In this document: one piece after another, positions 1-45,012 of the stretch
Layout: each line of letters begins with the position of its first letter
How positions within the stretch are numbered: the stretch's first letter is position 1
Source: Victivallales bacterium
GTDB taxonomy: Bacteria > Verrucomicrobiota > Lentisphaeria > Victivallales > GWF2-38-69
Reading direction: 5' to 3'
Length of the DNA: 45,012 bases
NCBI GenBank assembly: GCA_021733985.1
Contig: JAIPJT010000019.1
Location: 1 to 45,012 of the forward strand
Notes under the pieces: generated by a model
What the model saw: only the letters and a program-made list of their open reading frames with translations
Told to the model about the DNA's origin: nothing
Databases searched by the model: none
Program-made: the position numbers and the translations under genes

Positions 1-440
1 TGCAATTAAGCACGAACAAGCTGAAGCTTGAACTCCAACATTTTGATTTTTAATCGCACCAAAAAAATCTTCGTTTGAAAAATAACGATAAAAGTCTAAT
101 TATAAAGCCTATAGTTGTTTTCGTTCAATCACTAAATAAGGACATTCTCAACACTTATTTTTTTAGGTTTATGTTCCACATTGATGTACCTAAACATAAG
201 AAATGTCTGATTGTCAAAAGGATAATAGAACTTATTTTTCTACCAGTAAACAATGTTATAATGAAGTTTTTGTTGATTTAAATTGGGAACAGAAATATAC
301 AGCCCCGGTAATGGCGATGTAATTAAAATTCCCCTCTGTTGTCGGTGCGGTGCTGGGACAATGAAGATTCGTTAACTTATTTACATGATGGGCTTATCCT
401 AAAATATATGATAATGGATAAAAATATCTCTAATTAACAC
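1..440. other. left-edge intergenic region, no supported gene
   Basis: AT-rich stretch beyond the 3' end of the CorC-like gene. A 68-codon frame on the plus strand (75-281) has no recognisable motif, no good ribosome binding site and low-complexity composition, so it is not called. Positions 331-360 are locally GC-richer than the rest, but no hairpin with a T-run was found there. On the minus strand positions 1-92 are open in one frame but lack a start codon after the upstream stop, so a fragment of a gene lying outside the window cannot be excluded. Confidence 0.4.
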
Positions 441-1724
441 TTACAATGGCTTTATCTTTAATGTCAACACACGCCTCTTGTCGGCTTTTAAGACTTTTAC
501 ATTAATTATATTTTCTATGCAGAACTCATCTCCCGGGTCCGGTATTTTTCCTGATTCAGCAGCAATAAGACCCCCTATAGTGTCGATATCCTTGTCTTCA
601 GGCAATTTTATATCAAAAAGCTCTTCTACATCATCGAGCAGTGTTCTTGCTTCCAATATATAGGAACCGTCTTTTTCGGGAGTAGGTATTATCTCTTCTT
701 CTGTTTCATATTCGTCATGTATTTCACCTACAATTTCTTCAAGAATATCCTCCATGGTAATTATTCCAGCTGTGCCACCGTACTCATCTATTACAACAGA
801 AAAATGATTTCTGGATTTTTTTAATTCATTTAACAAAGTAAGTGTCGATTTTGTTTCAGGAATATATATCGGTTTATATGCAAAATTCTTTAATGATTTA
901 TTTTCTATATTATCTTTTTCCAAGAAATCCTTTGCAAGTATAACGCCGCTTATCTCGTCCACAGTATTATGATAAACCGGTATTCTGCTGTGCCCGGTTT
1001 TTATAAACAGGTCTATTGCTTCTTTTATTGAAGAATCAAGCTGTAAAGCAACAACATCGACCCTCGGGGTCATTATTTCGCGCACAATAGTATCATTGAG
1101 AGCAAATATTCCCCTAATCATTTGTTTTTCATCTTCTTCAAGGCTGTTATTATTGTCCTCATCAAAATTATCGTTTTCGATCAATGACATTATTTCATCT
1201 TCAGTAGTGGGTCTGTCATCTTCCTGTGAGTATTTTCTTTTGATTTTTTTCATTATAAAGTTCACAAGTAGAAAAATAGGCAGCAAAAGTGTTGTATTAA
1301 AAAATTTAATAATAGGAATAGTAAAATTTAAAACCTGCAAGTCATATTTCATAACAAGCAGCCTTATAAAAGCCTCAGTCAATATGATCATCCCAGAAGA
1401 GATTAATAGAGCGGGGACCAAATGCATTAAAACACCGGACAAGATTCCTACACCTACAATAGGTTCAAATATTTTATCGAAATAGTTATGAAAGATATAA
1501 AAAACCAATGAAGCAATCAGTGAAATCAAGAAAACTATAATAAACCTGAAGACAATCAGATATGCATCCTTTTCTTCGAGCCAGGTTTCGATTTTTTTTG
1601 CCTTGTGTTTATCTTCCTCTTCAATTCTTCGAACCCTTCCCCAGCTGAGCTGTGAAAAGGCTACCCATGAGGAAATCATCCATAACGAAATAATTACAGT
1701 AATTATTAAAAAATTAATAAACAT
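441..1724 (-). CDS. CorC/HlyC-family (CNNM) membrane protein with CBS pair
   Basis: A 427-residue protein of the CorC/HlyC (CNNM, DUF21) family, inner-membrane proteins linked to divalent-cation (Mg2+/Co2+) efflux or resistance. The N-terminal third (about 1-160) holds the hydrophobic DUF21 segments. A cytoplasmic CBS pair follows, with typical strings such as MTPRVDVVAL, SRIPVYHNTVDEISGV and VVIDEYGGTAGIITMEDILE, then a C-terminal CorC_HlyC (PCMH-like) domain starting near EARTLLDDVEELF. The order and length fit the family. It lies 8 nt after ybeY on the same strand, and the neighbouring order phoH-pgpH-ybeY-corC is common in bacteria, so it is probably the last gene of that operon. Transport substrate is inferred from the family only. 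Confidence 0.9.
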   Translation of the reverse strand: MFINFLIITVIISLWMISSWVAFSQLSWGRVRRIEEEDKHKAKKIETWLEEKDAYLIVFRFIIVFLISLIASLVFYIFHNYFDKIFEPIVGVGILSGVLMHLVPALLISSGMIILTEAFIRLLVMKYDLQVLNFTIPIIKFFNTTLLLPIFLLVNFIMKKIKRKYSQEDDRPTTEDEIMSLIENDNFDEDNNNSLEEDEKQMIRGIFALNDTIVREIMTPRVDVVALQLDSSIKEAIDLFIKTGHSRIPVYHNTVDEISGVILAKDFLEKDNIENKSLKNFAYKPIYIPETKSTLTLLNELKKSRNHFSVVIDEYGGTAGIITMEDILEEIVGEIHDEYETEEEIIPTPEKDGSYILEARTLLDDVEELFDIKLPEDKDIDTIGGLIAAESGKIPDPGDEFCIENIINVKVLKADKRRVLTLKIKPL

Positions 1725-1732
1725 ATATTCTC

Positions 1733-2236
1733 TTATTTCTCCTCCTGAAAAATATTCCTGAGATTAAATTCTTCTATAAGCTTCTTCATGACAGTGCGTT
1801 CTTTGCGTCTCATTCGTTTTCTCGCTGCAGGCTCAAGATCGTCCTGACCTGTTAAATGTAATATACCATGAACAATATAAAGGGTCATCTCATAAGCAAA
1901 ATAAGATTTTTTCCTTTTTTCTCCTTCTAAATACGCAGCCCCCGGATATATGAAAAGCTCTCCGGCTATTTCCTCTTCTGTAGGTTTCAAGGAATTGTCA
2001 GCTCCCATTTCCCGATAATCAAAGGATATAACATCTGTCACTCCTCTATGTGCTACAAACTGTTCATTTATTCTTGAAATAACTTTAGGGCCTACAAAGT
2101 TAATTGAAAGTATCTGTTTATCTTCAAAATTAAGCTTTGTCAGCTCCACTATTCTTGCCGCCATTTTTTTGAACAGCTTTTCCCTTATTTTTAAGGCTTT
2201 CCTTTGCTGCTTTGAATAGATCACCTTCATTATCAT
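1733..2236 (-). CDS. ybeY: endoribonuclease YbeY
   Basis: YbeY is a metal-dependent endoribonuclease involved in 16S rRNA 3'-end maturation and ribosome quality control. The 167-residue product has the family's RGVTDVISFDY block and the zinc-site helix HGILHLTGQDD (H123, H127). The third ligand position, normally His in HGxLHLxGYDH, is Asp133 here; Asp at this place is chemically reasonable and occurs in some lineages, so I do not treat it as inactivating. The start at 2236 (or the ATG two codons later) is favoured because residues 3-35 fill the normal YbeY N-terminus; the next ATG (2164) would remove it. This places the first 107 nt inside the 3' end of pgpH in another frame. A purine-rich stretch (AAGAAGAAGAGA) precedes the start. 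Confidence 0.9.
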   Translation of the reverse strand: MIMKVIYSKQQRKALKIREKLFKKMAARIVELTKLNFEDKQILSINFVGPKVISRINEQFVAHRGVTDVISFDYREMGADNSLKPTEEEIAGELFIYPGAAYLEGEKRKKSYFAYEMTLYIVHGILHLTGQDDLEPAARKRMRRKERTVMKKLIEEFNLRNIFQEEK

Positions 2237-4505
2237 TCTCTTCTTCTTTTGTATATCTTACCCTTGTATGTAACATTGAATTAAGTGTTTTTATTATACT
2301 GTCTTTAATTTTTGCCAATTCCCAAAAGGTAAGGTCTGCCTCGTACAGCTGGCCTTCTCTGATACGTTTCCTGATAAGCTCTCCAACTAAAGCTTCAACT
2401 TTTGAAGGAGTAGGTTTGGTTAAGGATCTTGATGCAGCCTCGCACGGATCAACCAGGCTTAGTAAGACGATTTCTTTTTCCCTTGGTTTTGGCCCAGGAT
2501 AACGATATTCTGTTTCTGTAACTTTGTTTTTATTGTCAGATTCTTCCAAGGCACGCTTGTAAAAATAATATACTAAATCAGTACCGTGATGCTGTTCTAT
2601 TGCATCCCTAATCTGTCTGCTTAATTTATATTTAATAGCAAGATTCACCCCCTCTTTAACATGATTTAGGATAACTATGCTGCTCATAGCAGGTTTCAGC
2701 ACAAAATGCCTTTTGGAACTGTCAGGATTATTTTCAGTAAAATATTCTGGTTTTGACAGTTTCCCTATATCATGAAATAAAGCATATACTCTGGCTCTTA
2801 AAGGATTTGCTCCGATAGCATTAGCAGCCTGTTCTGCCAATGTAGCAACTATCAATGAATGATGGTATGTTCCTGGCGCTTCGAGCTGGAGTCGCTTAAG
2901 TAACGGATGATTATAATCACATAAACTTAACAGGCTCATATCTGTTGTAACCTGAAAAACAGATTCAAGAATAAACAGCATTGCCAGTGCAATTATCGCT
3001 GTAGCCAGCCCATTAGCCAAACTTAAAGCCACAATCCATGTAAAAAGGTCGGGACTGTGAAATATCACGTTACATAATAAGAGCACCTGAACAACTATAT
3101 ATACAGTTGATATAGCAAAAACAGTTTTCAGAAAATATCTTTTGTAGTTTTTTGCATTATGAACAATATAACCTGAAACACAGGAAACAGCCATTCCCAT
3201 AATTACAACACTACTGCTGTCAAGCTTTACCGCTGCCACAAGAGCAATAAACAGACTTGAAAAAGTTGCAGTCCTTACTCCTGTCAAGACAGACAGTAAT
3301 ACAGCAGTCAATCCGAGGGGAAGCAGACATATTTTAATACTCATCGGCAGACAAAATTCTCCGGACAACAATATATAAGCTTTTTCGGCGAGGAAAATGC
3401 CTATAAGCGACAGAATGATGACTGTAGCAGTAATACCCATTTTTTGATTACTTTGAAAAATTTTAGGATAAAGATAATAAAAATATAATCCGGTAACTGT
3501 TACTATAAGGAAGCTTATTACCAAATTCTGTATAAAATTTTGCCAGAAGTTTTGATATGCATTTCTTTTATTTTTTTCTTTTTCATAAGAATTAAACTTT
3601 TGCAGAATACTTTCTGTTACCTTTTCCCCTTTCAATAAAATTATATCACCTTTTCTGACTTCTCTGTAAACATTGTTTTTCTTCGATGAAGCCTCAATTT
3701 TTCGTTCAAGATTTGTCAGTTCTTTATTATATTTGAGATTTGGGTGAATAAATTTTAGTGCAAGCTTATATAGTGCTTTTTTAACCCTGACTCTGTTTTT
3801 AGGCGAGTATTGCGGCAAAATTGATTCAGTCAACTTTTGGGCTGCAGTTTTAGGTGTAGCAATACTGCTTATCGGCCGGGCTTCACGATAATGCCGTTTG
3901 GTTTTATCAAGAATACATATTTTTTTATCCTGATTTTTATATTCTTTTAATATTTCAGGATCGATTATTCCGCTGTACAGAATTGAACTTAACTTTTTCT
4001 TAAAAGAGTTCTGTTTTTTTTCGCCGCCAATTATCATTCTAATTGACGAAATCACATCCGGTGAAATAGGAAAATTTACCTTTGTCTTATTAACTGTGCC
4101 TGATTTATCAGATAAAATTAAGTCTATAATTTCACTTGCCTTTTCGATATCCTCTCTGCATTTATCCTGTTGTAATTCAAAAATTAATGCTACATTTTCT
4201 TTTGCTATATTCTGTTTCTTTTCAGTAGCACTTTTATCAAGATACACAAAGTTAAAATCAGAATAAACAGTCGTTGGTGCAAGTTGATTTTCTACAAGAT
4301 AAAATTCAAAATTCTGTTTATCAGGAACTATCAGTAATAAAGCTGAAAAAGCCCATACTGTAGTAAGAATTACAAAACTTAGAAACTTAGATTTATTTAC
4401 TGCATGCCCAAGTGTCTGGTTCTGTTTGAGCCTGGTTTTTTTTGTTGCAAGGCCTTCTTTTTCAAGTTTTTTTCTTTTTTTACTTTTTTTAAAAACACCA
4501 TACAT
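2130..4505 (-). CDS. pgpH: PgpH-type 7TM-HD cyclic-di-AMP phosphodiesterase
   Basis: A 791-residue membrane protein of the 7TMR-HD (PgpH) family, whose studied members hydrolyse c-di-AMP. Visible order: a basic N-terminus, one membrane segment (about 42-62), a large extracytoplasmic 7TMR-HDED domain to about residue 330, a cluster of further membrane helices (about 335-535), and a cytoplasmic HD domain. The HD residues are clear: YHHSLIVATLAEQAAN (H548/H549) and FHDIGKL (H578-D579), then EQHHGTD. The C-terminal ~45 residues are Lys/Glu/Gly-rich and low complexity; this is the part whose DNA also encodes the start of YbeY. No diadenylate cyclase is in the window, so a c-di-AMP role rests on family knowledge. 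The gene follows phoH by about 100 nt. Confidence 0.92.
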   Translation of the reverse strand: MYGVFKKSKKRKKLEKEGLATKKTRLKQNQTLGHAVNKSKFLSFVILTTVWAFSALLLIVPDKQNFEFYLVENQLAPTTVYSDFNFVYLDKSATEKKQNIAKENVALIFELQQDKCREDIEKASEIIDLILSDKSGTVNKTKVNFPISPDVISSIRMIIGGEKKQNSFKKKLSSILYSGIIDPEILKEYKNQDKKICILDKTKRHYREARPISSIATPKTAAQKLTESILPQYSPKNRVRVKKALYKLALKFIHPNLKYNKELTNLERKIEASSKKNNVYREVRKGDIILLKGEKVTESILQKFNSYEKEKNKRNAYQNFWQNFIQNLVISFLIVTVTGLYFYYLYPKIFQSNQKMGITATVIILSLIGIFLAEKAYILLSGEFCLPMSIKICLLPLGLTAVLLSVLTGVRTATFSSLFIALVAAVKLDSSSVVIMGMAVSCVSGYIVHNAKNYKRYFLKTVFAISTVYIVVQVLLLCNVIFHSPDLFTWIVALSLANGLATAIIALAMLFILESVFQVTTDMSLLSLCDYNHPLLKRLQLEAPGTYHHSLIVATLAEQAANAIGANPLRARVYALFHDIGKLSKPEYFTENNPDSSKRHFVLKPAMSSIVILNHVKEGVNLAIKYKLSRQIRDAIEQHHGTDLVYYFYKRALEESDNKNKVTETEYRYPGPKPREKEIVLLSLVDPCEAASRSLTKPTPSKVEALVGELIRKRIREGQLYEADLTFWELAKIKDSIIKTLNSMLHTRVRYTKEEENDNEGDLFKAAKESLKNKGKAVQKNGGKNSGADKA

Positions 4506-4607
4506 ATGATATTTCCAGTATACTTAATTGTTAATACAAAATCATAAAAAAAATAAAATAATAACTGCAGATCAATCCAAGACTATACTTTATTCTCCGA
4601 TTATTTA

Positions 4608-5561
4608 TCACTCACCATTTTCATATGCATTTACTATTTTTTCGACCAATGGATTTCTTACAACATCTTTAGAAGTAAAATTTAAAAAAGCTATCTCGTT
4701 AATCTGCTTCAATACTTTCATTGCATGGACTAGGCCTGATATCCTGTTACCAGGCAAATCTGTCTGTGTAGGATCACCTGTTATGATACATTTTGATTCA
4801 AAACCGATTCTGGTTAAAAGCATCATCATCTGTTCAGGTGTAGTGTTTTGAGCTTCATCTAAAATTATAAATGATTTGTTAAGAGTTCTCCCCCTCATAA
4901 AAGCAAGTGGTGCAAGCTCTATAACATTATCTTCAATTAGCCTATTGGCTTCATTAAAATCGAGCATCTCATAAAGAGCATCATACAAAGGCCTCAAATA
5001 AGGTTTAATTTTTTCTTCCAATGTACCGGGTAAAAATCCTAAGTTCTCCCCTGCTTCAATAGCCGGTCTCGTTAAAATGATTCTGTCAAAATTATGTCCC
5101 AAAAAATACGATATTGCCATAGCCATTGCAAGGTATGTCTTTCCTGTACCTGCAGGGCCGGCTCCAAACACAACATCTTTTTTTTTCATAGCCCTGATAT
5201 AATTATACTGTGTTATTGTCCTGGGTACAATTGTGTTTTTATTTGGGCTGACTTTTATAATTTCAGAGTAAAGGTCTTTCACAGAACAGCTGCTGTGTTT
5301 ATTGACCGCGGCAAGGACCAGTTCAAAATCTTTATGGTAAATTGTATACCCTGATTCATAGATCTGAACAAGTTCTGAAATAAAAGTATAAGCTTTACAA
5401 GCTGAATCTTTATTTTTTGAAGTTATTTTTATACGGGAGTTTTTTGCAGAAATTTCTACAGAAAAATGTTCCTCAACAAATTTTTTGTTATTAACATAAT
5501 CGCCTGCAAAAAGAGCATTAACTGCTCTGGGCTCATCCAATACAATTTCTTTTTCTGTCAT
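4608..5561 (-). CDS. phoH: PhoH-like ATPase
   Basis: A cytoplasmic 317-residue PhoH-family P-loop NTPase (helicase superfamily fold), often encoded beside ybeY and thought to act in RNA metabolism. Seen directly: a poorly conserved N-terminal KH-like region (1-110), Walker A GPAGTGKT at 135-142, Walker [10 protein letters not shown] (D235-E236), and the sensor motif [12 protein letters not shown]. Length matches the usual 310-340 residues. It is the first gene of the phoH-pgpH-ybeY-corC run. Upstream, a strong hairpin (5689-5745) separates it from the fatty-acid operon, so it probably has its own promoter. The ATG at 5561 has no obvious Shine-Dalgarno sequence. Confidence 0.93.
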
Positions 5562-5688
5562 AAATAAAAAATTAACTGTTTAACGTAGTAACCTACTTTT
5601 TAAAATAAAACAAGATTAAGAATTTAGTATTAAACCTTGTTTTTTCAAGCGTCATTATCAGAAAAAGCCCGTTGTTATTTAAAAACTT

Positions 5689-5745
5689 CAGGGCTAAACC
5701 CGAAGCATTGAATTTTCTAAATTCAATGCTTCCAGTATAGCCCTG
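5689..5745 (-). terminator. two-tier hairpin terminator after the fab/LysM operon
   Basis: The outer arms CAGGGCTA (5689-5696) and TAGCCCTG (5738-5745) pair over 8 bp. They enclose a perfect 13-bp inner hairpin, AAGCATTGAATTT (5703-5715) with AAATTCAATGCTT (5719-5731), loop TCT. On the minus strand five T residues follow three bases after the stem. On the plus strand a run of T (5750-5757) follows, so it could work in both directions. It lies between the stop of the LysM gene and phoH. Confidence 0.75.
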
Positions 5746-5764
5746 TTAATTTTTTTTAGATAAA

Positions 5765-6292
5765 TCAATAAGATGCATCAGGAGAAACGTTAGGAATACT
5801 TAAAGTCATTCCAGGCTGCAGTTTATTACCGTCTGACAGCTTCTTCTTATTTGCCTTTTGAATTTCTCTCCATTTATTTCCATTGTTATAGAATTTCTTA
5901 GAAATTGTCCATAGAGTATCACCTTTAGCTACTGTATATTGAACTTCAGCAGGTTCCTTCTTAGATTCTGAACTGCTGAGATCTCCGTCATCTTCAGTCT
6001 TTAACTCCTGTCCCTCTTTCACAGGTTTTATTTCAGGTAGACTTTCTTTCATATTGACTGGTTCAGGCACAATCTCTAATGAGGATTCTTCAACAGATAA
6101 ACCTTTTTTATCTTTCGCCAACGGCGGAGGAGTCGGAGGAGGCTCCCATTGCCTGTAATTTTTTGAAATATAGTTTTTCCATTGTGATTCTTCAGCCCCA
6201 TACCTGGTCTGTGCCAGTCTCGGTGCACAGCCAGTAAAGGTTACTGCAATTAAAAAAGCGATAATATTATAAAATATGCAGTTTCTACTCAT
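5765..6292 (-). CDS. LysM-domain lipoprotein
   Basis: A small envelope lipoprotein predicted to be exported and peptidoglycan-binding. I start at the ATG at 6292 (MSRNCIFYNIIAFLIAV) because GGAG lies just upstream; a TTG at 6304 is in frame but would swallow that site. The N-terminal hydrophobic segment ends in a lipobox-like TFTGC, consistent with LspA encoded at 41.1-41.6 kb. A Pro/Glu/Lys-rich linker (PPPTPPP) follows, and the last ~50 residues form one LysM domain (YTVAKGDTLWTISKKFY ... LQPGMTLSIP). The gene begins 14 nt after the fabF stop and ends before a strong terminator, so it is the last gene of the fatty-acid operon. No enzymatic domain is seen. Confidence 0.85.
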   Translation of the reverse strand: MSRNCIFYNIIAFLIAVTFTGCAPRLAQTRYGAEESQWKNYISKNYRQWEPPPTPPPLAKDKKGLSVEESSLEIVPEPVNMKESLPEIKPVKEGQELKTEDDGDLSSSESKKEPAEVQYTVAKGDTLWTISKKFYNNGNKWREIQKANKKKLSDGNKLQPGMTLSIPNVSPDASY

Positions 6293-6306
6293 TCCATACT
6301 CCAAAA

Positions 6307-7551
6307 TTATTCATATTTTTTTAAAACCACAGCAGCATTATGTCCACCAAATCCGAGATTCATATTTAAAGCTGTTTTGACTTCAGCGTTTTTCGCTTCA
6401 TTTGGCGTATAATCCAAATCACAGTCAGGATCAGGGTTATGGTAGTTGATAGTCGGAGGTATCACGCCGTCATTAATCGTCTTAATACAGCTTATAATCT
6501 CAATTGCTCCTGCTGCACCAAGATTATGTCCAACAGAACCTTTAATACTGCTTATCGGAATATTTTTGGCATTTTCTTCGAAGATTGTCTTGTATGCTAA
6601 AGTTTCAAATTTATCATTAAGCGGCGTACTCGTTCCATGTGCATTAATATAATCAATATCATATTTCCCGATACCGGCGTGATTCATAGCAGTTCTTATT
6701 GCCCGCACGGCACCTTCTCCGCCGGGTGCAGGAGCAGTAATATGGTGAGCATCGCCTGAAGCCCCGTACCCTGATATTTCGGCCAGAATATTAGCACCTC
6801 TCGCCTTTGCATGTTCAAGTTCTTCAAGAATAAGTACCCCTGCACCTTCAGACATCACAAAACCGTCTCTTTCAGCATCAAACGGCCTGCTCGAAGTTTT
6901 CGGGTCATCATTCCTCGAACTCATAGCTTTCATTGCACAGAAACCGGCAAAACTGATAGGTGAAACTCCGGCTTCAGCTCCGCCGGATATCATAATATCG
7001 GCATCTCCGCGCCTTACCATCCAGTAAGATTCACCAATCGAATGTGTAGAAGTTGCACATGCAGTTAAAATCGCCATGTTCGGACCTTTCGCTCCGTAAC
7101 GCATTGAGATATTTCCTGAAGCAAGATCGGCAATCATCATCGGTACCAGAAAAGGTGATATTCTTCCGGGACCGGATTTCCACAACAGTGCACTCTGCTT
7201 TTCTATAGTCTGTATTCCGCCTATACCGCTGCTCACAATAACTCCGGCTTTATCTCTGTTTACACCTTCCAAGTCTTTAGATAAACCTGCGGATTCTACT
7301 GCTTCATCAGCTGCAGCTATCGCATACTGGCAAAAAGGATCAAGTCTTCTCGCTTCTTTAGGCAGCATATACTTCGAAATATCAAAATTCTGAATTTGAC
7401 CTGCCATCTGTGTGCGGTATGATGAGGGATCGAATCTAGTGACTCTATCTATTCCGCATTTACCGTTAACTATTCCGTCCCAGAACTCAGGGACACTGTT
7501 ACCCACACATGATAGCGCACCAATTCCGGTAACCACAACTCTTCTATCCAT
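6307..7551 (-). CDS. fabF: 3-oxoacyl-ACP synthase II (FabF)
   Basis: Beta-ketoacyl-ACP synthase II, the elongating condensing enzyme of type II fatty-acid synthesis. The 414-residue length is normal. Catalytic elements are visible: the nucleophile Cys165 in LTACATSTHSIG, the first His in NAHGTSTPLND, and the second His in GSVGHNLGAAGAIE, plus the C-terminal glycine-rich NLGFGGHNAAVVL. The gene is 102 nt downstream of acpP, with a GC-rich hairpin between them, and is followed immediately by the LysM lipoprotein gene. It is part of fabD-fabG-acpP-fabF. Confidence 0.96.
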   Translation of the reverse strand: MDRRVVVTGIGALSCVGNSVPEFWDGIVNGKCGIDRVTRFDPSSYRTQMAGQIQNFDISKYMLPKEARRLDPFCQYAIAAADEAVESAGLSKDLEGVNRDKAGVIVSSGIGGIQTIEKQSALLWKSGPGRISPFLVPMMIADLASGNISMRYGAKGPNMAILTACATSTHSIGESYWMVRRGDADIMISGGAEAGVSPISFAGFCAMKAMSSRNDDPKTSSRPFDAERDGFVMSEGAGVLILEELEHAKARGANILAEISGYGASGDAHHITAPAPGGEGAVRAIRTAMNHAGIGKYDIDYINAHGTSTPLNDKFETLAYKTIFEENAKNIPISSIKGSVGHNLGAAGAIEIISCIKTINDGVIPPTINYHNPDPDCDLDYTPNEAKNAEVKTALNMNLGFGGHNAAVVLKKYE

Positions 7552-7594
7552 AAATTTACTGTTCCTCTTCTAGAAATTATCACTCTATAATACA

Positions 7595-7631
7595 AAGGGG
7601 CATACCACACTTATTTTTGCGAATGCCCCTT
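7595..7631 (-). promoter_or_regulatory. hairpin between acpP and fabF
   Basis: Perfect 9-bp arms AAGGGGCAT (7595-7603) and ATGCCCCTT (7623-7631) with a 19-nt loop. On the minus strand only a short TTTG follows, so this is at best a leaky terminator or an mRNA-stabilising end. Either would let acpP mRNA accumulate above fabF, which fits the usual high demand for acyl carrier protein; that role is inference. Confidence 0.55.
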
Positions 7632-7653
7632 GAAAAATAGCTATTATATGAAT

Positions 7654-7893
7654 TTAATCCTGAAGATTTTGTTCAATATATTTTATAGCATCACCAACTG
7701 TAGTAAGCTTTTCAGCGTCTTCATCTGGAATGTCTGCGCCAAATTCTTCTTCAAGAGCCATTACAAGTTCTACCTGATCTAATGAATCTGCACCTAAATC
7801 TTCGATAAATTTAGCTTCATTTGTAGCCTGGTCCGGTGAAACTCCCAGCTGATTTACAACGATTTCTTTAACTTTTTCAGCAACTGTTGACAT
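7654..7893 (-). CDS. acpP: acyl carrier protein
   Basis: The 79-residue acidic acyl carrier protein that carries growing acyl chains on a 4'-phosphopantetheine arm. The attachment site is Ser37 in [19 protein letters not shown]. Length and charge are typical. A strong Shine-Dalgarno (GGAGGT) lies 7 nt upstream of the ATG, and a full-consensus sigma-70-type promoter is present in the 141-nt gap after fabG. The gene is therefore likely transcribed both from the fab operon and from its own promoter. Confidence 0.98.
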
Positions 7894-7963
7894 TTTTAAT
7901 TACCTCCATTTATAAATTAGGATTTGTTAATATTTAATACATATTTATCACTGAATACCCTTG

Positions 7964-7992
7964 ATTATACTCTCTTTGATAAATATTGTCAA
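7964..7992 (-). promoter_or_regulatory. consensus sigma-70-type promoter of acpP
   Basis: Reading the minus strand, TTGACA (7992-7987), a 17-nt spacer and TATAAT (7969-7964) give a perfect 6/6 and 6/6 match at the ideal spacing. Transcription would start near 7957, leaving a leader of about 60 nt with a GGAGGT ribosome binding site. It is the best promoter I found in the window. Confidence 0.85.
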
Positions 7993-8034
7993 ATTAAATA
8001 TAAATAAAATAAGCTTTTTTCGTTAAGTTTATCT

Positions 8035-8784
8035 TTACATGAGCATTCCGCCATCCACATTCAAAACCTGTCCTGTAACATAGTCCGAATCATTTGAGCA
8101 GAAAAAGCAGACTGCATTTGCAACATCTTCCGGTTTTCCGCCCCTTTTCAATGGTATAACAGAAAGGAACGCATCTGTTGCATCTTCAGATATAGCTTTT
8201 GTCATATCAGTCTGAATAAAGCCGGGAGCAATTGCGTTTGCACATATTTTCCTGCTGGCAAACTCTTTAGCAACAGTTTTAGTAAATCCGATAATACCGG
8301 CCTTCGAGGCCGAATAATTAGCCTGCCCCGGATTCCCCATTCTACCGACTACGGAAGCAATATTAACTATTTTCCCCCCTTTAGCCTTCATCATAGGCCT
8401 AATTACAGCTTTGGTAAAATTGAACGTTCCTTTCAGATTGATATTCATAACAGCATCCCAGTCCTGTTCTGTCATTCTCATCAGAAGAGTATCTTTTGTG
8501 ATACCGGCATTATTTACCAGGATGTCTATGCGTCCGAATTGACCTGTAACAGCTTTGACGGTTTCATTTACTTCTTCAACAGATGAGACATCTGCTTTAA
8601 AAGCAGCTGCTTTAAACCCCTGTCCCTTAAATTCTTCAACAGTTTCCTCTGCAATTTCCAGCAATACGTCAACAATAGCAACTGCAGCTCCTTCTTCGGC
8701 AAGTTTTTTTGAAATGCTCTTCCCGATTCCCCGAGCACCGCCTGTTACTATAGCAACTTTCCCTTCAAGTTTCTTACAACTCAT
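8035..8784 (-). CDS. fabG: 3-oxoacyl-ACP reductase (FabG)
   Basis: NADPH-dependent beta-ketoacyl-ACP reductase of the short-chain dehydrogenase family, 249 residues. The nucleotide-binding GGARGIGKSI (about 15-24), NNAG (91-94) and the catalytic triad Ser144, Tyr157, Lys161 (NYSASKAGIIGFTK) are all present, as is the C-terminal VTGQVLNVDGGMLM typical of FabG. It lies between fabD (62 nt upstream) and acpP, the classical order, which supports fabG over a generic SDR. Confidence 0.95.
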   Translation of the reverse strand: MSCKKLEGKVAIVTGGARGIGKSISKKLAEEGAAVAIVDVLLEIAEETVEEFKGQGFKAAAFKADVSSVEEVNETVKAVTGQFGRIDILVNNAGITKDTLLMRMTEQDWDAVMNINLKGTFNFTKAVIRPMMKAKGGKIVNIASVVGRMGNPGQANYSASKAGIIGFTKTVAKEFASRKICANAIAPGFIQTDMTKAISEDATDAFLSVIPLKRGGKPEDVANAVCFFCSNDSDYVTGQVLNVDGGMLM

Positions 8785-8846
8785 AAATAAGCTCCTAATT
8801 ATATAATTAAAATTTGGTTTGACGGATGTATTAAGAAAGCGTTAAA

Positions 8847-9767
8847 TCATATTAACTCTTTAAATTTTTCCAAAGTTTCAACACTGTTAATATTAACTGT
8901 ATTTAATTTTTTGTCAATCCTTTTGGCAAGACCTGTCAGGACGTTTCCCGGGCCGAATTCAATTATTGTATCAATACCCATTTCAGCAAAAGTTCTTATA
9001 CATTCTTCCCAGCGTACGCTCCCTACAAGCTGTTTCACTACATTCTTTTTTATTTCTTCAGGATCTTCCACTGTTTTCCCGACATAGTTCTGAGCAACAG
9101 CCACAGAAGGCTTATTGAATTCAAAACTTTTTAAAGTTTCTTCAAATTTAGACTCAGCGCTTTTCATTAACTCAGAATGATATGCACCGGCAACTTTAAG
9201 TGGAATAACTTTGGAGACTCCTTTTTCTTTCAAAGCTGCTCTGGTAGCTTTGACTTTTTTAGCATCACCGCTGATAACGATCTGGCCGGGACTGTTATAA
9301 TTCGCAACCTGAGTACCGCATTCATCGCAGGTTTCTTTAATTACTTTAGCATCTGCTCTCAGGACACTTGCCATAGCACCATTAGTGTTTTCACAAGCTT
9401 CCTGCATATATTCTCCTCTTTTGCCAACAAGCTTTACTCCGTCCTCATATGAGTAAACATCTGCAGCATACAATGCACTGAATTCTCCCAAACTTAATCC
9501 TGCAGTAGCAGCCGGCTTCATATCAGGATACAATTCTCTGAAAGCCTCCAGACATGCTACACTCATTGTATAGATGGCCGGCTGACAGGCACGGGTTTCT
9601 GTCAGCTTATCGGCAGGGCCTTCAAAAGAAACTCTTGAAACCGGCCATCCGACAGCCTCGTCTGCCGTGTCAAACACCTTTTTACATACATCATACTTCT
9701 CATACAAATCCCTGCCCATTCCAACAGCCTGGGCTCCCTGGCCTGAAAAAACAAACGCAGCTTTCAT
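8847..9767 (-). CDS. fabD: malonyl-CoA:ACP transacylase (FabD)
   Basis: Transfers malonyl from CoA to ACP, supplying the extender unit. Motifs: the oxyanion-loop string VFSGQGAQAVGMG at the N-terminus, the nucleophile in AGLSLGEFSAL (Ser94 when counted from a GTG two codons upstream; Leu replaces the usual His before Ser), and the catalytic His in AGAYHSELM. I prefer the ATG at 9767 over the GTG at 9773 because GGAG then sits 5 nt upstream. It is the first gene of fabD-fabG-acpP-fabF-lysM. The usual neighbours plsX and fabH are not upstream; fabH lies 11 kb away on the other strand. Confidence 0.95.
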   Translation of the reverse strand: MKAAFVFSGQGAQAVGMGRDLYEKYDVCKKVFDTADEAVGWPVSRVSFEGPADKLTETRACQPAIYTMSVACLEAFRELYPDMKPAATAGLSLGEFSALYAADVYSYEDGVKLVGKRGEYMQEACENTNGAMASVLRADAKVIKETCDECGTQVANYNSPGQIVISGDAKKVKATRAALKEKGVSKVIPLKVAGAYHSELMKSAESKFEETLKSFEFNKPSVAVAQNYVGKTVEDPEEIKKNVVKQLVGSVRWEECIRTFAEMGIDTIIEFGPGNVLTGLAKRIDKKLNTVNINSVETLEKFKELI

Positions 9768-9815
9768 TTTCACTCCATTCTTATTAGTTTTTAATTAACA
9801 TCTAAATACAAACGA

Positions 9816-9829
9816 TACAGTAAACTGTA
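9816..9829. promoter_or_regulatory. palindrome upstream of fabD, candidate operator
   Basis: TACAGT (9816-9821), AA, ACTGTA (9824-9829): a perfect 6-2-6 dyad, 49 nt before the fabD start. On the minus strand a weak promoter candidate lies further upstream (TTGCAT, 17 nt, TATACT, around 9855-9885), which would put the dyad in the transcribed leader. A transcription factor site is possible, but no known fatty-acid regulator consensus was recognised. Confidence 0.3.
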
Positions 9830-9941
9830 AAAAAGAATATATTTTTATATAGTATATATATAAGATAAGATAAATGCAATTATATTATAAACGATTTCAA
9901 CCGGGGCTATTTTAATAAAAAGTATAGAAAAAAATTGTACA

Positions 9942-11018
9942 ATGAAGATTTTTAAATTCAGAAACGGAAACAGTCGTTCGCTGTACAGACAATATGGAAA
10001 CAGTGGAATTATAGTAAATATTTTGTTAATTGTATCTTTTATCTGCAATATTCTTGCTTTAACGGTACCTTTTACAGAATTCGGGCATTTCCTGAGTAAT
10101 CCTGTCAGCTGTACTCTACCGTATTCTGTTTATTTATTATGGTATGAAGGGTTGTACGGGATATCAGTCCTTATTCTCGGGTTTTCAATTCTCTTTCCTT
10201 TTGTAAAACTTTTTATATTAATATATGCCTGGATGTTTGAAACTGAACCAGGATCAAGACATCGACAATTAGGTTTTGTAGAGCCTCTCGGAAAATGGTC
10301 GATGCTGGATGTTTTTGCTACATGTATAATAATAATTTTGTGTAATAAACAGATATTAATATACGGTTATCCAATGATCGGCGTAGATTTTTTTCTAACG
10401 GCAATATTTTTAAGTATGATTTCTTCCTTGATTATACACAACCTGCACATGAGATCAGGAAAAAAAGCTGTTGTAGATACAGCAGAAACGGAAAATCCAA
10501 ATGAACTTTCTGTAAAAATGAAAATTATGTTAATGACTACAGCGGTAATTTCTTTGCTATCTCTCATAATTGTCATATGGTTGCCGTACATTAAAATTTC
10601 GAGTTTTCTCCTGTTTAATTATTCCTACAGTATTTACGATTCTGCAGTATCCCTCATGAATTCCTCAGTTGTGCTGTCGTTATTTATAATGTTTACGCTG
10701 ATATTTTTTCCTTTACTTCACATAATATCAATAATAATCTATCTCACTTTAAAATTTATGAACAAAAAGCACTACCCTAAGCTTGCATATACAATAAAAG
10801 TTTTCTCAAGGTTCAATATGCTGGATGTCTTTCTACTGGCTTTTATAGTTTTTATATCCGAAGGAAGCAGTTTTATTAAAACCGACCAGTTGAGCGGACT
10901 GTATTTAATTTGTTTTTTCATATTTACAAGTTTGATAATTCCATATCTGCTGTTGAGCCTTAAACATCATATTCAACTTTTGAGAACAAATATTAAGCAC
11001 TGGACAAAGCAGACTTAA
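9942..11018 (+). CDS. PqiA-like integral membrane protein
   Basis: A 358-residue multi-pass membrane protein of the PqiA (paraquat-inducible protein A) family. The duplicated family architecture is visible: two related four-helix halves, each with the signature around W/N-S-M-L-D-V-F (EPLGKWSMLDVFATCIII near residue 115-130; FSRFNMLDVFLLAFIVF in the second half). PqiA and related YebS/LetA proteins work with MCE-domain partners in envelope lipid transport. No MCE (PqiB-like) gene is adjacent here, so it is an orphan copy. The N-terminal zinc-ribbon cysteines of some PqiA proteins are not evident. It is divergent from fabD and convergent with the MBL-fold gene. No good ribosome binding site precedes the ATG, so the start is uncertain. 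Confidence 0.75.
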   Translation: MKIFKFRNGNSRSLYRQYGNSGIIVNILLIVSFICNILALTVPFTEFGHFLSNPVSCTLPYSVYLLWYEGLYGISVLILGFSILFPFVKLFILIYAWMFETEPGSRHRQLGFVEPLGKWSMLDVFATCIIIILCNKQILIYGYPMIGVDFFLTAIFLSMISSLIIHNLHMRSGKKAVVDTAETENPNELSVKMKIMLMTTAVISLLSLIIVIWLPYIKISSFLLFNYSYSIYDSAVSLMNSSVVLSLFIMFTLIFFPLLHIISIIIYLTLKFMNKKHYPKLAYTIKVFSRFNMLDVFLLAFIVFISEGSSFIKTDQLSGLYLICFFIFTSLIIPYLLLSLKHHIQLLRTNIKHWTKQT

Positions 11019-11122
11019 AATCACTGAATAATACAAGGCGGCAGGTGAAACGACTTCTGCTTCTGAACCCGGGAGAGTGTTAATGTAGCGTGTATCAAGA
11101 CCGGCTATTATTGTCAGGTAAC

Positions 11123-11141
11123 ATGGAAAATATCTTTCCAT
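11123..11141. repeat. short inverted repeat between convergent genes
   Basis: ATGGAAA (11123-11129) and TTTCCAT (11135-11141) with a 5-nt loop lie between the convergent ends of the pqiA-like and MBL-fold genes. There is no T-run on either side, so a terminator role is only possible. Confidence 0.3.
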
Positions 11142-11156
11142 AAATGAAAGCCTTTA

Positions 11157-11987
11157 CTATACTGAAAATTCAATACCGGTATCTGCAAAGAAAAAACGGT
11201 CTTTAAACTCATTATACAATGCTGCACTTTTCTCAGGTCCTGTACAGTGAGAAACTCCTATATGTTTTATATCATACTTTTTAAAAGCCCCTACAGTTTT
11301 CCTGAATCTCTCATTACCTGCAACTTTTAAGTGGGTACCCCCAATAACAGCAAAAATATTTTTATTTAATTTTTTATATACATAATCCAATATATTAACA
11401 ACCCCTGCATGTGCGCAGCCCAATACTACAATCAACCCTTTTGGCGAATCAATCACCACTGAGTTATCATCTTTTAAAGGATCAGGAATTCTTTCCCCGC
11501 TGCTGTTATAAACAAACTGGCTGGCAGGGTTTATTTCAAAGTCATTAACTCTGGGGACTTCTCCAGTAAGATATACACCTGGAACAATTTCTGAAAAAGC
11601 TTTATTAAAAACAAAATCACCGCCGAGAAGTTCAAGATGTTCTTTCAAACAGCTAATCCCTGAATAGTAAATCCGATTTTGCTTATCACCGTACTTTTTT
11701 GCAAAAACATCAGGATGTGCATATATTTTTTTTCTGCCGGTTAACTTTAATACTGATTCAAGTCCGCCGGTATGATCCCAGTGTCCATGACTTAAAATAA
11801 TCCCGTCAGCCTCCTTAATATCTATATTCAGGGAAAATGCATTATGTATAATACCGAGCCCCTGGCCGGTATCGAACAGAAATTTATTATTATCTGTCTC
11901 AATAAAACAGGCAAAACCGTGTTCTCCTATAAGAGAACTAAACGTTTTTACACTATTATCACATAATACAGTTAATTTTACATTCAT
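11157..11987 (-). CDS. MBL-fold metallohydrolase, dihydropterin/RFA-P synthase-like class
   Basis: A 276-residue metallo-beta-lactamase-fold protein. The metal site is clear: LSHGHWDHTGG (H67, H69, D71, H72), the later His in GCAHAGVVNILDYV, and IGGTHL. The N-terminal LTVLCDN and the GEHGFACFIE string match the subgroup often labelled 7,8-dihydropterin-6-methyl-4-(beta-D-ribofuranosyl)-aminobenzene-5'-phosphate synthase-like. In most bacteria carrying this subgroup the substrate is unknown. A GAGGGAG ribosome binding site precedes the ATG. The decayed insertion element lies only 12 nt further upstream, so the native promoter may have been displaced. Confidence 0.8.
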   Translation of the reverse strand: MNVKLTVLCDNSVKTFSSLIGEHGFACFIETDNNKFLFDTGQGLGIIHNAFSLNIDIKEADGIILSHGHWDHTGGLESVLKLTGRKKIYAHPDVFAKKYGDKQNRIYYSGISCLKEHLELLGGDFVFNKAFSEIVPGVYLTGEVPRVNDFEINPASQFVYNSSGERIPDPLKDDNSVVIDSPKGLIVVLGCAHAGVVNILDYVYKKLNKNIFAVIGGTHLKVAGNERFRKTVGAFKKYDIKHIGVSHCTGPEKSAALYNEFKDRFFFADTGIEFSV

Positions 11988-12009
11988 TTTTTCTCCCTCA
12001 TCTTAAATT

Positions 12010-13071
12010 GGTTTTGTAAATTTGTATAGTCGTTTATTTGTTTATTAGTTGAGCTTTTTAGGCTCAAAACACTATTTAAGATTTCTATTTTTCTCAGAAA
12101 AATGCTTCTCCCCTCATTTTTCTATGTTTTTTGTTCTATAAAATCAAGAGAAGACTCAATGCTGCCACCATCTGATTGTACTTGTTAACACTGTGGAGCT
12201 CCAGCCCGATATTTTATACTTAAACGACGGCAAAATAGGCAATCAGGTTCGATGTAAAGTATGTAATAAACTTACTCCAACACATCGTATCAGAATTGAA
12301 AGTAAAGCAAAATATTTTTGCCCTTATTGTGGAGGTGCAATGTACCTTTGGAAACAGGATTCATTGAGGACAATTTTAAATGTCCCAATAACAAAGGCTC
12401 GTTTTATCTCAATAATCTAAAAGCACTAACCCGGGAAGAACAAGCAATACGAACAACAGGCAATAAAAGTCAATTCAAGTTGCGTTATCAATACCGTGAA
12501 TATCACTTCAAGCTTCAGGATCTGCAATGTGCGAGACCCGCTTTTTCCAATAAGCAAAGAATATCGCCGCCTCAAACAGATTATTGAGCGGCTGAACCGT
12601 ACATACAAGTTTCATACCAGACCAGGGGCAGGATTTAAAACCTTTGAAGGTGCTGTCTGCCTAACTGTATTATTTGTTGCATTTTATAATTTCATGCGTC
12701 CGCATTCAACATTGAAAGTCAGAGTTCCTGATCCGCTTAAATGCCTCAAAGGTATTAACTATATCCACGAATGTAGACTACCTTACTTCAGGAAGCTGCT
12801 TAATAACCATTCCGGCAAATTTTCAAAGAACACGGAACACGAAAAAAGAATTTCTTTCTTTTTTCAACAACAACTGTTTCTCATCATCCTGCTTAAACAG
12901 GAACTAAAGAGAAATATTATATAAAAAACGAACTTGAGAGCGGCTTTATGCTGATTTTTCTCTTGAATTTCTGGCGTAATATGATTCAAACGATTAAACG
13001 AATCAGCAATTCAACAAATAAACAAAAGCTTTTCATCATCAAAATGCTCTATTCATCTTATTTTTGACACT
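12010..13071 (+). mobile_element. decayed insertion-sequence copy flanked by 10-bp direct repeats
   Basis: The segment carries a broken transposase and is bounded by identical ATCTTAAATT copies at 12000-12009 and 13072-13081, which could be a target-site duplication. Terminal inverted repeats are not convincing: the two ends share only short imperfect similarity, plus an inverted GTTTATTTGTT near 12030 and 13015. The element lies between trpA and the MBL-fold gene, which both read on the minus strand. The boundaries are an inference from the direct repeats. Confidence 0.45.
12102..12924 (+). pseudogene. transposase remnant with stop, frameshifts and internal deletion
   Basis: Pieces of one transposase can be followed through shifting frames. 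From ATG 12102 the frame reads into CTC-stop-HCGAP, with TAA at 12186-12188. The next frame (from about 12205) reads LYLNDGKIGNQVRCKVC and later CPYCGGAMYLWKQD, giving two CxxC zinc-finger pairs. After about 12355 the first frame resumes (CPNNKGSFYLNNLKALTREE, then QFKLRYQYREYHF). From about 12540 the second frame gives EYRRLKQIIERLNRTYKFHT and FVAFYNFMRPHSTL, a typical C-terminal end of a DDE transposase. The DDE catalytic core that should lie between is missing, so the copy is dead. The exact IS family is not assigned. Confidence 0.75.
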
Positions 13072-13165
13072 ATCTTAAATTATTGATTTAACTTAATCAT
13101 AGTTTAATACAAGGACTGCACAGCTTACATAATCAATTCCTGTATTTATATACCATTTATATAAA

Positions 13166-13963
13166 CTACAACGGTTCAGTTAATGAAGAAACAAATTTTT
13201 TTAAGCTTTCAACAGTTCCGGTATTATCAGCTATTTTCTGAATTTTACTTACAATTGCACTTCCAACAACTATACCGTCAACTCCGCTTTCCGCAGCCGC
13301 CTTGACGTGCTCCGGTGAAGAAATACCAAAACCTACCACAACAGGAAGGTCTGTGTATTTCCTTATAATATTAATTTTTTTTTCAACGTTTTCAGCAAAA
13401 CCCTTTCTTTTGCCTGTTACTCCTTCGCGAGAGACATAATAGACAAAACAAGAAGCGTAATCGGTTATCTTTTTTATTCTCTGCTCTTTTGTATTAGGCG
13501 CAACAAGTGCTACAAGTCCAAGACCGTTTTTCTCTGCCTCTTCTCTGTATTCGCGGCTTTCTTCAGGAATTAGATCTAAAAGCAAAAGTCCATCTAAACC
13601 GGCTCCATTTACCGCTGCGCAGAATTTTTTGAAGTCCTGTGCATATGCAGCAAGGTTCAGGTAAGTATAAAATATCACCGGCAGATCTTTATGCTTAGCT
13701 TTAATATCATTTACAAGTTTAATACATCTCTCAGGAGTCATCCCGGAATTAAGCGCTCTTTGAGCTGAACGCTGATTAACTTCACCGTCGGCAAGCGGGT
13801 CCGAAAACGGTATTCCTAATTCTAACATATCTATCCCGCCTTTCACCAACGCATCAACAATCTCTATACTTTTTTCATAAGTAGGATCTCCTGCAGTTAT
13901 ATAGGCAATAAAGGCAGGCTTTTCTCTATTTGTAAAAAAACGTTTAATGTTACTTTTACCCAT
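13166..13963 (-). CDS. trpA: tryptophan synthase alpha subunit
   Basis: TrpA splits indole-3-glycerol phosphate to indole and glyceraldehyde 3-phosphate and passes indole to TrpB. Length (265) and blocks fit: LELGIPFSDPLADG with the catalytic Glu48 and Asp59, the loop region YYVSREGVTGKR, VGFGISSPEHV and GIVVGSAIV for phosphate binding. Directly after the Asp the sequence is EVNQRSAQRAL, where most TrpA have P-x-I-Q, a lineage-type deviation worth noting. No other trp gene is near, so the gene is separated from its pathway partners at least within this window. GGAGAAC gives a ribosome binding site. Confidence 0.95.
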   Translation of the reverse strand: MGKSNIKRFFTNREKPAFIAYITAGDPTYEKSIEIVDALVKGGIDMLELGIPFSDPLADGEVNQRSAQRALNSGMTPERCIKLVNDIKAKHKDLPVIFYTYLNLAAYAQDFKKFCAAVNGAGLDGLLLLDLIPEESREYREEAEKNGLGLVALVAPNTKEQRIKKITDYASCFVYYVSREGVTGKRKGFAENVEKKINIIRKYTDLPVVVGFGISSPEHVKAAAESGVDGIVVGSAIVSKIQKIADNTGTVESLKKFVSSLTEPL

Positions 13964-13985
13964 TGTAAGTTCTCCAAAATATTTT

Positions 13986-14004
13986 AACCCGTTTAATTTG
14001 GGTT
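13986..14004. repeat. small dyad upstream of trpA
   Basis: AACCC (13986-13990) and GGGTT (14000-14004), within AACCCGTTTAATTTGGGTT, lie about 20-40 nt before the trpA start. The same arms (AACCCG ... AATTTGGGTT on the minus strand) occur at 39954-39979 upstream of a ClC gene, so this may be a short dispersed dyad or a shared operator. Confidence 0.3.
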
Positions 14005-14088
14005 TAAACCTAAAGATAACACTTTATATATACTTTTACCACAACAAAACGCTTTTTTGACTTTACAGCAACCATTGTTTAACCGGAA

Positions 14089-14646
14089 TCAAATTGTTAT
14101 ATTGAGCAGTCTCTTCATAGTCATGGTAAAAATCTCCATAGTCCATTCAACATCAGCAAATGCCCTGTGCGCCGGACCCGTATCAGAATCCAGCCCGAAA
14201 ACACCTTTCAAATACTGAAGGCTGTAGCTTTTTAATCCTGGGTAAGCCTGTTTGATAAGTGGTATTGTATCCATAGTCCTACCACCCCAGGTACCGAGAT
14301 TTTGCCTGGCAAGGCTTTCCTGTAGAAAACTTAGGTCAAAACGGGCGTTGTGTGCAACTAAAGTCGAGCCCTCAGAAAAATTAATAAATTCCAGGCCTAC
14401 TTTATCAAAAGCAGGATATTTCACAACCATTTCATTTGTAATATTGTGAATCCTGGAAATTTTTTTGCTTATATAACAGTTTGGATTTACAATGGAAGAA
14501 TAGTATTTCAAATCGCCGTCGGTTTCAATTCTTATACCTGCTATCTCAACTATTCTGTTGTAAACCGGCGACATCCCTGTTGTTTCTAAATCAAATACTG
14601 TAAAAGGGCCTAATTTATACCATTGATTCGGTGCAGGTTTTTCCAT
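14089..14646 (-). CDS. DnaQ-like 3'-5' exonuclease (DEDDh family)
   Basis: A 185-residue exonuclease of the DnaQ/epsilon family. All three Exo motifs are visible: FTVFDLETTGM (Exo I, DxE), LVAHNARFDLSFL (Exo II) and HRAFADVEWT (Exo III, HxAxxD). It could be the proofreading subunit of DNA polymerase III or a free-standing exonuclease; the sequence alone does not decide. The start ATG lies one base after the stop of the upstream MurC-like gene (TAAT-ATG), so translation is probably coupled. A 125-nt gap separates it from trpA. Confidence 0.88.
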   Translation of the reverse strand: MEKPAPNQWYKLGPFTVFDLETTGMSPVYNRIVEIAGIRIETDGDLKYYSSIVNPNCYISKKISRIHNITNEMVVKYPAFDKVGLEFINFSEGSTLVAHNARFDLSFLQESLARQNLGTWGGRTMDTIPLIKQAYPGLKSYSLQYLKGVFGLDSDTGPAHRAFADVEWTMEIFTMTMKRLLNITI

Positions 14647-14647
14647 A

Positions 14648-16126
14648 TTAAATTTCTTTCAGGATTTCTTTCGCCAAACCAGGAAGAGAATTATCTCTCG
14701 CACCCATTATTATAACTATATCACCGCATTGGGTTTTATCCTTCAAAAAGCGCTTCAACTCATTTCTTGTACTGAATGAAATGAATTTTTCAGGCTCCTC
14801 ACTTTTTTCTGCAAATTCTTCTGCAACATCAGAAGATTTCGGATCAGGGATACAAGAACCGCCGGAGTAATAAACAGGCATCAGTATAAATCTGTCTTCT
14901 TTTCCAAGGTTTTTCTCTACAGCAGAGAACAGTTCGTTAAGCATAAACCTAAAAGGTTTGAAGCCGTGGGGCTGAAAAACAGCAAATACTTTACCACTAC
15001 ACAAACCCTTTGCACACTTTAAAGCCCCTTCAATTTTATTCGCATTATGAGCAAAATCACAATAGACATCAACATCTTTCAATGCTTTCCCAATATACTC
15101 AAATCTTCTTTGCACCCCCTGAAAAACAGTCATTGAATTTAAAAAATCGCTAATATCAACAATTTTTCCCATATTTAATAAATCATATAAAGCCTGAACA
15201 GCAAGAAAATTCCCTGCATTATATTTACCGGGTATGGGCATATTAAAGTGTCTGCAAATATCATTTTTCTTAAAATCAACAGTTATATTTCCCTTTTTTA
15301 TTTTATAATTTTCAAAATACCAGTTATTCCTATCAAGATTCGTCTCTCCTCTATCAGAAAAAAGAACAACATCAAGATGAGAATAAACTTCGGGATTGAG
15401 CTGTTTAAATATTTCTTTTTCTATAACAGCACCTTTTTGTGTATTTAAAAGGAACTTTTCAAAGACCTTAATCAGTTCTTCAATCGAATAATGATCCTTG
15501 CCAATATTAAGTAAAACGGTATAATCAGGGAAAAACCGAAGCAGGCTCTTATCGCTTTCATCGCTTTCAAATATCAACCATTTTCCATTTCCGGGTTTAA
15601 AATTCCCCGGATACATATCAGTAATAAATGATTTAATGAAACCTCCAACTATAATGACAGGATCAAGTTTCAAGCGCTCAAAAGTTTCTGCGATCAAAGA
15701 TGCAACAGTAGTTTTCCCACTTGTACCTGCGACCGCTATGGAAGTCCTGCCTTTTTTCCCGTGTTCAAACAGTTCAATCAGCAGTTCCGCCCTATGCAGC
15801 CTCCTAATCCCTTCGCTTACTAAATAATCAGGGTTTCCATCTTCTATAGCTGTAGAATAAACTATATAGTCAGGGCTGGAATATTTAATATAAGAACCAT
15901 CCTGTGCATAAAGCTTAATCCCAAGTTTAAGTAAATGATCATAAAGGCTTTTATTCTCAGGAAGAAACAACGCCCTGTCACTTCCTGAAACTTCAAAACC
16001 TTTCCATTTCAAATACTGTGCGAGTCCGCTCATGCCAATACCAAAAACGCCCACAATATGAAATGATAAGCTTTTATTCTCTAAATCTATTTTTTTATTA
16101 TATTCCAGAACATCCATTTTAAACAT
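14648..16126 (-). CDS. MurC-like Mur ligase (UDP-N-acetylmuramate:amino acid/peptide ligase)
   Basis: A 492-residue cytoplasmic Mur ligase with the three-domain order: N-terminal UDP-binding fold (FHIVGVFGIGMSGLAQYLK), central ATPase (P-loop VAGTSGKTTVASLIAE, then FESDESDKSLLRF) and a C-terminal Rossmann domain (DVYCDFAHNANKIEGAL). The N-terminal string resembles MurC (UDP-MurNAc:L-alanine ligase). However, the P-loop has Ser where MurC normally has His (GTHGKTT), and the gene is outside a division/cell-wall cluster. Alternatives are a divergent MurC or an Mpl-like recycling ligase. It sits 14 nt after the GT2-GtrA gene and 1 nt before the exonuclease gene in a long run transcribed on the minus strand. 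Confidence 0.75.
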   Translation of the reverse strand: MFKMDVLEYNKKIDLENKSLSFHIVGVFGIGMSGLAQYLKWKGFEVSGSDRALFLPENKSLYDHLLKLGIKLYAQDGSYIKYSSPDYIVYSTAIEDGNPDYLVSEGIRRLHRAELLIELFEHGKKGRTSIAVAGTSGKTTVASLIAETFERLKLDPVIIVGGFIKSFITDMYPGNFKPGNGKWLIFESDESDKSLLRFFPDYTVLLNIGKDHYSIEELIKVFEKFLLNTQKGAVIEKEIFKQLNPEVYSHLDVVLFSDRGETNLDRNNWYFENYKIKKGNITVDFKKNDICRHFNMPIPGKYNAGNFLAVQALYDLLNMGKIVDISDFLNSMTVFQGVQRRFEYIGKALKDVDVYCDFAHNANKIEGALKCAKGLCSGKVFAVFQPHGFKPFRFMLNELFSAVEKNLGKEDRFILMPVYYSGGSCIPDPKSSDVAEEFAEKSEEPEKFISFSTRNELKRFLKDKTQCGDIVIIMGARDNSLPGLAKEILKEI

Positions 16127-16140
16127 TATTTTAATACAAA

Positions 16141-17277
16141 TTACAATTCTGTATCAGAAATGGTTTCTTCCTCATGTTTATGTTTCCATGTCCACATAGA
16201 GTTTAACCCGTAATTAATTAAAGTCGCAATTATTATTCCTATGCAGATCGCTATCAGGTCATAAAGCCCGAAAATGTAAACCAGACTTAAAACTATTGAA
16301 TAGTTTATAATCCCTGCTATCCCTGCAACTATGTGAAATTTGAGCATTTTTTTTATAATGTGGCTGCGATTTTTCCTCTTTTTGAATGTCCAGGCATTGT
16401 TTAGGAAAAAGTTTGTAATGATTGAACATTCAATTCCAATAGGAGAAGCAATTTCAAGTATTACATAAAACAGTCTAGTTAAGGTTATATAAACTCCCAG
16501 GTTGACTATAATTCCTGAAGCTCCTACAAAACAAAACTTTATAAGTTCTTCTGAGTGGCTGAATCTTAGTTTTATTAAGTTTAATAAAAAATTCAAACGA
16601 TCCTTAGCTGAAAGCTTTGTTTCACCTGCAAGCCTATTCGAAAAAATAATCGGCACTTCAATGACCTCTGCCCCGTTTTTTATCAGCTCAAACAGAAAAG
16701 AGGACTGAAAAGAGTATCCGTTTGTAGAAATAAAATCAAAACTGCACTTTTTTATAAGATCGGCCTTTATGCATTTGAAACCTGAAGTGCAGTCTCTGAT
16801 TCTGGGTATGCCTCCAAATAAGCGTATCAGCCAATTACCAAAAAGACTGTATATCTTCTGTATAATAGAAAAATATGGAGTGCCTCCTCCCTGAGCAAAT
16901 CTGGAGCCAACAACTAAAGAAAAGCCATTGTTGATCAGCGATATAAAAACAGGTATCGAATCAGGATCATGCTGACCGTCCGCATCCATTTGAATTATCA
17001 AATCAGGCTCAAACCTTTTGAGGGCATATTCTATCCCTTTTTTATAAGCATCACCCAATCCCTGTTTTTCTTCAGAAATTATGTACAGGTTATAGTATTT
17101 ATTTTGTAAAAAACTGACTATTTTTTCAGTACCGTCAGGAGAATTGTCGTCTACTACTAAAACATACAGTTCATGTGTCTTAATTTTTTCCCTCTGTTCG
17201 AAGATTCCCCTTATAACAGCTTCAATATTTTCAGATTCATTGTATGTAGGTAATATTACACAGGCTATCGGTCTCAT
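16141..17277 (-). CDS. GT2 glycosyltransferase (dolichol-P-mannose synthase-like) fused to GtrA
   Basis: A 378-residue two-domain membrane glycosyltransferase. Residues 1 to about 230 form a GT-A family 2 domain with VILPTYNESENIE, VVDDNSPDGTE, the metal-binding MDADGQHDP and DCTSGFKCI, as in DPM1/polyprenyl-phosphate sugar transferases. Residues about 245-368 are a GtrA-like four-helix domain (FCFVGASGIIVNLGVYITL ... YGLNSMWTW). Such fusions make or move polyprenyl-phosphate-linked sugars for envelope glycans or protein glycosylation; the sugar is not predictable. It follows the YgjP-like gene by 117 nt and precedes the MurC-like ligase by 14 nt. Confidence 0.88.
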   Translation of the reverse strand: MRPIACVILPTYNESENIEAVIRGIFEQREKIKTHELYVLVVDDNSPDGTEKIVSFLQNKYYNLYIISEEKQGLGDAYKKGIEYALKRFEPDLIIQMDADGQHDPDSIPVFISLINNGFSLVVGSRFAQGGGTPYFSIIQKIYSLFGNWLIRLFGGIPRIRDCTSGFKCIKADLIKKCSFDFISTNGYSFQSSFLFELIKNGAEVIEVPIIFSNRLAGETKLSAKDRLNFLLNLIKLRFSHSEELIKFCFVGASGIIVNLGVYITLTRLFYVILEIASPIGIECSIITNFFLNNAWTFKKRKNRSHIIKKMLKFHIVAGIAGIINYSIVLSLVYIFGLYDLIAICIGIIIATLINYGLNSMWTWKHKHEEETISDTEL

Positions 17278-17394
17278 ATATAAACTTTCTGTTTACAGCA
17301 TATTAAAATCAACACTTAAAAAGGAGTATTTAATAAATACACACAATAATTTTTTAATAATTTACAGCATTTTTGTAATTAATACTAACAAAAA

Positions 17395-20673
<3,279 letters not shown>

Positions 20674-20719
20674 CGACAGCTTTCAAACTTTATCATCCTA
20701 TTTTTTAAAAAAAAATTAA

Positions 20720-20748
20720 ATTATCAACTTTGTTGAAACCATTAACAA
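20720..20748 (-). promoter_or_regulatory. putative promoter of the XRE-PAS gene with internal palindrome
   Basis: On the minus strand TTGTTA (20748-20743), a 17-nt spacer and GATAAT (20725-20720) make a plausible sigma-70-type promoter about 45 nt before the start codon. The spacer and -10 edge carry the dyad TCAAC-TTT-GTTGA (20724-20736), where a bound regulator would block RNA polymerase. A related inverted half AACAAAGTT recurs at 20773-20781 in front of the divergent fabH. Confidence 0.5.
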
Positions 20749-20798
20749 TAATGTAAATTATATATCAAAAAAAACAAAGTTAAATTGCTTTTAAGTCA

Positions 20799-20804
20799 TA
20801 TAAT
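20799..20804 (+). promoter_or_regulatory. putative -10 element of fabH
   Basis: A perfect TATAAT lies about 85 nt before fabH. The best -35 position (20776-20781, AAAGTT) is poor and overlaps the AACAAAGTT half-site that mirrors AACTTTGTT in the XRE-PAS promoter. This could be an activator- or repressor-controlled promoter; the call rests on the -10 alone. Confidence 0.35.
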
Positions 20805-20887
20805 ATTAAATTTTCAGACTTATGTATTTGGAAGTTAAAAAAAATTATATATTATCGTTTATTTTTAAATTATGAGGTAATTAGCAT

Positions 20888-21871
20888 ATGGGTATAAAGA
20901 TAATTGGAACAGGTTCATATACTCCTGAAAAGGTCCTAACTAACAGTGAGCTGGAGAAAATGGTTGAAACTAATGATGAATGGATAACAAGTAGGACCGG
21001 GATTAAAGAGAGGCGAATCGCAGAAGATGACGAAGCCACTGTTGGTATGGGGACAAAAGCAGCAAAGAAGGCACTTGATATGGCAGAAACTTCTCCCGAA
21101 GATATAGATTTGATAATTTATGCCACAGTTACTCCTGACCAGCCGCTACCGAGCAATGCATGTCTTATTCAGAAAAATCTAAATGCAAAAAATGCTGCAT
21201 GTTTTGATTTTCAGGCAGCATGCTCAGGATTTATCTACGGCCTTGAAATAGCGTCTTCAATGATGAAATTCAATACAAGATATAAAAATGTACTGCTTTT
21301 AGGCGGCGAAAAGCTTTCTGCGATAACGGACTGGACCGACAGAGGTACATGTATCCTTTTTGGAGATGCTGCCGGAGCAGTAGTACTTACAAAAACCATA
21401 GAAAATAAAGACACTCTTATATCGAGTACCATGTATGCTGACGGAACTCATTTTGACCTGCTTGAAATTCAGGGGGGCGGATCGCTGCATCCTATAACTG
21501 AAGACAATATTAATGACCATACACATTGTATTAAAATGGCAGGTAACAAAGTTTTTAAGCTCGCAGTAAATGCAATGGTTAAATCGTCAAAAGAAGCTAT
21601 GGAAATTGCACATGTTACTCCTGCTGAGATAAAATGGCTGATCCCGCATCAGGCTAATATGAGAATCATGACTGCAGTGGCCGAACGCCTCGGGTTTGCA
21701 GTAGAAAAAGTCCCGGTGAACCTTGACAAACACGGCAACACTTCTGCGGCATCAATAATACTTTCTCTTGATGAATACGTCCGTGACGGAAAAATATCCA
21801 AAGGAGACAAAGTACTATTAACAGCATTCGGAGGTGGTATGACCTGGGGTGCATGCGTCCTTGAATGGTAA
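20888..21871 (+). CDS. fabH: 3-oxoacyl-ACP synthase III (FabH)
   Basis: Starts fatty-acid chains by condensing acetyl-CoA (or another short acyl-CoA) with malonyl-ACP. The 327-residue protein has the catalytic Cys112 in DFQAACSGFIYGLE, the His of WLIPHQANMRI and the Asn of HGNTSAASI. GAGG precedes the ATG. Unlike many genomes, it is not beside fabD/plsX but is a single gene, divergent from the XRE-PAS regulator and closed by a strong terminator, so its expression is separated from the fab operon. Confidence 0.96.
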   Translation: MGIKIIGTGSYTPEKVLTNSELEKMVETNDEWITSRTGIKERRIAEDDEATVGMGTKAAKKALDMAETSPEDIDLIIYATVTPDQPLPSNACLIQKNLNAKNAACFDFQAACSGFIYGLEIASSMMKFNTRYKNVLLLGGEKLSAITDWTDRGTCILFGDAAGAVVLTKTIENKDTLISSTMYADGTHFDLLEIQGGGSLHPITEDNINDHTHCIKMAGNKVFKLAVNAMVKSSKEAMEIAHVTPAEIKWLIPHQANMRIMTAVAERLGFAVEKVPVNLDKHGNTSAASIILSLDEYVRDGKISKGDKVLLTAFGGGMTWGACVLEW

Positions 21872-21887
21872 AAGAAAGCATTTAAAG

Positions 21888-21914
21888 AGCAGCAAATTTG
21901 CTGCTTTTATTTTT
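21888..21914 (+). terminator. intrinsic terminator of fabH
   Basis: AGCAGCAAA (21888-21896) and TTTGCTGCT (21897-21905) form a perfect inverted repeat, whose real loop would be the central AAATTT, followed by TTTATTTTT. It lies 17 nt after the fabH stop. Confidence 0.9.
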
Positions 21915-22084
21915 CGACCATATCATTCGATACGGATAAATAAACTAAACCGTTTTGGGTATAAATATTATTTTCAAATGTAATCCAGTTAAAAATCTAT
22001 AAAAATAAATTACTTAAAATCTTTGTAAAGTTCAAAAGCGTAATGTGGGATAAAAGATTGAGCAGTTCCTCTATTGTAATATTT

Positions 22085-22585
22085 TTACTTTCGGCTGTCA
22101 TATGCCCAGTGCAGAAGAACCTGCCTCTGCTTACGTCGGCATGACAAATCGCCCTGTACACAATTTTTTTTGATCTGTGCAGCATGCCGCTTTATCCCTC
22201 GCCAACGCTTTATCTGCCTGGCATCATCCGGACATCTTCGTCCCATGTAATATCTACAGTACCACTGAAACCAACCCCTGGGATCCTCCCAGTATATCCA
22301 ACCTTTTTCCCTCCAGTACGACAATGGTTTAGATGCATTAATTCTAAAAAAATTCAGTTCAGGGTCATGTCTTTCATGACATAACTTTGCGTTTTCAAAC
22401 CAGGATTTGGGGAATTCGCTCCTGCAATCTGTCATATATTTGCCGCCAAATACTCCGAGTTCCAACATCTGGGCAGGAGTCAGTTCGGGAGAAAACTCCG
22501 GAAAAAAGTTTTCCCCTACAGGTTCAGTCAAGTTGTATGTGTAGCCATTTTGCATCAAATCGTTAACTATTACAGTATCAGCCAT
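22085..22585 (-). CDS. conserved protein of unknown function
   Basis: A 166-residue soluble protein that I cannot assign. It is rich in Trp, Tyr, Arg and Cys and looks like a conserved family rather than a random frame: FGGKYMTDCRSEFPKSWF near residue 47-63, then KGWIYWEDPRGWFQWYCRYY and MGRRCPDDARQIKRWRGIKRH, ending with QRQVLLHWAYDSRK. It has six Cys but no CxxC pairs, no signal peptide and no membrane segment. The ribosome binding site GGGAGGT is strong. It follows the aldehyde:ferredoxin oxidoreductase gene by 90 nt on the same strand, with a hairpin between, so a shared operon is possible but not certain. Confidence 0.75.
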   Translation of the reverse strand: MADTVIVNDLMQNGYTYNLTEPVGENFFPEFSPELTPAQMLELGVFGGKYMTDCRSEFPKSWFENAKLCHERHDPELNFFRINASKPLSYWREKGWIYWEDPRGWFQWYCRYYMGRRCPDDARQIKRWRGIKRHAAQIKKNCVQGDLSCRRKQRQVLLHWAYDSRK

Positions 22586-22648
22586 ATGAAACCTCCCTAA
22601 TATGTAAACACAGAAGTATATATACTACTCTGACAAGATTAACTTAAT

Positions 22649-22670
22649 AAGCATTTACAGTCAAATGCTT
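22649..22670. repeat. hairpin between the AOR gene and the unknown gene
   Basis: AAGCATTT (22649-22656) and AAATGCTT (22663-22670) form a perfect 8-bp stem with a 6-nt loop. It lies just after the AOR stop on the minus strand. The T-run lies on the plus-strand side (TGTTTTTATTT), so for the minus-strand operon it is more likely an mRNA structure than an efficient terminator. A 12-bp palindrome AGTATATATACT follows at 22615-22626. Confidence 0.45.
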
Positions 22671-22675
22671 TGTTT

Positions 22676-24499
22676 TTATTTCAAACCGAGTTTTTGTAAG
22701 GTTGTTTCTGTAGGATTACCATTTTTATCCCAGCCTCTCAGTACATAATATTCCTCTAAAAGCCCAATAAAATCGTAATCCGACTTTAAAAACCTCACCG
22801 GTAGTATATCATCTTTTTTAGTCAAGCCTTCTCTTCTATTGAAAAGTGTCTTCAAATTAAAAATTCTTTCGCCGGTTTTTAAAAATTCTTCTACAGTAAG
22901 ATCCCAACCGGTTATACAGTTAAGCCATTCAACTATTTTAGTTATTGTTACATTGTAAGAAAAAGCAAACTTACATATTTTTACCGAATCAAACAAACTC
23001 ATTAAGTTCTGCATTTTTACTGTTAACTCAGCTTTCCTCCCGGTAGATATCATATCATCCAGAGGTTCTTTAAAACCAAGTTCAGGCGCACAGCCCCAGG
23101 TTGTTTCTAAACCGTGAGAAAATGCCTGAAGATGGCAGGCTCCTCTCGGGCTTGTAGCAAAACCTAAGGCAACAGAAACAAATGCTCTCGGGTCATGAGC
23201 CGGAAATTCCAGGCCTTTAACATGGATATCAAGTTCTCTGTTACCGCCGGCAAGTTCCCTGTTTGCTGCCCTGACACCTTTGCTTAATACATTTCCGATA
23301 CCTTCTCTTTTCCCGATTAAATCAGTAAGAGCTACAAGGGTATCCCCGTTTCCCCAGGTAAGCTCCAATCCTCCGGTATCTTCTTTTGTTATGTAACCTT
23401 TTTCATAAGCTTCAAACGCGAAAGAAATAACCTGCCCAACAGAAATAGTGTCCATTCCGTATCTGTTACATAAATCATTAGCTTTAGTTACAGCTTCAAT
23501 ATCATCAACTAAAGTAGAAGTCCCCATTGTTCCGAGAGTTTCATATTCAGGGCCACCAGCAGGTATATCGGTCTTATATTTTCCTTTTTCCACCTGTACT
23601 ACTCTACCGCAGCCGAAAGGGCATTTACTACAGTGATAATTGCTTTTAAGCACCGTTTCAGCTATATTCTGTCCAGTTAGGTGATGAACTTTTTCGTCAT
23701 CCCATTTTCTGTCCTGCCAGTTTCTAACGGGCATATCACCTATATCGTGGCAGACATCTAAAGTACCGGAAGTCCCGTAAGCTTTAAACTCGGCAGCAAC
23801 AGAACTCAACTTCTTCATTGATTCCTTGACAGAGATTTTGAGAGCTTTTTCATCATATAAATTTACAGATTTTTTACCCTGGCAGCATACAACAATTTTT
23901 AAATTCTTGGCTCCCATTACAGCCCCCATACCGCATCGACCGGCTACGCGAGCATCCTTACCATCTGAAACAATGGCAGCAAGAGGAGAAAGAAGCTCCC
24001 CTGCGCCACCAATACCCATTGTGCTTATTTTATTTTCCGTATTTTCTCTTAAAATTTCATCTGCCTTGTAACTATCTTCTCCCCAGATATTTTCAGCATT
24101 CCTTATTTCAACATTATCTCCGTCAATGTTGATATAGGATCTGCTTTCAGCCCTTCCTTTTACAATAAGGCCGTCATAACCGGATTTTTTTAGAAAATCG
24201 CCGAACTTTCCTCCTACGTCAGCTTCACACCAACCACTTGTAAGAGGAGATTTTGAAACAACACTTGTTCTTCCTGAACACGGAACAACAGTGCCGGCAA
24301 ACGGCCCGACCAAAAACATCAGAATATTATCAACATCCAGAGCATCAGCCCCCCGGGGCATTTCTTTGTTTAGAATGTAAGCCCCTATGCCGGTGCCGCC
24401 AATATATCTTTTGTATACGTCTTCGCTGAATTCTCTCTTTTCTATCTTGTTTGAAGTTAAATCAACTTCAAGCAATACTCCGGTGTAACCGTACAACAT
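22676..24499 (-). CDS. tungsten/molybdenum aldehyde:ferredoxin oxidoreductase
   Basis: A 607-residue AOR-family enzyme that oxidises an aldehyde to a carboxylate (or the reverse) with ferredoxin, using a bis-pterin W/Mo cofactor and one [4Fe-4S] cluster. The N-terminus (GYTGVLLEVDLTSNKIE) is classical. The cluster ligands are Cys290, Cys293 and Cys297 (HCSKCPFGCGR) plus Cys509 (VKICKF), spaced as in Pyrococcus AOR. Pterin-contact strings such as GRCGMGAVMGAKNL and AHDPRAF are present. AGAGGG precedes the ATG, and the gene follows the Fe-type alcohol dehydrogenase by 14 nt. Together they could take an alcohol or aldehyde to the acid. The true aldehyde is unknown. Confidence 0.93.
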   Translation of the reverse strand: MLYGYTGVLLEVDLTSNKIEKREFSEDVYKRYIGGTGIGAYILNKEMPRGADALDVDNILMFLVGPFAGTVVPCSGRTSVVSKSPLTSGWCEADVGGKFGDFLKKSGYDGLIVKGRAESRSYINIDGDNVEIRNAENIWGEDSYKADEILRENTENKISTMGIGGAGELLSPLAAIVSDGKDARVAGRCGMGAVMGAKNLKIVVCCQGKKSVNLYDEKALKISVKESMKKLSSVAAEFKAYGTSGTLDVCHDIGDMPVRNWQDRKWDDEKVHHLTGQNIAETVLKSNYHCSKCPFGCGRVVQVEKGKYKTDIPAGGPEYETLGTMGTSTLVDDIEAVTKANDLCNRYGMDTISVGQVISFAFEAYEKGYITKEDTGGLELTWGNGDTLVALTDLIGKREGIGNVLSKGVRAANRELAGGNRELDIHVKGLEFPAHDPRAFVSVALGFATSPRGACHLQAFSHGLETTWGCAPELGFKEPLDDMISTGRKAELTVKMQNLMSLFDSVKICKFAFSYNVTITKIVEWLNCITGWDLTVEEFLKTGERIFNLKTLFNRREGLTKKDDILPVRFLKSDYDFIGLLEEYYVLRGWDKNGNPTETTLQKLGLK

Positions 24500-24513
24500 T
24501 CGAGCCCTCTTTA

Positions 24514-25578
24514 TTATTTTATTTTAAATGTTTTCCTTAATAAATTTTCTACTCCCTCTTCGTCCACTTTTTCAGGGTTCGTTTTAGCATTGACGTTTAC
24601 TGCGGAAACAGGAACAACTTTAGAAACTATCTCCTCTGTCAGTACAATTTCCCTTATACTGTATAATTCCTGTATTTTATTTAATATCATACCGGCTTTT
24701 TCTGCCATAGGAAACAGCTCTATGTACTTATCAAATGCTATAGCCTCTTTATTATAATCCACAGTATTCACAAGTAAATTAGCACATACCTCCCCATGGC
24801 TCAGTCCGTAACAGAAACCGGGGAGAATATTTGCTAAAGCATGAAGTATACCGTTACTTGCATTAGCCATTGCCATGCCTGTCAGCATTGAACCTTCGAG
24901 TATAAAGCTTCTCGCTTCCATATCATTACCGTCCTTAACTGCATTTTCAAGGTAACCAATAATTCTTCTGCATCCTTTATAGGCAAGAATATCTGAAATT
25001 GTAGTAGCTGAAGTTGACATAAGCGATTCGATACCGTGTGATAGAGCATCCATCCCTGTAAATAATGTAATAAGCGGCGGAACTGTGACAGTAGTGCGTG
25101 GATCAAGCAGAGAAATGTTCGGTGCTTTACATTGAATGCTCATTTTTATATGAGTTTCATCATCTGTAATAACCGCCCACTCATTCAGTTCACTGCCGGT
25201 CCCCGCGGTAGTAGGTATAGTAATAAAAACCTCACATCCAATTCCCTGTGCTATCAGCTTTGAAGCATCCAAAGTTGACCCGCCTCCCACAGCAATACAA
25301 ATTTCGGAACTGCAGTCTTTCAAAGACTGAATTCCTTTATCACATTCTGATTTCATAGGGTTAGGACTTATCCCTGTATATTTGCCTGAAACTACAAGAC
25401 CTCCCTCATTTAAGTTTTTTTCGATTCTTAAAAGCAACGGTTCAATCCATTTGCCGGGATCTGAAATTAAAGCAATTTTTTTTTTGAGTGTTTCATGCCT
25501 GATAAGGGCCGCAAGCTTATCAAGTGATTTAGGGCCGAATACTATTTTCGGTTTAACCAAATGCTCATAATTCCACAT
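24514..25578 (-). CDS. iron-type (group III) alcohol dehydrogenase
   Basis: A 354-residue NAD(P)-dependent dehydrogenase of the Fe-containing family. Seen: the nucleotide-binding AVGGGSTLDASKLIA, IPTTAGTGSELNEWAVI, and the metal-site strings GMDALSHGIESLMS and YGLSHGEVCANLL. The start at 25578 has AAAGGTGA upstream. It lies 12 nt after the BCCT transporter gene and 14 nt before the AOR gene, so the three are almost certainly cotranscribed. In this setting it probably interconverts the alcohol and aldehyde of a small imported compound. Enzymes of this family also include sulfoacetaldehyde and phosphonoacetaldehyde reductases, so the substrate is open. Confidence 0.9.
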   Translation of the reverse strand: MWNYEHLVKPKIVFGPKSLDKLAALIRHETLKKKIALISDPGKWIEPLLLRIEKNLNEGGLVVSGKYTGISPNPMKSECDKGIQSLKDCSSEICIAVGGGSTLDASKLIAQGIGCEVFITIPTTAGTGSELNEWAVITDDETHIKMSIQCKAPNISLLDPRTTVTVPPLITLFTGMDALSHGIESLMSTSATTISDILAYKGCRRIIGYLENAVKDGNDMEARSFILEGSMLTGMAMANASNGILHALANILPGFCYGLSHGEVCANLLVNTVDYNKEAIAFDKYIELFPMAEKAGMILNKIQELYSIREIVLTEEIVSKVVPVSAVNVNAKTNPEKVDEEGVENLLRKTFKIK

Positions 25579-25590
25579 TAATTTTCACCT

Positions 25591-27159
25591 TTATAAATCC
25601 TTGTCTTCTTTTGCTTTTACCGCTTTGGTCAAGATCATGCAGACGCTAACCGCCGCAGCTATTTCTATAAATAAAATTGGAAGGCCGGAAATTACTCCAA
25701 TATTTTTAAGCGCTTCAACTCCGCCGCTCACTATACCGAGCAAAGCTAATCCACCCATAATTATTCCCCAGCCGAGTTTAACATTTGCGGGGGGCTCGGG
25801 GTCTTCGACTGTATGGCCTGAAGTGCTTATTGTTGCCACCGTCGTAGTCATTGAGTCAGCACATGTAATAAAGGAAACAGTACATACGATCGCCGCTATG
25901 ATTTGTGTTAACAATGCAAAAGGATGATATTCGAGGAGAACATACAGCGCCATTGCCGCTCCCTTCTCGGCTATCAGCTTATGCATATCAACACCGTTAA
26001 ACTGAAGGAAAAGGCTGTCACCACCAAAAATTGCAAACCAAATTCCTATAAACAATGAAGGGAATATTAAATTATAAATTATAAAATCTCTGACAGTTCT
26101 TCCATAAACAAGCCTTGCCAGAAACATACCAACCATCGGTGCAAACGAAAGCCAGACACCCCAGTAGAAAAGTGTCCAGTTTGTCACCCAGGAATCATCA
26201 TTAACAGCGCCGAGGCGGAAAGACATAGGGATAAAGTTATTCAGAAAACTCCCGAAAGCCTGAGTTCCGGTTTTCATTATAAATGCAGCCGGCCCTGTAA
26301 CAAAAGCAAAAATCATAAGAATAATAAACAGTTTCATATTATTGTCACTCAAAAAAGCTATACCTCTTTTAATACCTGTATAACTTGAAGTGGTATAGGC
26401 AAGTATCAGGAAGAGCGTCACAAATGCCCATAATATATGACTGTGACCAAGTGAGGTATACCCTGTAATATATCCTATTCCTCCGCTTAACTGAAGAACC
26501 CCCAGGCCTAACGAATGCGCAACGGCTCCGCATATCGAAAAAAGGGTTATAGCATCGATTATCCTACCCCATTTTCTTACTCTTTTTTCACCTATAACAG
26601 GATAAAGACCCGAGGCCACACAAAATGGTAATTTTTTATTATAATAAGCGTAAGCTATAGTTATTCCGAATAAAACATACATAGAATACGGTGTCAAAGT
26701 CCAATGAAAAAATACAGTCCTGAGAGCAAACATAGCAGATGCAGCAGTATTCGGTTTTATACTTAAAATTTGCGGAAAGTTAGTCAAATGGGCCATCGGC
26801 TCAACTACAGCCCAGTAAGTAATGCCTATCCCCATTCCTGTACATAAAGAAATAGCAAACCACTGCCATTTACTGAATTCTGGTTCTGCATCTTTTCCGC
26901 CGAATTTAATATTACCGGCAGGGCTGAGCATGATTCCGAGACATATAACAGTAAAGGCAAACCCGCCAAACATATAGAGCCAGCCCCAGCAGTTGAATAC
27001 CCACTGCATTGTATTTTTTAACACTGCATCAACGCTGTGTCTTTCAATAATACCCAGAATTAGAAGCAGCATTAAGATAATAAACGGCGGCCAAAATACC
27101 ATTTTCCTAATCGGCTTGAAGTTGACTGACGTTGCTTTGTATCTGCTTAAAAACCCCAT
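25591..27159 (-). CDS. BCCT-family transporter (betaine/carnitine/choline type)
   Basis: A 522-residue, twelve-helix secondary transporter of the BCCT family, which moves quaternary ammonium compounds (and, in some members, taurine-like zwitterions). GMGIGITYWAVVEPMAHL in helix 3 and the signature NWTLFYWGVWLSFAPMVGM are clear. GMGIGITYW deviates from the GMGIG-F/Y pattern of sodium-coupled BetP and the signature is closer to CaiT. I choose the ATG at 27159 because GAGGG lies 6 nt upstream; the GTG at 27171 is part of that ribosome binding region. It heads the ADH-AOR cluster, implying uptake of the substrate these enzymes act on. Confidence 0.92.
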   Translation of the reverse strand: MGFLSRYKATSVNFKPIRKMVFWPPFIILMLLLILGIIERHSVDAVLKNTMQWVFNCWGWLYMFGGFAFTVICLGIMLSPAGNIKFGGKDAEPEFSKWQWFAISLCTGMGIGITYWAVVEPMAHLTNFPQILSIKPNTAASAMFALRTVFFHWTLTPYSMYVLFGITIAYAYYNKKLPFCVASGLYPVIGEKRVRKWGRIIDAITLFSICGAVAHSLGLGVLQLSGGIGYITGYTSLGHSHILWAFVTLFLILAYTTSSYTGIKRGIAFLSDNNMKLFIILMIFAFVTGPAAFIMKTGTQAFGSFLNNFIPMSFRLGAVNDDSWVTNWTLFYWGVWLSFAPMVGMFLARLVYGRTVRDFIIYNLIFPSLFIGIWFAIFGGDSLFLQFNGVDMHKLIAEKGAAMALYVLLEYHPFALLTQIIAAIVCTVSFITCADSMTTTVATISTSGHTVEDPEPPANVKLGWGIIMGGLALLGIVSGGVEALKNIGVISGLPILFIEIAAAVSVCMILTKAVKAKEDKDL

Positions 27160-27213
27160 ATTTTCCCTCACATTTTATTTTTTATAATTCTCATACTCCC
27201 CATGATAGTTCTT

Positions 27214-27235
27214 ACCTGAATCCGTGAGATCAGGT
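27214..27235. promoter_or_regulatory. dyad upstream of the BCCT gene
   Basis: ACCTGA (27214-27219) and TCAGGT (27230-27235) form a perfect inverted repeat with a 10-nt centre, 55 nt before the BCCT start. It could be an operator for the transporter-dehydrogenase cluster. The remainder of the 250-nt gap is AT-rich; a further 7-1-7 palindrome (ATTATAG-T-CTATAAT, 27390-27404) lies just after the ParA gene. Confidence 0.35.
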
Positions 27236-27427
27236 GTTATACAGAAAAGTTTCACACTCTAAGGTCATTCTGATAAGTTTTATAAAATAAACCTATCCCA
27301 AAAAGAAAAACTTTACTAATTCACGCAAACTCACCGACCGTAAATTCTTTTCGTGCAACATCGAATTAAAAAAATGAAATTAATAGCAAATTATAGTCTA
27401 TAATCTATTAAAAGCTATAAATAAATA

Positions 27428-28168
27428 CTAAAAAATTATTTTCCTCACTTCGCCCCATAATTCAACAAAAGCCTTCGTGCCCGGGGAAGAAGGATTGTAG
27501 CTGCAAACAGGGTTTCTATAGATCCCCATTTTTTCAATATCAGTATTATATGGAATAAATGTATGCAGCAGATTTGTTATTTCACCCTCATCCATGATCT
27601 GTTTATGAAGTTTTTTTCTTCGTTCAACCATTGAAAAAAAAGGTAGAATCTTTTTTGTGTCAAGCCCGAATTCTTCAAAAAAAACTATTAATTTTTTATA
27701 TGAAAGCAAAGATAAAGTTGTAGGAATAAGAGGAACTAATATATAATCGGCCGCTCTGAAAATATTTTCAGAAAGAAGAGTAACATTAGGCGGGCAGTCA
27801 AAGAGTATAAGGTCGTACTGTTTTCTCAAAGGTTGAGTAACTTTTTTAAGCCTGTTTTCAGATTTTTTCATATTACCAAGCTCAATATCAAAATTTCTAA
27901 AGCTCATACTTGCCGGTAATAAATCGAATCCCTCAAAGTCAGTACCTTTGATATTACGGTCGATCAGATTACTCTTTTTTTTAAAAATCTTTTTCGAATT
28001 TATTTGTTTTGCAGGCTTGATGCGAAGGTAATATGAAGTAGCTCCCTGAGGGTCTAAATCCATTAGCAAAGTCTGAATATTTTCGCAGGATGCAAGATAT
28101 GATAAATTAACAGATGCAGCAGTCTTTCCTACACCGCCTTTTAAATTATATACAGCCAGACTTTTCAT
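27428..28168 (-). CDS. orphan ParA/MinD-type ATPase
   Basis: A ParA-family ATPase of 246 residues when started at the ATG at 28168, which has AAGGA 6 nt upstream; the longer frame from 28237 adds 23 residues with no family similarity. The deviant Walker A NLKGGVGKTAASVNLSYL is complete, including the signature lysine, followed by LLMDLDPQGATSYYL and LILFDCPPNVTLLSEN. There is no ParB, centromere-like repeat or origin gene nearby, so chromosome or plasmid segregation is unlikely. It comes 102 nt after a CYTH-like/CHAD gene on the same strand, suggesting a cargo-positioning role like those of McdA and other orphan ParA proteins. Confidence 0.88.
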   Translation of the reverse strand: MKSLAVYNLKGGVGKTAASVNLSYLASCENIQTLLMDLDPQGATSYYLRIKPAKQINSKKIFKKKSNLIDRNIKGTDFEGFDLLPASMSFRNFDIELGNMKKSENRLKKVTQPLRKQYDLILFDCPPNVTLLSENIFRAADYILVPLIPTTLSLLSYKKLIVFFEEFGLDTKKILPFFSMVERRKKLHKQIMDEGEITNLLHTFIPYNTDIEKMGIYRNPVCSYNPSSPGTKAFVELWGEVRKIIF

Positions 28169-28270
28169 TTTAATTCCTTGTAATTTTATAGGTGTTGCAA
28201 CAAAAGTGTTATCTCTGCTGAAGATGAATGAGACCACGGAGAAAATACTTTTCAGTTGAACTTCTAATTA

Positions 28271-29806
28271 TTAATGTTTAAACAGTTGTTCATAAAGCAT
28301 TTTATTGTTATTGCTTATAAATTCATTAAACCTTTCATAAAACTCGATTCTGCAGTCATTTTTTTTATTATATGCCGAAGTTATCAGTCCGCCGATAGCA
28401 GCAGAAATTCTTGTATTGTCGCTGTTCTGTCCTGGAATTGAATAAAGGTATTCATTTAAGTGCTCCTGTTGCATGCACATATCATTAAAATTTCCTAATG
28501 TATCCTGCATTTTTTTCAGCTGCTTTATTGCGGATGAGATTTCATTTTCGGGAAACAGTGAAGAAAATAATTCAAGTAAATACCTTAGTTTTTTACAGTT
28601 TATCCTGATTTGATGAAATTCTTCATCATTAGACGTATTGCTTATATTACAGCCTCTTTTAATTATTTTCTGATATCTTTTATAAATATATTTTTTTGCA
28701 ACATTGATTATCCGCGAATCAGCCTCGTCACCTTTCAGGACTGTTTTATTTGAATAAAGAAAAGAAGACCATGAATCCATTCTTTTCTGATAATCCTCAG
28801 AAAGCAGCATATCAGTGACTAATTTTTTTTCCTTTTTTCGTTTTTTCTTTACATCTTCAAAAAAAACTATCAATTCTTCATGCAGGTTGGGAGGAAGCAT
28901 TTTCTGATATTCTTTTTCACTTAAGAGATAAACGTCCATATCACGAAGGTTATTTGTAGCCGCAGCAATCTTTTTTAAATTATCTGTATGCCCTTTGAGC
29001 TGTTCAGTATTAAAAACTTTTTTAAGTTGTCCTGCAACAGAACGGGTTTTCCGAATAGCAACCCTGTAGTCATGCAAAAATTCGGTATCAAAATCTCCTA
29101 TGATACCATTTTCATTAGCTTTTATAACTGATAATAATCCTTTCAGGATCAAAATAACAGTTTCAAAAGCATTCATTTGAGGCTGTAGATTAAAAACAGG
29201 CTTGCTGGTATAATTTAAGCTTACATATCTGCTTGATGAAAAAAAAACTTTCAGAAGTTCATTATTCTTAATTCTTCTCCCGGGTAAATTTTTCAGTAAA
29301 ATATTCTCAGCTGTCTTTCCCGCTTCTCCATATCCTCTTAGAGGAAGCAACTCTATAAGACGGTATAACTTGCTATTTACCTCATTAGGATCAGAAATCG
29401 AAAATTCTTTGAGTTTCCCTCTGACAACAATCTTCCTGTCATCATTTAAAAAAAGTAAAGGTGTTTCATTAAAGTAAATTTCAACCGCCGGTAATAAAGA
29501 GCGAATACCGACAAGAGGCTTAAGAACTTCACTAATACTTTCAGGGAGAGTATTCAGCATCGTAGGTAAAGTTTTCTGCTTAAAAGAGATAGGACTTCTA
29601 TTATCACTGAATTCAAGTTTATATACTCCTCCGGATTTATAGAACCTTATCCCGTTTTTTATTAGTTTGCAGTCAAAAGTATCAAAATATTTCAGCCTCC
29701 CGGAAAATGTTTTTTCCCTCTCTATATATGGAAATTCATTCAAAAACAAAGAAGGTATTACGTCGGGTACTGAATCTAAAGTTATTAAGAATACAAATTT
29801 TTCCAT
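28271..29806 (-). CDS. CHAD-domain protein with degenerate CYTH-like N-terminus
   Basis: A 511-residue cytoplasmic protein. The C-terminal half (about 220-500) is a CHAD domain, a helical bundle with conserved His/Lys/Arg that binds polyphosphate: FLHDYRVAIRKTRSVAGQLK in the first repeat and FHQIRINCKKLRYLLELF plus QLKKMQDTLGNFNDM in the second. The N-terminal ~200 residues resemble a CYTH domain (KYFDTFDCKLIKNGIRF) but the start reads FVFLITLD, so the catalytic ExExK is missing and triphosphatase activity is unlikely. CHAD proteins are known to associate with polyphosphate granules. The gene precedes a ParA gene, and a perfect palindrome (29847-29867) lies upstream. No Shine-Dalgarno is evident at the ATG. 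Confidence 0.88.
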   Translation of the reverse strand: MEKFVFLITLDSVPDVIPSLFLNEFPYIEREKTFSGRLKYFDTFDCKLIKNGIRFYKSGGVYKLEFSDNRSPISFKQKTLPTMLNTLPESISEVLKPLVGIRSLLPAVEIYFNETPLLFLNDDRKIVVRGKLKEFSISDPNEVNSKLYRLIELLPLRGYGEAGKTAENILLKNLPGRRIKNNELLKVFFSSSRYVSLNYTSKPVFNLQPQMNAFETVILILKGLLSVIKANENGIIGDFDTEFLHDYRVAIRKTRSVAGQLKKVFNTEQLKGHTDNLKKIAAATNNLRDMDVYLLSEKEYQKMLPPNLHEELIVFFEDVKKKRKKEKKLVTDMLLSEDYQKRMDSWSSFLYSNKTVLKGDEADSRIINVAKKYIYKRYQKIIKRGCNISNTSNDEEFHQIRINCKKLRYLLELFSSLFPENEISSAIKQLKKMQDTLGNFNDMCMQQEHLNEYLYSIPGQNSDNTRISAAIGGLITSAYNKKNDCRIEFYERFNEFISNNNKMLYEQLFKH

Positions 29807-29810
29807 CGTT

Positions 29811-29867
29811 ACTGTACAGTTCGGACATTTTTGTTTGGCAATATCGAATTCAGACTTTGTCTGAATT
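29811..29867. promoter_or_regulatory. two palindromes upstream of the CHAD gene
   Basis: AATTCAGAC (29847-29855) and GTCTGAATT (29859-29867) form a perfect 9-bp inverted repeat with a TTT centre. A second perfect 10-bp palindrome, ACTGTACAGT, occupies 29811-29820 directly before the start codon. Either could be a protein-binding site, or the first could fold in the leader RNA. No T-run follows on the minus strand, so it is not a terminator. Confidence 0.5.
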
Positions 29868-30103
29868 TAGGGTATAGGAAAAATCAAAATAGTCAAACTT
29901 CAAAAAAAATTAGTAGTAATATTTTATATAGGATTATATTAACTGGAAAACTATTTTAATAGAGTTATCATATAAATAATTTTCAAAATGCAGAATAACA
30001 TAATAAATATTAAGGTTAAAGGCCGGACACAGAAAACTATTCGACGATAATGGATGACTTTTTGTGCAGGCTGTAATTATCATGTTTAAAAGGACTATTA
30101 TAT

Positions 30104-31027
30104 ATGAATAACAGCAGTCAAAAGGACATTGAAAACAAGATTTTAAAGCTAAAAAAAGATAGAAATGCAATAATACTCGCCCATAACTATGTTTTAGGAG
30201 AAATACAAGACATAGCCGATTTTTGCGGAGACTCACTGGAACTGAGCAGAAAAGCCGCGGGAATACCCGAAGAGACAATTGTTTTTGCCGGAGTTAAATT
30301 TATGGCAGAAACAGCGAAGATCTTATGTCCTGAAAAGACCGTCCTCCATCCTGTTGCAGGGGCCGGATGCCCAATGGCTGATATGGCTACAGTAGAGGAC
30401 GTAAGAAATATAAAAGAAAAATATCCTTCGGCAGTGACTGTATGCTATGTCAACAGTAATGCAGATGTAAAAACAGAAGCTGATATATGCTGCACTTCCG
30501 GGAATGCAGAAAAACTTGTAGCCAGTATACCTGAAGATAAGGATATTATTTTCCTCCCTGACCAAAATTTAGGTGCTAATATAGCACGAAAGCTTAACAG
30601 AAAGATTATTTTATGGGAAGGATACTGTCCTACACATATGAGGATTTCCCCCGAAATGGTCAAACGTAAACAGGATGAGTTTCCTGAATCAGAAACCATC
30701 GTCCACTTAGAATGTAAACCTGAAGTGGTAGCAATAGCTGATGCTGCGTTAAGTACTGCAGGTATGCTTAAATATGCAAAAAACTCTACCGCAAAAAAAT
30801 TAATTGTAGGTACTGAAATAGGCATGATCCACAGACTTCAGAAAGAAAATCCGGGTAAGATATTCATTCCGCTTTCAGAACAGGCTGTATGTATGGATAT
30901 GAAAATGCCTGAACTTAAGGATATTTTAAATTCTCTTGAAAAAATGGAAACACAAATTATCCTTGATAAAGAAACAATAAGAAAAGCGCATCTTCCTATA
31001 AAAAAAATGCTTGATTCTAAATTTTAA
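30104..31027 (+). CDS. nadA: quinolinate synthase NadA
   Basis: An oxygen-sensitive [4Fe-4S] enzyme that condenses iminoaspartate with dihydroxyacetone phosphate to quinolinate in de novo NAD synthesis. The 307-residue length is that of the short NadA type. The three cluster cysteines are in AKILCPEK (Cys75), HLECKPEVVA and EQAVCMDMK. Other hallmarks are LAHNYVLGEIQDIADF, YVNSNADVKTEAD, FLPDQNLG and GTEIGMIHRL. AAGGACT precedes the ATG. No nadB or nadC is in the window, so the gene stands alone. The 297-nt region upstream, shared with the CHAD gene, is very AT-rich. Confidence 0.96.
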   Translation: MNNSSQKDIENKILKLKKDRNAIILAHNYVLGEIQDIADFCGDSLELSRKAAGIPEETIVFAGVKFMAETAKILCPEKTVLHPVAGAGCPMADMATVEDVRNIKEKYPSAVTVCYVNSNADVKTEADICCTSGNAEKLVASIPEDKDIIFLPDQNLGANIARKLNRKIILWEGYCPTHMRISPEMVKRKQDEFPESETIVHLECKPEVVAIADAALSTAGMLKYAKNSTAKKLIVGTEIGMIHRLQKENPGKIFIPLSEQAVCMDMKMPELKDILNSLEKMETQIILDKETIRKAHLPIKKMLDSKF

Positions 31028-31384
31028 TTCAACTTATATACAAAAGCCGATTTAATCGTAGTGTGTAGATTCCGTTATCATCCTTATAAAACTGGTGGAT
31101 TGTGGCTTTTACTTAAGCTATAATTTTATCAGTCATTAATCAATGTCTTTGAATTAAAACAAAATTATTGATTTTGCTTAGTTTACGGAACCATCTGTCT
31201 TCGCTTGAAGCTACGCCAAGACACCGGAGGACTGGTTCCCTCCACCACGAATTCTGTATTTTGTGGAGGGAATCAATGCTTTGATTCAGAAAGCATAATT
31301 CTTAATTCAATGACATTAAGTGATTAATAAACATCAAAAAAAATAGTAATTTACTTAAAAAAAACTAAATAAATCGAGTATTAT
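31028..31384. other. 357-nt intergenic region between nadA and a permease gene
   Basis: No gene is supported here. The flanks are AT-rich, but 31185-31275 is about half G+C and contains nested complementary segments described as a separate feature. No canonical intrinsic terminator for nadA was found; an AAAAGCC/GGCTTTT pair (about 31042-31048 and 31110-31116) is too widely spaced to be convincing. Confidence 0.5.
31167..31287 (+). other. GC-rich foldable island, candidate structured RNA or dispersed repeat
   Basis: Complementary arms fit one multi-helix fold. An outer pair ATTGATT (31167-31173) with AATCAAT (31271-31277) encloses GGAACCA (31187-31193) with TGGTTCC (31233-31239). Inside the latter, TGTCTT (31196-31201) pairs with AAGACA (31218-31223), extended by GC/GC beyond a C-C mismatch. 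A further hairpin CTCCAC (31240-31245) with GTGGAG (31263-31268) can sit beside it. An alternative hairpin GAATCAA (31270-31276) with TTGATTC (31281-31287) competes with the outer pair. It does not match any riboswitch I know. A degenerate short interspersed repeat is an equal alternative. Confidence 0.45.
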
Positions 31385-32575
31385 ATGTCAGGCTCAAAAA
31401 GACTTATTATTTCAATGTCGCTTTTATTAGCCGGCACAGCCCTTGGTGCAGGTATTTTAGGACTCCCTATGGAAACCGGGCTATCCGGTTTTCTGCCTTC
31501 ACTGATAATAATGATAATCACCTGGATCACACTAATGCTTACAGGATGGGTTTTCATTTTTAAAATCAGTATGTCGAGAAAACCTGTAGAAGATTTTGCA
31601 GATTTATATAAAAGAGAATTCGGGCACTGGAGTATTTTCTTAAATACTTTTGGTTATTTCATAACTTTTTATGGTATAATTACCGCATATTTATGCGGGA
31701 TATCTACAGCTACCATCGAAATTTTCCCTTTACTGAAAAGTATCCCTTATGTAGACAAGTTTCTTATAGTTATTTACTTTTTTGTTTTAACTTCTATAGT
31801 TATATTCGGTATTAAAATATTCAAAAAATTTAATATGATTTTTTCATCATTTCTTCTCGTGACTTTTATTGCTATGGTACTGGCTGCTTTACTGCACATT
31901 AATGTAGATTATTTAAAACATGTAAATCTGTCATATCTGCCGTTTGCCACCCCAATACTCTTTACTTCGTTCTGCTTTCATCCTGTCATACCTTTAATCT
32001 GCCAACATGTAAAAGAAGAAAACTTCAGCCGTAGAATTTTAAAATGGATACTGTTCTGGGGTACTTTTATTATATTATGCGTAATCTTATTCTGGTCTCT
32101 TGTAGTGCTTGGAATTGTGCCGGTGCATTCAGTTTCCGGGACAAGCATTATCAAAGCTCATGCCAAAGGGCTTCCCGCTACTGTTCCTTTAGCGAAATGT
32201 ATACATTTCGCACCATTAAGAATTTTAGCTCTCCTTTTTACTTTTTTTGCAATAGTTACATCTTTTATTGGAAGCGGGGCAGGTTTCATGAACTATGTAA
32301 AAAATTTTTCCGGGCATTATATCAAACGCAATAAAACTACTGATTTTGTTATTACTTTTGCCATTCCCTTTCTGGTCGCACTTATCTATCCAAATATTTT
32401 TTTACGAATGCTCGGTGTTGTAGGCGGCATAGGTGTCGTTACTATCTACGGTATCCTGCCTTCATTGCTGGCAATTAAACCTAATAATAATAAAAAAATA
32501 AAAATAATAGGCTACTCTACCCTTTGTTTAAGCCTTATTGTCTTTTTTATTGAACTTTATAAAACTTGTTTTTGA
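31385..32575 (+). CDS. aromatic amino acid permease (HAAAP/TyrP-like)
   Basis: A 396-residue inner-membrane transporter with about eleven hydrophobic segments, of the hydroxy/aromatic amino acid permease family (TyrP, Mtr, TnaB), which imports tyrosine or tryptophan with protons. The helix-1 signature SLLLAGTALGAGILGLPMET is diagnostic. A paralogue is encoded at 35304-36470. Its 3' end overlaps the convergent dinB by 19 nt. Which amino acid it carries cannot be read from the sequence. The ribosome binding site is weak, and the upstream GC-rich island may affect expression. Confidence 0.85.
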   Translation: MSGSKRLIISMSLLLAGTALGAGILGLPMETGLSGFLPSLIIMIITWITLMLTGWVFIFKISMSRKPVEDFADLYKREFGHWSIFLNTFGYFITFYGIITAYLCGISTATIEIFPLLKSIPYVDKFLIVIYFFVLTSIVIFGIKIFKKFNMIFSSFLLVTFIAMVLAALLHINVDYLKHVNLSYLPFATPILFTSFCFHPVIPLICQHVKEENFSRRILKWILFWGTFIILCVILFWSLVVLGIVPVHSVSGTSIIKAHAKGLPATVPLAKCIHFAPLRILALLFTFFAIVTSFIGSGAGFMNYVKNFSGHYIKRNKTTDFVITFAIPFLVALIYPNIFLRMLGVVGGIGVVTIYGILPSLLAIKPNNNKKIKIIGYSTLCLSLIVFFIELYKTCF

Positions 32576-33666
32576 GAATCATATAATTCCAGTTCAGGCT
32601 GAAAATACTCTGAACAATTATCCTCAATATTAGAAACTGATATACCTGCGAGCCTAATACTCTTTTCCAGCTTTACTTCTTTGATAAGCTTAGCTGCAAT
32701 AACCATTAGCAGCGCTTTATTTATTTTCCTGTAAGAAATAAAAGAAGTACTCCTTGTTACAATCTTAAAATCACTATATTTAATTTTTAAAGTTACAGTC
32801 CTGGCAGAAACTTTATTCCGCTGCAACAGCGGAACTAATTCGTCACATAATTTACTTATTACTTTTAATACGACGGATCGAGAATTTATATCATGGGGAA
32901 ATGTAACCTCCCTACCGTAAGATTTCCTTCTTCTCTCAACGCAAACGGGCCTTTCATCCCTACCTCTTGAAATGTTGTAATAAAAAATACCATTTTTGCC
33001 GAAAAGCTCAGTTAATTTTTTAATTGAAAACATTTTAAGATCATATCCGTTTCGGATACCAAGTTGTTTCATCTTTTTAAAAGTTACTTTACCTATACCG
33101 AAAAATCTCTGAATGGGAAGCTTATTTATAAACTCTTCAGACTCTTTCGGAGTTATAACCGTCAGTCCATCCGGTTTATTTATATCTGATGCCACCTTTG
33201 CTAGAAATTTATTAAAAGAAACACCGGCCGAAGCAGTCAAAGCTGTCTCATTGAAAATCATACTCCTTATACTTTTTGCAATTACAGTCGCAGAAGGGAT
33301 ATTAAGTTTATTATCAGTCACATCTAAAAAAGCCTCATCGAGTGAAAGCGGTTCAACCAAATCCGTAAACCCTCTGAAAATTTCATTAATTTGCCGTGAG
33401 ACATATTTGTATTTTTCAAATTCGGGGGGTATAAACACTGCAGTAGGACAAAGTTTATAAGCTTGAGCAGATGGCATAGCTGAATGTATACCATATTTTC
33501 TTGCTTCATATGAGCAGGTGGAAACAACACCCCGAGAGTTAGGTTTACCACCAACAATAACGGGCTTATTTTTAAGCCCGGGATTGTCTCTCTGCTCTAC
33601 GGAAGCATAAAAGGCATCCATATCGATATGGATTATTTTTCTTATACTGGCTTCAACTTCCTGCAT
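32557..33666 (-). CDS. dinB: DNA polymerase IV (Y-family)
   Basis: A 369-residue translesion polymerase. Catalytic palm motifs are complete: HIDMDAFYASVE, and SLDEAFLDVT with the Asp-Glu pair. VSTCSYEARKYGIHSAMP (fingers), AGVSFNKFLAKVASDINKPDG and FFGIGKVTFKKM (thumb HhH) follow, then the little-finger domain. Near the C-terminus QPELELYD looks like a beta-clamp-binding QxxLxL motif. It is convergent with the first permease gene and divergent from the inositol monophosphatase gene. No clear LexA-type box was recognised in the 139-nt gap. Confidence 0.95.
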   Translation of the reverse strand: MQEVEASIRKIIHIDMDAFYASVEQRDNPGLKNKPVIVGGKPNSRGVVSTCSYEARKYGIHSAMPSAQAYKLCPTAVFIPPEFEKYKYVSRQINEIFRGFTDLVEPLSLDEAFLDVTDNKLNIPSATVIAKSIRSMIFNETALTASAGVSFNKFLAKVASDINKPDGLTVITPKESEEFINKLPIQRFFGIGKVTFKKMKQLGIRNGYDLKMFSIKKLTELFGKNGIFYYNISRGRDERPVCVERRRKSYGREVTFPHDINSRSVVLKVISKLCDELVPLLQRNKVSARTVTLKIKYSDFKIVTRSTSFISYRKINKALLMVIAAKLIKEVKLEKSIRLAGISVSNIEDNCSEYFQPELELYDSQKQVL

Positions 33667-33805
33667 AATAAATATATAAATTACAGCTTTACATTATTCA
33701 AAAAAAAATTACTTTAGCACAACATTAGTTGACCTTCGTATTATTAAGTATTAATATAATGATTCTATCATATTTTGCTTTATTAAAACTTAATTTTAAA
33801 TAAAT

Positions 33806-34612
33806 ATGGAAAATTCAGAATATATAAAATATTTAACTTTTGCAAAAGAGATTGCTTTTGAAGCCGGAAAAATCATTAGCAGAGAAAGAAACAAAAGCAG
33901 TTTCAGTCTTGATTATAAAAACAATGTTGAGCTTGTAACAACAGCGGATATAGCCTCTGAAAAATTTATTATAGATACTGTCAGGTCTACATATCCTGAA
34001 CACAGCATTTTATCTGAAGAATCATACAATAACATTACATTTGATAGCATACATAACAATTTTTTATGGATTATAGATCCTATTGACGGTACAGTTAACT
34101 ATGCTAATAATCTTCCCCAAGTTACAATCTCTATCGCTCTTTCCGAAAATAGAAAAGTCGTTGCAGGTGTAGTTTATTCTCCATTTCTTAATGAAATGTT
34201 TTATGCAGTAAAAGGAAAAGGCGCATTTCTGAACAACAAAAAAATCAAAACTCCAAAAGGAATATCCATTAAAAATGCATTAATCGGCACCGGCTTTTCC
34301 TATAATAAACAGGAAAGGATATTACAGTTGGAATACTTAAAAAAAGTTCTGCAAAACTGCCAGGACATAAGAAGACTCGGTTCGGCAGCCCTTGATCTAT
34401 GTTATGTCGCTATGGGTAGATTAAACGGTTATTATGAAAACGTAAAAAGCTGGGATATGGCTGCGGGTGCTTTAATAGCCAAAGAAGCAGGCGCTACCGT
34501 CGGGCATATGGGCAAAGTCCCTGATAATACTCCAGGTGACCTTTATGGCGAAGGTCTTGTCGCCGCCGCTGACGATATATATGATAAACTTTTAAAGATA
34601 TTAAATTCTTAA
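33806..34612 (+). CDS. inositol monophosphatase family protein (SuhB-like)
   Basis: A 268-residue Mg2+-dependent phosphatase of the FIG superfamily. Metal-site motifs: HSILSEES (Glu), WIIDPIDGTVNYAN (DPIDGT) and SWDMAAGALIAKEAGATV (WDxAAG). Substrates may be inositol phosphates, fructose-1,6-bisphosphate or PAP-like nucleotides; SuhB also acts in transcription antitermination in some bacteria. It is followed 13 nt later by the DUF355 gene with AAGGAG between them, so the two form an operon. Confidence 0.92.
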   Translation: MENSEYIKYLTFAKEIAFEAGKIISRERNKSSFSLDYKNNVELVTTADIASEKFIIDTVRSTYPEHSILSEESYNNITFDSIHNNFLWIIDPIDGTVNYANNLPQVTISIALSENRKVVAGVVYSPFLNEMFYAVKGKGAFLNNKKIKTPKGISIKNALIGTGFSYNKQERILQLEYLKKVLQNCQDIRRLGSAALDLCYVAMGRLNGYYENVKSWDMAAGALIAKEAGATVGHMGKVPDNTPGDLYGEGLVAAADDIYDKLLKILNS

Positions 34613-34625
34613 GGAGAACCGAATA

Positions 34626-35114
34626 ATGAACTTAAAAATTGAAGCGGTAAAATTAAATTGGCCTGAAGGCTGTAATATTATTGTTGGTCAGTCTCATTTT
34701 ATAAAAACTGTTGAAGATATTTCAGAAATTATGGCGAGCTATGTTCCAAAGGCATCATATGGGCTTGCATTTAATGAAGCTTCTGGACCATGCCTCATCC
34801 GCACAGACGGAAATGATGAAAATTTATTGAAATATGCAGAAAAATGTGCAAATGATGTTGCTGCAGGCCATGCATTTTTCCTGATTATAAAAGAATGTTT
34901 CCCGATAAATATTCTTAATCAGCTTAAAAACTGTCATGAAGTATGTCATATTTTCTGCGCTACTGCAAATCCTCTTGAAATTTTAGTTACAGAGTCAGAC
35001 CAGGGACGAGGTATAATTGGTGTGATCGACGGACACTCTCCTTCAGGCATAGAAACCGATAAAGATAAAAATGACAGATATAATATACTCAGAAACTTTA
35101 AATATAAGCATTAA
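34626..35114 (+). CDS. adenosine-specific kinase family protein (DUF355)
   Basis: A 162-residue protein matching the small DUF355 family, for which one archaeal member has been described as an adenosine-specific kinase. Recognisable strings are WPEGCNIIVGQSHFIKTVED, YGLAFNEASGPCLIRTDGND, ANDVAAGHAFFLI and QGRGIIGVIDG near the C-terminus. There is no P-loop, as expected for this family. It is tightly linked to the inositol monophosphatase-like gene; a shared role in nucleotide phosphate salvage is an inference only. Confidence 0.85.
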   Translation: MNLKIEAVKLNWPEGCNIIVGQSHFIKTVEDISEIMASYVPKASYGLAFNEASGPCLIRTDGNDENLLKYAEKCANDVAAGHAFFLIIKECFPINILNQLKNCHEVCHIFCATANPLEILVTESDQGRGIIGVIDGHSPSGIETDKDKNDRYNILRNFKYKH

Positions 35115-35214
35115 ATTTTTCAAAATTAAATCTGCAAGATACAGTATTGTTTTTTAAAAACAGTAAAAATTACTTATCCCTGATTGCATAATTACTATAT
35201 TTTCCTTAAAATAA

Positions 35215-35284
35215 TTGTTTAAATGAAAACATTAGGCTCAAAAACTCTTTGAGAGATTTCTATTATTTAAATTCGTTTAAACAA
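35215..35284 (+). promoter_or_regulatory. two-tier dyad in the leader of the second permease gene
   Basis: TTGTTTAAA (35215-35223) and TTTAAACAA (35276-35284) are perfect 9-bp complementary arms. They enclose a smaller hairpin CTCAAA (35237-35242) with TTTGAG (35248-35253). The structure ends 19 nt before the permease start. There is no T-run, so control at the level of translation or a DNA-binding role is more likely than attenuation. A frame of nine codons (ATG at 35224) inside it lacks aromatic codons. Confidence 0.4.
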
Positions 35285-35303
35285 CAAACCAAAAGCGATA
35301 ACT

Positions 35304-36470
35304 ATGCAATCAAACACTAAATCAATAATCTCTGTCGGAATGCTCATAGGCGGTGCAACTATTGGCGCCGGTATTTTAGGACTCCCAATTCAGACAGGTC
35401 AGGCAGGAATATTTCCTTCAATTATTGGAACCCTGGGTATTTGGATCCTTCTCACTATAACTGCATTCATTATTACTGACCGTTTCGCTACAGAAAGCGA
35501 TATAACAGAAGATTTTCCAACAGTTTACAGGAAAGAATTCGGATTATTAGGCAAATTATTAGTTATCCTCGGTTATTTAATAAATTATTACGGAATAATG
35601 GTGGCATATCTGTGTGCAAGTGTTTCAATTCTTTCGTTTCTTCTCCCTGTCCATCTTTATGACTGGTGCTATCTGCTTATTTTCTTCATTCCGGTTGCCG
35701 GTATAACACTGTTCGGCCTAAAGTATGTATTAAAGGCAAATTCGTTTTTTATGATAGTATTGATTATTACTTTCACTATTATGTTTACATTAATAATTTC
35801 CCACCTCAAACCTGAAAGGATAACCTATACTAACTGGACTTTCTTTCCTATTACACTGCCTATTATTGTTAACGCTTTTTTATTTCACAATATCATACCG
35901 GCTGTGTGCAGAACAATGGATAATAATTCAAGAAAAGTAAAGCAATCAATTATTGTAGGAACTGTCATAGCCTGCAGTATTAATCTGGTCTGGATCATAG
36001 CAGTTCTGGGAGTTCTCCCGCTGGGACCGGAAAGCCTCTCCTCTTCGATAAAACATGCTTTTTCACACAGTCAGCCTGCGACCGTTCCACTATCTAAAGC
36101 CTTAAAATCGAATTTCTTAACTTTCATTGGAATTATATTCGCATTTTGCGCAATAATCACTTCCTTTGTCAGTGTGTCTATTGGTCTGCAGGGCTTTTTA
36201 AGAGATATATTTATTTCAAATTTCAAAATAGAAAGTAAAATTTTAAATAATACAGCTGTATTTCTCCCCCCGCTAATCATCTCACTGGCCTTCCCCCATT
36301 TTTTCTTAAAAGCAATGGGATATGCAGGCGGTGTAGGCGGTTTGCTTATTTTCGGCATATTCCCAACACTATTATGGTTAAAATCAGGCAGCAGGGGAAA
36401 AATGACGGCGGGGCTTTTAATGCTGCTAATATTCCTGTATATCATGGGGGTACAGATTTTTACAACTTAA
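35304..36470 (+). CDS. aromatic amino acid permease (HAAAP/TyrP-like), second copy
   Basis: A 388-residue paralogue of the permease at 31385-32575, with the same helix-1 signature (GMLIGGATIGAGILGLPIQT) and the same hydrophobic pattern. Shared blocks include the QPATVPLSKAL-type segment (ATVPLAK in the first copy) and AMGYAGGVGGL near the end. Sequence divergence is substantial, so the duplication is not recent. Tyrosine or tryptophan with protons are the family substrates. The gene has its own leader containing a two-tier dyad. It is convergent with the ClC gene. Confidence 0.85.
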   Translation: MQSNTKSIISVGMLIGGATIGAGILGLPIQTGQAGIFPSIIGTLGIWILLTITAFIITDRFATESDITEDFPTVYRKEFGLLGKLLVILGYLINYYGIMVAYLCASVSILSFLLPVHLYDWCYLLIFFIPVAGITLFGLKYVLKANSFFMIVLIITFTIMFTLIISHLKPERITYTNWTFFPITLPIIVNAFLFHNIIPAVCRTMDNNSRKVKQSIIVGTVIACSINLVWIIAVLGVLPLGPESLSSSIKHAFSHSQPATVPLSKALKSNFLTFIGIIFAFCAIITSFVSVSIGLQGFLRDIFISNFKIESKILNNTAVFLPPLIISLAFPHFFLKAMGYAGGVGGLLIFGIFPTLLWLKSGSRGKMTAGLLMLLIFLYIMGVQIFTT

Positions 36471-36634
36471 CGGAAACCAAAATAATGAAAAACACAATCT
36501 TGAACGCTTTAGTAATATTCCGGATTTTTAGTGCTCCTGAAGAATTATTTCTGGGAGGAAGCAAGACAAGCACAGGGATTTGTTAAAAAAATTTCAGTTG
36601 GGTACAGAGTAGTATAAACTGCACAGAAACCTGT

Positions 36635-38023
36635 TTATTCTTCTTTTTCCTCCTTCTCAAACTCCTCTTTAGCTTTTTCCTTTGTAAGCCTGATTGTCCG
36701 TTCGAGCAGAGTAGAGTATATTGGTTTATGTCCGATAAAGTAAGCAACCATGGTAGCACTGAAACAGGTAAGCAGCAGTGGCACTATCAGTTCATAATTC
36801 ATTGTCATCTCTACAACAAGCACAGTTCCTGTCAGCGGAGCCCCCACTGTCGCTGTAAACAATGCAGCCATCCCGGCCACAGCAAACATTCCCGGATCAA
36901 GTATAACTGAAGGAAATAATAAATTGGCATAGTATCCAAAACTCATCCCAAAGACTGTCCCCAAGGCCAGCATAGGAGCAAAAATTCCGCCCGGAACACC
37001 GGAACCGTAGCTAACCCATGTTGTAACCATCCTTAGAAAAAATATCAGCAGAAGAGTTGCAGGCAGTATCTCAAAATTAAGGGCTTTGGGTATTACTTCA
37101 TAACCCCCGCCGGTAATATCGGGATAAACTTTTGTCAAAATACCAAAGACAGCAGCAGTAACCACAATTGAAATCCAGAATTCAATGCCTTTCTTTTTGG
37201 TATAAAAATCCAAAGCTTTAATTATATACTTATTAAAAATTACTCCCATCACTCCGAAAATACATCCAAAAACGATAAAAATCCATAATGAAGCAGTAGA
37301 AGGATGTGCAAACTGTGTCATTATTATATCCGGTTTTTTGCTTCCAAGTATAATTCGAACCACAACATCACTAATGATAGAAGTAACAATGACACACTGC
37401 AGTGATTTAAAACTCCATTTGAACTGTGTATGCATTTCTTCTATAACAAAAAGTATCCCTGCAAGCGGTGCATTAAATGCCGCAGCCAGTCCTCCACCGG
37501 CGCCTGCAGCAATCAAAATATGTGAGTGTTCGGGACCAACATGAAAAACCCTGCTTATCATCTTTCCAAGAGCCCCCCCCATCTGAATGGTTGGACCTTC
37601 ACGCCCAAGAATCAATCCGCTCGACAATGACAAGCTTCCTGCAAAGAATTTTACCGGCAGCACCCTGTTCCACCTGATCCAGCGTTTTCTTTCCAGCGAA
37701 CCCTCTATTTCCTGCACACCGCTCCCTCCAGTTTCAGGAGCAAACCTTTTTACAAGCCAAATGGATACAACAACCAATATCACCGGAATAATTATACTGA
37801 GAGACCATTCAAGAATTAAACTTTCCGTATATGAATAGCTGCAGATATATTCCTTTAAATGAATTAAATATCTGACAGACAGCTGAAAAATACCTCCTAT
37901 AAAGCCGGCTATTGCTCCAAGCATAATACCAAGAATAAATAATAAACGGACCTGTTTCCTCTCTTTCAATAACATATATGAAAGCACTTTAAATTGGTGT
38001 TGATGGTGGTGGTGATGATTCAT
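36635..38023 (-). CDS. ClC chloride channel/antiporter with His-rich N-terminus
   Basis: A 462-residue ClC-family membrane protein without C-terminal CBS domains. Selectivity-filter motifs: GSGVQEIEG, GREGPTIQMG (gating Glu present) and GVPGGIFAPML. Glu in LFVIEEM corresponds to the inner proton glutamate of CLC-ec1, and KPIYSTLLERT to its Tyr445 region, so H+/Cl- exchange is likely. GSGVQE deviates from the usual GSGIP. The protein begins MNHHHHHQHQ, a natural histidine cluster that could bind metal or sense pH. A second ClC gene lies 106 nt upstream on the same strand. Confidence 0.92.
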   Translation of the reverse strand: MNHHHHHQHQFKVLSYMLLKERKQVRLLFILGIMLGAIAGFIGGIFQLSVRYLIHLKEYICSYSYTESLILEWSLSIIIPVILVVVSIWLVKRFAPETGGSGVQEIEGSLERKRWIRWNRVLPVKFFAGSLSLSSGLILGREGPTIQMGGALGKMISRVFHVGPEHSHILIAAGAGGGLAAAFNAPLAGILFVIEEMHTQFKWSFKSLQCVIVTSIISDVVVRIILGSKKPDIIMTQFAHPSTASLWIFIVFGCIFGVMGVIFNKYIIKALDFYTKKKGIEFWISIVVTAAVFGILTKVYPDITGGGYEVIPKALNFEILPATLLLIFFLRMVTTWVSYGSGVPGGIFAPMLALGTVFGMSFGYYANLLFPSVILDPGMFAVAGMAALFTATVGAPLTGTVLVVEMTMNYELIVPLLLTCFSATMVAYFIGHKPIYSTLLERTIRLTKEKAKEEFEKEEKEE

Positions 38024-38129
38024 ATTTCCTATAATTTCTTTTTTTTCTTAATATTAATTTAGTGTACTATTTGATTATAATATATAACAAAAGCAAAAGC
38101 AACAGTGACACAAGCGGACAGGTTTATTT

Positions 38130-39917
38130 CTAAACATGAGCAAGCGATGCAGCCTTCATACTTGATTCATTAAATTCTCTTTCACTTATTACACCGATAA
38201 CATTTGAAGCCCTGTATGCACCAAATCGTGTAGTAACAATTCCATATTCAGCTCCTTTTTCCCTCATTCCTGTCATAATCTCAGGCAGTCGGTTATTCGA
38301 TCTAAAAAGCAAAAATCTATTATCTATGTAATTTTTAAAATTTTCCAATGTAGCTCGTTCTGCAATAACAGGAGACACCTTATTAAGAATTCCTATGATA
38401 ATTTCATCGCGATGTACAATATAATATTTATTTTCATCCATTCCAAGCAAAAACCCTGATGGATCTTCCGCTATTTCCGAAATATTAATTATTTCAAAAT
38501 TTTTCGATAAAATATGGTTTGCGTTCATAGCATTTGATACTGCGGCCTGGAGCCCTTCAGGCATAAAGTATCCGTCATGCAGAAGTTTATCTGTATATAT
38601 ACTTTCATTGCAAACAGCTTTTCTCACAGCATAGGCTGAAGAAACCGTAATGATTACCGGAAGTACAAAGTTCATGTTATGCACCATTTCAGTCAGCATT
38701 ACAATTGCAGTTAAAACTGCTCCGGTCGCTCCGCATACTACCCCGGCCATACCGGCTAATGCAAAAGTAACCGGGTCTATTGGCAGCTCCGGAAAAATAA
38801 TTTTACATATGCCGCCCCATCCTGCACCAAAGGCAGCGCCCAGATAAAGGGAAGGCGAAAAAATCCCGCCCGAACCTCCTGACCCAATTGTTATAAAAGT
38901 AGCAATAAGTTTCAACAATACCAGTATTAAAAGAAGCCATGGATTAGTCAGCAGACCGGTAAGGATTTCATATATAGTGGAATATCCTACTCCTCCGATA
39001 TAATAATGCCCGGTTGACTGCATAGTAAAATAAAGCATAACACCTATAATACCCATTCCTAAAATATGCCTGGTATAATAGTTCCCTTTCATATTGTCGA
39101 AAAAATTTTCAAAAAACCTCATCCCTTTAATGAAAAGCCATGAAAGAAGCCCAAGTACTACTCCAAATGGAACAAAAATAAAAAGAATCATAAGGTTGGG
39201 TTCTGAAAATGACGGAACAATTAGAGATGGAATAAAAAAACACGGTTCTATTTCAATAAAAGTCCTTGCAATAAAACATGCTGTAACAGTTGCAATAGCT
39301 ACAGGAAAAACAGTTGCTGCAGTAATTGACAGAAGAATAAGTTCAATTCCGAAGGTTAATCCGCCAACCGGCGTATTAAATGTTGCCGCAATCCCGGCCG
39401 CAGCTCCTGCAGCTATAAGAATATTTCGCTGTCTCGATGGCATTTTTATAATCTGTCCCAAGGTCGAACCGAATGCCGCGCCGACCTGAACAAAAGGACC
39501 TTCGCGCCCTACAGAACCACCTGAACCAATAGAAACAGCAGAAGCTACAGCTTTGACTAAACCCACTACAGGCCTTATTATCCCTTTTTTAAAATAGACG
39601 GATTCCATAACTTCCGGCACTCCGTGTCCTTTTGCTTCCGGAGCAAAATTTTTAACCAGGAAAGCTACGACTACAGCCCCGATAACGGGTATTAAAATAA
39701 TACCTGCTCCTAAAGCCGACTCCGGGGTATGTATACTGGAGTCATAATAAATACTGAATTTACCCAGAAAAAGGATATTATGTATAAGCCCTATCATCCT
39801 GTTAAAAACTATTGCACCGAATCCTGATATCATACCAACTAAAAGAGCAAGAACAGCCATCTTCCACATCGGGAGTTTTTCATTTTTGTAAATTAGGTCA
39901 GGATTTACTTGTTCCAC
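38130..39917 (-). CDS. ClC chloride channel/antiporter with C-terminal CBS-like region
   Basis: A 595-residue ClC-family protein. Filter motifs GHGVPEVME, GREGPFVQVGAAF and GSGGIFSPSLYLG are all present, and FGIELIL carries the inner glutamate position. Membrane helices end near residue 440. The remaining ~150 residues form a cytoplasmic CBS-like domain (YYIVHRDEIIIGILNK; EYGIVTTRFGAYRASNVIGV), which in relatives binds adenine nucleotides. The start is a GTG at 39917, with AAGGAAGG 13 nt upstream, an unusually long spacing, so the start is not certain. It probably lies in one transcription unit with the shorter ClC gene. Confidence 0.9.
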   Translation of the reverse strand: MEQVNPDLIYKNEKLPMWKMAVLALLVGMISGFGAIVFNRMIGLIHNILFLGKFSIYYDSSIHTPESALGAGIILIPVIGAVVVAFLVKNFAPEAKGHGVPEVMESVYFKKGIIRPVVGLVKAVASAVSIGSGGSVGREGPFVQVGAAFGSTLGQIIKMPSRQRNILIAAGAAAGIAATFNTPVGGLTFGIELILLSITAATVFPVAIATVTACFIARTFIEIEPCFFIPSLIVPSFSEPNLMILFIFVPFGVVLGLLSWLFIKGMRFFENFFDNMKGNYYTRHILGMGIIGVMLYFTMQSTGHYYIGGVGYSTIYEILTGLLTNPWLLLILVLLKLIATFITIGSGGSGGIFSPSLYLGAAFGAGWGGICKIIFPELPIDPVTFALAGMAGVVCGATGAVLTAIVMLTEMVHNMNFVLPVIITVSSAYAVRKAVCNESIYTDKLLHDGYFMPEGLQAAVSNAMNANHILSKNFEIINISEIAEDPSGFLLGMDENKYYIVHRDEIIIGILNKVSPVIAERATLENFKNYIDNRFLLFRSNNRLPEIMTGMREKGAEYGIVTTRFGAYRASNVIGVISEREFNESSMKAASLAHV

Positions 39918-39953
39918 TTTTGAACTGTTTCCTTCCTTTGATTTATTTTATTC

Positions 39954-39979
39954 AACCCAAATTATGCATAATCCGGGTT
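39954..39979. repeat. dyad upstream of the CBS-type ClC gene
   Basis: AACCC (39954-39958) and GGGTT (39975-39979) enclose the perfect 12-bp palindrome ATTATGCATAAT (39961-39972), separated by a 2x2 internal mismatch. It lies 37 nt upstream of the GTG start. Arms resemble the dyad at 13986-14004 before trpA. The rest of the 247-nt gap is AT-rich with nothing further recognised. Confidence 0.4.
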
Positions 39980-40164
39980 TAAACTGTTAAGTACTTCATA
40001 GATTTTTAAATAAAATGCTCCTCATAAACATAAAAGACTCATTTTATGCAACCTGTATTCTGAATAGAGTTTTTGTCAACAACTATTAATTATAATATAA
40101 CATAAAAGATACGATATACCTGTTAAAAATTAATATAAAGCCTGTTATTTTCAAAATTTGAAGC

Positions 40165-41112
40165 TTATTCACTATTAGAGAGTTCTGAACTTTTTTCAAA
40201 GTCATTTATTATTTTTTTTAAGTAATCAGTACCCTGGCTGAGATTTACTGTTTCAGGATGCTGATGCCTGAACCAGGTTTCCTGTCGCCTAGCATATTTT
40301 TTGGTTGATGAAATAATTCTTGCTTCCATCTGTTCATAAGTTATTCTGCCATTAAGATATTCGGCAATAATAAAATATCCTATAGCCTGTCTTGCTGTCG
40401 GAGTTTCAAGCAGCCCGTTTTTCACCAGCCTTTCGGTCTCATCAATCCAGCCTTTTCTGAGCATCTGTTCTGTTCTCAGAGTGATATTTTTAAAAAGAGT
40501 TTTTCTATCAATCTGAATATTATAGGAATTCACATTGAACTTCAGCTCCTGCTTATTCCATTGTTCCTGCTGAAGTGTAATAGATTTTCCTGTTATATTA
40601 AAGACTTCCAGTGCTCTCAGCAGTTTTCTTGGATTATCTTTAAATTTTCTGTAGGCCAGTATATCTGTTTTTTTAACCTGCTCCCTGAGTTCCTCATTTT
40701 TGTCGGTATAACGATTGACCAATTGAAGTCGCAGCTCAGGATCAGAAGGAAGTGGGTCAAGGCCGTAAAGAATTGATTTTATATATAACCCGCTACCGCC
40801 GGCCAATACCGGAATTTTCTTTTTAGATAAAATATCCTTAATAGCCGCCTTTGCTTTTTCAACATAGAAATAAATATCTATACGGTCCCTGATATCAAGT
40901 ATATCAATCATATGATGTTTTACTTTTTCTCTGGCTTTATCAGAGGGTTTTGCAGTACCGATATTCATCCTCTGATAAACCTGCATTGAATCTGTAGACA
41001 GGATTTCTGCCGGTATCCTGTCAGCCAGCTTCATTGCAAGTGAACTTTTACCGCAGGCCGTAGGACCCATTATAATGATTAAAGGGGGATTATTCATATT
41101 TTTTCTTTTCAT
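40165..41112 (-). CDS. miaA: tRNA dimethylallyltransferase
   Basis: MiaA adds an isopentenyl group to A37 of UNN-reading tRNAs. The P-loop MGPTACGKSSLA, the substrate strings STDSMQVYQRMNIGTAKP and HHMIDILD, and LAGGSGLYIKSILYG are all canonical; the C-terminal TARQAIGYFIIAEYL and TKKYARRQETWFR complete the family pattern at 315 residues. The first ATG (41112) has GAGG only 4 nt away and overlaps lspA by 23 nt; a second ATG (41097) would overlap by 8 nt. Either way the gene is coupled to lspA. Confidence 0.96.
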   Translation of the reverse strand: MKRKNMNNPPLIIIMGPTACGKSSLAMKLADRIPAEILSTDSMQVYQRMNIGTAKPSDKAREKVKHHMIDILDIRDRIDIYFYVEKAKAAIKDILSKKKIPVLAGGSGLYIKSILYGLDPLPSDPELRLQLVNRYTDKNEELREQVKKTDILAYRKFKDNPRKLLRALEVFNITGKSITLQQEQWNKQELKFNVNSYNIQIDRKTLFKNITLRTEQMLRKGWIDETERLVKNGLLETPTARQAIGYFIIAEYLNGRITYEQMEARIISSTKKYARRQETWFRHQHPETVNLSQGTDYLKKIINDFEKSSELSNSE

Positions 41113-41602
41113 CGGGCCTCAATAAAAATGAAATAATCAAAATCGCAACTCCTATACATATAGCACTGTCCGCAACATTAAATGCGGGCCAATGATAACC
41201 GCCTAAATAAAAATCAAGAAAATCAACGACTGAGTGCCTTGTCAGCCTGTCTATTGCATTGCCGATAATACCGCTTATTATCATACCAAGTGCATAATAT
41301 CTTTCCGGCCAGCCTTCTGTTACTGCCCTGTAAAAAAGGATCAAAAGCACAAGGGCAACCAATGCGATAAAAAAAAGAGCAATATTGTTTCCATAAAAGA
41401 GACCGAAAGCGGCACCGGTGTTTTTCACATAAACAATATTGAAAAAACCAGGGATTATATTTATATAGCTGGAACTTAAAGTTTCACTGTGTACTATCAT
41501 GTATTTAGTAGTATAATCCAGAATAACAAGTAGAACTAGAAGTATAAAAGAATGCCTGACTGTGACTTTTTCTCTTTCGGATTTAAATCCTAACCTTACC
41601 AT
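41090..41602 (-). CDS. lspA: lipoprotein signal peptidase LspA
   Basis: Inner-membrane aspartic protease that cleaves prolipoprotein signal peptides before the lipid-modified Cys. The 170-residue protein has four hydrophobic segments. The active-site blocks NAIDRLTRHSVVDFLDF and FNVADSAICIG contain the two catalytic Asp residues. GGAG precedes the ATG. It is followed by miaA with overlap. A likely substrate in this window is the LysM lipoprotein at 5.8-6.3 kb. Confidence 0.96.
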   Translation of the reverse strand: MVRLGFKSEREKVTVRHSFILLVLLVILDYTTKYMIVHSETLSSSYINIIPGFFNIVYVKNTGAAFGLFYGNNIALFFIALVALVLLILFYRAVTEGWPERYYALGMIISGIIGNAIDRLTRHSVVDFLDFYLGGYHWPAFNVADSAICIGVAILIISFLLRPDEKKKYE

Positions 41603-41812
41603 AAAATATCTCCGTTTATTTATATCTAAAAAATTAAATAATCTATTACAACAGTTAGTATTCTCATTTCTTTATAATATATTATATTTTCGTTCTGATT
41701 ATTTTATTATTTTATTATTTGACTATTTTAATTATATTTAATATATGCAAACATTGAAAATGTAAATCAAAAATATAAATTAATTTATATTTTTGGAAAA
41801 ACGGAGTGATTT

Positions 41813-42136
41813 ATGTTTAGACTTCAGGGCAGATCGGCTCTTGATACAATAAAAAGGATAGTTCTGTTTATTATAACTTTAGCTCTAACTTTCTTTGTTA
41901 TTTTTTTCCTTTGGATCCCGTTGCTAATTCTTGTATGCATCTTCCTACTGATTGCCTTTATCTTCCGCAAGCGAATCAATATTTCCACTTTCAACTCATT
42001 CAGCAGTAAAAAAGATCAGTATGCCACCTGGAATACTGATAAAGATACAGCAGACAGCAACTCTCAGGATGAATACAAAAACAGTGAATGCGTAAATGCA
42101 GACTATATTAACCTGGATAAAGAGGACGACACTTAA
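41813..42136 (+). CDS. small membrane protein of unknown function
   Basis: A 107-residue protein that I do not recognise. The first ~55 residues contain one long or two closely spaced hydrophobic segments (IVLFIITLALTFFVIFFLW and LLILVCIFLLIAFIF), followed by a basic RKR and a polar, Asp/Asn/Ser-rich tail predicted to be cytoplasmic. GGAG lies 8 nt before the ATG. It is 40 nt upstream of the proton ATPase gene on the same strand, so it is almost certainly cotranscribed and could be an accessory or regulatory subunit; that is inference. The upstream gap to lspA (210 nt) is extremely AT-rich. Confidence 0.7.
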   Translation: MFRLQGRSALDTIKRIVLFIITLALTFFVIFFLWIPLLILVCIFLLIAFIFRKRINISTFNSFSSKKDQYATWNTDKDTADSNSQDEYKNSECVNADYINLDKEDDT

Positions 42137-42176
42137 TTAGAACAGTTTTCATACTAAACAGCAGGAGGTTTCATTT

Positions 42177-44729
42177 ATGAAAAAATTGATTCTCGATAAG
42201 AAAAAAGCTGAAAACAGCTCAATCGAAGAGTTGATCTCCAGCTTTGAAACAGATACAAAAAAAGGACTGGCTGAAACAGATGCCGGAGAAAGACTAAAAG
42301 AATACGGCCATAATGAAATAACCGAGCATCACGAAAGCACACTGTCAAAAATTTTAAAAAAGTTTTGGGGGCCTATACCCTGGATGATAGAAATTGCAGC
42401 TGTTTTGAGTGCATGTATATCCCACTGGGATGACTTTATTATTATTTCTTTTCTGCTGTTTCTGAATGCAGCAATTGAGTTTGTCCAGGAATTTAAAGCC
42501 GGAAACGCAATTTCAGCTTTGAAAAAAAAGCTTGCAACTAAGGCAAGAGCATTAAGAAACGGTAAATGGGGGGAAGTAGAAGCAAGAAGCCTGGTCCCCG
42601 GTGACATCATAAGAGTTAAATTAGGTGATGTACTTCCTGCAGATATCAAACTAATAGATGGCGATTATATTTCGGTTGACGAAGCAGCCCTTACCGGTGA
42701 ATCTCTCCCTGTAGAAAAACACAAAGGAGATATTGCATACTCCGGAGCCATAATAAAACAGGGTACAATGAATGCACTCGTTTATGGAACCGGTGAAAAT
42801 ACCTTCTTTGGAAAAACCGCTAAACTTGTATCGGAAGCAAAAACTGAAAGCCATTTTCAGAAGGCTGTTGTAAAAATAGGTGATTACCTGATAGCACTTA
42901 ACTTTGTACTTGTTGCCATAGTAATTGTAACAGGAATCTTCAGGCATGAAAGTATTTGGGAACTTCTCCAGTTTGCACTTGTTTTAACTGTAGCATCCAT
43001 ACCGGCAGCTATGCCGGCTGTTTTGAGTGTAACAATGGCAATAGGAGCACTTGCGCTATCAGCGAAAAAGGCAATTGTGAGTAAACTGATTGCAATTGAA
43101 GAACTTGCAGGAATGGACATATTATGTTCCGATAAAACAGGTACAATAACTAAAAATAAATTGGTTGTTCACGGCTTTCGCACGCTGGAAAAATTTACTG
43201 ATGATGATGTCCTTTCCAATGCTGTGTTGTCATCTAAATATGAAGATAAAGAACCTATCGACCTTGCTATACTCGACTGCTGTAGTAAAAAAGAAGGGTT
43301 AAAAGAAGAACTTGAAAAATATGAAACAGTTAACTTCACACCTTTCGACCCTGTTTCAAAAAGAACTGAAGCTGAAATTACATATAACAATGAAACTTTT
43401 AAAGTCAGTAAGGGGGCACCTCAGGTAATCCTTAATCTGGCACACAATAAAGAAAAAATTGCTGATGAAGTTAATCAATATATAGATGAAGCCGGGAAAA
43501 GGGGTTTTCGAACACTCGGAGTAGCTAAAACCATAAACAATAAATGGCATTTTTTAGGCCTCCTTTGGCTACAGGATCCTCCCCGTGACGATTCAGCTGC
43601 CACAATTAAAGAAGCTAAAAGGCTCCGTGTCAAAGTTAAAATGATAACCGGCGACCATGAAGCGATTGCAAAAGAAACTTGTCGGCAGGTTGGAATAGGT
43701 GATAACATTTTACAAGCGGAAAGTTTGGAAGACGTTCCTGACAGAAAAGCCTTAAAGCTTGTTGAAAACGCAGATGGATTCAGCCAGGTATTTCCGGAAC
43801 ACAAATATGAAATAGTAGAATTGCTCCAGAAGCACGGGCACATTATAGGCATGACCGGGGACGGAGTAAATGATGCCCCCGCATTGAAGAAAGCTGATAC
43901 AGGTATTGCAGTGGAAGGAGCTACTGATGCAGCACGCTCGGCATCAGATATTGTTTTTACACTCCCGGGATTATCTGTAATCGTAGATGCAATTAAAGAA
44001 GCGCGATGTATTTTCCAGAGAATGCAGAGCTATGCAATTTATAGAATTTCCGAGACACAGGATGTTCTGTTCTTCACAGTACTTGCAATACTGTTTTGCG
44101 GAGTATATCCGGTTACTGCTATTATGATCGTACTTCTTGCGGTTTTCAATGACTTCCCGATCATGGCAATAGCCTATGATAATACTAAACCGAATATCCG
44201 GCCCGAAAATTGGAATATGCGGAAAGTAATCGGAATTGGCAGTGTACTTGGTTTAACCAATGTATTTTTTACTTTTTTAATGTTTTATATTGGAAAGCAT
44301 GTTCTTTCCGGACCTGATTGGCATTCAAGCATTTTCGGCAACAGTGTTATGTCTGAACACATAATAGCAGCAAGACACTGGTTGGTTTCCACTTTCGGAA
44401 CCCTGAATTTTAAACAGGTACAAACACTTGTCTTCGCCGAACTTGCAATAGCAGGTAATTTGACAATCTTCCTTGCGAGAGTAAAACAGTCGATGTTTTC
44501 CCTTGCACCGGGGAAAGGTCTTGTATGGTCTACAATAATTTCAAAACTTATTGTTTCTATTATGTGCGGTTTTGGAATCTTGATGGCCCCTATCGGATGG
44601 TATATTGTGTTCGTCTGGATATATGCCTGTATTCAAATGACAATAACTGACAGGATGAAAATTTTTGCCTATAAACTATTTGATTTTGTCGGCATAAGAT
44701 TCAAAAGATCAGGAAAAATCCATGAGTAA
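42177..44729 (+). CDS. plasma-membrane-type H+-transporting P-type ATPase (P3A)
   Basis: An 850-residue P-type ATPase of the class found in plant and fungal plasma membranes and in some bacteria and archaea. Domains in order: N-terminal cation-ATPase region, actuator with TGES (173-176), helix 4 IPAAMPAVLSV, phosphorylation site CSDKTGTITKN (Asp319), nucleotide domain KGAPQVIL, hinge MTGDGVNDAPALKKADTGIAV, and C-terminal helices. NDFPIMAIAYD in helix 6 carries the Asp equivalent to the proton-binding Asp of plant AHA2. It lacks a recognisable long C-terminal autoinhibitory tail. AGGAGGT precedes the ATG. It probably pumps protons outward, supporting proton-coupled uptake such as that of the aromatic permeases; that link is an inference. 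Confidence 0.93.
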   Translation: MKKLILDKKKAENSSIEELISSFETDTKKGLAETDAGERLKEYGHNEITEHHESTLSKILKKFWGPIPWMIEIAAVLSACISHWDDFIIISFLLFLNAAIEFVQEFKAGNAISALKKKLATKARALRNGKWGEVEARSLVPGDIIRVKLGDVLPADIKLIDGDYISVDEAALTGESLPVEKHKGDIAYSGAIIKQGTMNALVYGTGENTFFGKTAKLVSEAKTESHFQKAVVKIGDYLIALNFVLVAIVIVTGIFRHESIWELLQFALVLTVASIPAAMPAVLSVTMAIGALALSAKKAIVSKLIAIEELAGMDILCSDKTGTITKNKLVVHGFRTLEKFTDDDVLSNAVLSSKYEDKEPIDLAILDCCSKKEGLKEELEKYETVNFTPFDPVSKRTEAEITYNNETFKVSKGAPQVILNLAHNKEKIADEVNQYIDEAGKRGFRTLGVAKTINNKWHFLGLLWLQDPPRDDSAATIKEAKRLRVKVKMITGDHEAIAKETCRQVGIGDNILQAESLEDVPDRKALKLVENADGFSQVFPEHKYEIVELLQKHGHIIGMTGDGVNDAPALKKADTGIAVEGATDAARSASDIVFTLPGLSVIVDAIKEARCIFQRMQSYAIYRISETQDVLFFTVLAILFCGVYPVTAIMIVLLAVFNDFPIMAIAYDNTKPNIRPENWNMRKVIGIGSVLGLTNVFFTFLMFYIGKHVLSGPDWHSSIFGNSVMSEHIIAARHWLVSTFGTLNFKQVQTLVFAELAIAGNLTIFLARVKQSMFSLAPGKGLVWSTIISKLIVSIMCGFGILMAPIGWYIVFVWIYACIQMTITDRMKIFAYKLFDFVGIRFKRSGKIHE

Positions 44730-45012
44730 GCCTAATCTGAAAAGGGGCGGAGGATTATTTTGAACCTTTACAGATATGGTCTAATTAGACGGTCCACGAA
44801 AAGGGGTTTCATAGCTTTGATTTTTCTTTTGTTATGATAATCATATCACAAGATTTATGATTTTTCACAGCCGTCTCCCCTGAAACAAAAATTACTATAC
44901 AGTAAAATATTGCATTAAATCGTATAATTTTATTATACATTTAACAATAATGCTGTATTGCGGCGCGCTAAGCCGTCGCCCCGGAGTAGCGGGGCTATGG
45001 CTCACACGGTCG
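44730..45012. other. right-edge region: Fur-box-like dyad and abruptly GC-rich end
   Basis: No gene is supported. TATGAT-A-ATCATA (44833-44845) is a perfect short palindrome whose core ATGATAATCAT equals the centre of the Fur consensus, but the outer bases do not match well. A pair AGACGG (44787-44792) and CCGTCT (44871-44876) could be ends of a tiny element. From about 44955 the base composition switches to strongly GC-rich (for example GCCCCGGAGTAGCGGGGC, a hairpin). An open frame from ATG 44950 reaches the edge without a stop but is too short to judge. Confidence 0.4.

Follow-up and report, generated by a model that had tools for sequence, protein, structure and literature searches.

The window analysed here, a stretch of 45,012 nt from a Victivallales genome (contig JAIPJT010000019.1), carries on its minus strand a gene for a CHAD-domain protein followed by one for an orphan ParA-type ATPase, and we are close to certain that these two form a functional pair in polyphosphate (polyP) biology. 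The CHAD-ParA pair recurs in at least seven phyla. As its mechanism we favor, with reasonable confidence, the positioning or partition of polyP granules with the CHAD protein as cargo adaptor. Somewhat more cautiously, we propose that it probably represents a widespread ParA-class system for the spacing and inheritance of these granules, with a degenerate polyphosphatase-CHAD protein that would act both as adaptor and as ATPase activator.

The parA open reading frame spans 27428-28237 (minus strand), with ATG 28168 as the likely start (MKSLAVYNLKGGVGKT). The resulting 246 aa protein (27428..28168) matches Pfam AAA_31 (1.5e-35), belongs to a CHAD-linked ParA clade and contains the deviant Walker A motif KGGVGKT (28121..28141, minus strand). 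A preliminary description of this DNA had reported a ParA with an intact motif of this kind about 100 nt behind a CHAD gene on the same strand, with neither ParB nor centromere repeats nearby, and all of this was borne out. The CHAD stop and the ParA ATG are separated by 102 nt (28169..28270, minus strand), the whole genome (2.46 Mb in 71 contigs, 96% complete) gave no match to ParB_N (PF02195), and no centromere-like repeat or parS cluster was found around the pair (26900-30300). Hence, both features expected of a ParABS system, a cognate ParB and nearby centromere repeats, are missing at the window pair. The genome encodes one strong AAA_31 protein and a single CHAD protein. The 102-nt gap contains no terminator-like site, and promoter-like matches in the region did not exceed chance.

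The pair is flanked upstream by a divergent nadA and downstream by a group of genes for a BCCT transporter, an Fe-alcohol dehydrogenase and an AFOR. No McdB partner and no carboxysome genes were detected at this locus, the partner being the CHAD protein, and ppx-ppk1 are present in the genome on another contig. The downstream genes (22676-27171, minus strand) lie in tandem, the transporter gene having a GTG start and the AFOR being an aldehyde ferredoxin oxidoreductase, and possibly allow an amino-alcohol or a quaternary amine to be taken up and oxidized.

Clade membership of the ATPase is sharply defined. Exactly one copy of the clade ParA was found in each of 20 genomes, scoring 295-449 bits versus at most 131 for other ParA-like proteins, and in a phylogenetic tree 41 members fell on one side of a branch of length 1.56 with an SH-aLRT support of 100. 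In the 48-row clade alignment the KGGVGKT motif is invariant, and the whole deviant Walker A (K10-T16) is strictly conserved together with D37, D39 and D124, which argues for a working ATPase cycle. The clade also has signatures that Soj lacks: IPTTLS (148-153), S133/E134, FFS (177-179), K185, H188, E212, M214/G215, R218 and W238. The canonical Soj DNA-binding arginines can be traced in part, with R184 aligned and the second one replaced by the nearby K213/R218; R184, K185, K213 and R218 are conserved toward the C-terminal side. The structural model of the window ParA (pLDDT 93.7) has Soj/ParA as its nearest folds (9a6n, 8ray, 2bej; TM-score 0.85-0.89 to Soj and ParA structures), ranking ahead of MinD, FleN and BcsQ. 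Judged from sequence and predicted fold, the window ATPase is of the Soj type and not of the MinD type. One clade ParA, encoded in a Bacteroidota genome without CHAD (L063:9992-11677, plus strand), carries a C-terminal fusion to a sucrose-phosphatase-type HAD domain.

The partner gene (28271..29806, minus strand) encodes a degenerate CYTH-CHAD protein of 511 aa, the candidate granule adaptor; position 29806 is a better choice of start than 29867. The Pfam CHAD profile (PF05235) covers residues 220-450 with 8e-49 and 167 bits, against a cut-off of 25.6. The best PDB matches of its AlphaFold2 model (pLDDT 93.1) are the Chlorobium CHAD structure 6qv7 and the polyP-bound 6qva, at 37% identity. In CtCHAD, mutations have attributed polyP binding to His253, Arg256, Arg260, Arg296 and Arg418/Tyr419 (PMC6537752). 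Alignment to 3e0s/6qv7 places H245, R248, R252, R288, R408 and Y409 of the window protein at these positions within the CHAD domain (28457..29149, minus strand), and the six residues are kept in 74-75 of 75 aligned CHAD partners.

Residues 1-196 (29219..29806, minus strand) form a CYTH/TTM-like domain, for which Foldseek retrieved YgiF (best E 7.8e-10), thiamine triphosphatases and an archaeal TTM at moderate TM-scores. As the preliminary description had stated, this domain has lost the ExExK motif, and the loss extends to the whole paired-CHAD subfamily: a regular expression for ExExK matched only 3 of 86 paired proteins, and none of 52 members matched Pfam CYTH. R102 and K125 are nevertheless invariant in the domain among the 75 aligned partners. 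Between the two domains lies a Y-S/T-S-K linker motif (residues 199-202; 29201..29212, minus strand) in the loop of lowest model confidence (block pLDDT 68); its positions are occupied by Y in 68, S/T in 68 and 66, and K/R in 68 of the 75 partners. The strict motif occurred in 62 of 86 paired CHAD proteins versus none of 26 unpaired ones, a specificity that is only suggestive because most of the unpaired set comes from different CHAD subfamilies and the near variants YSGK and YSMK occur in close unpaired relatives. By likeness to other ParA partners, we guess that this linker could be a ParA-contact peptide.

Among the 80 best matches to the ParA alignment in species genomes, nearly all those with upstream sequence have a CHAD gene immediately upstream; the exceptions are L063 and L084, which lack it, while L091, L094 and L096 start at contig edges. 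In 78 measured pairs, the genes overlap by exactly 4 nt in 35 cases and lie within 30 nt in 62. Since this list was ranked by similarity, we additionally made even draws over taxa, in which CHAD was located directly upstream on the same strand for 29 of 33 clade ParAs (11/12 in Gammaproteobacteria, 6/7 in Thermodesulfobacteriota and 12/14 in the window's phylum; two, one and four of the respective draw genomes were previously known carriers). The four unpaired ones belong to genomes without any CHAD. Non-conservation of the adjacency in related genomes had been named in advance as grounds for abandoning the idea, and the opposite was found. In Gammaproteobacteria, 11 of the 12 clade ParAs drawn adjoined CHAD, compared to not one of the 51 Soj-type ParAs in the same draw (Fisher 1.9e-11). 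Chance adjacency is ruled out by the three draws and this internal Soj control, given that the pair is conserved across phyla. ParA and CHAD identities are correlated (r=0.78, 0 of 999 permutations), to which shared ancestry contributes in part. In 100 relatives from the window's order, the clade ParA occurred in four genomes, directly beside CHAD in all four, while CHAD was found in twelve and ppk1 in most. Outside the CHAD-linked clade, hardly any ParA-like proteins were found in these 100 genomes at E 1e-12.

The linkage is not absolute. A clade ParA is present without CHAD in genomes G142, G264, G471, G539 and G567, which means that either CHAD is not the sole partner or these ParAs are relics, and G568 (L084/L225) has the two genes at separate loci. 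We found no shared replacement adaptor beside the clade ParA in the CHAD-less exceptions, where its neighbors are an SNF2 helicase (G471, G539) or, as identified by eye, a PmbA-like protein (G142). In G264 the gene is preceded by one for a small coiled-coil and PAS protein (L228:8387-9007, minus strand), a possible alternative partner. Conversely, many CHAD genes have no adjacent ParA, implying that in these cases positioning is done otherwise or not at all. A search for natural ParA-CHAD fusions yielded none. In the relative G095, ppx-ppk and pfkA face away from a NUDIX-CHAD arrangement without ParA (L023:3068-10749), suggesting that the pair can lose ParA yet keep its polyP genes.

The connection to polyP proposed earlier is further upheld by gene context, together with the conserved polyP-contacting residues. 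The pair is often located near ppk1, ppx, CYTH, NUDIX, sixA-like or pst-phoU-phoB genes, and ppk1 lies in the flank of 20 of 80 loci. Considering only long loci, ppk1 was found in 10 of 41 where about 0.2 would be expected (about 0.5% per locus; p about 1e-14). Unbiased clustering of neighbors recovered the histidine-phosphatase family at 26 loci, PPK at 18, CYTH at 13, Ppx at 7 and a phosphate-binding-protein family at 6. In Lentisphaerota the gene order is ppx-ppk-pfkA-NUDIX-CYTH-CHAD-ParA, and a plasmid cassette of Paracoccus marcusii (L232:1-9249) comprises pstCAB-phoU-phoB, three small hypothetical genes and then CHAD-ParA-CYTH-NUDIX-CYTH. In this cultured host, phosphate uptake genes and the pair thus occur together.

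In the mechanism that we propose, the CHAD domain would use its basic pore to coat either the granule or the polyP chain as it grows, while ParA as an ATP dimer would bind the nucleoid non-specifically. Contact with the CHAD protein, through either the CYTH-like domain, itself catalytically dead, or the Y-S-S-K linker, would stimulate the ParA ATPase and release ParA from DNA. Granules would then ride ParA gradients and in this way be spaced out and divided among the daughter cells, like carboxysomes with McdA/McdB. A conserved adjacent gene for a cargo-binding partner, as a cargo-positioning system calls for, is what the 29 of 33 pairings and the conserved polyP residues provide.

Alternatively, nothing might be moved, and ParA could be a P-loop regulator of polyP metabolism comparable to BcsQ or FleN, the pair forming an ATP-responsive switch on PPK1, a CYTH phosphatase or phosphate uptake. 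The linked genes (ppk, ppx, CYTH, NUDIX, pst-phoU) are indeed metabolic rather than structural, and some ParA relatives do regulate, with BcsQ and FleN among the structural neighbors of our model. However, Soj/ParA folds are nearer than those of MinD, FleN and BcsQ, and the clade ParAs are compact (about 243-262 aa) without an evident membrane-targeting or regulatory extension, so that we rate such a regulator as unlikely, though worth keeping in mind. We consider it still less probable that the pair is a static or semi-static tether, anchoring the granule in the nucleoid or tying polyP to chromosome compaction as AlgP might do, with no ATP-driven spacing. Such a role would fit the origin of polyP granules in the nucleoid region and the view that AlgP works via DNA binding (PMC9239181, PMC13052382), but the strict conservation of K10-T16, D37, D39 and D124 in 48 clade members speaks for an ATPase that cycles.

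That the protein is simply a ParA for chromosome or plasmid partition which lost its ParB and came to lie beside CHAD by accident is highly improbable. Its fold is Soj-like, and some clade copies reside on Paracoccus replicons called plasmids; the Paracoccus copy, however, sits in a phosphate cassette, and Soj-like paralogues coexist with the clade ParA in most genomes searched. The lack of ParB in the window genome, the separate clade and the CHAD pairing conserved across phyla led us to reject plasmid or chromosome partition. Positioning of polyP granules remains our preferred reading.

Among known systems, the pair resembles McdA/McdB of Synechococcus and Halothiobacillus, likewise a ParA-type ATPase with a cargo-bound partner that acts on a cytoplasmic body without ParB/parS. 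It differs in that its partner is not McdB but a structured polyP-binding CHAD protein, its proposed cargo is a polymer granule, and its ATPase fold is nearer to Soj than to McdA. With Soj/ParA of ParABS it has the fold and ATPase motifs in common, whereas clade, signature residues and lack of ParB set it apart. Phosins and other CHAD proteins (CtCHAD, the Ralstonia CHAD proteins, PptA, YgiF) share the CHAD fold and polyP-contacting residues, and YgiF also has a CYTH-like N-terminus; loss of ExExK, a dedicated downstream parA gene and the conserved YSSK linker distinguish the paired CHAD protein from them. In Pseudomonas aeruginosa, even spacing of polyP granules requires AlgP (PMC9239181), in contrast a histone H1-like DNA-binding protein that is not an ATPase and is unrelated to the pair in sequence. 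For granule spacing, a 2025 review lists a single factor, AlgP of one species, with ATP dependence given as unknown (PMC13052382). A conserved folD-ppk-parA-CHAD group has been described in Acidithiobacillus, its ParA being read as plasmid or chromosome partitioning (PMC10892726), and these genes also appear in a figure of another study (PMC6416229). Going by these descriptions, the parA-CHAD genes next to ppk are very likely the same pair, recorded there in one genus only and without the idea of positioning. A study of five ATPases in Halothiobacillus does not mention CHAD (PMC10241942). We found no description of an ATP-driven polyP positioning system in the open-licence literature, a scope that may pass over reports in subscription papers or preprints.

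If the proposed role is true, the pair would be the first system to position polyphosphate at the expense of ATP. As a candidate for the spacing and inheritance of polyP granules it is concrete and widespread, its cargo-binding fold is known, and its cultured hosts include Paracoccus marcusii and Methylomonas lenta. A role in positioning would also define the cargo of an entire clade of orphan ParAs.
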